From positions 15,278 to 48,793 of the forward strand of contig JBFLZB010000012.1 of the NCBI GenBank assembly GCA_040756475.1: a DNA stretch of 33,516 bases. Reading direction: 5' to 3'. Below, piece by piece: positions 1 through 33,516 of the stretch. A model generated the notes under the pieces. That model did not search any database. It was given only the letters and a program-made list of their open reading frames with translations, and was not told where the DNA came from. A program made the position numbers and the translations under genes. Positions within the stretch are counted from its first letter, which is position 1, and each line of letters starts with the position of its first letter. This stretch comes from Thermodesulfobacteriota bacterium. GTDB lineage: Bacteria > Desulfobacterota > Deferrisomatia > Deferrisomatales > JACRMM01.

Positions 1-62
1 AGAACCCCAGGTCCATCTGCGCCCACCACCAGATGATCCTCCCACGCATCATCAAAGGCTGA
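1..62 (+). CDS. C-terminal tail of an unidentified protein (5' end outside window)
   Basis: An open frame enters from the left edge (first full codon at position 3) and ends at TGA 60-62, giving about 19 residues ending QMILPRIIKG. A strong terminator hairpin begins 25 bases after the stop, which is what one expects at the end of a real transcription unit. The tail is too short for me to name a family. It could be a chance frame, but the stop-plus-terminator arrangement favours a real gene end. Confidence 0.4.
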   Translation, partial: NPRSICAHHQMILPRIIKG

Positions 63-87
63 GCGCCGTCGCGCTGTACCGCGAAGC

Positions 88-117
88 AAGGGCCCGGCTC
101 CCAGGAGCCGGGCCCTT
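88..117. terminator. Bidirectional intrinsic terminator
   Basis: A perfect 14-bp inverted repeat (AAGGGCCCGGCTCC at 88-101 with its complement at 104-117, CA at the tip) sits between a plus-strand gene end at 62 and a minus-strand gene end at 142. The A-rich and T-rich stem ends make it usable from both sides. Confidence 0.85.
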
Positions 118-141
118 GTCTTGCGTCTGCCCGCAGCGAGG

Positions 142-513
142 TCACTCGGGGGGGTGGGCCAGGGCCGCCCGAACCCGCTCCAGGAGCTCTTCGGGCTCCA
201 CGGGCTTGAGCACGAACCCCTGCACGCCCAGCGCCCGGGCGCGGAGCACCGTGGCGTGGTCTCGCTGGGAGGAGAGAACCAGGATCGGGACCCCGCTGCT
301 CTTCCGGCTGGCACGGAAGCGCTGGATGAACTTCAGCCCGTCGAGGTTCGGCATCTGGATGTCGGTGACCACGAGGACGTAGACGTTTCGCAGCGCCAGG
401 CGTACGGCCTCGAGGCCGTCGGCCGCCTCGTGGCAGACGAGTCCCGCCCCTTCGAGAGTGGCGCGCACCATTCGGCGCACCAGGGCGCTGTCGTCCACCA
501 CCAGGACCTGCAC
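142..513 (-). CDS. Single-domain CheY-like response regulator
   Basis: A 123-residue stand-alone receiver domain. It has the acidic pair D7/D8, phosphoacceptor D51 in TDIQMP, the switch serine S81 in LVLSS and the invariant lysine K103 in FVLKP. There is no output domain, so it should act by phosphorylation-dependent protein contact, for example with a chemotaxis-type or kinase partner not encoded alongside. The start is a GTG at 513 preceded by a very good Shine-Dalgarno (AGGAGGA, 5-7 bases upstream). It is divergent from the HD-GYP gene at 949, with a structured repeat in between. An HD-GYP phosphodiesterase as divergent neighbour suggests a signalling link, but that is inference. Confidence 0.92.
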   Translation of the reverse strand: MQVLVVDDSALVRRMVRATLEGAGLVCHEAADGLEAVRLALRNVYVLVVTDIQMPNLDGLKFIQRFRASRKSSGVPILVLSSQRDHATVLRARALGVQGFVLKPVEPEELLERVRAALAHPPE

Positions 514-548
514 GAATTTCCTCCTGCCCCCATTGCTCTATCGGCGCG

Positions 549-751
549 GCCACCAAATTCCAACACCAAATTCTTGGGGCGGGTTCCGGGAGTCCTGGCC
601 ATTGGTCAGGGCCCCGTACCGCCTCGACCGAACCTCAGCAGCGAGGCCGAAAGCGGGGGGCTCGGCGCCCCGGCTCCCTCGGCTACGCTGCCTCCGAACA
701 TCGCGGATTGCGGGGCGGAGCGCAAGGGCTCCCGGAACCCGCTTGCCACCG
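549..751 (+). repeat. Dispersed structured repeat, copy 1
   Basis: About 200 bp that recurs at 27836-28031. The core is bounded by an 18-base inverted repeat: 579-596 (GCGGGTTCCGGGAGTCCT) pairs with 725-742, with one G-T wobble. Inside is a 6-bp helix, GCCTCG 621-626 with CGAGGC 642-647, followed by a highly conserved stretch through 724. The left flank is A/T-rich with two AATTTGGTG units on the minus strand. It fills much of the 435-base gap 514-948 between divergent genes. I see no convincing protein in it. It could be a MITE-like element with terminal inverted repeats or a structured RNA/DNA element. Confidence 0.8.
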
Positions 752-807
752 AGGTGGCGGATCGTGGGCCGCCGCTGCCCTCGACGTGGGGGGACGCCGC
801 CGGCCTT

Positions 808-828
808 TCACTCCTCACTCCTCACTCC
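808..828 (+). repeat. Tandem 7-mer TCACTCC x3
   Basis: Three perfect head-to-tail copies of TCACTCC lie in the gap upstream of the HD-GYP gene. The rest of 752-948 is GC-rich with no promoter or gene I can defend. Confidence 0.7.
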
Positions 829-948
829 GCGTTCCCCGTTCGCCCTCGTCCGAGCCTCCCCTTGAGCCCGCCCTCCTTCGTGCCGATCCGTAGAACTGGC
901 GCCGGCACCGCACGACGCGCCCGGCGGGTCCGGGCTCGGGGGAACCCC

Positions 949-2247
949 GTGATCAAGAAGATTCGCAGCCAAGACCTGGAAGTCGGCATGTTCGTGACCG
1001 ACTTCAACTCGCCCTGGCTCCAGCACCCCTTTCTCACCAACCGCAAGACCCTGCGCAGCCCGCGCGACATCCAGATCGTGCTCGACCAGGCAATCGACGA
1101 AGTCTACATCGACACCGCCCGGGGAAGGGACAGCTCCAAGGCGTACCATCCGGAGGAAGCCGACCAGGTGTTGCGGCAGCGCCTCAAGGAGGAGCTGGCG
1201 GAGGTCGCCGAGCCGGCCACGGGGTCACCCACCCGGCAGGAAGAGGAGATCCCCTTCGAGGAAGAGCTACGCAAGGCAAGGGAAGTGTACGAAGAAGCGC
1301 GGGCTTCTGTGCAGAAGGCCTTCGCGGACGTTCGCCTGGGCAAGGTTCCCGACGGGGAGCAGGCCCGCCAGTCGGTGACGAAGATGATCGAGTCGGCGTT
1401 CCGCAACCGCGACGCCTTGCTGAGCCTTTCGCGGATCAAGAGCTTCGACGACTACACCCTGCACCACTGCCTCAACGTCGGCGTCCTGGCCATTCACCTG
1501 GGGGCTCACCTGGGCATCCTCCACGAGGAGCTCCTGCGGCTGGGAATCGGGGCCATCCTCCACGACCTGGGAAAGGTGCGCCTGCCGCCGGAGCTCGTGA
1601 AGAAGAAGGGCGCCCTCCACCCCAGGGAGTTCGAGCTGATGAAGACCCACGCGGCCCACGGAGCCGACCTGATGCTGCGGTGCCCGACGATCCCCGACGA
1701 GTGCTCCCTGGTGGCCCTCAATCATCACGAGCGCTACGACGGAAGCGGGTACCCGCGCGGGCTCGCCGGGCTCGCGGCGGGCAAGTTCGGCCTCATCGCA
1801 GCCATCGCCGACGTGTACGACGCCATGACCACGGAGCGCGCCTACCGCCGGGGCGTGACTCCCGGCCACGCCCTCAAGCGCGCGTACGAGTGGGCGGGCT
1901 CGCTGCTGCACCCCATCTATGTGCGCAAGTTCATCCAGTGCCTTGGGATCTACCCGGTGGGCTCGGCGGTGCGCCTCGACACGGGCGAGACGGGCGTGGT
2001 CGTGCGCCAGAACCGCGACCAGTTGCTGCGCCCCTGGGTGCGGGTGATGAAGAACTCAGACGGGCGCCCCCTGCCCTACCCGGTGGACCGGGACCTCCGG
2101 GAGACCGGCGAGGCGGGGGACAAGCCCTGCGCCCGGAGCATCGAGCGGGTCCTGGACCCCCGGGACGTGGGCGTCGACCCCGAGCAGGCCCTGGCGCTGC
2201 GGTCGAACGTGGCGGGAAGCGAGCGCCTCCGGGTGGTCCTGGGCTGA
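949..2247 (+). CDS. HD-GYP domain protein with DUF3391 N-terminus (probable cyclic-di-GMP phosphodiesterase)
   Basis: 432 residues from a GTG at 949. The frame is open far upstream (to 121), but that part reads as low-complexity shadow of the receiver gene and the repeat; the GTG has GGGGGAA just upstream and starts the typical sequence IRSQDLEVGMFV of DUF3391 (roughly residues 1-145). The HD-GYP domain spans about 165-350, with HD at H205-D206, the HHE at 259-261 and YDGSGYP at 263-269 (the GYP signature), and IADVYDAMTTERAYR near 286-300. The metal-binding and GYP residues look intact, so it should hydrolyse c-di-GMP. The last ~80 residues are a poorly conserved tail. It ends 9 bases before the convergent DUF554 gene. 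Confidence 0.9.
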   Translation: MIKKIRSQDLEVGMFVTDFNSPWLQHPFLTNRKTLRSPRDIQIVLDQAIDEVYIDTARGRDSSKAYHPEEADQVLRQRLKEELAEVAEPATGSPTRQEEEIPFEEELRKAREVYEEARASVQKAFADVRLGKVPDGEQARQSVTKMIESAFRNRDALLSLSRIKSFDDYTLHHCLNVGVLAIHLGAHLGILHEELLRLGIGAILHDLGKVRLPPELVKKKGALHPREFELMKTHAAHGADLMLRCPTIPDECSLVALNHHERYDGSGYPRGLAGLAAGKFGLIAAIADVYDAMTTERAYRRGVTPGHALKRAYEWAGSLLHPIYVRKFIQCLGIYPVGSAVRLDTGETGVVVRQNRDQLLRPWVRVMKNSDGRPLPYPVDRDLRETGEAGDKPCARSIERVLDPRDVGVDPEQALALRSNVAGSERLRVVLG

Positions 2248-2256
2248 GGCCGGAAC

Positions 2257-2931
2257 TCACACCCACAGCGCCGCGGCGATGGCGTAGAAGAGGGCGGGCA
2301 TGAGGTTGCCCGTGCGGATGGCGGCGAGACCCAGCAGGTTGATGCCGATGCCCAGGATGAGGAGCCCGCCCGTGCCCGAGACCGCATCGAGGACCTCGGG
2401 CCGCTGGAGGAAGGCGAGCTGGGACGCCAGCAGGGTCACCGTGCCCTGGGCCAGGAGTACAGAGCCGGCGGAAAACGCGACGCCGATCCCCAGGGAGGAC
2501 CCGAGCGCCACCGACGCGACCCCGTCGAGGAGCGACTTGACGTAGAGGGTCGAGGGGTCGCCCACGGTCCCGTCCTGGATCGACCCCACGATCATCATGG
2601 CGCCGGTGCAGTACAGGATCGACGCCGAGACGAACCCCTGGACGAAGGTCCCCGACTCGGACCCCACCCGCCGCCGCAGCCAGCCCCCCAGGCGCGTGAG
2701 CCCCTGCTCGATCCGCAGCGCCTCGCCGGTGACCGCCCCCAGGAGGAGGCACCCGATGGAGAGGAGAGGGCGGCCGCCCGACAGCGCCATCTGCATCCCG
2801 ACGAAGAGGACCGAGACCCCCAGGGCCTGCATGAGGATGGACTGGAAGCGCTCGGGCATCCGCCGCCCCGCGCACACACCCACCAGGCTCCCCGCCACCA
2901 CGGCCCCCGTGTTCACCACCGTCCCGAGCAC
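2257..2931 (-). CDS. DUF554 family integral membrane protein
   Basis: 224 residues, strongly hydrophobic, with about six or seven membrane segments and the family opening LGTVVNTGAVVAGSLVG. The frame stays open to 3066, but I start it at GTG 2931 because the family begins at this LGTVVN motif and because GAGGTG lies 4-7 bases upstream. The ending (LLGLAAIRTGNLMPALF) is typical of the family. The biochemical function of DUF554 (YdfK/YqgA-like) is not established; a transporter role is only supposed. It is convergent with the HD-GYP gene and divergent from the DUF432/MscS pair. Confidence 0.88.
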   Translation of the reverse strand: MLGTVVNTGAVVAGSLVGVCAGRRMPERFQSILMQALGVSVLFVGMQMALSGGRPLLSIGCLLLGAVTGEALRIEQGLTRLGGWLRRRVGSESGTFVQGFVSASILYCTGAMMIVGSIQDGTVGDPSTLYVKSLLDGVASVALGSSLGIGVAFSAGSVLLAQGTVTLLASQLAFLQRPEVLDAVSGTGGLLILGIGINLLGLAAIRTGNLMPALFYAIAAALWV

Positions 2932-3104
2932 CCCGCACCTCCCCTCCCCCGCCACCTCTTCCAAAGGGCGTGGATGATACGCGCCGGCCCGGTCCGAAGC
3001 CAGAGCCGGCGCCGACGCTCCGCGGGGTTTACTTCGGGGCGCCTCCTGTTGCATAAGAGTCGACACTCCCGCGCCTACCCCCTCACCCTACGGCAGAGTC
3101 CGCC

Positions 3105-3905
3105 ATGACGAAGAACCCCGCTGCCCCCAAACCCTGGTGGGGCGAATATACCCTGGAGGACGGCCAGACCGGCCGCTGGCGCATCGGAGCCCTCACCCTG
3201 TGGGCGCAGCGCCGCACGGGCGAGTGGCGCCTGGCACACGGGAGCACCAACGATCCCTTCGACGACGCCGTGAGCGTCGAGGTCCCGTGTCGAGAGGCCA
3301 TCCCGAGCAAGGACCTCACCGCGACGCGCTACGGCATGAAGCACACAAATGGCGCCCTGGCCCTGGAACCGGCGCTCCCCGACCGGGCGGTGGTGTCGCG
3401 CCCCGACACCCCCTTCTACGTGCTGGCGGGCGAGGAGGTCCGGCTCTACATCAGCACCCCGATCTGGGTGCGGGTGGGCTCAGGAGGGCGAACGCTCCTC
3501 GAGGTGCCGGTCTACCGCCCCTCCGACACCTGGTTCGGACCCTCGACCCGGGAGGGGGAGGTCTGCTACGACACCCGCACGACCTGCCGCACCGAGCTCT
3601 CCGAGGTGCCCCGCCGTCCCCACCGGGCCGTGGCCGCGGTGCGCATCCGCAACCGCACCGAAAAGCCGGTGCTCATCGAGCGCCTGAACCTCCCCGTGCC
3701 CTTCCTCTCGGTCTACGCGTCGCCCCCGGGCACCCTGTGGACCCAGGGCGTCACCCTGGAGATGGTGAGCGACGGGGGCACGGCGGAGCTCCGCATCGAC
3801 AAGGGGCCCCCCCCGGAGGCCCAGGGAGCCGCCCTGGTGAGCGGGCCCCGGGAAGACGCGGACAAGAACCTCCTGGTCCGGGCCTTGAGCGCCCTGATCG
3901 GGTGA
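3105..3905 (+). CDS. DUF432 domain protein
   Basis: 266 residues, soluble-looking with no signal peptide or membrane segment. Features such as WWGEYTLEDG near the start, the central EEVRLYISTPIWVRV and VPVYRPSDTWFG fit DUF432, a family of unknown function that often lies directly upstream of MscS channel genes, exactly as here. The MscS gene starts 14 bases after the stop with its own ribosome site, so the two are almost certainly co-transcribed. By inference it is a partner or regulator of the channel. Start ATG 3105 has only a weak ribosome site; no better in-frame alternative was seen. Confidence 0.85.
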   Translation: MTKNPAAPKPWWGEYTLEDGQTGRWRIGALTLWAQRRTGEWRLAHGSTNDPFDDAVSVEVPCREAIPSKDLTATRYGMKHTNGALALEPALPDRAVVSRPDTPFYVLAGEEVRLYISTPIWVRVGSGGRTLLEVPVYRPSDTWFGPSTREGEVCYDTRTTCRTELSEVPRRPHRAVAAVRIRNRTEKPVLIERLNLPVPFLSVYASPPGTLWTQGVTLEMVSDGGTAELRIDKGPPPEAQGAALVSGPREDADKNLLVRALSALIG

Positions 3906-3918
3906 GGGAGGAAGCCAC

Positions 3919-4833
3919 GTGAACCAGGTCCTCGACATCTTGCGCGATTGGCTGGCCAGCGGCCGCCTCGTCGCGGCGTTCCACGCGCTCGTCATCCTCG
4001 TATTGGGGCTTCTGGTCACCCGGCTCGTCAGCCGCAACGTGGGCCGCCTGGTGACCCGCTACTTCGGCCTCCAGCAGGGCGCGCTCGCCCGGCGCATCAG
4101 CTACTACGGCTTGGTCGTCCTGGTGATCATCTCGGTGCTGCGCGAGCTCGGGTTCGAGCTCACGGTGCTCCTGGGGGCGGCCGGCGTGCTCTCGGTGGCC
4201 CTGGGCTTCGCCTCCCAGACCTCGGCGTCGAACCTCATCAGCGGCCTCTTCCTCATGGCGGAGAAGCCCTTCGTGGTGGGGGACCTCATCACGGTGGGGG
4301 GCACCACGGGCGAGGTGCTCTCGGTGGACCTGCTCTCGGTGAAGCTTCGCACCTTCGACAACCTCTTCGTGCGGGTCCCCAACGAGACCATGGTGAAGGC
4401 CGAGATCACCAACCTCACCCGCTTTCCCATCCGCCGGCTCGACGTGAAGGTGGGGGTGGCCTACAAGGAGAACGTGGGCCGGGTAAAGGAGGTGCTCCTG
4501 GAGGTGGCCGAGAGGAACCCTCTCTGCCTCGAAGAGCCAAAGCCGCTCATCCTCTTCCTCGGGTTCGGCGACTCCTCGCTGGACTTCCAGTTCTCGGTGT
4601 GGGCGGTGCGCCAGAACTTCGTGGAGCTGCGAAACACCATCCACACGGGCATCAAGGAAGCCTTCGACACGGCCGGCATCGAGATCCCCTTCCCCCACCG
4701 CAGCCTCTACGCGGGAAGCGTCACCGACCCCTTCCCCGTGCGGGTGGTAGGAGGGGCGGTAGCCCCTCGCGACGACCGGGAAGAGCCGCCCCCGCCCCCC
4801 GCGGACCCCGACGGCAGCCCCCGATACCCGTAG
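3919..4833 (+). CDS. MscS family mechanosensitive ion channel
   Basis: 304 residues, close to the E. coli MscS length. Hydrophobic segments lie at about 19-38 and 60-78, and the pore-lining helix at about 83-112 has the Gly/Ala pattern GAAGVLSVALGFASQ. This is followed by the beta domain (KPFVVGDLITVGGTTGEV, 117-134) and the cytoplasmic vestibule, including VRVPNETM and the C-terminal motif GIEIPFPHRSLY. It should open under membrane tension to release solutes in osmotic downshock. The start is GTG 3919 with GGGAGGAAG just upstream. The C-terminal 40 residues are Pro/Asp-rich and variable. Confidence 0.93.
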   Translation: MNQVLDILRDWLASGRLVAAFHALVILVLGLLVTRLVSRNVGRLVTRYFGLQQGALARRISYYGLVVLVIISVLRELGFELTVLLGAAGVLSVALGFASQTSASNLISGLFLMAEKPFVVGDLITVGGTTGEVLSVDLLSVKLRTFDNLFVRVPNETMVKAEITNLTRFPIRRLDVKVGVAYKENVGRVKEVLLEVAERNPLCLEEPKPLILFLGFGDSSLDFQFSVWAVRQNFVELRNTIHTGIKEAFDTAGIEIPFPHRSLYAGSVTDPFPVRVVGGAVAPRDDREEPPPPPADPDGSPRYP

Positions 4834-4914
4834 AGGCCCACGCCCCCGACGGGATATACTCCCCGCACGAAACGGGGGACGACGAGCGCGCGGCTGCGCG
4901 CCGGAGGAGCATTC

Positions 4915-6090
4915 ATGTCTCGGTGGCTCGGACGAAGGCGGGCAGCCCTGCCCGTTCTCTTTCCCGCGGTACTGCTCGCCCTGCTCCTGGCCTTGGGCGC
5001 CGGGGGGTGCGGAAGCGACGACTGGAGCGAGGACGACGGATCTCCCCGCCCGCCGCCCCGGGGCTCCCTGACGGTGGAGCTCGCCGGGGAGCCGAGCGTG
5101 ACCTACGACCCGGCCAGGGGCCGGACCACCGTGGTGGTGCAGTTCATCGCCCGGGGGGCCGACGGGGTGCCCCTGGCGCCCTCGGATCTCGCCGTGGAGA
5201 TGCTGGTGGACGGCGAGCCGGTGGACAACGAGTCGGTGCTCCAGGAGAGCTCCCAGGAGCTCGCCGCGAGCGTCCTCTACGCCCTGGTCCTCGACGCCAG
5301 CGGCTCCATGCTCCGGCACACGCCCCCCGCCTTCGGCCCCATGAAGGAGGCGGCGCGCAAGAGCGTGCAGGATGGACGCGACCTCTGGCAGGACCGGCCC
5401 GGCACGTTTGCCTGGGACGTTTGCTGGTTCAACGACGTGCTCTTCCACCGCCAGGGCACCTGGAACCCTGCCGACCTCTCCGCCATCCCCGACCCGCTCC
5501 TCGAAGCCGCGACCAAGCTCTACGCCGCCGTGCAGTTCATGGCCCGGGAGATGGCCGACGCCCACGAGGCCGGCACGGCCGCGGGCGCCCGGGACCAGCA
5601 CATCCTGGTGATCCTCTCCGACGGGGCCGACAACCTGAGCGGGTTCGACAACAGTATGAGCGCCGTCGAACCCAGCGCTCGCGTCCCCCCCTCGACCGAG
5701 ACGACCTCGACCAACGCCGCCTACGAGCGCTTCGGGTGGCCGACCACGACTCTCGACGGCGCCCTCGACGCCATCCGGGCCCACCCGCGGCTCACGGTGC
5801 ACGTGCTCGCCCTGGGCTCCGAGTTTCGACCGGGGGATCTGGACAACCTGGGAAAGATTGCCCAGGCCGGGGGAGGGCAACTGCTCGTGAACCCGTCGAG
5901 CGACGCCTCCGCCCAGCTCTTCGACCGGGTCACCCGGGAGTTCAGCACCCTCCAGACCCGGGGAGCGGCCATTCCCCAGCAGTCCGGCGATTACGACTTC
6001 ACCCTGCGGGTGGAGGGTGTCACGTTCACGGGTCAAGGGACCCAGACCTTCCGGTACCGGGCGGGGCCCGGGGCGCAGCTGCTTCCGTAG
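4915..6090 (+). CDS. Von Willebrand factor A domain lipoprotein
   Basis: 391 residues. The N-terminus has several Arg, a Leu/Ala-rich stretch and a cysteine at C32 in GAGGC, a somewhat loose lipobox, so it is a probable lipoprotein. A vWA domain follows with an intact MIDAS start, DASGS (D127, S129, S131), and a later LSDGADN. The region before it (about 50-115) looks like a beta-rich accessory domain. The start is ATG 4915 with GGAGGAG upstream. It stands between mscS (82 bases upstream) and the ZIP gene and may be its own transcription unit. The role is presumably metal-dependent adhesion or protein contact at the envelope; the ligand is unknown. Confidence 0.85.
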   Translation: MSRWLGRRRAALPVLFPAVLLALLLALGAGGCGSDDWSEDDGSPRPPPRGSLTVELAGEPSVTYDPARGRTTVVVQFIARGADGVPLAPSDLAVEMLVDGEPVDNESVLQESSQELAASVLYALVLDASGSMLRHTPPAFGPMKEAARKSVQDGRDLWQDRPGTFAWDVCWFNDVLFHRQGTWNPADLSAIPDPLLEAATKLYAAVQFMAREMADAHEAGTAAGARDQHILVILSDGADNLSGFDNSMSAVEPSARVPPSTETTSTNAAYERFGWPTTTLDGALDAIRAHPRLTVHVLALGSEFRPGDLDNLGKIAQAGGGQLLVNPSSDASAQLFDRVTREFSTLQTRGAAIPQQSGDYDFTLRVEGVTFTGQGTQTFRYRAGPGAQLLP

Positions 6091-6110
6091 CATGTTTCGA
6101 AGCGAAAATG
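6091..6110 (+). terminator. Hairpin immediately after the vWA stop codon
   Basis: CATGTTTCG (6091-6099) pairs with CGAAAATG (6103-6110), 8 bp with one bulged G and a 3-base loop, starting right after the stop at 6090 and followed by TTGT. It is the weaker of two hairpins in this gap. Confidence 0.45.
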
Positions 6111-6151
6111 TTGTCGCGCGGTGAGGCGGGGGCTGGGGCCACGGGACGGAC

Positions 6152-6175
6152 GGGCGAACGTCCCTTCGTTCGCCC
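6152..6175. terminator. Perfect 9-bp stem-loop between vWA and ZIP genes
   Basis: GGGCGAACG (6152-6160), loop TCCCTT, CGTTCGCCC (6167-6175). There is no long U tract, so it is a possible intrinsic terminator or mRNA end stabiliser. It lies in a 146-base gap that holds no gene. Confidence 0.5.
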
Positions 6176-6236
6176 CATCCTCCCCCGGTCTGCGCCCGCC
6201 CCGCGCTTCACGTCTCACGCCCGGGCCTGAGCGTCC

Positions 6237-6965
6237 ATGGACCCCCTGCTCCCCGTCATCTCCATCTCGGTGCTGGGGCCCGTCCTGGGCTCCCTGATCG
6301 GGGTGCTGCGCGTCCCGAGTGAGCGCTTCCTCTACAACATGATGAGCTTCGCCGCCGGGGTGATGCTCGCCATCTCGTTTCTGGAGCTCATCCCCGAGAG
6401 CCTCACGTTCTGCTCCGTGCCCCTGTGCGCCCTGGGCATCGGGACCGGGGCGGTGGCCATGTTCGGCCTGGACAAGCTCCTGCCCCACCTCCACCCGGAG
6501 CTCTGTGGGCAGGAGCAGGGCCGAAACCTCAACAAGACCGCCGTCTACCTGCTCCTGGGGATCTTCCTCCACAACTTCCCCGAGGGCATGGCCATCGCGG
6601 TGGGCTCGGTGTCCGACTCCCGGCTCACCTACGTCATCGCCGTGGCCATCGGCATCCACAACGTGCCCGAGGGCATCTGCACCTCGGCGCCCTACTTCCA
6701 CGTCACCGGGAAGCGGTTCAAGGCCTTCCTGGTGAGCGCCTCCACCGCCCTGCCCATCGTGGCCGGCTACCTGCTGGGCCGCGCCCTCTACCAGGCGATC
6801 CCGCCGGAGTTCGTGGGGTTCCTGATCGCGGCCACCGCCGGGGTCATGGTCTACATCTCGGCCGACGAGCTCATCCCCGCCTCCTGCTTCAAGCTCAGCA
6901 GCCACAGCACCATCTTCTCCCTCATCGCCGGCGTGGTCTTCGTGGTGCTCCTGGGGAGCATCTGA
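6237..6965 (+). CDS. ZIP family divalent metal transporter
   Basis: 242 residues, almost entirely membrane-spanning with about eight helices, the usual ZIP topology. The two metal-binding helices are clear: HNFPEGMAIAVG in the middle (TM4) and HNVPEGICTSAP (TM5), each with the His-Asn/x-Pro-Glu-Gly core. A late Asp/Glu pair (SADELIP) lies in TM7. It would import zinc, iron or a related divalent metal across the inner membrane; the substrate cannot be told from sequence. The ATG at 6237 has no strong ribosome site. No metalloregulator lies next to it. Confidence 0.92.
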   Translation: MDPLLPVISISVLGPVLGSLIGVLRVPSERFLYNMMSFAAGVMLAISFLELIPESLTFCSVPLCALGIGTGAVAMFGLDKLLPHLHPELCGQEQGRNLNKTAVYLLLGIFLHNFPEGMAIAVGSVSDSRLTYVIAVAIGIHNVPEGICTSAPYFHVTGKRFKAFLVSASTALPIVAGYLLGRALYQAIPPEFVGFLIAATAGVMVYISADELIPASCFKLSSHSTIFSLIAGVVFVVLLGSI

Positions 6966-7155
6966 CCCGGATCCTCCTCCGATGTCGAGTGCCACTCGGG
7001 AAAGCGAAGCAGAGAAGTTTCGCTGCCGGCGTACCCGACCGTGCAGAACGTACACCCAAGGGCCGTTAAGGGGCATGGTCGCGCAATCTGGACAGGAGAA
7101 CCTCCTCGAGACCCACGGGAGCCAGACCGGCTCTCCGGCCGCCGCAAGGACCCGA
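6966..7155. other. 190-base gap with small hairpins, no gene called
   Basis: After the ZIP stop there is a 6-bp hairpin (CGAGTG 6986-6991 with CACTCG 6993-6998), then an AGCGAA/TTCGCT helix. I looked for a c-di-GMP or other riboswitch ahead of the sensor kinase and could not match one. An in-frame extension of the kinase through this gap is possible but reads like non-coding sequence. Confidence 0.4.
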
Positions 7156-9846
7156 GTGAACGCCATGGACGACCCGAAGTCGGCCACCGCCAACGCCGCT
7201 GTACCCACCGCCTTGCCCGGGGTGGCCTGGTCCGCTCTCGACTCCCTCCCGGCCCCCCTCTGGTGGGCCGATGCCGACGGCAGGCTCCTCTACGCGAACC
7301 GGGCTGCCTGGGAGGCGTGGGGGCGGTTCCCGCAGGAGGTCGCGGCCCTGAACGCCGCGGACCTCTACCCGGGCTTTCCCTCCCGGCGGCACCCCGAGAC
7401 GTGGGCGCGGCTCCAGGCCAGGGGAAGCCTGACCTTCGAGGCCGAGCGGCAGGGAGCGGGGGCAGAGGGCCGGAGGGCGCTGCTGGAGGTAACGGTCCGG
7501 CACTGCACCTGGGACGGGCTCGAGTACGTGAGCGCCCTGGCCCGGGACGTGACCGAGGAGCGGCGCACCGAGCGGGAGCTGCGGGAGCGGGAGGAACGGC
7601 TGCGCGTCATCTTCGACACCTCCCGGGCGGCCATCCTCCTGGTGGATGCGGGCGGCGCGATCACCTTCGCCAACCGGCGCGCCGCCCAGATGTTCGGGTG
7701 GCCACTGGAGCAGTTCATCGGATCGACCTACCCCTCCCACGTCCACCCTTCCGAGCGGGAGCCCGGCGACGCCCGCATGCGCCGCCTCATCGCCGGCGAG
7801 CTCGACCACGTCTCCATCGAGCGCCGTTACGTAAGGGCCGACGGGACCGACTTCTGGGGGTATCTCACCGGGCGCCGGCACGTGGACGCCGAGGGCAACC
7901 TCGTCTCCCTCGTGGGGGTCATCGCGGACATCACCGAGCGCAAGCAGGCGGAAGAGGCCCTGCGGGCGAGCCAGGAGCGCTACCGCGGCCTCATCGCCCT
8001 GGCCGCCGACGCCATCCTGCACGGCGATCCCAATGGAAGAATCATCGGCGCCAACCTGAGCGCCACGGCCCTCACCGGCTACGGGGCCGAAGAGCTCATG
8101 CAGCTCGAGAGCATCGCGGGCCTCTTCTCCGAGGAGGAGCGGCAGCGAGTGCCCCTGCGCTACGACCTCCTGCGGGAGGGGAAGACGGTGCGCAGCGAGC
8201 GCTTGCTCACCCGCAAGGACGGCTCCACGGTGCCCATCGAGATGAACACCCGGATGATGCCCGACGGTACCTTCCAGACCGTCATCCGGGACATGAGCGA
8301 ACGCAAACAGGCCGAAGACGTGCTGCGCGCCAGCGAGGAGAAGTTCGCCAAGGCCTTCAACCGCGCGCCGGTCCTCATCGCCATGAGCGCCCTGGAAGAC
8401 GGCCGCTACCTGGAGGTCAACGACACCTTCTGCGAGGTCTCGGGCTTTTCCCGGGAAGAGGCCGTGGGCCACACCTCGGTGGAGCTCGGATGGATCGCGC
8501 CCCCGGACCGGCAGCGGCTCGTGGCGCAGTTGCGGGAACGGGGCCGGGTGACGGACCTGGAGCTCGCCCTCACCGCCAAGGACGGGCGCCGCGTCCACTG
8601 CCTCTACAGCGGCGAAGTCATCACCGTGGACGGCGCGCCGCGCCTGCTCTCCATCGCCGTGGACGTGACCGAGCAGGCCCGCCTCAGGGAAGATCTCTTC
8701 AAGGCCCAGCGGCTCGAGTCCCTCGGGGTCCTTGCCGGAGGCCTCGCCCACGACTTCAACAACATCCTCACCGGAATCCTCGGCAATCTCTCCCTGGCTC
8801 GGGTCCTGGTGGGAGGGGAGCACTCCGCCTCGCGACGGCTCGGGGAGTGCGAGAAGGCCGCCGTGCGCGCCGCCGACCTCACCCGGCAGCTCCTCACCTT
8901 TGCCCGGGGCGGCGCGCCGGTCCGGAAGATCGTGGAGGCCGCCGCCCTGGTGGAGGAAGCGGTTTCCTTTGCACTGGGGGGCTCGAACGTGAGGGGCCTC
9001 ACGGAACTCCCCCCCGACCTGTGGCGCCTCCACGCCGACGAGGGCCAGCTCAGCCAGGTCCTCCACAATCTGCTCCTGAACGCGAAGCAGGCCATGCCCT
9101 CGGGCGGCACGGTGACCGTGCGGGGGAGCAACGTCTGCCTCGACACCCCGCGGGCGGGGCCCCTCCCGCCCGGCCGCTACGTGCGCATCGAGGTCCGGGA
9201 CACCGGCACCGGCATCCCGCCCGACGTCATCGGCCGGGTCTTCGACCCCTACTTCACCACCAAACCCGGCGGCACCGGCCTGGGTTTGAGCTCCGTCTAC
9301 TCCATCGTCCGGCGCCACGGGGGAGACGTCCGGGTCTCGTCGTCCCCCGGCGAAGAGACGGTTTTCGTGGTCCATCTCCCCGCCGCCGGAGAGGAATGCC
9401 ACAGGCCGGCCGCCGCGCCGCCCGAGCACCCCGCGCCCTGCCAAAGCAGAGGGCGGGTTCTGGTGATGGACGACGAGGAGATGATCCGGGAGCTGGCGAC
9501 GGGCATGCTCGAAGCCCTGGGCTACACGGCGCTGGCCTGCCCGGACGGCGCCGCCGCGGTCGACGCCTACCGGCAGGCCCGGGAGGCGGGCACCCCCTTC
9601 GATGCCGTCCTCCTCGACCTGACGGTGCCGGGGGGCATGGGGGGAAAGGAAACGGCGGCGCAACTCCTCGCGATCGACCCCCAGGCCCTCCTGATCGTCT
9701 CGAGCGGCTACTCCAACGACCCGGCGGTGGCGGAGCACCGCGCCGCAGGCTTCGCCGGGGCGGTGGTCAAACCCTACTCGCTCGACCGCCTCTCCCAGGA
9801 ACTCCTGCGTCTCCTTCGCGCCCACCCCGCCAGAAGCCCCGGGTAA
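7156..9846 (+). CDS. Multi-PAS hybrid sensor histidine kinase with C-terminal receiver
   Basis: 896 residues, with no membrane segment, so a cytoplasmic sensor. Four PAS domains in series (roughly residues 10-135, 145-265, 270-390, 395-510; the repeated ends DVTEER, DITERKQAE, DMSERKQAE and DVTEQARL mark them), then the H box GGLAHDFNN with H532, ATPase motifs NLLLNAKQA, DTGTGIPPD and GGTGLGLSS, and a receiver with phosphoacceptor D821 in LLDLTVPG and K in VVKPYS. The frame is open to 6982. I prefer GTG 7156 because AAGGA lies 5 bases upstream; ATG 7165 is the alternative. The built-in receiver suggests phosphate relay to an unlinked partner or feedback control. The PAS ligands are unknown. 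Confidence 0.9.
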   Translation: MNAMDDPKSATANAAVPTALPGVAWSALDSLPAPLWWADADGRLLYANRAAWEAWGRFPQEVAALNAADLYPGFPSRRHPETWARLQARGSLTFEAERQGAGAEGRRALLEVTVRHCTWDGLEYVSALARDVTEERRTERELREREERLRVIFDTSRAAILLVDAGGAITFANRRAAQMFGWPLEQFIGSTYPSHVHPSEREPGDARMRRLIAGELDHVSIERRYVRADGTDFWGYLTGRRHVDAEGNLVSLVGVIADITERKQAEEALRASQERYRGLIALAADAILHGDPNGRIIGANLSATALTGYGAEELMQLESIAGLFSEEERQRVPLRYDLLREGKTVRSERLLTRKDGSTVPIEMNTRMMPDGTFQTVIRDMSERKQAEDVLRASEEKFAKAFNRAPVLIAMSALEDGRYLEVNDTFCEVSGFSREEAVGHTSVELGWIAPPDRQRLVAQLRERGRVTDLELALTAKDGRRVHCLYSGEVITVDGAPRLLSIAVDVTEQARLREDLFKAQRLESLGVLAGGLAHDFNNILTGILGNLSLARVLVGGEHSASRRLGECEKAAVRAADLTRQLLTFARGGAPVRKIVEAAALVEEAVSFALGGSNVRGLTELPPDLWRLHADEGQLSQVLHNLLLNAKQAMPSGGTVTVRGSNVCLDTPRAGPLPPGRYVRIEVRDTGTGIPPDVIGRVFDPYFTTKPGGTGLGLSSVYSIVRRHGGDVRVSSSPGEETVFVVHLPAAGEECHRPAAAPPEHPAPCQSRGRVLVMDDEEMIRELATGMLEALGYTALACPDGAAAVDAYRQAREAGTPFDAVLLDLTVPGGMGGKETAAQLLAIDPQALLIVSSGYSNDPAVAEHRAAGFAGAVVKPYSLDRLSQELLRLLRAHPARSPG

Positions 9847-9872
9847 GCCTCGGCAGCCGCCCGAACCACCCA

Positions 9873-9976
9873 GGATTTCCCTCGGGGTGATGCTGGGCGG
9901 CGGCGGGGCAGCTGGGCGGCACGGCGGCTGGACGGCCTATCGGCCAGGACGTCGGCGGGCCTCCTCGGGAAATCCC
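9873..9976. terminator. Long-range inverted repeat between convergent genes
   Basis: GGATTTCCC (9873-9881) is exactly complementary to GGGAAATCC (9968-9976), enclosing about 86 bases of G/C-rich sequence with smaller hairpins. It fills the 187-base gap between the kinase end and the hydroxylase end. Probably a terminator-like structure; no gene seen. Confidence 0.4.
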
Positions 9977-10033
9977 TGACCTCGCCGTTTCCGCGGCACG
10001 CAGATCCAGCCCTGGGCGTGACGCGGGCCCGCC

Positions 10034-12211
10034 CTACCCCGGCTGGGCTTCCCGCACGCGCTGCGGGGTCAGGGGCAGGCGCCGCAGGCGCTTGCCGGTG
10101 GCGGCGAACACGGCGTTGGCCACCGCCGGGGCGATGGGGGGCACCCCCGGCTCCCCCACGCCGCTCGGGGGCTCCCGGCTCGGCACCAGGTGGACCTCCA
10201 CGTCGGGGGAGCCGGAGAAGCGCACCAGGGGGTAGTCGTCGAAGTTCGCCTGCCGCACCCGGCCCTGGTCGAAGGTGATCTCCCCGTGGAGCGCCGCGGA
10301 GAGCCCGAAGACGATCCCGCCCTCCATCTGGGCGGCCACGGTGTCGGGGTTGACCACGTGCCCGCAGTCCACGGCACACACCACGCGGTGCACCCGAATC
10401 CGCCCCTGCCCATCCACGCTCACCTCGGCCACCTGGGCCACGTAGCTCCCGAAGGACTTGTGCACGGCAATGCCCCGGCTCCGGCCCGGGGCGGGCGGGG
10501 CGCCCCACCCGGCGCGCTCGGCCGCGAGCTCCAGCACCCCCCGATGGCGGGGATGGTCGGCCAGGAGGGCCCGGCGAAACTCGTAGGGGTCTTTGCCGGC
10601 CGCCGCGGCCAGCTCGTCGAGGAAGCACTCCACCACGAAGGCGGTGTGGGAGTGGCCCACCGAGCGCCACCAGAGAACCGGTACCGGAAGCCGGGGGCTG
10701 TGCAGTTCCACCAGCACGTTGGGGATGGCGTAGGGCAGGTCGGCGGCGCCCTCCACCGAGGTCTCGTCCACCCCGCCCTTGACCATATGCGCCTCGAAGG
10801 GCGTGCCGGCCAGGATCGACTGCCCCACGATCCGGTGGTGCCAGGCCACGGGCCGACCCTCGGCGTCCAGGGCGGCGGAGAGCCGGTCGTACCAGAAGGG
10901 CCGGAAGTAGCCGCCCCGGGTGTCGTCCTCCCGCGTCCAGACGACCTTGACGGGGGCCTGGGCGGCCTTGGCCACGTGCACGGCCTCCACGACGAAGTCC
11001 GAGGCGGGGTTTGCGCGCCGGCCAAAGCCCCCGCCCAGGAGGAGCGTGTGCAGGCGCACGCTCTCCGGGGGCAGGCCCGCCGCGGCAGCGGCGGCGTTGC
11101 GGTCGGCGGTCTGGAACTGGGTGCCGGTCCAGATCTCGCAACGGTCGGCCCGCAGGTCCACGGCGCAATTCAAGGGCTCCATGGTGGCATGGGCCAGGAA
11201 GGGGACCTCGTACTCGGCCTCCAGCTTCACCGCGCCCCTGGCCAGCGCCTCGGCCGGCTCGCCAGACTTCCGGGACACGGCTCCCGGCGCGCGGGCGAGC
11301 CCGGCGTAGCGCTGCCGCAGGCCCTCTGAGGACAGCTCGGCCTCCGGGCCCGGCTCCCACTCGACCCGCAGGGCGTCCCGGCCCGCGAGGGCGGCGTGGA
11401 AGCCCTCTGCCACCACCGCGACCCCGCTCGGCACTGGGGCCACGAGCCTCACCCCGGGAATCGCCCGGGCCCCCTCGGCCTCCAGGCTGCGGACCTTGCC
11501 CCCGAACGTGGGAGGCCGCACCACCACGGCGGTGAGCATGCCGGGCTGCACCGCGTCGATGCCGAACACGGCCGTGCCGCCCACCTTTGCCGGCGTGTCG
11601 AGGCGGGGCAGGGGCTTGCCGATGAGCCGGAAATCCTTGGGATCCTTGAGCGCCACGTCGGCGGGCACGGGCAGCCGCGACGCCTCTTCCGCGAGGGCGC
11701 CGTAGCGGGCCTCGCGGCCCGAGGCCGGGTGCCGCACGCGGCCGCCCTCGGCGCGGCACTCGGCGGCAGGCACGCCCCACTGGGCAGCGGCCGCCGAGAC
11801 CAGCATGGTCCGGGCCGCGGCCCCGACTCGGCGCAGGGGCTCCCACGAAGAGGGGATGCTGGTGCTGCCTCCCGTGCCCTGCATGCCCCACCAGAAGTGG
11901 TTGTACACCGCGGCCACGGGCGCGGCCTCGAACCGCACCCGAGACCACTCCACCTCGAGCTCCTCGGCCACCAGCATGGGAAGCGAGGTACAGACCCCCT
12001 GCCCCATCTCGGAGTGGTGCACCACCACCGTGACGAAGTCGTCGGCGCCGATGCGGGTCCAGGCATTGGGATCCGGCGGCGCGGCCTTTGCCGCCTCCTC
12101 GGCCCCGCGGGCCCCGCCCGAGGGCAGGTACACGCCCAGCACCAGGCCGCCGCCCAGGAGCGCCCCCGCCTTGAGGAAGTCCCTGCGTCCGAGCTTTACG
12201 ATGGCCGCCAC
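10034..12211 (-). CDS. iorB: Molybdopterin-binding (beta) subunit of an isoquinoline 1-oxidoreductase-type dehydrogenase
   Basis: 725 residues, the usual length of this two-subunit subclass of the xanthine oxidase family. A twin-arginine signal GRRDFLK (R9, R10) and a hydrophobic stretch predict Tat export to the periplasm. Family marks include [10 protein letters not shown], the segment [11 protein letters not shown] and the C-terminal [17 protein letters not shown], whose glutamate is the likely catalytic base at the Mo centre. The start is GTG 12211 with AAGGAG six bases upstream; the longer open frame beyond is the partner subunit in another frame. It follows the 2Fe-2S subunit by 2 bases. 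It would hydroxylate an aldehyde or N-heterocycle and pass electrons through the small subunit, probably to a cytochrome. The substrate is not predictable; iorB is used as a family name only. Confidence 0.9.
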
Positions 12212-12213
12212 GG

Positions 12214-12660
12214 TCAGCTCCTTTCCGCCGCCCGCCGGATCGCCCTGCGGATCCGGGGGTACGTGCCGCACCGGCAGAGGTTGGCATCCATCGCCCGGTC
12301 GACCTCGGCCGGGGTGGGCCGCGGGTGGGCCGCGAGGAGCGCCGCCGCGGCCATGACCATGCCCGGCTGGCAGTACCCGCACTGGGGCACCTCCTCGGCG
12401 ATCCAGGCCCGCTTCACCGGGTGGTCCTCGGGCAGGCCCTCGATCGTAAGGATCTTCTTGCCCTGCACGGAGCCCGCCGGAAGCTGGCAGGTCTTGGTAG
12501 CCATCCCGTCCACGTGCATGGTGCAGGCCCCGCACTCCTCGATGCCGCACCCGTACTTGGTCCCGGTAAGGCCCAGGCGCTCCCGCACCACCCACAGGAG
12601 CGGGGTCTCGGGATCCACTTCCAGCCGGTGCACCGTTCCGTTCACGTCCAACGAGATCAT
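12214..12660 (-). CDS. iorA: (2Fe-2S)-binding alpha subunit of the molybdenum hydroxylase
   Basis: 148 residues. The N-terminal plant-type ferredoxin fold holds C38, C43, C46 and C58 (CGIEECGAC... TC), and the C-terminal helical domain holds the second cluster with C94, C97, C129 and C131 (CGYC, CRC). This is the typical small subunit of the xanthine oxidase family and carries electrons from the Mo centre. ATG 12660 follows a GGGAAAGGG ribosome site about 9 bases upstream. The stop is 2 bases from the large-subunit start, so translation is coupled. No FAD subunit gene (CoxM type) lies nearby, which fits the two-subunit class. iorA is a family name, not a substrate claim. Confidence 0.92.
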
Positions 12661-12672
12661 GGCCCGCACCCT

Positions 12673-12695
12673 TTCCCGCGGCGTCGGCCGCGGAA
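12673..12695. other. Hairpin upstream of the hydroxylase operon
   Basis: TTCCCGCGGC (12673-12682) pairs with GCCGCGGAA (12687-12695) with one bulged C. It lies in the 110-base gap after the amidohydrolase stop and before the iron-sulfur subunit, so it may end one unit or attenuate the next. Confidence 0.35.
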
Positions 12696-12770
12696 CCGTT
12701 GGGACACCCACGGCACGGAGGGTAGCCCCTACTCCCGCCGCCGCAAGGGCCGCAAGGGGCTGACGCCGGG

Positions 12771-13763
12771 TCAGGGGAGTGGGAGCAGGCGCGCCGGAGC
12801 CTCGAAGACGACTTGGGGAACGCCCAGGGCGCGCTTGAGGGCGACGTCGCGGTCCCAGGGGTTGGGGATGCGGGCGAGCTCCCGAGCCTTTGCAAGCCCG
12901 AGCCTGGGGGCGAAGAACCAGGGGGTGACGAGGGAGGTGGCGATGAGCGGCATGTCGGTGCCGTAGAGGAGGCGGCCCCGGAAGGCAGGCTCCCCCAGGA
13001 GCCGAGCCAGGGCGCCGGGGTGGTTGACCTGGGTGAGGCTCGAGACGTCGGCCCACAGGTTGGGGTGCTCCCGGGCCAGCGCCGCGAGTCGGCGGAAGTT
13101 GGGGTGCCGGTCCGTGCTGCCCGCAGCGGCGCCGTGGGCGGCGACGACGGTCACGCCCAGCCTCAGGGGGAGCCGCAGGCGCTCGGGATCGCCCAGGTCG
13201 TCTCGGGAGCGGGTGAAGGAGCGCTCGGTTCCCGTATGGCTGAGGAGCGGCAGGCCCAGTTCCGCCAGGCGCCGGTAGAAGGCGGCGTGGCGGGGGTCGG
13301 CCGGGTCGATGCCCTGGATCGGGGGAAGCCACTTCACGAGCACCGCACCCCGGGCCGCCGCCTCGTCCAGGCGCTCCAGGGCGTCGCGCCGCAGGGGGTT
13401 CACGCTCGCCCCGAAGAAGAGGTTGGGGCAGCGCGCGGTCTCTTCTGCCACGAACCGGTCGGGCACGTAGACCTCTGTGGCGGTCTCGTCCAGCCTGCCC
13501 CACGCGTCCACGGCGCCGTCCAGCGCCAGCACCACCGCCCCCGAAACCTCTCGGGATGCGGCCAGGCGCTGGGCGAGGCGGGAGATCACCAGGGCGTCCC
13601 CCTCCCGCCGCAGTTCCTCCTCGGTCACCCCGTAGGCCCGCAGGTAGACGCGGAACCGGGGGCTCCGGCGCAGCCGGTCCGAGACGCGGCAGCCGCTCCC
13701 CCCGGCGCCGATGCCCGCGGCATGGCAGTGGAGGTCGATGACCGGAGCCGGGGCCGCGCTCAC
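12771..13763 (-). CDS. Amidohydrolase-family (PF04909-like) metal-dependent hydrolase
   Basis: 330 residues. It opens with VIDLHCH (H12, H14), the metal-binding HxH on strand 1 of the TIM barrel, then a central lysine-bearing VKWLPPIQG, a LSHTG histidine, a VVAAHG histidine and LYGTDMPL (the final-strand Asp). These are the expected metal ligands of the family, so an active hydrolase or decarboxylase is likely; the substrate is unknown. The start is GTG 13763, overlapping the stop of the small upstream gene by GTGA. The frame stays open to 14039, but the extension is shadow sequence. It ends 110 bases before the hydroxylase operon. Confidence 0.85.
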
Positions 13764-13963
13764 AGGGACCCCAGGAGGGCGTGGACGAGCCGCACCGCGT
13801 CGGGGGCGCCCAGGCGGAGCGCGTCGCCCACGGCCCGCGCGCACTGGGCCAGGAAGTGCCCCGCAGCCCCCAGGCCCACCGCCCCGGCCGCCGCCGCTGC
13901 GAGGCGCTCCGGCCACGCCGCTCCCCCGGGCCTCCTCGCGCCTTCTCTTGCCGTGCCGCTCAT
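13760..13963 (-). CDS. Small 67-residue protein coupled to rhombosortase and amidohydrolase genes
   Basis: I do not recognise a family. The protein begins with about 20 Arg/Gly-rich residues, followed by an Ala/Gly/Leu-rich stretch (about 21-50) that could be a short amphipathic or membrane-associated helix. What argues for a real gene is position: its ATG overlaps the rhombosortase stop (ATGA at 13960-13963) and its TGA overlaps the amidohydrolase GTG (GTGA at 13760-13763), so it exactly bridges the two without leaving a gap. A GGGAG lies about 8 bases before the start. In sequence this GC-rich, a chance open frame of this size is common, so caution is needed. Confidence 0.55.
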
Positions 13964-14691
13964 CGCTGGGCTCCCGCGGAGGTTCGCCCGCCCGTTCGAG
14001 TCTGCCTTGCGTGAGACTGCTCTTCCCCAGCACGATCACGGAACCGGCGAACCACCCGGAGCGCCCCGAAGGCCCCCAGGCCCCCGAGCACCCCTCCCAG
14101 GTGGCACGCCACCACCGGCACCCCCATGAGGCCGAAGTGGAGCGCCGAGAGGAAGGCCCGGCCGGCGGCGAGCTCCCAGGCGGACTTGGCGACCACGAGC
14201 CCCAGGCAGAGCGCCCCGGTGCGCCGGTCCCCTGTGTCCCGGGAGGCGAGCCCCTCGGCCCCCGAGACGGCCAGGAGGCCGTGGGCCGTGCCCGAGAGCC
14301 CGCACAGGCCCACGGCGTAGAGGTCGGGTGAGAGCGCGAGCGGCAGGAGCATGCTCCCCGCCCACGCGCCGAGCACGTAGACGAGCCGCCCCGCCCGGCC
14401 CGGCTCCCGCAGGCCGGCGTAGAGGAGGAGGAACCCCGCTCCGTCGAGGAGAAGGTGGTACCAGCTCACGTGGGCGAAGGGGTGGGTGAGCAGCCGCCAC
14501 CACTGCCCCTCGGCGACCCGGACGGGCAGGAAGACCAGGGCCTCCGCCACGGCCCCCCAGAACACCGGCAGGCTTGCCGCCAGCGCCAGGAGGCCGAAGG
14601 CCCAGAGCTCGGCGGCGGGACCGCCGGGGCGCGCCGGGGCGCGAGGGAGTTGCCGGGCAGGGGCGGCGGGGGAGGCAGCTGAGGTCGTCAT
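13960..14691 (-). CDS. Rhombosortase-like rhomboid-family intramembrane serine protease
   Basis: 243 residues with about six membrane helices. The catalytic serine is S134 in GLSGTAHG (the SGxxHG form seen in rhombosortases) and the partner histidine is H197 in ACHLGG. WWRLLTHPFAHVSWYHLLLD (63-83) is the conserved loop-1/TM2 region. Rhombosortases cut C-terminal sorting tails (GlyGly-CTERM) from exported proteins at the inner membrane. The start ATG 14691 has AGGAGG about 9 bases upstream. The gene directly upstream on the same strand, 79 bases away, encodes an exported protein with a short C-terminal hydrophobic segment plus Arg/Lys cluster, a likely substrate. A plain rhomboid protease is the alternative. 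Confidence 0.82.
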   Translation of the reverse strand: MTTSAASPAAPARQLPRAPARPGGPAAELWAFGLLALAASLPVFWGAVAEALVFLPVRVAEGQWWRLLTHPFAHVSWYHLLLDGAGFLLLYAGLREPGRAGRLVYVLGAWAGSMLLPLALSPDLYAVGLCGLSGTAHGLLAVSGAEGLASRDTGDRRTGALCLGLVVAKSAWELAAGRAFLSALHFGLMGVPVVACHLGGVLGGLGAFGALRVVRRFRDRAGEEQSHARQTRTGGRTSAGAQR

Positions 14692-14770
14692 CTTCTCGAA
14701 CCTCCTGCCCCTCCGGCGCGGGCCGGAGGGACGGTTTCATGCTGGCGATCCTTCGCGGCCAAGGCCGCTT

Positions 14771-16897
14771 CTACCCGCGCTCCTTCTTCCGGCGGCGGGC
14801 GAGCCACGCGGCGAGCCCGACGAAGAGGGGCCCGACCGGACCCGAGCCGATGCCGATGTCGAAGCCGGAGCGGCGCCGGGCCTCCGGAGAGGGGGCGGGG
14901 GCGGCGGTGGGGGGGGCGGCGGCGACGGCGGGGGCCGGCTGGGAAGGCGCGGCCTGCTTTGCGGCCTCGGGGCCCAGGCCCGCCACGGCCCGTTCCCGGA
15001 TGGCGTCGAGACCCGCCCGGAGCCGCTCCTGGGCCTTGCGGTCGCGCTCCACCAGGAGGGCGTTCTTCCGCTCGATCTTCCAGCGCCGGTACTCGGCGTC
15101 GTCTTCCAGCACGATGAAGCTCGTGTACTCGGTGGCGATGGAGTGGGCCTCCCCCAGGCGCACCACCTCGTCCACTACCGCCTGACGCGACCCGCCGCGG
15201 TCGGCCTCGCGAAGCAGGCGGTCGATGCGGTGCCAGGCCCACATGCGCTCCAGCTCGGGGTTGTCCCGCTCTTCCCCCGGGAGCTCCAGGGTCGCGGAGC
15301 GCTCCAGCCGGACGCCGCGGATCTCGCCGGTGAGCGTCACCCGGGGGGAGCCGCCCTTGGGGTAGCGGCCGTACACCCGCACCGGAGCCCCGTGGTAGAG
15401 GCTGGGGAGCACCGGGGGCTCGAGATCGGTCACCTCGACCCCCTCGAACGCGAGCGCCAGCCCCGTGGCCACGGGGTGCTGGAGCTTGCGGCGGAAGGCC
15501 CGGGCCTGGCGGGCGAAGTCGTCCCCGGGGGAGAGAAAGGCCGCCAGCCCCCCGGAGTCCCGGGCGAGCTGTTCGAGGAGGGGGCGGTTCACGTCGTTTC
15601 CGACGCCGATGCAGAAGACCCGGGTGTTGCCCGGCCGGGTGCGGATGAGCTCGGCCAGGGCGGTGCGCTCGCGCTGCTCGGTGAGCCCGTCGCTCAGGAC
15701 CACCACGTTGAGGGTCCGGTCGGCGTCCCGGTACTTGTAGGCCGTGGTGAGGGCAGGGTTGAGCACCGTGCCGCCCCGGGCCTGCTGGCCGGCCAGGAAC
15801 GCCTCGGCCCGGGCGAGGCTCGCGGGCCCGGCGGCCTCGAGCCGGTTGAAGAGGGTCGCCGGCTGCACGTTGAAGGCCAGGAGCTCGAAGCGGTCCTTCT
15901 CTCCCAGCTCCCGGAGGAACGCCCCCACCGAGTCCTTGGAGAGCAGGAGCTTGCCCCCGTCCCCCATGCTCCCGGAGACGTCCAGCAGGAAGACATAGTC
16001 CATGCCCTCGTCCAGGGCCGCGGCGTCCTCCCCGGCCGTGAGGGTGAGGCAGAAGGTGCCGTCGGCCGGCCCCTCCCGGTGGGCGAGGAGGTCGATCCCC
16101 GTGCGGGGGCGCGCCAGCCGGTAGGCCACCACCACGTCCCGGTCCAGGTTCGTGCCGGCCACCCGCTCCAGGCTCGCCTGCCAGAAGTGCTCCGAGTGCC
16201 GCGCCGCCACCACCTCGGCCCCGTGGCTGGGGCTCTCCAGAGCGACGATGGGCACCGGGGACTTGGCGTCCAGGGTCAAGGCGAAGCGCCCCGAGGTGCG
16301 GGCGTCGGCCCCGGACCGGGTCGCGGTGGCAAGGGGGTAGACGTAGGTGGCCCAGTCGTGGTCCGCGTCGAGCTCCTGGTAGTAGGTGATCTGGATGCGC
16401 TGTTCGGCCTGGGGACCGATGGGGAAGACCCGCATCTCGAAGGTCCGGTAGTCCACCTGCTCCAGCAGGCCGGGGTCGCGGCGGGTCTGCTTGTAGCTCT
16501 CGTAGATCTGGCGGGCGCGCTCCTTCTCGAGCACCTCGCCGACCATCTCCACGCCGTTGATCCACATGCTGAAGTTCGAGACCGAGGCCCCCCGGGGCAC
16601 GGGGAAGGTGTACAGGGCCTCCACCTGCCGGCGCTCGGTGTTGCGGAAGATCTGGTTTACCGTGGTCACCGCGACCCCGTTGTTCACCGTGACCGAGACC
16701 TCGTGGTCCACGATCTCCAGCACGCCGCCGAAGCCGCCGTCGGCGACCAGGAGGCCCGCGGCCCGGGCGGGGCTAGTGGCCGCGGCGCCCATCTGCAGGG
16801 CCAGGACCGTGAGGGCCCCGGCCCACCAGCAAAACGGGGACCGGTGCCTTCGGGGTGGGGTGGACGGTGTGCGTCGGTCTCTCTCGGGGCTTTGCAT
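14771..16897 (-). CDS. Exported VIT + vWA domain protein with C-terminal sorting-tail-like end
   Basis: 708 residues. A long basic N-region and hydrophobic stretch end near ARA-AG (cleavage about residue 46-48). A VIT domain follows (about 50-180, including RQIYESYKQTRRDPGLLEQV) and a vWA domain with intact MIDAS DVSGS (D306, S308, S310). After a charged helical segment and a Pro/Ala-rich linker (about 645-675), the last 25 residues are GSGPVGPLFVGLAAWL then ARRRKKERG: a short hydrophobic helix with a basic end, as in CTERM and LPXTG tails but without LPXTG or a clear GlyGly. The layout resembles the marine proteobacterial sortase targets. ATG 16897 has AAGGAGG 5 bases upstream and a sigma-54 promoter at 16941-16954. 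Confidence 0.9.
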   Translation of the reverse strand: MQSPERDRRTPSTPPRRHRSPFCWWAGALTVLALQMGAAATSPARAAGLLVADGGFGGVLEIVDHEVSVTVNNGVAVTTVNQIFRNTERRQVEALYTFPVPRGASVSNFSMWINGVEMVGEVLEKERARQIYESYKQTRRDPGLLEQVDYRTFEMRVFPIGPQAEQRIQITYYQELDADHDWATYVYPLATATRSGADARTSGRFALTLDAKSPVPIVALESPSHGAEVVAARHSEHFWQASLERVAGTNLDRDVVVAYRLARPRTGIDLLAHREGPADGTFCLTLTAGEDAAALDEGMDYVFLLDVSGSMGDGGKLLLSKDSVGAFLRELGEKDRFELLAFNVQPATLFNRLEAAGPASLARAEAFLAGQQARGGTVLNPALTTAYKYRDADRTLNVVVLSDGLTEQRERTALAELIRTRPGNTRVFCIGVGNDVNRPLLEQLARDSGGLAAFLSPGDDFARQARAFRRKLQHPVATGLALAFEGVEVTDLEPPVLPSLYHGAPVRVYGRYPKGGSPRVTLTGEIRGVRLERSATLELPGEERDNPELERMWAWHRIDRLLREADRGGSRQAVVDEVVRLGEAHSIATEYTSFIVLEDDAEYRRWKIERKNALLVERDRKAQERLRAGLDAIRERAVAGLGPEAAKQAAPSQPAPAVAAAPPTAAPAPSPEARRRSGFDIGIGSGPVGPLFVGLAAWLARRRKKERG

Positions 16898-16940
16898 GGC
16901 ACCCTCCTTTGCTGCGGGTTGGGGTTGCCTCCTCCCCATC

Positions 16941-16954
16941 GCAAGGGGCGTGCC
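16941..16954 (-). promoter_or_regulatory. Sigma-54 (-24/-12) promoter for the VIT-vWA gene
   Basis: On the minus strand this reads GGCACGCCCCTTGC. It matches the conserved core of the sigma-54 consensus (GGCACG, four bases, TTGC) with the required GG-N10-GC spacing. The start site would fall near 16929-16930, leaving a leader of about 32 bases that carries the AAGGAGG ribosome site. The divergent neighbour is a sigma-54 activator. Confidence 0.8.
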
Positions 16955-16976
16955 CCCCGTCGGCGAGGACCGCAAC

Positions 16977-17003
16977 GGCGCGCCGGCGCTGCACTTTCGC
17001 GCC
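16977..17003. promoter_or_regulatory. Possible activator-binding inverted repeat
   Basis: GGCGCG (16977-16982) and CGCGCC (16998-17003) flank 15 bases, centred about 60 bases upstream of the predicted sigma-54 start and about 45 before the activator promoter. It could be the upstream activating site. In sequence this GC-rich, 6-base arms are weak evidence. Confidence 0.3.
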
Positions 17004-17032
17004 GCACGGGGAGAGCGCCTCGGCCTCCTCCG

Positions 17033-17062
17033 TTGACATCTGGTGCAGGGCGCCCGTACATT
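17033..17062 (+). promoter_or_regulatory. Sigma-70-type promoter of the sigma-54 activator; predicted leaderless mRNA
   Basis: TTGACA (17033-17038, perfect -35), 18 bases, TACATT (17057-17062, -10). The ATG at 17069 starts 7 bases after the -10 box, about where transcription should begin, and there is no ribosome site, so the mRNA is probably leaderless. Confidence 0.7.
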
Positions 17063-17068
17063 GCGTGC

Positions 17069-18559
17069 ATGGCACCCCTGACGGCTCCCGACCGCGACTT
17101 CTTCCGCCTGGTCTCCCGGGCGGCCTTCGTGAACCCCTTCAGCCGGGAGCGCGAAGAGCTCGACCGGGCCATCGCCGGGTGGGTGGGGGAGGGGCCGCCG
17201 GAGGCCGTGCTGGCCCGGGCCGTCCGGACGGTAGGGGAGCGGGTGGCGGCGCTGGAGGAGAAGGGGCCCCTGCGCCCGGGCGCCTTCGGGGCCGAGGACG
17301 GTCCCCTGGTGGAGGCGGCGGTCCTCTTCGACGCCTTCCACCGACACGTGGCGGACCTGGACGGCCTCATCCGCGACCAACTCGCCGGGGGCGAGACCCC
17401 CTGCGCCGTGCCCTTTGCCCGGGACGCCCTGGGGCTCCTCACCCGCCGGGGCATTGCGGCCCCCGAAGCCCGCCGCACCTTCGCCTTCTTCTACCAGCTC
17501 CGGCGCGCCTTCTACTTCATCGACCGGAGCCTGGTGGGCCGGTGCGCCTCCATGGGGGAGCTGCGCCGGCATCTCTGGAACGACGTGTTCACCGCCGACA
17601 CCGGGTGGTACGGCCGGCGCCTCTGGGACCGGATGGAGGACTTCTCCACGCTGCTCCTGGGGGAGACCGGCACGGGCAAGGGGAGCGCCGCGGCCGCCAT
17701 CGGGCGCTCCGGCTTCATCCCCTTCGACGAGCGCATGGGGTGCTTTTCCGAAAGCTTCGCCCGGAACTTCATCGCCTTGAACCTTTCCCAGTTCCCCGAG
17801 TCCCTCATCGAGTCGGAGCTCTTCGGCCACCGCAAGGGGGCCTTCACGGGGGCGGTGGACCACCACCAGGGGGTCTTCGCCCGCTGCACCCCCCACGGGG
17901 CCATCTTCCTCGACGAGGTGGGCGACGTCTCGGTGCCGGTGCAGATCAAGCTCCTCCAGGTCCTCCAGGAGCGCACCTTCTCCCCGGTCGGCAGCCACGA
18001 GCGCCTGCGCTTCCGGGGTCGGGTGATCGCCGCCACCAACCGCCCGCTCGACGGCCTGCGCCGGGACGGGCGATTCCGGGACGACCTCTACTACCGCCTG
18101 TGCTCCGACGTGGTGGTGGTGCCGCCGCTTCGCCGGCGGCTGGCCGAGGACCCCCGGGAGCTCGGCCTCCTGGTGGCCCACCTCGCCGCCCGGGCCCTGG
18201 GGGGGGAGGAGCCCGAGATCGCCGCCGCGGTGGAAGAAGCCCTGGCCCGGGATCTGCTCCCCGCGTACCCCTGGCCCGGTAACGTGCGGGAGCTCGAGCA
18301 GGCCGTGCGCCGGGTGCTCCTCACCGGCTCCTACCGGGGGGAGGCGGGGGCCGCGACCGATGACCTGCGCGCCCGGCTCCTGGAGGGGATCGACGGGGGG
18401 ACCCTGGACGCCCGGGAGCTCCTCCAGGGCTACTGCGCGCTCCTCCACGGCCGCTGGGGCACCTACGAGGAGGTGGCCCGCCGCACGGGCCTCGACCGAA
18501 GAACGGTGAAGAAGCACGTGCTCGCGGCCGCCGGGGGCCGGGGGGAGGACGGGGAGTGA
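17069..18559 (+). CDS. Sigma-54-dependent transcriptional activator with a novel N-terminal domain
   Basis: 496 residues. The N-terminal ~185 residues are helical and match neither receiver, GAF nor PAS domains that I know. The AAA+ domain has Walker A GETGTGKG (198-205), the sigma-54 contact loop GAFTGA (257-262), Walker B GAIFLDE (277-283) and the arginine-finger region RFRDDLYYRL (335-344). A helix-turn-helix ends the protein (about 464-485, YEEVARRTGLDRRTVKKH). The frame is open far upstream (to 14486), but that is antisense to the VIT-vWA gene. I choose ATG 17069 because a promoter lies directly in front of it. It presumably activates the divergent sigma-54 promoter at 16941. It overlaps the next gene by 4 bases. 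Confidence 0.92.
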   Translation: MAPLTAPDRDFFRLVSRAAFVNPFSREREELDRAIAGWVGEGPPEAVLARAVRTVGERVAALEEKGPLRPGAFGAEDGPLVEAAVLFDAFHRHVADLDGLIRDQLAGGETPCAVPFARDALGLLTRRGIAAPEARRTFAFFYQLRRAFYFIDRSLVGRCASMGELRRHLWNDVFTADTGWYGRRLWDRMEDFSTLLLGETGTGKGSAAAAIGRSGFIPFDERMGCFSESFARNFIALNLSQFPESLIESELFGHRKGAFTGAVDHHQGVFARCTPHGAIFLDEVGDVSVPVQIKLLQVLQERTFSPVGSHERLRFRGRVIAATNRPLDGLRRDGRFRDDLYYRLCSDVVVVPPLRRRLAEDPRELGLLVAHLAARALGGEEPEIAAAVEEALARDLLPAYPWPGNVRELEQAVRRVLLTGSYRGEAGAATDDLRARLLEGIDGGTLDARELLQGYCALLHGRWGTYEEVARRTGLDRRTVKKHVLAAAGGRGEDGE

Positions 18560-19158
18560 CGCGCCGGCTCGGGAGGGCGTTCTTCGCCCGCCCGGCGCTG
18601 GCCGTGGCCCGGGACCTCCTGGGCACGAGGCTCGTGCGCTTGGCGGGAGGGACCCGCCTCTCGGGGACGATCGTCGAGACCGAGGCCTACGTGGGGACCG
18701 AGGACCTGGGGTGTCACGCCAAGGCGGGCCGCACGGCGCGCAACGACACCATGTGGGGCCCCCCCGGCCACGCCTACGTCTACTTCACCTACGGGATGCA
18801 CTGGATGCTCAATGCCGTCACCGAGACCGACGGGCATCCCGGCGCCGTGCTGATCCGGGCCATCGCCCCGGAGGAGGGGGTGGAGGAGATGGGGCGGCGG
18901 CGCGCCCGACCGGGGCGGCCTGGCCCCCCGGACCGGGCCCTGGCCGACGGCCCCGCCAAGCTCTGCCAGGCCCTGGGCATCAGCGGAACTCTCGACGGCG
19001 CCGACCTCTGCGCCCCCGGGGCCGAGCTCTTCGTGGAGGAGGGGGCGCCCGTGCCCGACGCCCAGATCATCACGGGCCCCCGGGTGGGGCTCAACTCGGT
19101 GCCCGAGCCCTGGAAGAGCGTACCCTGGAGGTTTCGGCGGGCGCCGGGGAGGGGGTGA
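18556..19158 (+). CDS. mpg: DNA-3-methyladenine glycosylase (AAG/MPG family)
   Basis: 200 residues, the normal size for bacterial members of this family. The signature VETEAY (40-45) contains the catalytic glutamate E43 and tyrosine Y45; RTARNDTMWGPPGHAYVYFTYGMHWMLN is the DNA-contacting core, and the later DGPAKLCQALGI and ITGPRVGL motifs are typical. It removes alkylated purines such as 3-methyladenine in base-excision repair. The start is GTG 18556, overlapping the activator stop (GTGA), with a GGGGAGGACGGGGA purine-rich ribosome region. Its place in the activator operon probably reflects gene packing rather than shared function. Confidence 0.92.
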   Translation: MTRRLGRAFFARPALAVARDLLGTRLVRLAGGTRLSGTIVETEAYVGTEDLGCHAKAGRTARNDTMWGPPGHAYVYFTYGMHWMLNAVTETDGHPGAVLIRAIAPEEGVEEMGRRRARPGRPGPPDRALADGPAKLCQALGISGTLDGADLCAPGAELFVEEGAPVPDAQIITGPRVGLNSVPEPWKSVPWRFRRAPGRG

Positions 19159-19161
19159 AAG

Positions 19162-19482
19162 ATGGCAACCGACCGAGACGACCCCGTGCCCTTCGACGCA
19201 GGACAATTCGTGGCCGAAAGACTCGAAGATCCCGCGTTTCGCAGCGCATACGAGGCAACCGAAGAGGAATTCGCTGCCCTCGACGTACTCCTCGAGGCGC
19301 GCCACAAGGCGGGGCTCTCCCAAGAGCAGGTCGCCGTGCGGATGGGCATGAAGCAGTCCTCCCTGGCGCGGATCGAATCGTCGCTGACGAGTCGCAAGCA
19401 TGCTCCGTCGCTCTCGACGCTGCGGCGATACGCCGAAGCTCTCGGATGCGAGCTCGAAATTCGACTCGTCTCCAAGCCGTAG
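19162..19482 (+). CDS. XRE-family helix-turn-helix regulator (HigA-like, solitary)
   Basis: 106 residues. An N-terminal helical region (EDPAFRSAYEATEEEFAALD, about 22-41) is followed by a classic HTH (about 51-75: LSQEQVAVRMGMKQSSLARIES). This architecture is that of HigA-type antitoxins, which usually sit directly downstream of a small RelE/HigB toxin gene. No such toxin precedes it here; the upstream neighbour, 3 bases away, is the glycosylase, and the ParE pair downstream has its own antitoxin. So it is either an orphan antitoxin or a plain regulator. Start ATG 19162 has GGAGGGGGTGAAAG upstream. The lower G+C here marks the start of an accessory patch. Confidence 0.85.
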   Translation: MATDRDDPVPFDAGQFVAERLEDPAFRSAYEATEEEFAALDVLLEARHKAGLSQEQVAVRMGMKQSSLARIESSLTSRKHAPSLSTLRRYAEALGCELEIRLVSKP

Positions 19483-19640
19483 CCGGGTGTGTCGGCGAAA
19501 CCGCCGCACCGCAAGCCATGAACCGGCCCCAATCCCATCCGTGTTGAGGAGCGCACGCCCGCGCCCCACCGCCGATCCCATCGCCTTGGTGCGTCGCGCC
19601 GCACCCTACACGGCTGGCCGCAACGCTCCATGCTTGCCGG

Positions 19641-19669
19641 TGGAAACCGCCGGTGTTCACTGCTATGTT
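19641..19669 (+). promoter_or_regulatory. Candidate promoter of the toxin-antitoxin pair
   Basis: TGGAAA (19641-19646), 17 bases, TATGTT (19664-19669), 38 bases before the antitoxin start, each box 4 of 6 to consensus. The rest of the 225-base gap 19483-19707 shows nothing I can name. Confidence 0.45.
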
Positions 19670-19707
19670 GAAGGCCGCATGCGCTTGCACGAGAGGAGAA
19701 CATCCCC

Positions 19708-19935
19708 ATGCCGCTGGCACCCCAGGAACTCGAGGCCGCTGCCCTGACGCTTCCCCGGTGCGATCGTGCCCGCCTTGCACAGCGACTGCTCGAAAGCCTC
19801 GATGAAGACAGCGAGGTGGAGCAGGCATGGGCAGCTGAGGTCGAGCGCCGGCTCGATGAGCACGACCGCGGCCAGGTCCAGGCGATTCCCGGCGAAGAGG
19901 TCTTCGCCAAGGCTCGTGCGCGGCTGCGGGGGTGA
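19708..19935 (+). CDS. Antitoxin of the addiction-module CHP02574/PF09720 type
   Basis: 75 residues. The pattern LEAAALTLPRCDRARLAQRLLESLD and the ending RLDEHDRGQVQAIPGEEVFAKARARL are characteristic of this antitoxin family, which pairs with ParE/RelE-fold toxins. The C-terminal part should wrap the toxin, while the N-terminal part binds DNA for autoregulation. ATG 19708 has GAGAGGAGAA upstream. It overlaps the toxin start by GTGA (19932-19935), so translation is coupled. Confidence 0.88.
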   Translation: MPLAPQELEAAALTLPRCDRARLAQRLLESLDEDSEVEQAWAAEVERRLDEHDRGQVQAIPGEEVFAKARARLRG

Positions 19936-20234
19936 GAACCTTCTTCTTCCTGCACGAGGCAAGCGAGGAACTGTCGGAGGCAGCGGCTTGGTACGAGGAG
20001 CAGTCGTCCGGCCTGGGCTCCGAATTCCTCGCTGAGGCGCACCAAGCCGTCGGGTTGGCGGCCGCCTCCCCAAGCATCGGGTCGCCGTACCGAAAGGGGA
20101 CTCGGCGCCTCCTGCTGAAGACCTTCCCGTTCAGCGTGGTGTACCGAGAAGACCATCGCTTCATCCTCATCGTCGCCATCGCCCACCATAAGCGGCGGCC
20201 GGGGTACTGGCGGGGAAGGGTTCTCCGACCTTAG
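19932..20234 (+). CDS. ParE/RelE-superfamily toxin
   Basis: 100 residues. EASEELSEAAAWYEEQSSGLGSEFL is the typical helical hairpin of ParE-like toxins, followed by RRLLLKTFPFSVVYRE and ILIVAIAHHKRRPGYWRGR, the beta-sheet core and C-terminal strand with basic residues. The family either poisons DNA gyrase (ParE) or cleaves ribosome-bound mRNA (RelE); sequence alone does not decide, though the partner antitoxin family and the HHKRRPGYW end are commonly found with ParE-type members. GTG 19932 lies within the antitoxin stop codon. Confidence 0.88.
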   Translation: MRTFFFLHEASEELSEAAAWYEEQSSGLGSEFLAEAHQAVGLAAASPSIGSPYRKGTRRLLLKTFPFSVVYREDHRFILIVAIAHHKRRPGYWRGRVLRP

Positions 20235-20285
20235 CGGACCCACGGACCCTTGAAGTACGTCGCGTACGTCCGGCAGCGTCCACGG

Positions 20286-20449
20286 TCAATGCATGTGGAT
20301 GCGCGCCCCGTAGCGCACCGTCGCCGATCCCACGTACTCCAGGAGCTTCTCCCGATCCCGCCGGCTGCGGTAGATGTCCTTGCGCTCGTTGCCCCGCGAG
20401 GTCACGTGGTAGAACGCCCCGGAACCTCGATCCACAGTGGCCTGCTCAT
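20286..20449 (-). pseudogene. Remnant of a REP-associated tyrosine transposase (RAYT, Y1_Tnp)
   Basis: Read from ATG 20449 on the minus strand the sequence begins MSRPLWIEVPG, then a single-base deletion shifts the frame. In the next frame it continues AFYHVTSRGNERKDIYRS and RDREKLLEYVGSATVRYGARIH, and stops at 20286. This is the first third of a RAYT/IS200-like transposase (typical start MARPLRIEYPGAFYHVTSRGNERK). The HUH motif and the catalytic tyrosine, which lie further on, are missing. It is therefore dead twice over: frameshifted and truncated. RAYTs mobilise REP palindromes, and a REP-like palindrome exists at 29470. Confidence 0.85.
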
Positions 20450-20521
20450 GCGCCCCTCCACCCCTGCCGCCCAGCCCTCTTCACCTCTCGGCCTCCCGAA
20501 CTGTCAGATGTTGAGGCCTGA

Positions 20522-20782
20522 CCCCGGGATTTGCCGGGGTTTGTGGCGGGGTTTGTGGAACGGGCACACCAAGAAGGGCTCCAACAAGGGCTCCAGCAAG
20601 GGCGCCGGCAGGTCCAGACCCAGGGCGAAGCCGCCTTCCTCCTGCGCCAGGCCGAGCGCAAGTTAGGCCCGGTCCCTGGGAAGTACCGGACCCGCGTGCA
20701 GGCAGCCGATGCCCCAACTCTCCTTCGCTGGGGCGAGCGGATTCTGACGGCCGGGACCATCGACGAGGGGTTCGAGGACTGA
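20522..20782 (+). pseudogene. C-terminal fragment of an Rpn/DUF4351-type (YhgA-like transposase/nuclease) protein
   Basis: An open frame directly after a TGA at 20519-20521 encodes about 86 residues with no ATG; TTG 20531 is the only start-like codon. The Gln/Gly repeats QEGLQQGLQQG followed by EAAFLLRQAERKLGPVP and DAPTLLRWGERILTA are the usual C-terminal end of Rpn (recombination-promoting nuclease) and DUF4351-type proteins. The N-terminal PD-(D/E)XK nuclease domain is absent, so this is a remnant. It adjoins the RAYT remnant, marking a small graveyard of mobile genes. Confidence 0.7.
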
Positions 20783-20789
20783 CGCGTCT

Positions 20790-21827
20790 TCACGCGCCCG
20801 AGAGGAGCGCTTCGAGTCGGGCCAGGAGGGCGCGGTTGTCGGACCGGGGGTAGGCGGCGAGGCGCTCCCGGTACTCGGGGAGGCGATACAGAAAATCCCC
20901 AAGAACCTCGGGGGTGAGACGGCGGCCGTTTCGCCCCAGGCCCGTCTCGTCGAGGAGGAAGGCGTTGAGCTCCTGCTCGAACGGGCCCTTCATGGGAAGG
21001 GCGAGGTAGGGCTTGCCCAGGTGCAGGGCCTCCCCCAGGAGGGTGAAGCCCGCGGTGGCCACCACGGCCTTGCAGGAGACAAGGTCAGAGAGAAAGCCCT
21101 CCCGGCTCGGGGGCCGAAAACCCAGGTTGCCCTCCTCTCCGGTCCGGCCGGCCCCGTACACGACGAACCGCTCCCGGCGGAGCTCCGCCAGTCGGGCCAA
21201 GGCCGATGCGGAACCCCGGGTCAGGTACACGAGCACGTGGTCCCCCGAAGCCGGCTCGGCCTCCCGCACGTCCCGCGGCAGGATGGGTGGAAAGAGAAGT
21301 GCGCGCGCGTTGCGCACCCGGCCGAAGTAGAAGGTGGTCACCAGGGCTGCGTCGGGGCGGGGGATGATGGCCCGTACCACGGCCCGGGCCAGGGCTGCCT
21401 CGCCCGCGAGGCGCCGGGGGACCGGGTGGCCCACGTAGCGCAGCAGGTGCTGGTTGTCCACCGTGATGAGGGGCAGGCCGTACCGGCGCGCCAGGTGGGC
21501 CGTCATGGGCTCGAAGTCGGCAAGGGCGGCCTCGGGCCGCCAGCCCTCGAAGACCTCGGACGCCAGCGCCTGGAGCCGGCGGCGCCCCTCGGGGACCTGG
21601 GCCAGGTTCTCCCATACCGTGCGCACCTTCGAGACCCGGTTGTCTGCCGTGGCGAAGTGAAGCCCCTCGGTCTCGAACACCCGGAACTCCCCCCCGAGCT
21701 CCCGGCACCCCCGGCCGTAGCTCACCACCCACAGGTCGTGGCCCCGGGCCCGCAGGTGGCGCAGCACCTCGCGGCTGCGGGCCGCGTGCCCCGACCCCTC
21801 CCCCGAGACGCCGTAGACGATGCGCAT
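20790..21827 (-). CDS. MJ1255/VC2487-family glycosyltransferase (GT28-like fold)
   Basis: 345 residues. The N-terminus MRIVYGVSGEGSGHAARS has the Gly-rich loop and GHA typical of GT-B enzymes related to MurG and UDP-glucuronosyltransferases. The C-terminal half has VATAGFTLLGEALHLGKPYLALPM, the nucleotide-sugar binding region where a conserved Glu meets the donor. TVDNQHLLRYVG in the middle is characteristic of the MJ1255 (TIGR00661) family. The donor and acceptor are unknown. ATG 21827 lies 3 bases after a TGA that would end the upstream gene if that gene's frame were corrected. The last codons run next to the Rpn fragment. Confidence 0.85.
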   Translation of the reverse strand: MRIVYGVSGEGSGHAARSREVLRHLRARGHDLWVVSYGRGCRELGGEFRVFETEGLHFATADNRVSKVRTVWENLAQVPEGRRRLQALASEVFEGWRPEAALADFEPMTAHLARRYGLPLITVDNQHLLRYVGHPVPRRLAGEAALARAVVRAIIPRPDAALVTTFYFGRVRNARALLFPPILPRDVREAEPASGDHVLVYLTRGSASALARLAELRRERFVVYGAGRTGEEGNLGFRPPSREGFLSDLVSCKAVVATAGFTLLGEALHLGKPYLALPMKGPFEQELNAFLLDETGLGRNGRRLTPEVLGDFLYRLPEYRERLAAYPRSDNRALLARLEALLSGA

Positions 21828-21830
21828 GGG

Positions 21831-22449
21831 TCACCTCGGCCATGCCCGCCCCCAGGCCCCCGGGCCGGGGGGCCTCCATCGCCGCGTCCACCACCGCCAG
21901 GGCGGCGAACTCGGTGGCCCGCCCCGCGTTGAGGTATCGGAACCGGAACCGGGCGAAGGTGCGCTCGGGGAGGCCGAGCTCCGGGAGGGGCTCGTCGAGG
22001 AGCACGTAGGCGGCGGCGTGGCCGTCCAGGAGCGAAAGGAGCTCCAGCGCCCCCCGGTACTGGGCCAGGAAGGCCGCGTAGGAGACGGCAAAGGACCTGG
22101 CCCGCTCGGCCTCCCCCCGGTTCGAGAAATCCCGGTGGGCGTCCCGGATCGCCTCCAGCGCCAGGTGGTAGTCCAGGTAGGCCGCCCAGGTCTCCCGCAG
22201 GGCGTCACGGACCTCGGAGGCCGGAACCGCCCCCTTCCCTTCCGGCCGGAAGACCTCTGGGGTCCCCTCCACATAGGCAAGCACCGACCGGAGCCCCTCG
22301 CGGCAGACCCGCACGGCCTCGGCATCGGCCTCCCAGGCGGCGCCCCGGGCCTCGGCAGGGCGCCGCTCCGGCTGCCCCGCGGGGAGCGCGCCCGGCGCCG
22401 CAACGAACGAAAGGAGCAGGATCGTGGAGCAGCCGATGACGACGCGCAT
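21831..22449 (-). pseudogene. Exported helical protein of unknown function, apparently frameshifted near its 3' end
   Basis: From ATG 22449 (GAGAGGGGG just upstream) the protein starts with a signal peptide (cleavage about residue 23-26, after ALPAG). It continues as an alpha-helical domain (YLDYHLALEAIRDAHRDF, RSFAVSYAAFLAQYRGALELL, LDEPLPELGLPERTFARF). I recall similar N-terminal domains in some deltaproteobacterial YiiX-type exported proteins, but this is weak. In its own frame no stop occurs until 21085, deep inside the glycosyltransferase. A one-base shift in the C/G runs near 21845-21870 would end it at TGA 21831-21833, 3 bases before the glycosyltransferase ATG. A frameshift or a homopolymer sequencing error is the simplest reading; about 205 residues when corrected. 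Confidence 0.65.
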
Positions 22450-22487
22450 ACCCCCTCTCTTCTCCGGCAAACCCCTCAAATCCCGCC

Positions 22488-23429
22488 TCAGTAGGGCCCC
22501 AGAAAACGCTCTCCGTTGAAGTGGATGAGGTGGGAGGGGGACTCGGCCAGCCAAACCTCTGTCTCCCAAGCGATCTCCGGAAGGTGGCGGGCCATGTCCG
22601 CCCGCGAGGAAAAGGCGGTCACGTACACGAGACCCGCCTTACAGGAGCCGAACAAGCGAGCAAGCTCGTGGTGGCGTTTCGCGTTGACGGGTCCATGGCT
22701 GGCTACCGCCTCCACCAGGACGATCCAGTGCTTGACAGGGCAGTAGAGCACCACGTCGGGCATCTTGCCGTGGGCGTCGAGAGTGACGCCCAGGTCCTGG
22801 AGAAGGTCGCCGTCGAAGTGTCCCCATTTGTCCCCCGTATCCCCGACGTACACCAGCCGCCCCCCGGGAACGAAACGCGGTGCAAAGTCTTCGATGATCT
22901 TCTTGGCGAGCTCGCTGTGCTCCCCCGGAGTAAGGTGAATGGCCTCGCCTGGCCCGATCTGGACCGGAACCATCCGCTGGTCTCGCTCCCTCGCGTACCG
23001 CTCTGCCAGCGTCTGGCGACCGGCCAGGTACTGCTTCAGGCGCCCGCGCCAGGCACGGCTGCCGAACGTCCGGAGAAGAGCCAGGGCATGGGGTTCGATC
23101 TGGTAGACCGCCTTCGGGCTGTTCACGGGCCGCTCCGGCCGGTCTGGGTTGTAGAGAGCGATCCCGGCTTGGACGAGCTGGTGCACCGAGAAGCGGCGAA
23201 AGGTCTCCCGTGTGTTCGGAGCGTAGTCGGTGCCGTAGTGGCGGCGGCTGAAGTCCATCATGGGAGTGATGCCCACGAGCGGAGCACCCGCCGCGGCCCA
23301 GGTCTTCTCCGGGGTCAAGTCCAGGAGCGCCAGGAGGCAAAGCGCAGTCCGCCGGTTCTGCTGGGCCCGGGGCAACCCCAGCGCAGCCAGGACGGACATG
23401 GCGTCGGTGACGTTTCGGTGTTCGGTCAT
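22488..23429 (-). CDS. Type II restriction endonuclease, BsuBI/PstI family
   Basis: 313 residues, close to BsuBI (about 316) and PstI (about 326). The N-terminal half is a helical DNA-recognition region. The C-terminal half carries the family core: FVPGGRLVYVGDTGDK (187-201), MPDVVLYCPVKHWIVLVEA (223-241), where D225 and E240 are probable metal ligands, and SHGPVNAKRHHEL (244-256). It cuts DNA in concert with the upstream methyltransferase; relatives recognise CTGCAG. Start ATG 23429 overlaps the methyltransferase stop by ATGA. The longer open frame is shadow. G+C is visibly lower than the flanks, suggesting transfer. Confidence 0.9.
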   Translation of the reverse strand: MTEHRNVTDAMSVLAALGLPRAQQNRRTALCLLALLDLTPEKTWAAAGAPLVGITPMMDFSRRHYGTDYAPNTRETFRRFSVHQLVQAGIALYNPDRPERPVNSPKAVYQIEPHALALLRTFGSRAWRGRLKQYLAGRQTLAERYARERDQRMVPVQIGPGEAIHLTPGEHSELAKKIIEDFAPRFVPGGRLVYVGDTGDKWGHFDGDLLQDLGVTLDAHGKMPDVVLYCPVKHWIVLVEAVASHGPVNAKRHHELARLFGSCKAGLVYVTAFSSRADMARHLPEIAWETEVWLAESPSHLIHFNGERFLGPY

Positions 23430-24895
23430 GCGAGTCGCCCAACCTCCTGGTCGATCGCCTCCTGATCTGCCGGCCCGTGTTCCCTGGCCCACCGTCCCAT
23501 CTTTTCCAGTGCCTCCCGGCCCGGGTACTTGAGAAGGCGCAAGTCCGTGGCATTCACCTGGGTATGTCCGCTGAAGCGGCGAAAGAACTCGTCCACCGCC
23601 GTGGAGTTGAGAAACGCGGCCAGGCCCCGCGCGAGATCCTCGGATAGGCCCCGCTTTCCCTGGTGGAAGACGTTGAGGTGATTCTCGAAACCGACCGCCG
23701 GCGCGCTCAGGGGCGGAGACACGTAGGCAACCACCCGCCGTCGCTCCTCCTTGGAGGAAAACCGCCGCACCACCACATACCACCCCACCGGATACAGCCA
23801 CTTGAGCGTTTCCGGTTGAAGCCGGATGGCGTTGGGCTTTTTCGTGTCCTTGGGCCAGAGGAGCGTTTCTCCTGCGAAGTGTCCCGGGTAGAGGAGCGGA
23901 ACCGCGCCAGGCTCTGGGTGCGGCCGCAGGTGCTCCTGCAAACGGAAATCGACGACCGGCCCCGTCGAGACCTCCAATCCGAGATCCTGAAGGGTGAACC
24001 GGACCGACGAGAGGGTTTGGATGTCTGGCCGCTCCGGGCAGGTGGGCACGTGGATGAACCGCTCCCCATCGCCGAGGTTTACGATCTCTTCGAAGGAAAA
24101 GACGTGTGAGGTTTCATCGGCGAAGGTGTCGTCGGCTGATGTGGATACCATGATGTCGCCCTGGGGCACCCCCTTGACGAGGTGAACGATGACGTTCTCC
24201 TGGAGGACGCCGTCTTCCTTGAATGCCTCCCGTCGGGAGGAGAAGAGATGAATGTGCCGGATCGCCGACTCGGTCAACAGGAGGTCACGGAAGGATCGGT
24301 AGTATGTTCCGTTGCAGAAGCTGCGCGGGATGATTGCTACCAGCTCGCCCCCAGGAGCCAGCAGTCTCAGGCAGAGGGCCGTGAAGGCGCTGTACAAATT
24401 GACAGTCTCGATGCCTACGCAGCTCAGGAGGTGGCGGTGTCGAGACCGGCTGTTAATCTTCTTGTAGGGTGGATTAAGGATGACGTGGGTAAAGGGCTCG
24501 GACCGGAATTGAATCCTATTTACCGCCTCCTCCACGAAATCGAACCGATGGATCTCGATCTGCAGATCCAAGCCCTTCGACCGGGCCTTGCACTCACAGG
24601 ACGTGAGCTGGGTCTCGAGGTACTCCCGAAGCACCGGATCGATTTCGTAGGCGGTCACTCGGGCCGGCCCCGAACCGCTCGCAGCACTCCAGCGGTCGAG
24701 AAACGCCACGGAGAGGGAACCGACTCCGGCGCCCGCGTCGAGGAGGCGCAGAGGGCCCCGGAGGCCCGTGAAGAGCGAGGCCATGTACCGAGCCACGCTC
24801 GACGGAGTCAGGAACTGGCCAAGCTGGGACCTGCGTTCCGGCTCGAGCCGAAGCGAGGCTTCTCGGCGAACCTCTTCGATGGAGTCGACCTGCAT
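23426..24895 (-). CDS. Adenine-N6 DNA methyltransferase of the PstI/BsuBI-type restriction-modification system
   Basis: 489 residues, close to M.PstI and M.BsuBI (about 500). An S-adenosylmethionine-binding motif LLDAGAGVGS lies at 51-60, preceded by LGQFLTPSSVARYMASLF, which is typical of gamma-type N6-adenine methylases. The catalytic NPPY is at 141-144, and the C-terminal ~200 residues form the target-recognition part. It methylates adenine in the recognition site and so protects the host. Start ATG 24895 or GTG 24898: AGGAGAGG lies 10 or 7 bases upstream respectively, so the GTG is a real alternative. No separate controller (C) protein is encoded. Codon use and G+C (near 55% around 24400-24560) differ from the neighbours. 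Confidence 0.92.
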   Translation of the reverse strand: MQVDSIEEVRREASLRLEPERRSQLGQFLTPSSVARYMASLFTGLRGPLRLLDAGAGVGSLSVAFLDRWSAASGSGPARVTAYEIDPVLREYLETQLTSCECKARSKGLDLQIEIHRFDFVEEAVNRIQFRSEPFTHVILNPPYKKINSRSRHRHLLSCVGIETVNLYSAFTALCLRLLAPGGELVAIIPRSFCNGTYYRSFRDLLLTESAIRHIHLFSSRREAFKEDGVLQENVIVHLVKGVPQGDIMVSTSADDTFADETSHVFSFEEIVNLGDGERFIHVPTCPERPDIQTLSSVRFTLQDLGLEVSTGPVVDFRLQEHLRPHPEPGAVPLLYPGHFAGETLLWPKDTKKPNAIRLQPETLKWLYPVGWYVVVRRFSSKEERRRVVAYVSPPLSAPAVGFENHLNVFHQGKRGLSEDLARGLAAFLNSTAVDEFFRRFSGHTQVNATDLRLLKYPGREALEKMGRWAREHGPADQEAIDQEVGRLA

Positions 24896-24974
24896 CACCC
24901 GGTTTCCTCTCCTGTTCCGCCCCCCCTCAGCCCCTCGAGAGCTTCTTCGCGGCGGCCCACTGGCCTTCGAGCCC

Positions 24975-25001
24975 GAGATCGCGAGTTCGGCCCGCGATCT
25001 C
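24975..25001. promoter_or_regulatory. Perfect 9-bp inverted repeat upstream of the restriction-modification operon
   Basis: GAGATCGCG (24975-24983) and CGCGATCTC (24993-25001) with a 9-base spacer, about 80 bases before the methyltransferase start. It could be an operator or an mRNA leader hairpin. No controller protein gene is present, so binding by the methyltransferase itself is one possibility. Confidence 0.45.
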
Positions 25002-25052
25002 TCCTTAGAACTCATCCTGCTCGAAGGCGGATACGAGTCGGGCCTCCCCATG

Positions 25053-25068
25053 GCTACCCCATGGTAGC
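25053..25068. other. Short palindromic site GCTACC-N4-GGTAGC
   Basis: GCTACC (25053-25058), CCAT, GGTAGC (25063-25068), in the gap between the nitroreductase and methyltransferase genes. It may be a small hairpin or protein site; no other support. Confidence 0.3.
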
Positions 25069-25119
25069 AAGGAGCGGCAAGACCTCAAAGCGCGCCCTTC
25101 CCCGCGGCCCGCAAGCGTC

Positions 25120-25178
25120 ACGGGGCACGGAACCGCAAGAGCGGGGCTCCGTGGCCTGTGCCCCGTCCCCCCGCTCTT
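25120..25178 (-). terminator. Terminator region of the RNase HI operon, with two competing stems
   Basis: Right at the nitroreductase stop (TAA 25177-25179), AAGAGCGGGG (minus strand 25178-25169) can pair with CCCCGCTCTT (25146-25137). A second stem, ACGGGGCAC (minus strand 25166-25158) with GTGCCCCGT (25128-25120), cannot form at the same time because the stems interlock. There is no long U tract. Confidence 0.6.
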
Positions 25179-25965
25179 ACGGCGTGGACGAGTGCCGGAA
25201 GGCCGCCACCCCGGGGGCCGGCAGCAACTCCCAGCTCCCCGTCCAACCGGCGGCCCGAGCCCCGAGCTCCGTGTGGAGGAGGGCGATGCCGCAGTCCAGG
25301 CGTTTGGGGATGGCGTAGGTGTCGGGGCCGTCGGCGCAGAGGACCAGGGTCTCGCCCTCCCGGCGAAACCGCCAGGGCTGGCGGTTGAGGGCCGAGGGGG
25401 CGAGGCGCGCTGCAGTTACGGCCCGGGCTGCCCAGGCGGGCCAGGAGCCGATCCCCGGGGCAAGCACCTCGGCGGGCTTTCGCTTGTGAGAGCGGGCGAT
25501 GCCGGCCATGAGGCGCTCCTCAAGCGTCTTCCTCTCCACGGGAAGCCCCACGGCCGCGACGGCCCAGACCCTCTCTCCAAGCCCCAGGGCCACCCGATCT
25601 CCCAGGGAGTCGGGGCGAAAGAGTCCTCCCACCCAGCAGGTGCCCAGGCCCAGGACCGTGGCCTCCAGCACGGCGGCCTCCCCCACGTACCCCACCTGGA
25701 CCTCGGAGCCGGCGGGCCCCACGAAGGCCAGGCAGCAGGGGGCGCCCCGGATGCTCCCGTAGCTCCCCACGATGCCTCGGAAGAGGTTCGGGGGGCAGGG
25801 GGAGACGGGGAGCGCCCGGGCGGCTCCCAGGGGGCGGAACCGGGCGCAGTGGTCCTCCAGGCGCTGGAGGAGCGAGGGATCCGGAGCGCGGGGCAGGTAT
25901 CGGCGGCGCGAGACGCGCGCCGCAATTGCCCTTTCCCAGCGCCCGACCGGCAACTCTCCGTTCAT
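25177..25965 (-). CDS. TM1586-type nitroreductase-like protein
   Basis: 262 residues. RRYLPRAPDPSLLQRLEDHC near the start and VGYVGEAAVLEATVLGLGTCWVGG in the middle, then PSALNRQPWRFRREG (the Asn-Arg-Gln-Pro flavin-contact motif) and LDCGIALLHTELGARAAG, fit the nitroreductase fold, specifically the duplicated TM1586 family (PF14512-like). It is an FMN-dependent oxidoreductase of unknown substrate. ATG 25965 overlaps the nucleotidyltransferase stop by ATGA. Long open frames upstream and on the opposite strand are shadows. Confidence 0.85.
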   Translation of the reverse strand: MNGELPVGRWERAIAARVSRRRYLPRAPDPSLLQRLEDHCARFRPLGAARALPVSPCPPNLFRGIVGSYGSIRGAPCCLAFVGPAGSEVQVGYVGEAAVLEATVLGLGTCWVGGLFRPDSLGDRVALGLGERVWAVAAVGLPVERKTLEERLMAGIARSHKRKPAEVLAPGIGSWPAWAARAVTAARLAPSALNRQPWRFRREGETLVLCADGPDTYAIPKRLDCGIALLHTELGARAAGWTGSWELLPAPGVAAFRHSSTP

Positions 25966-26996
25966 CGCTCCCCCTGTGCGGCTGCGGGGAGCGTGCTCCC
26001 CGACGGCGACAGGACTGCCCCGCGCAGCCGCCCCTGCTCCCAAGACGCCCCGGCCCAGAGGACCGAATCCTGCGCGCGTGCCCCGGGCCCGAGGCGGGCG
26101 CCGGCTCCCAGGACGGCAAAGGGCCCCGCCCGGGCTCCGGCCTCCACCCGGGCCTCCGGCCCAAGGAAAGACGGCCCCACCAGGCGCCCCCCTTCCGGCG
26201 TCGCCTCCTCCCCCGAAACCAGGCGGCCGGGAAGCCCCGGCGGGAGCACGCCCCGGGAAAGGACCTCCCGGTGGGCGCCCAGGTACCGCTCCGGGGTGCC
26301 GAGATCGCTCCAGAAGGCGTCTTCCGGGGGGAAGTAGCCCTGGAGGTGCACTCCTTCGGCCACCAGGTGCCGGTGCACGTCGGCGTTGATGCAGTGGGGC
26401 CGCTCGGGAAGGCGCGCCAGGATCTCCGGCTCCAGGGCGTGAACCCCGGTGAACTCGCAGGGCGTTCCGGGCCTGGAGCCCGGGGCCCGGGCTCCGAGGA
26501 AGCCCACGATCCGCCCCGCGGCATCCGCCTCGATGGGCGCCGAGCTCCCGGGGGGCAGGGGGCGCAGAGCCAGGGTGGCGGCCGCCCCGGTCTCCCGGTG
26601 GCACCGGAGAAGGTCGGGGAGGTCGAGCTCCTGGTAGGTGTCGCCGTTGGCGAGCAGGAAGGTCCCCCCCGAGAGGAGCCCCCGCCAGGGAAGGAGGGCG
26701 CCCCCCGTGCCCTGGATCACCTCCTCGGTGCTCCACCACACCCGAAGATCCTCCGGGATCCAGGGCTCCAGGGCCTCCCGCAGGCGCTCCGGCAGGTGGT
26801 GGAGGTTCACGATGGCTTCCCGGACGCCGGCCCCCCCCAGGGCACGCAGCACGTGGGCCGCGAGCGGCACCCCGAAAAAGGGCCAGCCGGGCTTGGGGAG
26901 CTCCAGGCTCAGGGGCCGCAGGCGGGTGCCGAACCCGGCGGCCAGCACCACGGCCCGGAGGCCGGGCCCTTCAATAGTCACCGATGCCGCCGTCAC
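25962..26996 (-). CDS. Sugar-1-phosphate nucleotidyltransferase
   Basis: 344 residues. The catalytic start LRAVVLAAGFGTRLRPL contains the GxGTRL nucleotide-binding loop, followed by ELPKPGWPFFGVPL, LANGDTYQELD (the metal-binding Asp) and FWSDLGTPERYLGAH. The last ~90 residues contain GPSFLGPEARVEAGARAGPFAVLG repeats, a left-handed beta-helix as in GlmU or mannose-1-phosphate guanylyltransferases. It activates a sugar phosphate with NTP for cell-wall or polysaccharide synthesis; MurU-like or ManC-like roles are both possible. The start is GTG 26996, overlapping the rnhA stop by GTGA; the frame stays open to 27470 but that is out of frame with rnhA. Confidence 0.88.
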   Translation of the reverse strand: MTAASVTIEGPGLRAVVLAAGFGTRLRPLSLELPKPGWPFFGVPLAAHVLRALGGAGVREAIVNLHHLPERLREALEPWIPEDLRVWWSTEEVIQGTGGALLPWRGLLSGGTFLLANGDTYQELDLPDLLRCHRETGAAATLALRPLPPGSSAPIEADAAGRIVGFLGARAPGSRPGTPCEFTGVHALEPEILARLPERPHCINADVHRHLVAEGVHLQGYFPPEDAFWSDLGTPERYLGAHREVLSRGVLPPGLPGRLVSGEEATPEGGRLVGPSFLGPEARVEAGARAGPFAVLGAGARLGPGARAQDSVLWAGASWEQGRLRGAVLSPSGSTLPAAAQGER

Positions 26997-27739
26997 CGGG
27001 GGCCCCTTGCCCCGAGTCCCAGCCGCCGGGCGTCGTCGTCGGATACGCCCCAGGCGGCGAGCAACTCCGCCAGCTCCCCGGCGCTTCTCACCTTCCGATA
27101 CTTCGCGCCCCGCGCCCCCTTCACCCACTCCTCGCAATCGGCCCAGTCGAGATGCACGCGAAGCTCCCCGTCCACGAGGCTGAGGTACAGGGGGTAGGAC
27201 AGGCCCTCGGGAAGCTTCGACGGCGGGGCGCTCTCCCGGATCCCCGAGATCCAGCTCCCGTCCCCGGAGCGCAGCTCGGGCACCTGGCCCCGGGAGAAGG
27301 CCACCGCGATGGCGTCGCACCGCTCGTTCAAGGCATGTCCCGCGTGGCCACGCACGTGCTCCCAGGTCACCGGGGCGCCAGGGCGCCGGCACAAGGCATC
27401 CAGGGCCTCCCACAGGTCCCGGTTGAGCACCTCGTTGCCGTCGGCCTTGCGCCACCCGCGGCGCTTCCACGCGTGGATCCAGCGCGAGATGCCGTCGTGG
27501 AGGTACTTGGAGTCGGTCACCACGTGGGCCCTCTCCGCCGGGCCCACGGCCCCCAGTCCCTCGACGGCGGCCCGCATCTCCATGCGGTTGTTGGTGGTGT
27601 GCGCCTCGGCGCCCCCGAGCTCCTCATAGCGCCCTCCCCGAACGAGCACCGCCGCCCACCCGCCGGGGCCGGGGTTTCCGGCACAGGCGCCGTCGGTGTA
27701 GATCCAGACGTCGGCCTGCTTTGCGCGTGGTTCCGGCAT
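26993..27739 (-). CDS. rnhA: Ribonuclease HI with a C-terminal hybrid-binding (viroplasmin-like) domain
   Basis: 248 residues, about 95 longer than E. coli RNase HI. Residues 10-148 are the catalytic domain with all key residues: D16 (YTDGACAGNPG), E54 (NNRMEM), D76 (VTDSKY), H132 and D142 (RGHAGH... RCD). Residues about 182-235 (LYLSLVDGELRVHLDWADCE, WVKGARGAKYRKVRSAGEL) resemble the RNA/DNA hybrid-binding domain (PF01693), which in eukaryotic RNase H1 and many bacterial enzymes is N-terminal. The enzyme cuts RNA in RNA-DNA hybrids. ATG 27739 starts a three-gene overlapping operon. The gap upstream holds repeat copy 2. Confidence 0.9.
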   Translation of the reverse strand: MPEPRAKQADVWIYTDGACAGNPGPGGWAAVLVRGGRYEELGGAEAHTTNNRMEMRAAVEGLGAVGPAERAHVVTDSKYLHDGISRWIHAWKRRGWRKADGNEVLNRDLWEALDALCRRPGAPVTWEHVRGHAGHALNERCDAIAVAFSRGQVPELRSGDGSWISGIRESAPPSKLPEGLSYPLYLSLVDGELRVHLDWADCEEWVKGARGAKYRKVRSAGELAELLAAWGVSDDDARRLGLGARGPR

Positions 27740-27835
27740 GAGCCCTCTTCTTTCCGTGTGCTCCACTGTGGCACGGCAACGGGTCCGCTCTGCCCCCATG
27801 GGCAAGGGTCCCAAATCCACCACCTCTTTTCGGGG

Positions 27836-28031
27836 GTCCAAAATCCACCACCAAATCTTTGAGGCGGGGTCCGGGAGTCCTGGAGCGCAGCCCGGTGCCG
27901 CCTCGACCGAACCGCGGCAGCGAGGCCGAAACCGGTGAGGCTCGGCGCGCCGGATCCCTCGGCTACGCGGCCTCCGAACATCGCGGATTACGGGGCGGAG
28001 CGCAAGGACTCCCGGACCCCGCTTGCCACCC
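27836..28031 (+). repeat. Dispersed structured repeat, copy 2
   Basis: Second copy of the element at 549-751, same orientation, again in a divergent intergenic region (27740-28141). Its end arms are perfectly complementary over 18 bases: 27864-27881 (GCGGGGTCCGGGAGTCCT) with 28005-28022. The internal helix GCCTCG 27900-27905 with CGAGGC 27921-27926 is kept, and the block from GGCTACGC through GGCGGAGCGCAAGG is nearly identical to copy 1. Its A/T-rich left end has further partial units of CCAAATCCACCACC (also just outside, near 27810). No protein is called. Confidence 0.8.
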
Positions 28032-28066
28032 AGGGTCGCGGTAGGGATCCTGGGGGTTGCCCCGCG

Positions 28067-28096
28067 TTGACACGCCGGTCGCCGCCCTTCTACCCT
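28067..28096 (+). promoter_or_regulatory. Candidate sigma-70-type promoter for the TPR gene
   Basis: TTGACA (28067-28072, perfect -35), 18 bases, TACCCT (28091-28096). It lies between repeat copy 2 and the TPR start, giving a leader of about 40 bases with a GGGAGG ribosome site. The spacing is the same as for the promoter at 17033. Confidence 0.5.
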
Positions 28097-28141
28097 GAGC
28101 GCGCACGGTTTTCGAGCTTTTTCCGACGAAGGGAGGCGCCC

Positions 28142-29455
28142 ATGGCGTTCGGCTGGTTCTCGGGCAAGAAGGACCCGGCGGGCAAGGCACTGGAAAAGGC
28201 CGACCGGCTCGCGGGGCAAGGCCGGTGGGCCGAGGCCCTCTCCTACTACGAAGAAGCCCGGGACGCGGCTTCGGGGTCCGAGCCGGCGCGCAACGGGGTG
28301 CGCGCCTGCCGGGAGCAGCTCGTGGCCTTCAACCTCTCGGAGGCCGCAGCCTACGAGACAGCGGGCGATCCCGGCAAGGCCCGGGAGCACGCCGCCCTGG
28401 CACTGGACCTGGCGGCGGGCGAGGCGGCGCTGGCTTCCCGCGCCCGGCAAGTGCTCGACCGGCTCGAAGGACCCGGGGCTGCGTCCGCTGCGAGCCCGGC
28501 CGCGCCGGGACGCCTCTTCCCTCCCTCCTGCGGGTGCTCCGCACCCTGCGGCCCGGGAGAAGCTGCCGAAGGCGAGGGGGAGGCGCCGGTGGAGGACCTC
28601 TACGGGTTCTACCTGGAGGCCCTGTCCCCGGAAGAGCGCGATGCCTTCGAGGCCCTGGAGGGGGAAGGCGACTTCCCGGAGGGGTTCGTGCTCTTGCAGC
28701 AGGGGGAGACCCGCCTGGCACGCCCCTTGCTTGAGGCCGCCCGGAGCGCGTACCCGACCCAGCCCGGACCCCACTACGCGCTGGGCCTCTTGGCCGCCCT
28801 CGAGAAAGACCCGGAGGCGGCCGGACGCTACTTCGCCCAAGCCCTGGAGGTGGGCCCCGGCTTCTCCCCCGCTGCCCACCACCGGGCCGACGTGCTCCGG
28901 GAGAGCGGCAGCCCGGCCGAGGGCGCCGCGTTCCTGCGCCGGTGGCTCCAGGGGCATCCGGACGACGGCGAGGCCTGGGTGCTCCTGGCCGCCTGCTCCC
29001 TGGAGGCGGGTGACCCCGCTGCCTGCCTGGAGGCATCCGAGGAGGGGGCCCGCCGCATGCCGCCGGCGGACCCCCGGGCGAACCTCCTCAAGGCCCGGGC
29101 CCTCCGCCGGCTCGGCCGCCCCGACCAGGCCCTGGGCGCCCTGCAGGCCGTGGCGGCCCGGCGCCCCGACCTGCTGGAGGCCCTGGTGCCCATCGGAGAC
29201 ATCCTGCTGGAGAAGGGCGGGGCTTCCGCCGAGCGCGCGGCCGAGGTCTTCAAGCGCTGCTACCGCCTGGACCCCGAGCGGGGCTGGGTGTACCGGCTGC
29301 GCCTGGCCCAGGCCTACGCCGCCCGGGGCTGGCCGGCCGAGGCGAAGGACATGCTGGCCGAGGCCCGCGCGGAGCTTCCCGACGCGCCCGAGGCCCGGGA
29401 ACGCTGGGAAGAGGTGCGGCGGATACTGGAGGGAAGCGCCGCCAAGGGGCCTTGA
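28142..29455 (+). CDS. TPR-repeat protein
   Basis: 437 residues, soluble, with no signal peptide. Helical repeats of TPR type run from about 15 to 110 (KALEKADRLAGQGRWAEALS, AAAYETAGDPGKAREHAALA) and again from about 185 to 430 (PGPHYALGLLAALEKDPEAA, RALRRLGRPDQALGALQAVA, AQAYAARGWPAEAKDMLAEA). Between them is a Pro/Gly-rich linker with a small cysteine cluster (CGCSAPC near 130-137). It is a scaffold or assembly protein of unknown partner. ATG 28142 has GGGAGG upstream; the open frame reaches further back only through the repeat element. Confidence 0.85.
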   Translation: MAFGWFSGKKDPAGKALEKADRLAGQGRWAEALSYYEEARDAASGSEPARNGVRACREQLVAFNLSEAAAYETAGDPGKAREHAALALDLAAGEAALASRARQVLDRLEGPGAASAASPAAPGRLFPPSCGCSAPCGPGEAAEGEGEAPVEDLYGFYLEALSPEERDAFEALEGEGDFPEGFVLLQQGETRLARPLLEAARSAYPTQPGPHYALGLLAALEKDPEAAGRYFAQALEVGPGFSPAAHHRADVLRESGSPAEGAAFLRRWLQGHPDDGEAWVLLAACSLEAGDPAACLEASEEGARRMPPADPRANLLKARALRRLGRPDQALGALQAVAARRPDLLEALVPIGDILLEKGGASAERAAEVFKRCYRLDPERGWVYRLRLAQAYAARGWPAEAKDMLAEARAELPDAPEARERWEEVRRILEGSAAKGP

Positions 29456-29469
29456 GGAAGGGGGGCAGG

Positions 29470-29501
29470 CCCCGTTCGCGGGCAAGCCCGCTCCTACGGG
29501 G
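29470..29501. repeat. REP-like palindrome
   Basis: GCGGGCAAGCCCGC (29478-29491) nested in outer arms CCCCGT (29470-29475) and ACGGGG (29496-29501). It closely resembles the repetitive extragenic palindromes of Pseudomonas (form TTCGCGGGCAAGCCCGCTCCTAC), which are moved by RAYT transposases. It lies just after the TPR stop, a usual REP position. Confidence 0.75.
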
Positions 29502-29514
29502 CGAGGGGTGATCC

Positions 29515-29556
29515 TAATCGGTATCGGTATCGGGATCGGGATCGATTTCGATGTCG
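29515..29556 (+). repeat. Degenerate hexamer array (NNNTCG x7)
   Basis: Seven in-phase hexamers ending TCG: taatcg, gtatcg twice, ggatcg twice, atttcg, atgtcg, then decaying. It lies between the REP palindrome and the terminator. Confidence 0.7.
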
Positions 29557-29571
29557 ATGGTGATGCCGACA

Positions 29572-29608
29572 AAGGCCCCCTCCCGGGCACGTGACGGGAG
29601 GGGGCCTT
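29572..29608. terminator. Strong bidirectional terminator
   Basis: A perfect 13-bp stem, AAGGCCCCCTCCC (29572-29584) with its complement at 29596-29608, and an 11-base loop. It sits between the convergent TPR gene and the minus-strand lipoprotein gene and can serve both. Confidence 0.85.
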
Positions 29609-29663
29609 CGGAACGGGTAGCCGTGCGGGCAGCCCACCCGGCCCGCGGGCACCTGGCCCCGGG

Positions 29664-30125
29664 CTACTGCTGGATCTTCCAGGAGCCGTCGGGCTGGCGG
29701 CAGGCGGTGCCGTAGGCGCTCTCCTTGCGCCCACCCACCATCACCTCGGTCTGGTACTCCCGGCAGTACTGGCCGGCCGCCGCCTGGTAGGTGCGAGTGG
29801 GGGTGACGGCCACGGTGTTGCCCGTGTCGGGATTCACCCACTGGGAGGTCTGTCCGCTGCGATTGACTTCGAGCACCTGCTGGGCCATGAGTTCGTCGGT
29901 GCGGTCGATGGAGCGCCCGATCTCCTGCCCGATGACCGCCCCCAGGATCGTCCCCGCGATGATGGCCGCGGTGCGCCCGTGCCCGCCCCCCACCTGGGCC
30001 CCCAGGATACCTCCTCCCACGCCGCCCAGGACGGTGCCGATCTCGGCCTTCCTGGGAGGTGCGGAGCACCCCACCAGGACCACCAGCAACGGCAGGCTCA
30101 ACCACCTCATCCATCTCTTGTTCAC
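29664..30125 (-). CDS. 17-kDa surface-antigen-like lipoprotein (glycine-zipper)
   Basis: 153 residues. Signal peptide with lipobox LVGC (C20), then a glycine zipper (EIGTVLGGVGGGILGAQVGG, and IAGTILGAVIGQEIGRSID), then a C-terminal beta-type domain beginning WVNPDTGNTVAVTPTRTY and ending REYQTEVMVGGRKESAYGTACRQPDGSWKI. This is the RT0821/Lpp0805 or rickettsial 17-kDa antigen pattern: an outer-membrane-associated lipoprotein of unknown function. The start is GTG 30125 with AGGAG 8 bases upstream. It is last in a four-gene minus-strand set. Confidence 0.88.
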   Translation of the reverse strand: MNKRWMRWLSLPLLVVLVGCSAPPRKAEIGTVLGGVGGGILGAQVGGGHGRTAAIIAGTILGAVIGQEIGRSIDRTDELMAQQVLEVNRSGQTSQWVNPDTGNTVAVTPTRTYQAAAGQYCREYQTEVMVGGRKESAYGTACRQPDGSWKIQQ

Positions 30126-30209
30126 GATCTGCTCTCCTCTCTGGGTAACCGCGGCCTCGAAGTGCCTGCGCCACCCAGCGTGCCACCGCGGCAGGCGCTC
30201 GGCAAGACG

Positions 30210-30617
30210 CTACCGCTCCAGCGGAAGCCCCCGGCGCGACCAGTCCACCACTCCGCCGGGGTAGTTCGCCACCCACGGGTACCCCATCTGGTCTAGGTAT
30301 CGGGCCACCGCGGCGCTGCGCACGCCGCTGGCGCACACCACGACCACCTTGCTCCTGGCGGGGATGTCGGCCAGGCGGGCGGGCACGTCGTTCATGGGAA
30401 TCCACACGGAGCCGGGGATGCGTCCGCCGGCCCACTCCCTCCGGGTGCGCACGTCCAGGAGGAACACCTCTCCCCCTTCCTGGCCCAACAGGGCCCGGAG
30501 CTGGGGCGCCTCGAGGGGGGGCTTCAAGGCGCCCGCGGCCGGACCGCCTGCCAGGAGCAGAAGCACGCCGGCGACGAGCAGCACTATGCAGTACAAACGC
30601 GATCGGACGTACACCAT
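30210..30617 (-). CDS. Exported rhodanese-domain protein
   Basis: 135 residues. A hydrophobic N-terminal segment (about 8-30) serves as signal peptide or anchor, with no strong lipobox. The single rhodanese domain has LLDVRTRREWAGGRIPGS (53-70), the active-site cysteine C95 in VVCASGVRS and the closing GYPWVANYPGGVVDW. It would transfer sulfane sulfur or sense thiols in the periplasm. Start ATG 30617 has GAGAGGGA upstream. A 71-base gap separates it from the cupin gene. In this neighbourhood it fits an envelope thiol theme with the thioredoxin-fold protein. Confidence 0.88.
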   Translation of the reverse strand: MVYVRSRLYCIVLLVAGVLLLLAGGPAAGALKPPLEAPQLRALLGQEGGEVFLLDVRTRREWAGGRIPGSVWIPMNDVPARLADIPARSKVVVVCASGVRSAAVARYLDQMGYPWVANYPGGVVDWSRRGLPLER

Positions 30618-30688
30618 GGTTCCCTCTCACAGCAGTCGGCTACGCTCCGAATGTACGCCCCTTGGATGCGGCCCCCCTCCCGGAGGGT

Positions 30689-31027
30689 TCAGCCCCGGGG
30701 CACCACGCAGACGAACCGCAGCCCCTCGTCGGGCGCCGCCCGGAATTGGTGCACCGCGTCCGGGGCTACGTAGACCACGTCGCCGGGCCCCAGGGGTTCT
30801 TCGCGGCCCCCGTCGAGATGGGTGCCCCGGCCCGCGAGCACGTAGACCTCGTGCTCGAAGCCGTGGGCGTGGTGGGGGCTGTGGCCCCCGGGCGCCACGT
30901 CGAAGACGCGCATCACGAAGTTGGGGGCCCCCTGGGCCTCGCCCACCACCACCCGCATCCGCACGCCCCGCGCGCCCTCCACCTCCACCGCCTGGGCGGC
31001 GATCTCCTCCACGTGTCCGATCTTCAC
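30689..31027 (-). CDS. Single-domain cupin protein
   Basis: 112 residues. The cupin motif 1 histidines and glutamate are in HSPHHAHGFEHEVYVL (49-64), and motif 2 in PGDVVYVAPDAVHQF (81-95) with H93. Metal binding is therefore likely. Such small cupins act as sensors, isomerases or dioxygenases; no function can be assigned. GTG 31027 overlaps the upstream stop by GTGA, with GGGAGGAGAAGCC as ribosome site, so it is coupled to the thioredoxin-fold gene. Confidence 0.88.
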   Translation of the reverse strand: MKIGHVEEIAAQAVEVEGARGVRMRVVVGEAQGAPNFVMRVFDVAPGGHSPHHAHGFEHEVYVLAGRGTHLDGGREEPLGPGDVVYVAPDAVHQFRAAPDEGLRFVCVVPRG

Positions 31028-31815
31028 GGCTTCTCCTCCCTGCGGGTCGCGTTTCCCCGCCGCCCCGTCGCCTCTCCGGCCTTCTCCTGGGCCTCCAGGG
31101 CCTCGGTCAGCGCCTGGCGGGCCTCGGGCCACTCCGGGTCCTCCTCCAGGGCCTGGCGGAACACCTTCTCGGCCCGCCCCGGCATCCCCCGCTCCAGGAG
31201 CACCCGGCCCATCTGCACGAACCTCTCGGCCTTTCCCTTGGGCCGATACCCCACGGGCTCGGGGTCCTTCTCGGACTCGGGAGCCAGCACCCCCAGCTCC
31301 CGGAGCACCCGATCCTGGAACGCGCCGCGCGTCACGTTGGCGTAGCCCTCGAGGAGCTCCAGGATCGTCCCGTCCGGACCCGCCAGGACGCTGGAGGGCG
31401 TGGCGATCACCCCGTACGCGGAGAACACGGCCAGGTCCTTGTCGAAGAGCACCGGGAAGGTCACCTCCCGCTCCCGCACGAACGCCTCCAGCCGGGGCGC
31501 GTCGGCGGGGTCCCACTCCTGGTGCTCCACGTTGACGCCCACCACCTGGAGGCCGTCGCCCCGGTGAGCCCGGTAGAGTTGCTCGAAGTCCCGCAGCGCC
31601 GCGGCGCTGCGGGGGCTCCACGTAGCCCAGAAGACCAGCAGGGTCGCCCGGGAACCCAGGTGCTCGGAGAGGCGCAGGGGACCGCCGACGAGGGAATCCA
31701 GGACGAAGTCCTTCAAGGGTTCCCCCACCTCGGTGCGCTTGAAGGCACGGGCCGGCGCCGAGCCAAGCAGCAGGGCCAGGATCGCGAGGGCAAGTGCGGT
31801 GCGAACGGTCTTCAT
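31024..31815 (-). CDS. Exported thioredoxin-fold (TlpA/AhpC-like) protein lacking CxxC, with C-terminal TPR
   Basis: 263 residues. Signal peptide about 1-24 (ending APARA-F). The thioredoxin-like domain (about 30-180) has VGEPLKDFVLDSL, LLVFWATWSPRS, LQVVGVNVEHQEW, FPVLFDKDLAVFSAYGV and the cis-proline region ATPSSVLAGPDG. At the active site both cysteines are replaced by serine (S67, S70 in WSPRS), so it cannot do standard dithiol chemistry. A TPR-like helical pair follows (about 195-250: RFVQMGRVLLERGMPGRAEKV). ATG 31815; the longer open frame is upstream non-coding. It leads the cupin-rhodanese-lipoprotein set. Confidence 0.87.
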   Translation of the reverse strand: MKTVRTALALAILALLLGSAPARAFKRTEVGEPLKDFVLDSLVGGPLRLSEHLGSRATLLVFWATWSPRSAAALRDFEQLYRAHRGDGLQVVGVNVEHQEWDPADAPRLEAFVREREVTFPVLFDKDLAVFSAYGVIATPSSVLAGPDGTILELLEGYANVTRGAFQDRVLRELGVLAPESEKDPEPVGYRPKGKAERFVQMGRVLLERGMPGRAEKVFRQALEEDPEWPEARQALTEALEAQEKAGEATGRRGNATRREEKP

Positions 31816-31871
31816 TCTCGGTCTCTCTCGGCCCGGTGAACTTGACTGACTGTCGGGGGGATTGAAGGCCA

Positions 31872-31901
31872 AAGATACTTCACCGGGCTGGAAGCATTCA
31901 A
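31872..31901 (-). promoter_or_regulatory. Candidate promoter of the thioredoxin-fold operon
   Basis: On the minus strand TTGAAT (31901-31896), 18 bases, TATCTT (31877-31872), about 50 bases before the start codon. The spacer carries one arm of a CACCGG/CCGGTG inverted repeat (31881-31886, 31904-31909). Confidence 0.45.
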
Positions 31902-31936
31902 GTCCGGTGACGGGGGCCTCGGGTGTCACCCTCCCC

Positions 31937-31966
31937 TTGTGTCCGGGGCCGCACCCCGGGTATAGA
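31937..31966 (+). promoter_or_regulatory. Candidate fabH promoter with an embedded palindrome
   Basis: TTGTGT (31937-31942), 18 bases, TATAGA (31961-31966). The spacer is almost exactly a palindrome, CCGGGG-ccgca-CCCCGG (31943-31959), which could be a repressor site. The -35 box is weak. Confidence 0.4.
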
Positions 31967-31981
31967 AAAAGAGAAACGCAG

Positions 31982-32008
31982 GGTGGGTCCAAGCGGAGCG
32001 GACCCACC
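31982..32008 (-). terminator. 9-bp stem-loop with minus-strand U-rich tail in the fabH leader
   Basis: GGTGGGTCC (31982-31990), 9-base loop, GGACCCACC (32000-32008). Read on the minus strand it is followed within about five bases by a T-rich run (TTTCTCTTTTT, 31976-31966), like an intrinsic terminator, although no minus-strand gene precedes it. On the plus strand it would lie in the fabH mRNA leader. Confidence 0.45.
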
Positions 32009-32129
32009 ATCTTCTCTGGGACAAGACGTGACGCATCGTTCCGGATCCCTGGGCCTCAAGGATTCTTAGGCACCCGGTCGCCCCGCGGCGGGACAACCGG
32101 GCCGAGCAGGCTGAAATGCGGAGACTGCC

Positions 32130-33110
32130 ATGACGAGGAGCATCATCCTGGGCACCGGCTCGGCTGCCCCCAGCCAGGTGGTCACCAACCGGGACCTGGA
32201 GGGCCGCATCGACACCTCCGACGCGTGGATCGTGCAGCGCACCGGCATTCGGGAGCGCCGGATGGCCCGGGCCGGGGAGAAGTGGTCGGACTTCATGGTG
32301 CCCGCCTGCCGCGACGCCCTGGAAATGGCGGGTCTGGAGGCCGGCGACGTGGACCTGATCGTGGTCGGCACCCTCACCGCCGACATGCTCATGCCCTCGG
32401 GCGGGTGCACGCTCCAGGCGGCCCTCGGGGCAACCCACGCCGCCGCCTTCGACGTGGCGGCCGCGTGCTCGGGCTTCGTGTACGGCCTCACCGTGGCCGA
32501 CCGCTTCATCCGGGCCGAACCGCACCTGGTGGTGCTGGTGGCCGGGGGTGAGGTCATCTCCCAGCGCATCGACTGGGACGACCGCACCACCGCGGTGCTC
32601 TTCGGGGACGGGGGCGGCGCGGCGGTGCTCACGGGCGCAGAGGACGACGGCCGGGGCATCCTGGCCTCCCGCATCCACTCCGACGGCTCCCTCTGGGAGG
32701 TGCTCCACGTGCCCGGGGGCGGCTCCCGATACCCCCGCGGGTCGGGCTACGACCCGCGCCTCGACGCCATCCACATGCGGGGCAACGAGCTCTTCAAGGT
32801 GGCCGTGAAGTCCATGGAGGACACCTGCCGCGAGGTCCTGGCAGAGGCCGGCGCCGCCGCCGAGGAAGTGGACCTGGTGGTACCCCACCAGGCCAACCTG
32901 CGCATCATCCAACTCCTGGCGGAGCGCCTGGGGATGGGGATGGACCGGGTCTTCGTGAACATCGACCGGTACGGCAACACCTCCGCCGGCACCATCCCCC
33001 TGGCCCTGGACGAGGCGGTGCGGGGGGGGCGGGTGCGCAGGGGAGACCTGGTGCTGCTGCCGGTGTTCGGCGGCGGGCTCACCTGGGGCGCCACGCTCCT
33101 GCGCTGGTGA
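32130..33110 (+). CDS. fabH: 3-oxoacyl-ACP synthase III (beta-ketoacyl-ACP synthase III)
   Basis: 326 residues, standard length. The catalytic triad is present: C113 in AAACSGF, H253 in VPHQANLR and N283 in RYGNTSAG. The N-terminus RSIILGTGSAAPSQVVTNRDLE and SDAWIVQRTGIRERR are typical, and LFGDGGGAAVL and GGGLTWGA close the fold. It condenses a primer acyl-CoA (acetyl-CoA or a branched starter) with malonyl-ACP to begin fatty-acid synthesis in the cytoplasm. It is not next to plsX/fabD/fabG here; the following gene is ubiE/menG, so it may instead serve a specialised starter role. The ATG at 32130 has no strong ribosome site. Confidence 0.93.
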   Translation: MTRSIILGTGSAAPSQVVTNRDLEGRIDTSDAWIVQRTGIRERRMARAGEKWSDFMVPACRDALEMAGLEAGDVDLIVVGTLTADMLMPSGGCTLQAALGATHAAAFDVAAACSGFVYGLTVADRFIRAEPHLVVLVAGGEVISQRIDWDDRTTAVLFGDGGGAAVLTGAEDDGRGILASRIHSDGSLWEVLHVPGGGSRYPRGSGYDPRLDAIHMRGNELFKVAVKSMEDTCREVLAEAGAAAEEVDLVVPHQANLRIIQLLAERLGMGMDRVFVNIDRYGNTSAGTIPLALDEAVRGGRVRRGDLVLLPVFGGGLTWGATLLRW

Positions 33111-33187
33111 CGCCCGGCCCCTCCCCTGCCGGATCACGGCGCCCCGCGCGGCGCCGCACGCAAACCCGTCTTGCCGAGGACGCTTCC

Positions 33188-33516
33188 ATGTGCCCCGACA
33201 CCGAGGCCTCCACCGAGCCGTCCTGCCGTCCCCCCCCCGGTGCCGGGCCCTCCCCCGCCGGGGGCGGGCGCGACGCGGACCCGACGTCCCCGCAGGAGCG
33301 GGCGCGCGCCGTCCGGGCCATGTTCTCGGCCATCGCCCCCACCTACGACCGGCTCAACCGGCTCCTGAGCTTCGGGGTGGACGAGGCGTGGCGCCGGGCC
33401 CTGGCCAACCGCCTTCCCCCGGGGGCACCCCACGTCCTCGACGTGGCCTGCGGCACCGGCGACGTGACCCTGGCAGCCCTTCGGGCCCGCCCCGGCGCGA
33501 AGGTTCGGGGCGCGGA
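33188..33516 (+). CDS. ubiE: UbiE/MenG C-methyltransferase (3' end outside window)
   Basis: The first 109 residues of the gene are inside the window. After a Pro/Gly-rich N-terminal extension (about 1-38) comes MFSAIAPTYDRLNRLLSFGVD, the diagnostic start of the UbiE/MenG family, and then VLDVACGTGDVT, the S-adenosylmethionine-binding motif I. The enzyme methylates the ring in menaquinone (or ubiquinone) synthesis. ATG 33188 has GAGGA 7 bases upstream and lies 77 bases after the fabH stop, so both may share an mRNA. The Pro-rich extension of about 40 residues is longer than usual; a start nearer the core (no ATG seen before residue 45) is unlikely. Confidence 0.9.
   Translation, partial: MCPDTEASTEPSCRPPPGAGPSPAGGGRDADPTSPQERARAVRAMFSAIAPTYDRLNRLLSFGVDEAWRRALANRLPPGAPHVLDVACGTGDVTLAALRARPGAKVRGA

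Follow-up and report, generated by a model that had tools for sequence, protein, structure and literature searches.

What kind of element is a structured repeat of about 200 bp whose arms differ between copies in ways that keep them paired? The question is raised by a stretch of 33,516 nucleotides from a Thermodesulfobacteriota bacterium (the window, meaning the whole of the DNA that was analysed), in which such a repeat occurs at two places, and for which a preliminary description had offered three readings: a non-coding RNA, a cruciform-forming regulatory element, or a MITE. The repeat is a MITE, a gene-less, non-autonomous DNA transposon of about 210 bp, and its main feature, which that description missed, is its choice of target, namely a fixed spacing from predicted promoters, a mode of target selection that is both rare and informative.

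Extent, ends and copy number of the element

The two copies in the window, said to share sequence over about 200 bp, are indeed about 86% alike in an alignment that covers the whole element, and the repeat is real but larger than first described, at about 210 bp per copy. The boundaries given initially (549-751 and 27836-28031) enclose the body of the hairpin but leave out the right inverted repeat, and bases 549-552, which they include, are the left target duplication. The individual pairs, T584-A737 in copy 1 as against G27869-C28017 in copy 2, had been read correctly, and the T593-G728 wobble of copy 1 is seen in the sequence. The features around both copies are as follows.

142..513, minus strand: response-regulator receiver gene, left of copy 1 (ORF, Pfam)
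549..552, no strand: left target duplication of copy 1, GCCA, matching its right partner GCCG in 3/4 bases (register-4 family duplication)
553..767, plus strand: element copy 1, 215 bp, right end facing the promoter (family alignment)
577..596, plus strand: left hairpin arm of copy 1 (alignment columns 27-46, helix 2)
725..744, plus strand: right hairpin arm of copy 1 (alignment columns 178-199, helix 2)
768..771, no strand: right target duplication of copy 1, GCCG (sequence and register-4 family duplication)
781..786, plus strand: -35-like box TCGACG of copy 1, at the family spacing of 13, with a weak -10 (offset analysis)
949..2247, plus strand: HD-domain gene (DUF3391 and HD_5), downstream of copy 1 (ORF, Pfam)
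27834..27837, no strand: left target duplication of copy 2, GGGT (sequence and family duplication)
27838..28053, plus strand: element copy 2, 216 bp, with a few extra bases within the right inverted repeat (alignment)
27838..27852, plus strand: left terminal inverted repeat of copy 2, CCAAAATCCACCACC (sequence, family repeat search)
27862..27881, plus strand: left hairpin arm of copy 2 (alignment and structure)
28005..28024, plus strand: right hairpin arm of copy 2 (alignment and structure)
28039..28053, plus strand: right terminal inverted repeat region of copy 2, ending GGATCCTGG, internally altered (sequence, alignment)
28054..28057, no strand: right target duplication of copy 2, GGGT, perfect (sequence and family duplication)
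28067..28072, plus strand: -35 box TTGACA, 13 bp from the right end of copy 2 (sequence, offset analysis)
28091..28096, plus strand: -10-like box TACCCT of copy 2, spacer 18 (sequence, by eye)
28142..29455, plus strand: TPR-repeat protein gene, downstream of copy 2 and its promoter (ORF, Pfam)

The element is bounded by imperfect terminal inverted repeats (CCAGAATCCACCACC ... GGTGGTGGATCSTGG), and the terminal repeat CCAGRATCCACCACC matches the genome 64 times with at most one mismatch, compared with a single control match. Both inverted-repeat ends are present in each of 52 copies, and they are systematically unlike at positions 4-5, reading CCAGA on the left and CCACG on the right. Immediately outside these ends, a 4-bp target duplication is perfect in 26 of the 52 two-ended copies, where 2000 shuffles give a mean of 0.86 and a maximum of 6; the same copies show no excess of duplications at registers 5-9, with none perfect at registers 8 and 9. 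A mixture fit places a duplication in 84% of copies, with about 11% divergence since insertion, and among copies obtained later, outside this first test, 6 of 12 are perfect (one locus counted once).

Two copies proved a great undercount. In the genome to which the window belongs (G000, 5.0 Mb in 369 contigs), BLAST yields 42 matches for copy 1 and a larger number for copy 2. A motif from the right arm is matched 99 times, eight of which are left arms of the same copies, leaving about 91 right arms against no control matches. Most copies are 207-216 bp long, and the element is thus short, numerous and carries no gene. The genome-wide search with a covariance model, which had been proposed as a check, found none in 38 relatives and returned the own genome only; BLAST of 148 relatives likewise detects the family in the own genome only, two weak matches (L100, L101) resembling chance, in a comparison whose relatives comprise no other species from the genus and whose first-pass searches scored a limited number of candidates per genome. 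The exact motif is absent from GTDB contigs and IMG/VR, the single IMG/VR match to the right-end motif being due to chance, and plasmid records contain no copies.

The terminal inverted repeats, the 4-bp target duplications, the dispersal and a case of tandem re-insertion (see below) together support the MITE among the three readings offered, and the element did not turn out to be part of any known insertion sequence. The location between divergent genes holds in the window but not for the family, whose left neighbours, in those cases for which a simple ORF call gave one, lie on the plus strand in 20 cases and on the minus strand in 18.

Several variants and arrangements were also observed. 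A sub-group with six extra bases (GGCCAT) in the left part and an altered inner arm, GGTCAGGG, occupies at least four loci (L042, L014, L051 and positions 599-604 of the window). An internally deleted element of 95 bp (L069, 3284-3380, minus strand) keeps both ends and has TTGCGC at the promoter spacing of 13. Back-to-back pairs of elements lie between divergent genes at L087 (3247-3605) and L151 (C50:21771 and 21837), where each right end apparently faces its own promoter. A low-complexity repeat of GATTTCGATCTCGAT-like units adjoins several elements (flanks of L058, L069 and L011).

A hairpin probably maintained on one strand

Both window copies fold better than every dinucleotide shuffle of their sequences (z -4.3 and -5.0), and the compensatory changes noted between their arms are general in the family. 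Across 49 copies, 12 of 45 pairs have changed on both sides (shuffled mean 6.0) and 43 cells carry a double change (shuffled mean 14.2), neither value being reached in 500 shuffles. The inner and outer arm helices, which pair in about 97-99% of cells in these copies, contain most of the two-sided changes. An internal GCCTCG/CGAGGC helix, which had been taken as a kept feature, was rejected as characteristic of the family, as both strings occur together in just 17 of the 49 copies.

The departures from Watson-Crick pairing in the main helices are one-sided, with 168 G-U cells against 3 A-C cells. A mutation bias does not explain this asymmetry, since C-to-T and G-to-A events at unpaired sites are equally frequent (71 and 72, respectively). 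The consensus of the complementary strand folds poorly (-31 versus -58 kcal/mol), although individual copies, taken over the full element, fold about as well on the minus strand as on the plus strand. On a tree that is rough for a 210-base element, and with pairs chosen from the plus-strand structure prediction, the internal branches carry 18 changes from Watson-Crick to G-U pairs, without any A-C or other break, and the terminal branches 9 G-U, 4 A-C and 14 other events. When only pairs with a Watson-Crick consensus are counted, G-U outnumbers A-C by 12 to 4 over the whole tree (p 0.08), by 8 to 0 on internal branches, and stands at 4 to 4 on terminal ones. We read this pattern, which depends on the predicted structure and tree, as suggesting that the spreading lineage was selected for a hairpin of the plus strand, as RNA or single-stranded DNA, and that this selection was lost in resident copies. 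The selection on structure proposed earlier is supported for a folded single strand but not for a two-strand cruciform, which would give equal numbers of G-T and A-C mismatches and was rejected on these counts.

A plus-strand hairpin with compensatory changes and a G-U bias would also be expected if the family descended from a conserved non-coding RNA gene or riboregulator that multiplied, its mobility being incidental. That origin is very unlikely: target duplications and inverted repeats are seen across the family, the left neighbours share no common direction of transcription, the spacing is fixed to a promoter that reads away from the element, and the element is seen in one species only. 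Rfam models, moreover, give no match to it, either at the gathering score or up to an E value of 10.

Insertion at a fixed distance from predicted promoters

Apart from one motif, the right flanks of the copies are mutually unrelated. This motif, TTGAC, starts 13 bases from the element and is followed, mostly 17-18 bases beyond, by a -10-like motif, which places the right end 13 bp (the 4 duplicated bases and 9 more) upstream of the -35 box of a predicted sigma70-type promoter; distances of 12 or 14 are less frequent. The mean match to TTGACA peaks at offset 13 alone. When promoters are predicted with a simple sigma70 score, as the best match within the first 50 bases of a flank, the best promoter lies at that offset in 43 of 69 right flanks, as compared with 6 of 71 left flanks and 48 of 2000 random pieces (2.4%), a further seven right flanks having it at 14. 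The spacers of the offset-13 promoters are mostly 17-18, like those of real promoters. In the 20 regions fetched last, many of which hold right-end fragments because the search motif was placed in the right arm, the best match is at 13 in 10 of 18 distinct right ends and at 12 in three. Many of the predicted promoters stand before ordinary host genes, and the downstream genes to which Pfam gave a name include those for IMP dehydrogenase, ribosomal protein L21, a CdaA-like diadenylate cyclase, ResB and a class-II tRNA synthetase.

The arrangement is oriented. Among the 52 two-ended copies, a promoter is found at the right end only in 35, at the left end only in 2 and at both ends in 1, and 14 have no clear promoter at either side; the reverse orientation is rare, though probably real.

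One site has been used twice. At contig C4 of the genome (L160), the order is older element, CCCT, newer element, CCCT, CGTTTCCCC and TTGACG, with nine bases between the second CCCT and TTGACG, and the older copy has diverged. The second element entered precisely at the entry point of the first, and the same target is therefore usable twice. At C50 (L066) a similar junction has a gap of 4 bases, and contig C214 (L007) holds one that is less clean.

A spacing of this kind could in principle be produced by random insertion followed by selection, which would retain copies at harmless or useful sites upstream of promoters, where they might act as an upstream element or insulator. In keeping with this, the arms evolve at about a third of the rate of unpaired interior sites, terminal branches included (0.93 versus 2.69 events per site), and the unpaired sites keep pace with the target duplications, whose rate is 5.5% per site per copy, which hints at constraint after insertion. 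The slow change of the arms could reflect residual function at the insertion site, binding of a protein to the arms, or conversion between copies. Where arms do change on terminal branches, the changes fall at random as regards pairing. Right-end fragments also persist at promoters, but this is expected in any case, since deletions from the right that reach the promoter would harm it. Targeting is favoured over selection because the distance is constant to about one base, the peak at 13 being narrow, with a few copies at 12 and 14 and no second peak one helical turn away in the sigma70 scores of the right flanks; because copies with perfect duplications also have the promoter at the right end (21 of 26); and because one site was used twice. 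Retention after random insertion is accordingly unlikely.

A possible mechanism and relation to known elements

The observations are explained jointly, with a probability of roughly 80%, by a MITE with unlike ends and a 4-bp duplication, which is mobilised in trans by a promoter-guided transposase and needs its plus-strand hairpin in order to spread. The transposase would recognise and pair the two unlike ends and would be guided by promoter-bound RNA polymerase, or read the promoter directly. It would cut just upstream of the position of the alpha-subunit C-terminal domain, which would leave the gene unbroken, and would join the element so that its right end faces the promoter; the bases duplicated would be the four that lie 10-13 bp upstream of the -35 box. 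The hairpin, as a single plus strand (RNA or single-stranded DNA), would be needed by the spreading lineage, for example in a transposition intermediate or a transcript. A more specific proposal, in which a transposon led by RNA polymerase depends on the single-stranded plus hairpin and its transposase lies outside the known promoter-targeting families, is doubtful.

The transposase itself may have been lost, or not been assembled or recognised in the genome. An autonomous partner that shares the ends is common for MITEs, though not a requirement. In the 369-contig assembly, inspection of solitary repeat ends and of the two transposase genes detected, one of ISKra4 type and one Mu/Tn7-like rve gene, turned up no transposase whose ends match those of the element, and PF00872 (Mutator) and PF01609 (DDE_Tnp_1) are absent from the genome. 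The ISKra4-type insertion sequence (L107 on contig C79, about 1110-2767; ends GAGGGAGCATTCGC / GCGAATGCTCCCACC) lies within an apparent DNA modification methylase gene. The Mu/Tn7-like operon (L144 on contig C240, 761-2167 and downstream) comprises an rve transposase carrying a Mu C-terminal domain; behind it come an ORF that by eye resembles an AAA/ExeA-type ATPase and a third ORF.

Elements of the IS1380/piggyBac type have ends that begin with CC and a short duplication of roughly 4 bp; promoter targeting is not known for this family. The element resembles them in its CC ends and its 4-bp duplication. The genome gives no match to the IS1380 transposase (PF13701), for which control genomes give matches.

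Like the Correia, ERIC and QMITE elements, the element is short, gene-less, dispersed and intergenic, has inverted repeats and target duplications and forms a hairpin (PMC10969869). It differs from them in being GC-rich rather than AT-rich, in a promoter precision of nearly one base, in its asymmetric ends and in its strand-biased wobbles, and the part of the review cited here mentions no such promoter spacing.

The closest parallel is offered by the Mutator-like families TnGBS/ISLre2 (p-MULT 3) and ISKra4 (p-MULT 4), the two related transposase lineages to which fixed insertion upstream of bacterial promoters is confined in the literature considered here (PMC3942029). They insert in one orientation upstream of sigmaA promoters, at a distance of 15-17 or 13-17 bp, duplicate 8-9 bp, have repeats of 18-39 bp and encode a transposase, and the way in which they find promoters is proposed, not demonstrated. 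The fixed spacing, taken together with the analogy to that proposal (PMC3942029), suggests that the transposase of the present element may dock on RNA polymerase.

The element shares with these families a right inverted repeat beside a sigmaA-type promoter at a near-fixed distance (13 bp here as against 15-17 or 13-17 bp), unlike ends and a terminal C. The same oriented insertion at a nearly equal distance, and the presence of an ISKra4-type transposase gene in the genome, would suit a MITE derived from one of them. Such a derivation nevertheless carries little probability: the duplication is 4 bp rather than 8-9, the repeats are about 15 bp rather than 18-39, the element has no transposase gene and no transposase recognising its ends was found in the genome, and the resident ISKra4-type copy has other ends and sits in a methyltransferase-like gene. 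A strand-specific hairpin is also not described for these families in the cited portion of that work (PMC3942029). The element works as they do, but the length of its duplication speaks against membership.

If the proposed reading is true, the element is a third case of such insertion, and a transposon that lands at promoters without damage to genes would be a useful tool; its roughly 90 copies, which flag predicted promoters of the genome, offer a ready test set. In this element the midpoint of the duplicated bases is about 11 bp upstream of the -35 box, and the distances published for TnGBS/ISLre2 and ISKra4 (PMC3942029) give the same value by calculation. A shared centre in spite of unequal duplication lengths would point to the polymerase bound at the promoter as the mark, and not to a peculiarity of one family of transposases.

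Follow-up and report, generated by a model that had tools for sequence, protein, structure and literature searches.

The stretch of DNA analyzed here (the window: 33,516 nucleotides of contig JBFLZB010000012.1, assembly GCA_040756475.1, from a Thermodesulfobacteriota bacterium) encodes an exported VIT-vWA protein, followed on the same strand by a rhomboid intramembrane serine protease and divergent from a sigma-54 activator (Table 1). The three genes lie where an earlier sequence-only reading had placed them, with the features it described: a rhomboid of the rhombosortase type, a tripartite tail on the VIT-vWA protein and a divergent activator. That reading had proposed a one-to-one pair of protease and target under sigma-54 control, with a regulator of its own and a rhomboid in the place of a sortase, and knew of no description of the combination. 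The one-to-one pair and its sigma-54 control are supported by a single match to the tail in the genome and by the wide recurrence of the neighborhood; the other propositions fared less well, as detailed below.

Table 1. Features of the locus (window coordinates).
Feature	Position	Strand	Characteristics
Amidohydrolase (Amidohydro_2)	12771..13748	-	PF04909, 69.4 bits; next gene downstream of the rhombosortase; range not tied to a start codon
Rhombosortase (rhomboid intramembrane serine protease)	13960..14691	-	243 aa; TIGR03902; GLSGTAHG, S133/H197
Exported VIT-vWA protein, putative sole rhombosortase target	14771..16897	-	708 aa; Pfam VIT, 111.6 bits; VWA_3, 74.2 bits
C-terminal sorting tail	14774..14848	-	GSGPVGPL, short hydrophobic helix, RRRKK
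Candidate sigma-54 -24/-12 promoter	16941..16955	-	GGGCACGCCCCTTGC; p 0.01 relative to Markov sequences of this region
Candidate activator-binding palindrome	17057..17069	-	TGCACGCAATGTA; consensus TACA-N5-TGTA; overlaps the activator start codon
Sigma-54 activator	17069..18559	+	496 aa; AAA+ domain (Sigma54_activat PF00158, 148.5 bits) with GAFTGA; C-terminal HTH; all-helical N-terminal domain

The protease, its putative target and the C-terminal tail

The TIGR03902 (rhombosortase) model matches the window rhomboid with 94.7 bits (cut-off 84) and the GlpG model with only 12.6 bits; in the tree, too, the enzyme does not group with the GlpG-type rhomboids. The sequence-only reading had the motif GLSGTAHG and the partner H197 right, while its S134 becomes S133 when counted from the ATG at 14691. 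The SGxxH feature is present as SGTAH, with a second His four residues past the catalytic Ser, which is typical of rhombosortases as described in Haft and Varghese 2011 (PMC3237569). Of 395 genomes sampled from the phylum, only 6 have an enzyme above the TIGR03902 cut-off. The window enzyme falls, in the rhombosortase tree, within a clade of 18 rows composed of GLSGxAH-type enzymes (support 100/99) and separate from the GASG-type rhomboids; a VIT-vWA gene adjoins all 16 members of this clade for which upstream DNA is available, the other two being located at contig ends. The interval between the stop codon of the VIT-vWA gene and the start of the rhombosortase gene (14692-14770) can form a strong hairpin, CCCTCCGGC...GCCGGAGGG, without a T run, which could govern how much target is made relative to protease; its fold z-score of -1.64 is not clearly above that expected from composition.

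The VIT-vWA protein starts with a hydrophobic signal that ends, as read off the sequence, with ARA-A, and terminates with GSGPVGPLFVGLAAWLARRRKKERG. Its extreme C-terminus consists of a motif (GSGPVG), a helix (PLFVGLAAWLA) and a basic cluster (RRRKK), and the motif is almost invariant among homologues whose bodies are only 33-66% identical. The Gly-Gly signature (often SGGS) is absent from this tail, which has GSGPVG instead, and the GlyGly-CTERM model TIGR03501 reported no match in the window genome at E-values up to 10. The latter model has little power here, being blank also on two rhombotarget lipoproteins that clearly have GGGS tails, and thus we used our own tail model (A4) to seek further substrates. 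This model, which was built from 13 homologues and could miss divergent substrates, identified the VIT-vWA protein as the sole match in the 5.0-Mb draft genome (E-value 6e-17; next E-value 0.03), so that no second protein with the same tail was found.

A dedicated enzyme with a VIT-vWA target is also found in the marine proteobacterial sortase cassette (TIGR03784/TIGR03788), which, unlike the present locus, pairs a cysteine sortase with LPXTG. That motif is missing from the window tail, and the adjoining enzyme is a rhomboid and not a sortase. The VIT-vWA protein scores 240.7 bits against the marine sortase target model TIGR03788, below its cut-off of 551.65, and the view that a sortase has been replaced by a rhomboid is not supported.

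Recurrence of the locus and the two tail classes

Scanning of named genomes with the rhombosortase alignment, combined with neighborhood searches, revealed that the arrangement is not unique to the window genome. The order of divergent activator, VIT-vWA protein and rhombosortase recurs in Malonomonas rubra, Geothermobacter hydrogeniphilus and Desulfogranum japonicum, as well as in metagenome-derived genomes labelled Desulfobacteraceae, Pontiellaceae and others. The activator is present in the loci of the GLSGxAH clade that have enough upstream sequence, and in most of the sister cassettes it is 48-61% identical to that of the window (36-42% in two). Among the less regular cases, an LplT-Aas gene sits between in one activator-carrying locus of the clade (L060), in another locus (L072) only the N-terminal part of the activator is seen ahead of an assembly gap, and in a third (L064) the contig stops just upstream of the pair and a more distant activator homologue is found ~6.5 kb downstream.

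As a held-out check, the tail model alone was run over 277 genomes of the class to which one of the carriers belongs, and it matched 20 of them, once per genome. The 18 loci fetched from these matches included two already seen (L206 is L059 and L215 is L063), leaving 16 new ones. The tail lies at the end of a VIT-vWA protein in 18/18 loci (in two of them, L202 and L203, the VIT-vWA frame is broken ahead of the tail), the rhombosortase is the next gene in 17/18 (in the remaining one the contig ends), and a divergent activator is present in all 14 loci with upstream sequence.

Two observations concern individual genomes. A metagenome-assembled genome labelled Akkermansia muciniphila (L057) contains at positions 3926-8567 a full cassette with an activator 60% identical to that of the window, which is unexpected for this species; the label may reflect a mistake in binning or naming. 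In L046/L069 from Geothermobacter the VIT-vWA gene appears to be missing a segment around the vWA metal site, and the reading frame of the activator is interrupted, while the close relative L047 differs in this respect; this seems to be due to decay or an assembly error.

The tails of the rhombosortase-linked VIT-vWA proteins fall into two classes, GSGPVGPL and GGGAIDP-like, the intermediate tail of L106 (GGGPIGP) being placed manually on the basis of its resemblance to L085. On the enzyme tree the class switches once (support 100/98, all bootstrap trees), while on the tree of VIT-vWA bodies with tails removed it switches at least two times, both tails occurring in both body clades. The tail type hence tracks the enzyme clade and not the VIT-vWA body, which makes the tail the likely signal recognized by the rhombosortase. 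The GGGAIDP-like pairs (L077, L078, L079, L085, L106) come from Planctomycetes, Lentisphaeria and Gammaproteobacteria, and no activator of the window family was found adjoining them. The Rhodopirellula VIT-vWA protein from these pairs reaches 517 bits with the model of marine sortase targets.

The sigma-54 activator, its predicted sites and its other neighbors

Residues 1-190 of the activator have no Pfam or NCBIfam match confined to this region. They are predicted to form an all-helical domain (pLDDT 89.5), for which no convincing structural relatives were found (Foldseek best E-value 0.29; the best VIA Z of 6.3 over 67 residues is within the usual range of helical models). The -12 C of the candidate promoter lies 44 bp ahead of the VIT-vWA start codon, and an equivalent site is present in most homologous loci. 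In the window the distance between palindrome and promoter is 115 bp; of 40 activator-family loci left after the removal of near-duplicates, 28 have a good palindrome and a promoter 95-130 bp apart, compared to 0-7 of 40 for controls with permuted or reversed motifs, where the permutation that gave 7 resembles the real motif. The distances cluster at 100-103, 111-115 and 120-125 bp, i.e. about one helical turn apart (Rayleigh p ~4e-7 at 10.5 bp, uncorrected for the relatedness of the loci). In the window genome the composite pattern has two matches, one at this locus and the other chance-like, and thus the predicted regulon in this genome is the pair itself. From the position of the palindrome, the activator may also limit its own expression. 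Downstream, the start of a methylpurine-DNA glycosylase gene overlaps the activator stop codon; beyond it (19162-20234) lie a small HTH protein and then a ParE-like toxin (PF05016), possibly a toxin-antitoxin pair.

The activator is not confined to loci with the pair. Its N-terminal domain family was found in 24 of the 395 sampled genomes, most of which lack the pair, so its dedication to the rhombosortase, as proposed in the sequence-only reading, had to be rejected. In genomes without the pair, activators 50-63% identical to that of the window have one of three kinds of divergent neighbors: an amidohydrolase gene with an LplT-Aas fusion after it, FabD, FabG, FabH, FabZ and FabF-like genes (identified by eye; L161, L162, L163 and L165, with the same palindrome-promoter spacing), or other genes. 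In other cassettes with the pair the amidohydrolase occupies the same place as in the window, and it, LplT-Aas or both are often encoded after the rhombosortase. The L047 copy of the fusion passes its family model (NF006386, 1388 bits; cut-off 1221), and LplT-Aas re-acylates lysophospholipids, e.g. lyso-phosphatidylethanolamine (PMC11416262). The fusion is absent from the window genome, hence lipid recycling by LplT-Aas is not obligatory here, and we rejected it as an obligatory part of the system. In the activator tree the VIT-linked members are dispersed and do not form one clade; taken together with the relatives at lipid-type operons, this suggests that the pair appears to have been plugged into an existing envelope-lipid regulon.

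One could go further and regard an envelope-lipid stress response, comprising the activator, the amidohydrolase, LplT-Aas and fatty-acid-type genes, as the functional unit, with the pair as its optional surface or repair component. Both the loci without the pair, in which the palindrome-promoter spacing is kept, and the scatter of the VIT-linked activators argue for such a unit, while the restriction of the predicted regulon of the window genome to the pair argues against it. We consider it a serious possibility, if somewhat short of probable, and it is compatible with the enzymology proposed below.

The proposed sorting module, known systems and alternatives

Building on the gene families and their order, the single tail, its co-segregation with the enzyme and the conserved spacing of the motifs, all read directly from the DNA, we consider it probable that the locus encodes a sorting module with a dedicated rhombosortase, under sigma-54 control of the enhancer type. 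After export via Sec, the VIT-vWA protein would be retained in the inner membrane by the helix that follows GSGPVG and by the basic anchor at its C-terminus. Cleavage by the adjoining rhombosortase would take place close to the Gly-rich motif, presumably within GSGPVG, on the outward-facing side of the membrane. By analogy with VesB from Vibrio cholerae, the new C-terminal Gly would probably be transferred to an ethanolamine phospholipid, and the protein could then move to the cell surface, possibly via a type II secretion system, of which the secretin is present in the window genome. VesB is cleaved by the rhombosortase, and the Gly thereby exposed at its C-terminus bears a glycerophosphoethanolamine-containing moiety; the protein requires both the rhombosortase and the type II system for its surface location and is partly released from the cell (PMC6219818). 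In response to an inducing signal, the divergent activator would bind the palindrome at its own start codon and, by looping, drive the target-protease operon from the -24/-12 promoter ~115 bp away.

The combination of protease and target is not new as such: rhombosortase and dedicated one-to-one pairs were described in 2011, and VIT-vWA proteins with GlyGly-CTERM, PEP-CTERM or LPXTG tails appear in the same work, where swaps of the rhombosortase tail with PEP-CTERM and LPXTG tails are noted as well (Haft and Varghese, PMC3237569, Table 3, Fig. 3C). Those pairs share with the window a single target next to a TIGR03902 enzyme and the presence of VIT-vWA proteins among the tailed families, but their motif is Gly-Gly/SGGS instead of GSGPVGPL, and the part of that paper on which this comparison draws neither describes a regulator nor defines a VIT-linked GLSGxAH clade. 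The rhombotarget lipoprotein/rhombosortase pair (TIGR04179), seen in L045 and L048, is likewise dedicated and one-to-one, but there the target is a small lipoprotein whose tail carries GGGS, the flanks examined yielded no activator homologue, and the TIGR04179 model does not match the VIT-vWA protein. RssP of V. cholerae is a rhomboid-type sorting enzyme acting on the same kind of C-terminal motif-helix-basic tail, in this case of VesB, but it serves several unlinked targets and the substrate is a serine protease (PMC6219818). LplT-Aas, found as a fusion in many of the sister cassettes, has been described as a general lysophospholipid repair system (PMC11416262). A literature search for rhombosortase with sigma-54 returned no paper, and none linking LplT-Aas with rhombosortase came up among the papers found. 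What is new, and in no paper found, is the defined GLSGxAH/GSGPVGPL class, the near-constant sigma-54 activator with its binding-site grammar, and a connection with lysophospholipid remodelling.

Experimental tests of rhombosortase have been carried out mainly in V. cholerae, which has several substrates. The present locus offers a minimal module of one enzyme and one substrate, marked by its distinctive tail and its predicted on-switch, which could be reconstructed in a laboratory strain. The recurring LplT-Aas link lends independent genomic support to the idea that rhombosortases attach their substrates to ethanolamine phospholipid, and the activator family adds a type of sigma-54 regulator with an N-terminal sensor domain outside the assigned families and a predictable binding site.

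The glycerophosphoethanolamine moiety of VesB and the link to Aas together suggest a testable lipid-anchoring cycle, of which we speculate only tentatively. A sigma-54 activator sensing envelope-lipid damage would induce the VIT-vWA surface protein together with its rhombosortase, the protein would be transferred to ethanolamine phospholipid, and the linked LplT-Aas, where present, would re-acylate lysophospholipid; GLSGxAH enzymes with GSGPVGPL tails would constitute a separate specificity class.

We find it unlikely that the rhombosortase merely hydrolyses the tail, so that the VIT-vWA protein is shed on cue to the periplasm or the medium, given the C-terminal moiety of VesB and the re-acylation enzyme in several cassettes; release would nonetheless agree with the hydrolytic nature of rhomboid proteases, with the partial release of VesB and with the lack of the LplT-Aas partner in the window genome. 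Very improbable is a general rhomboid located by chance beside an unrelated VIT-vWA gene, for which one could cite two further rhomboid-like matches in the window genome, both below the TIGR03902 cut-off: the window enzyme exceeds that cut-off, its clade is apart from the GASG-type rhomboids, and the recurrence of the adjacency, in particular among the loci collected by the tail model alone, strongly excludes chance.
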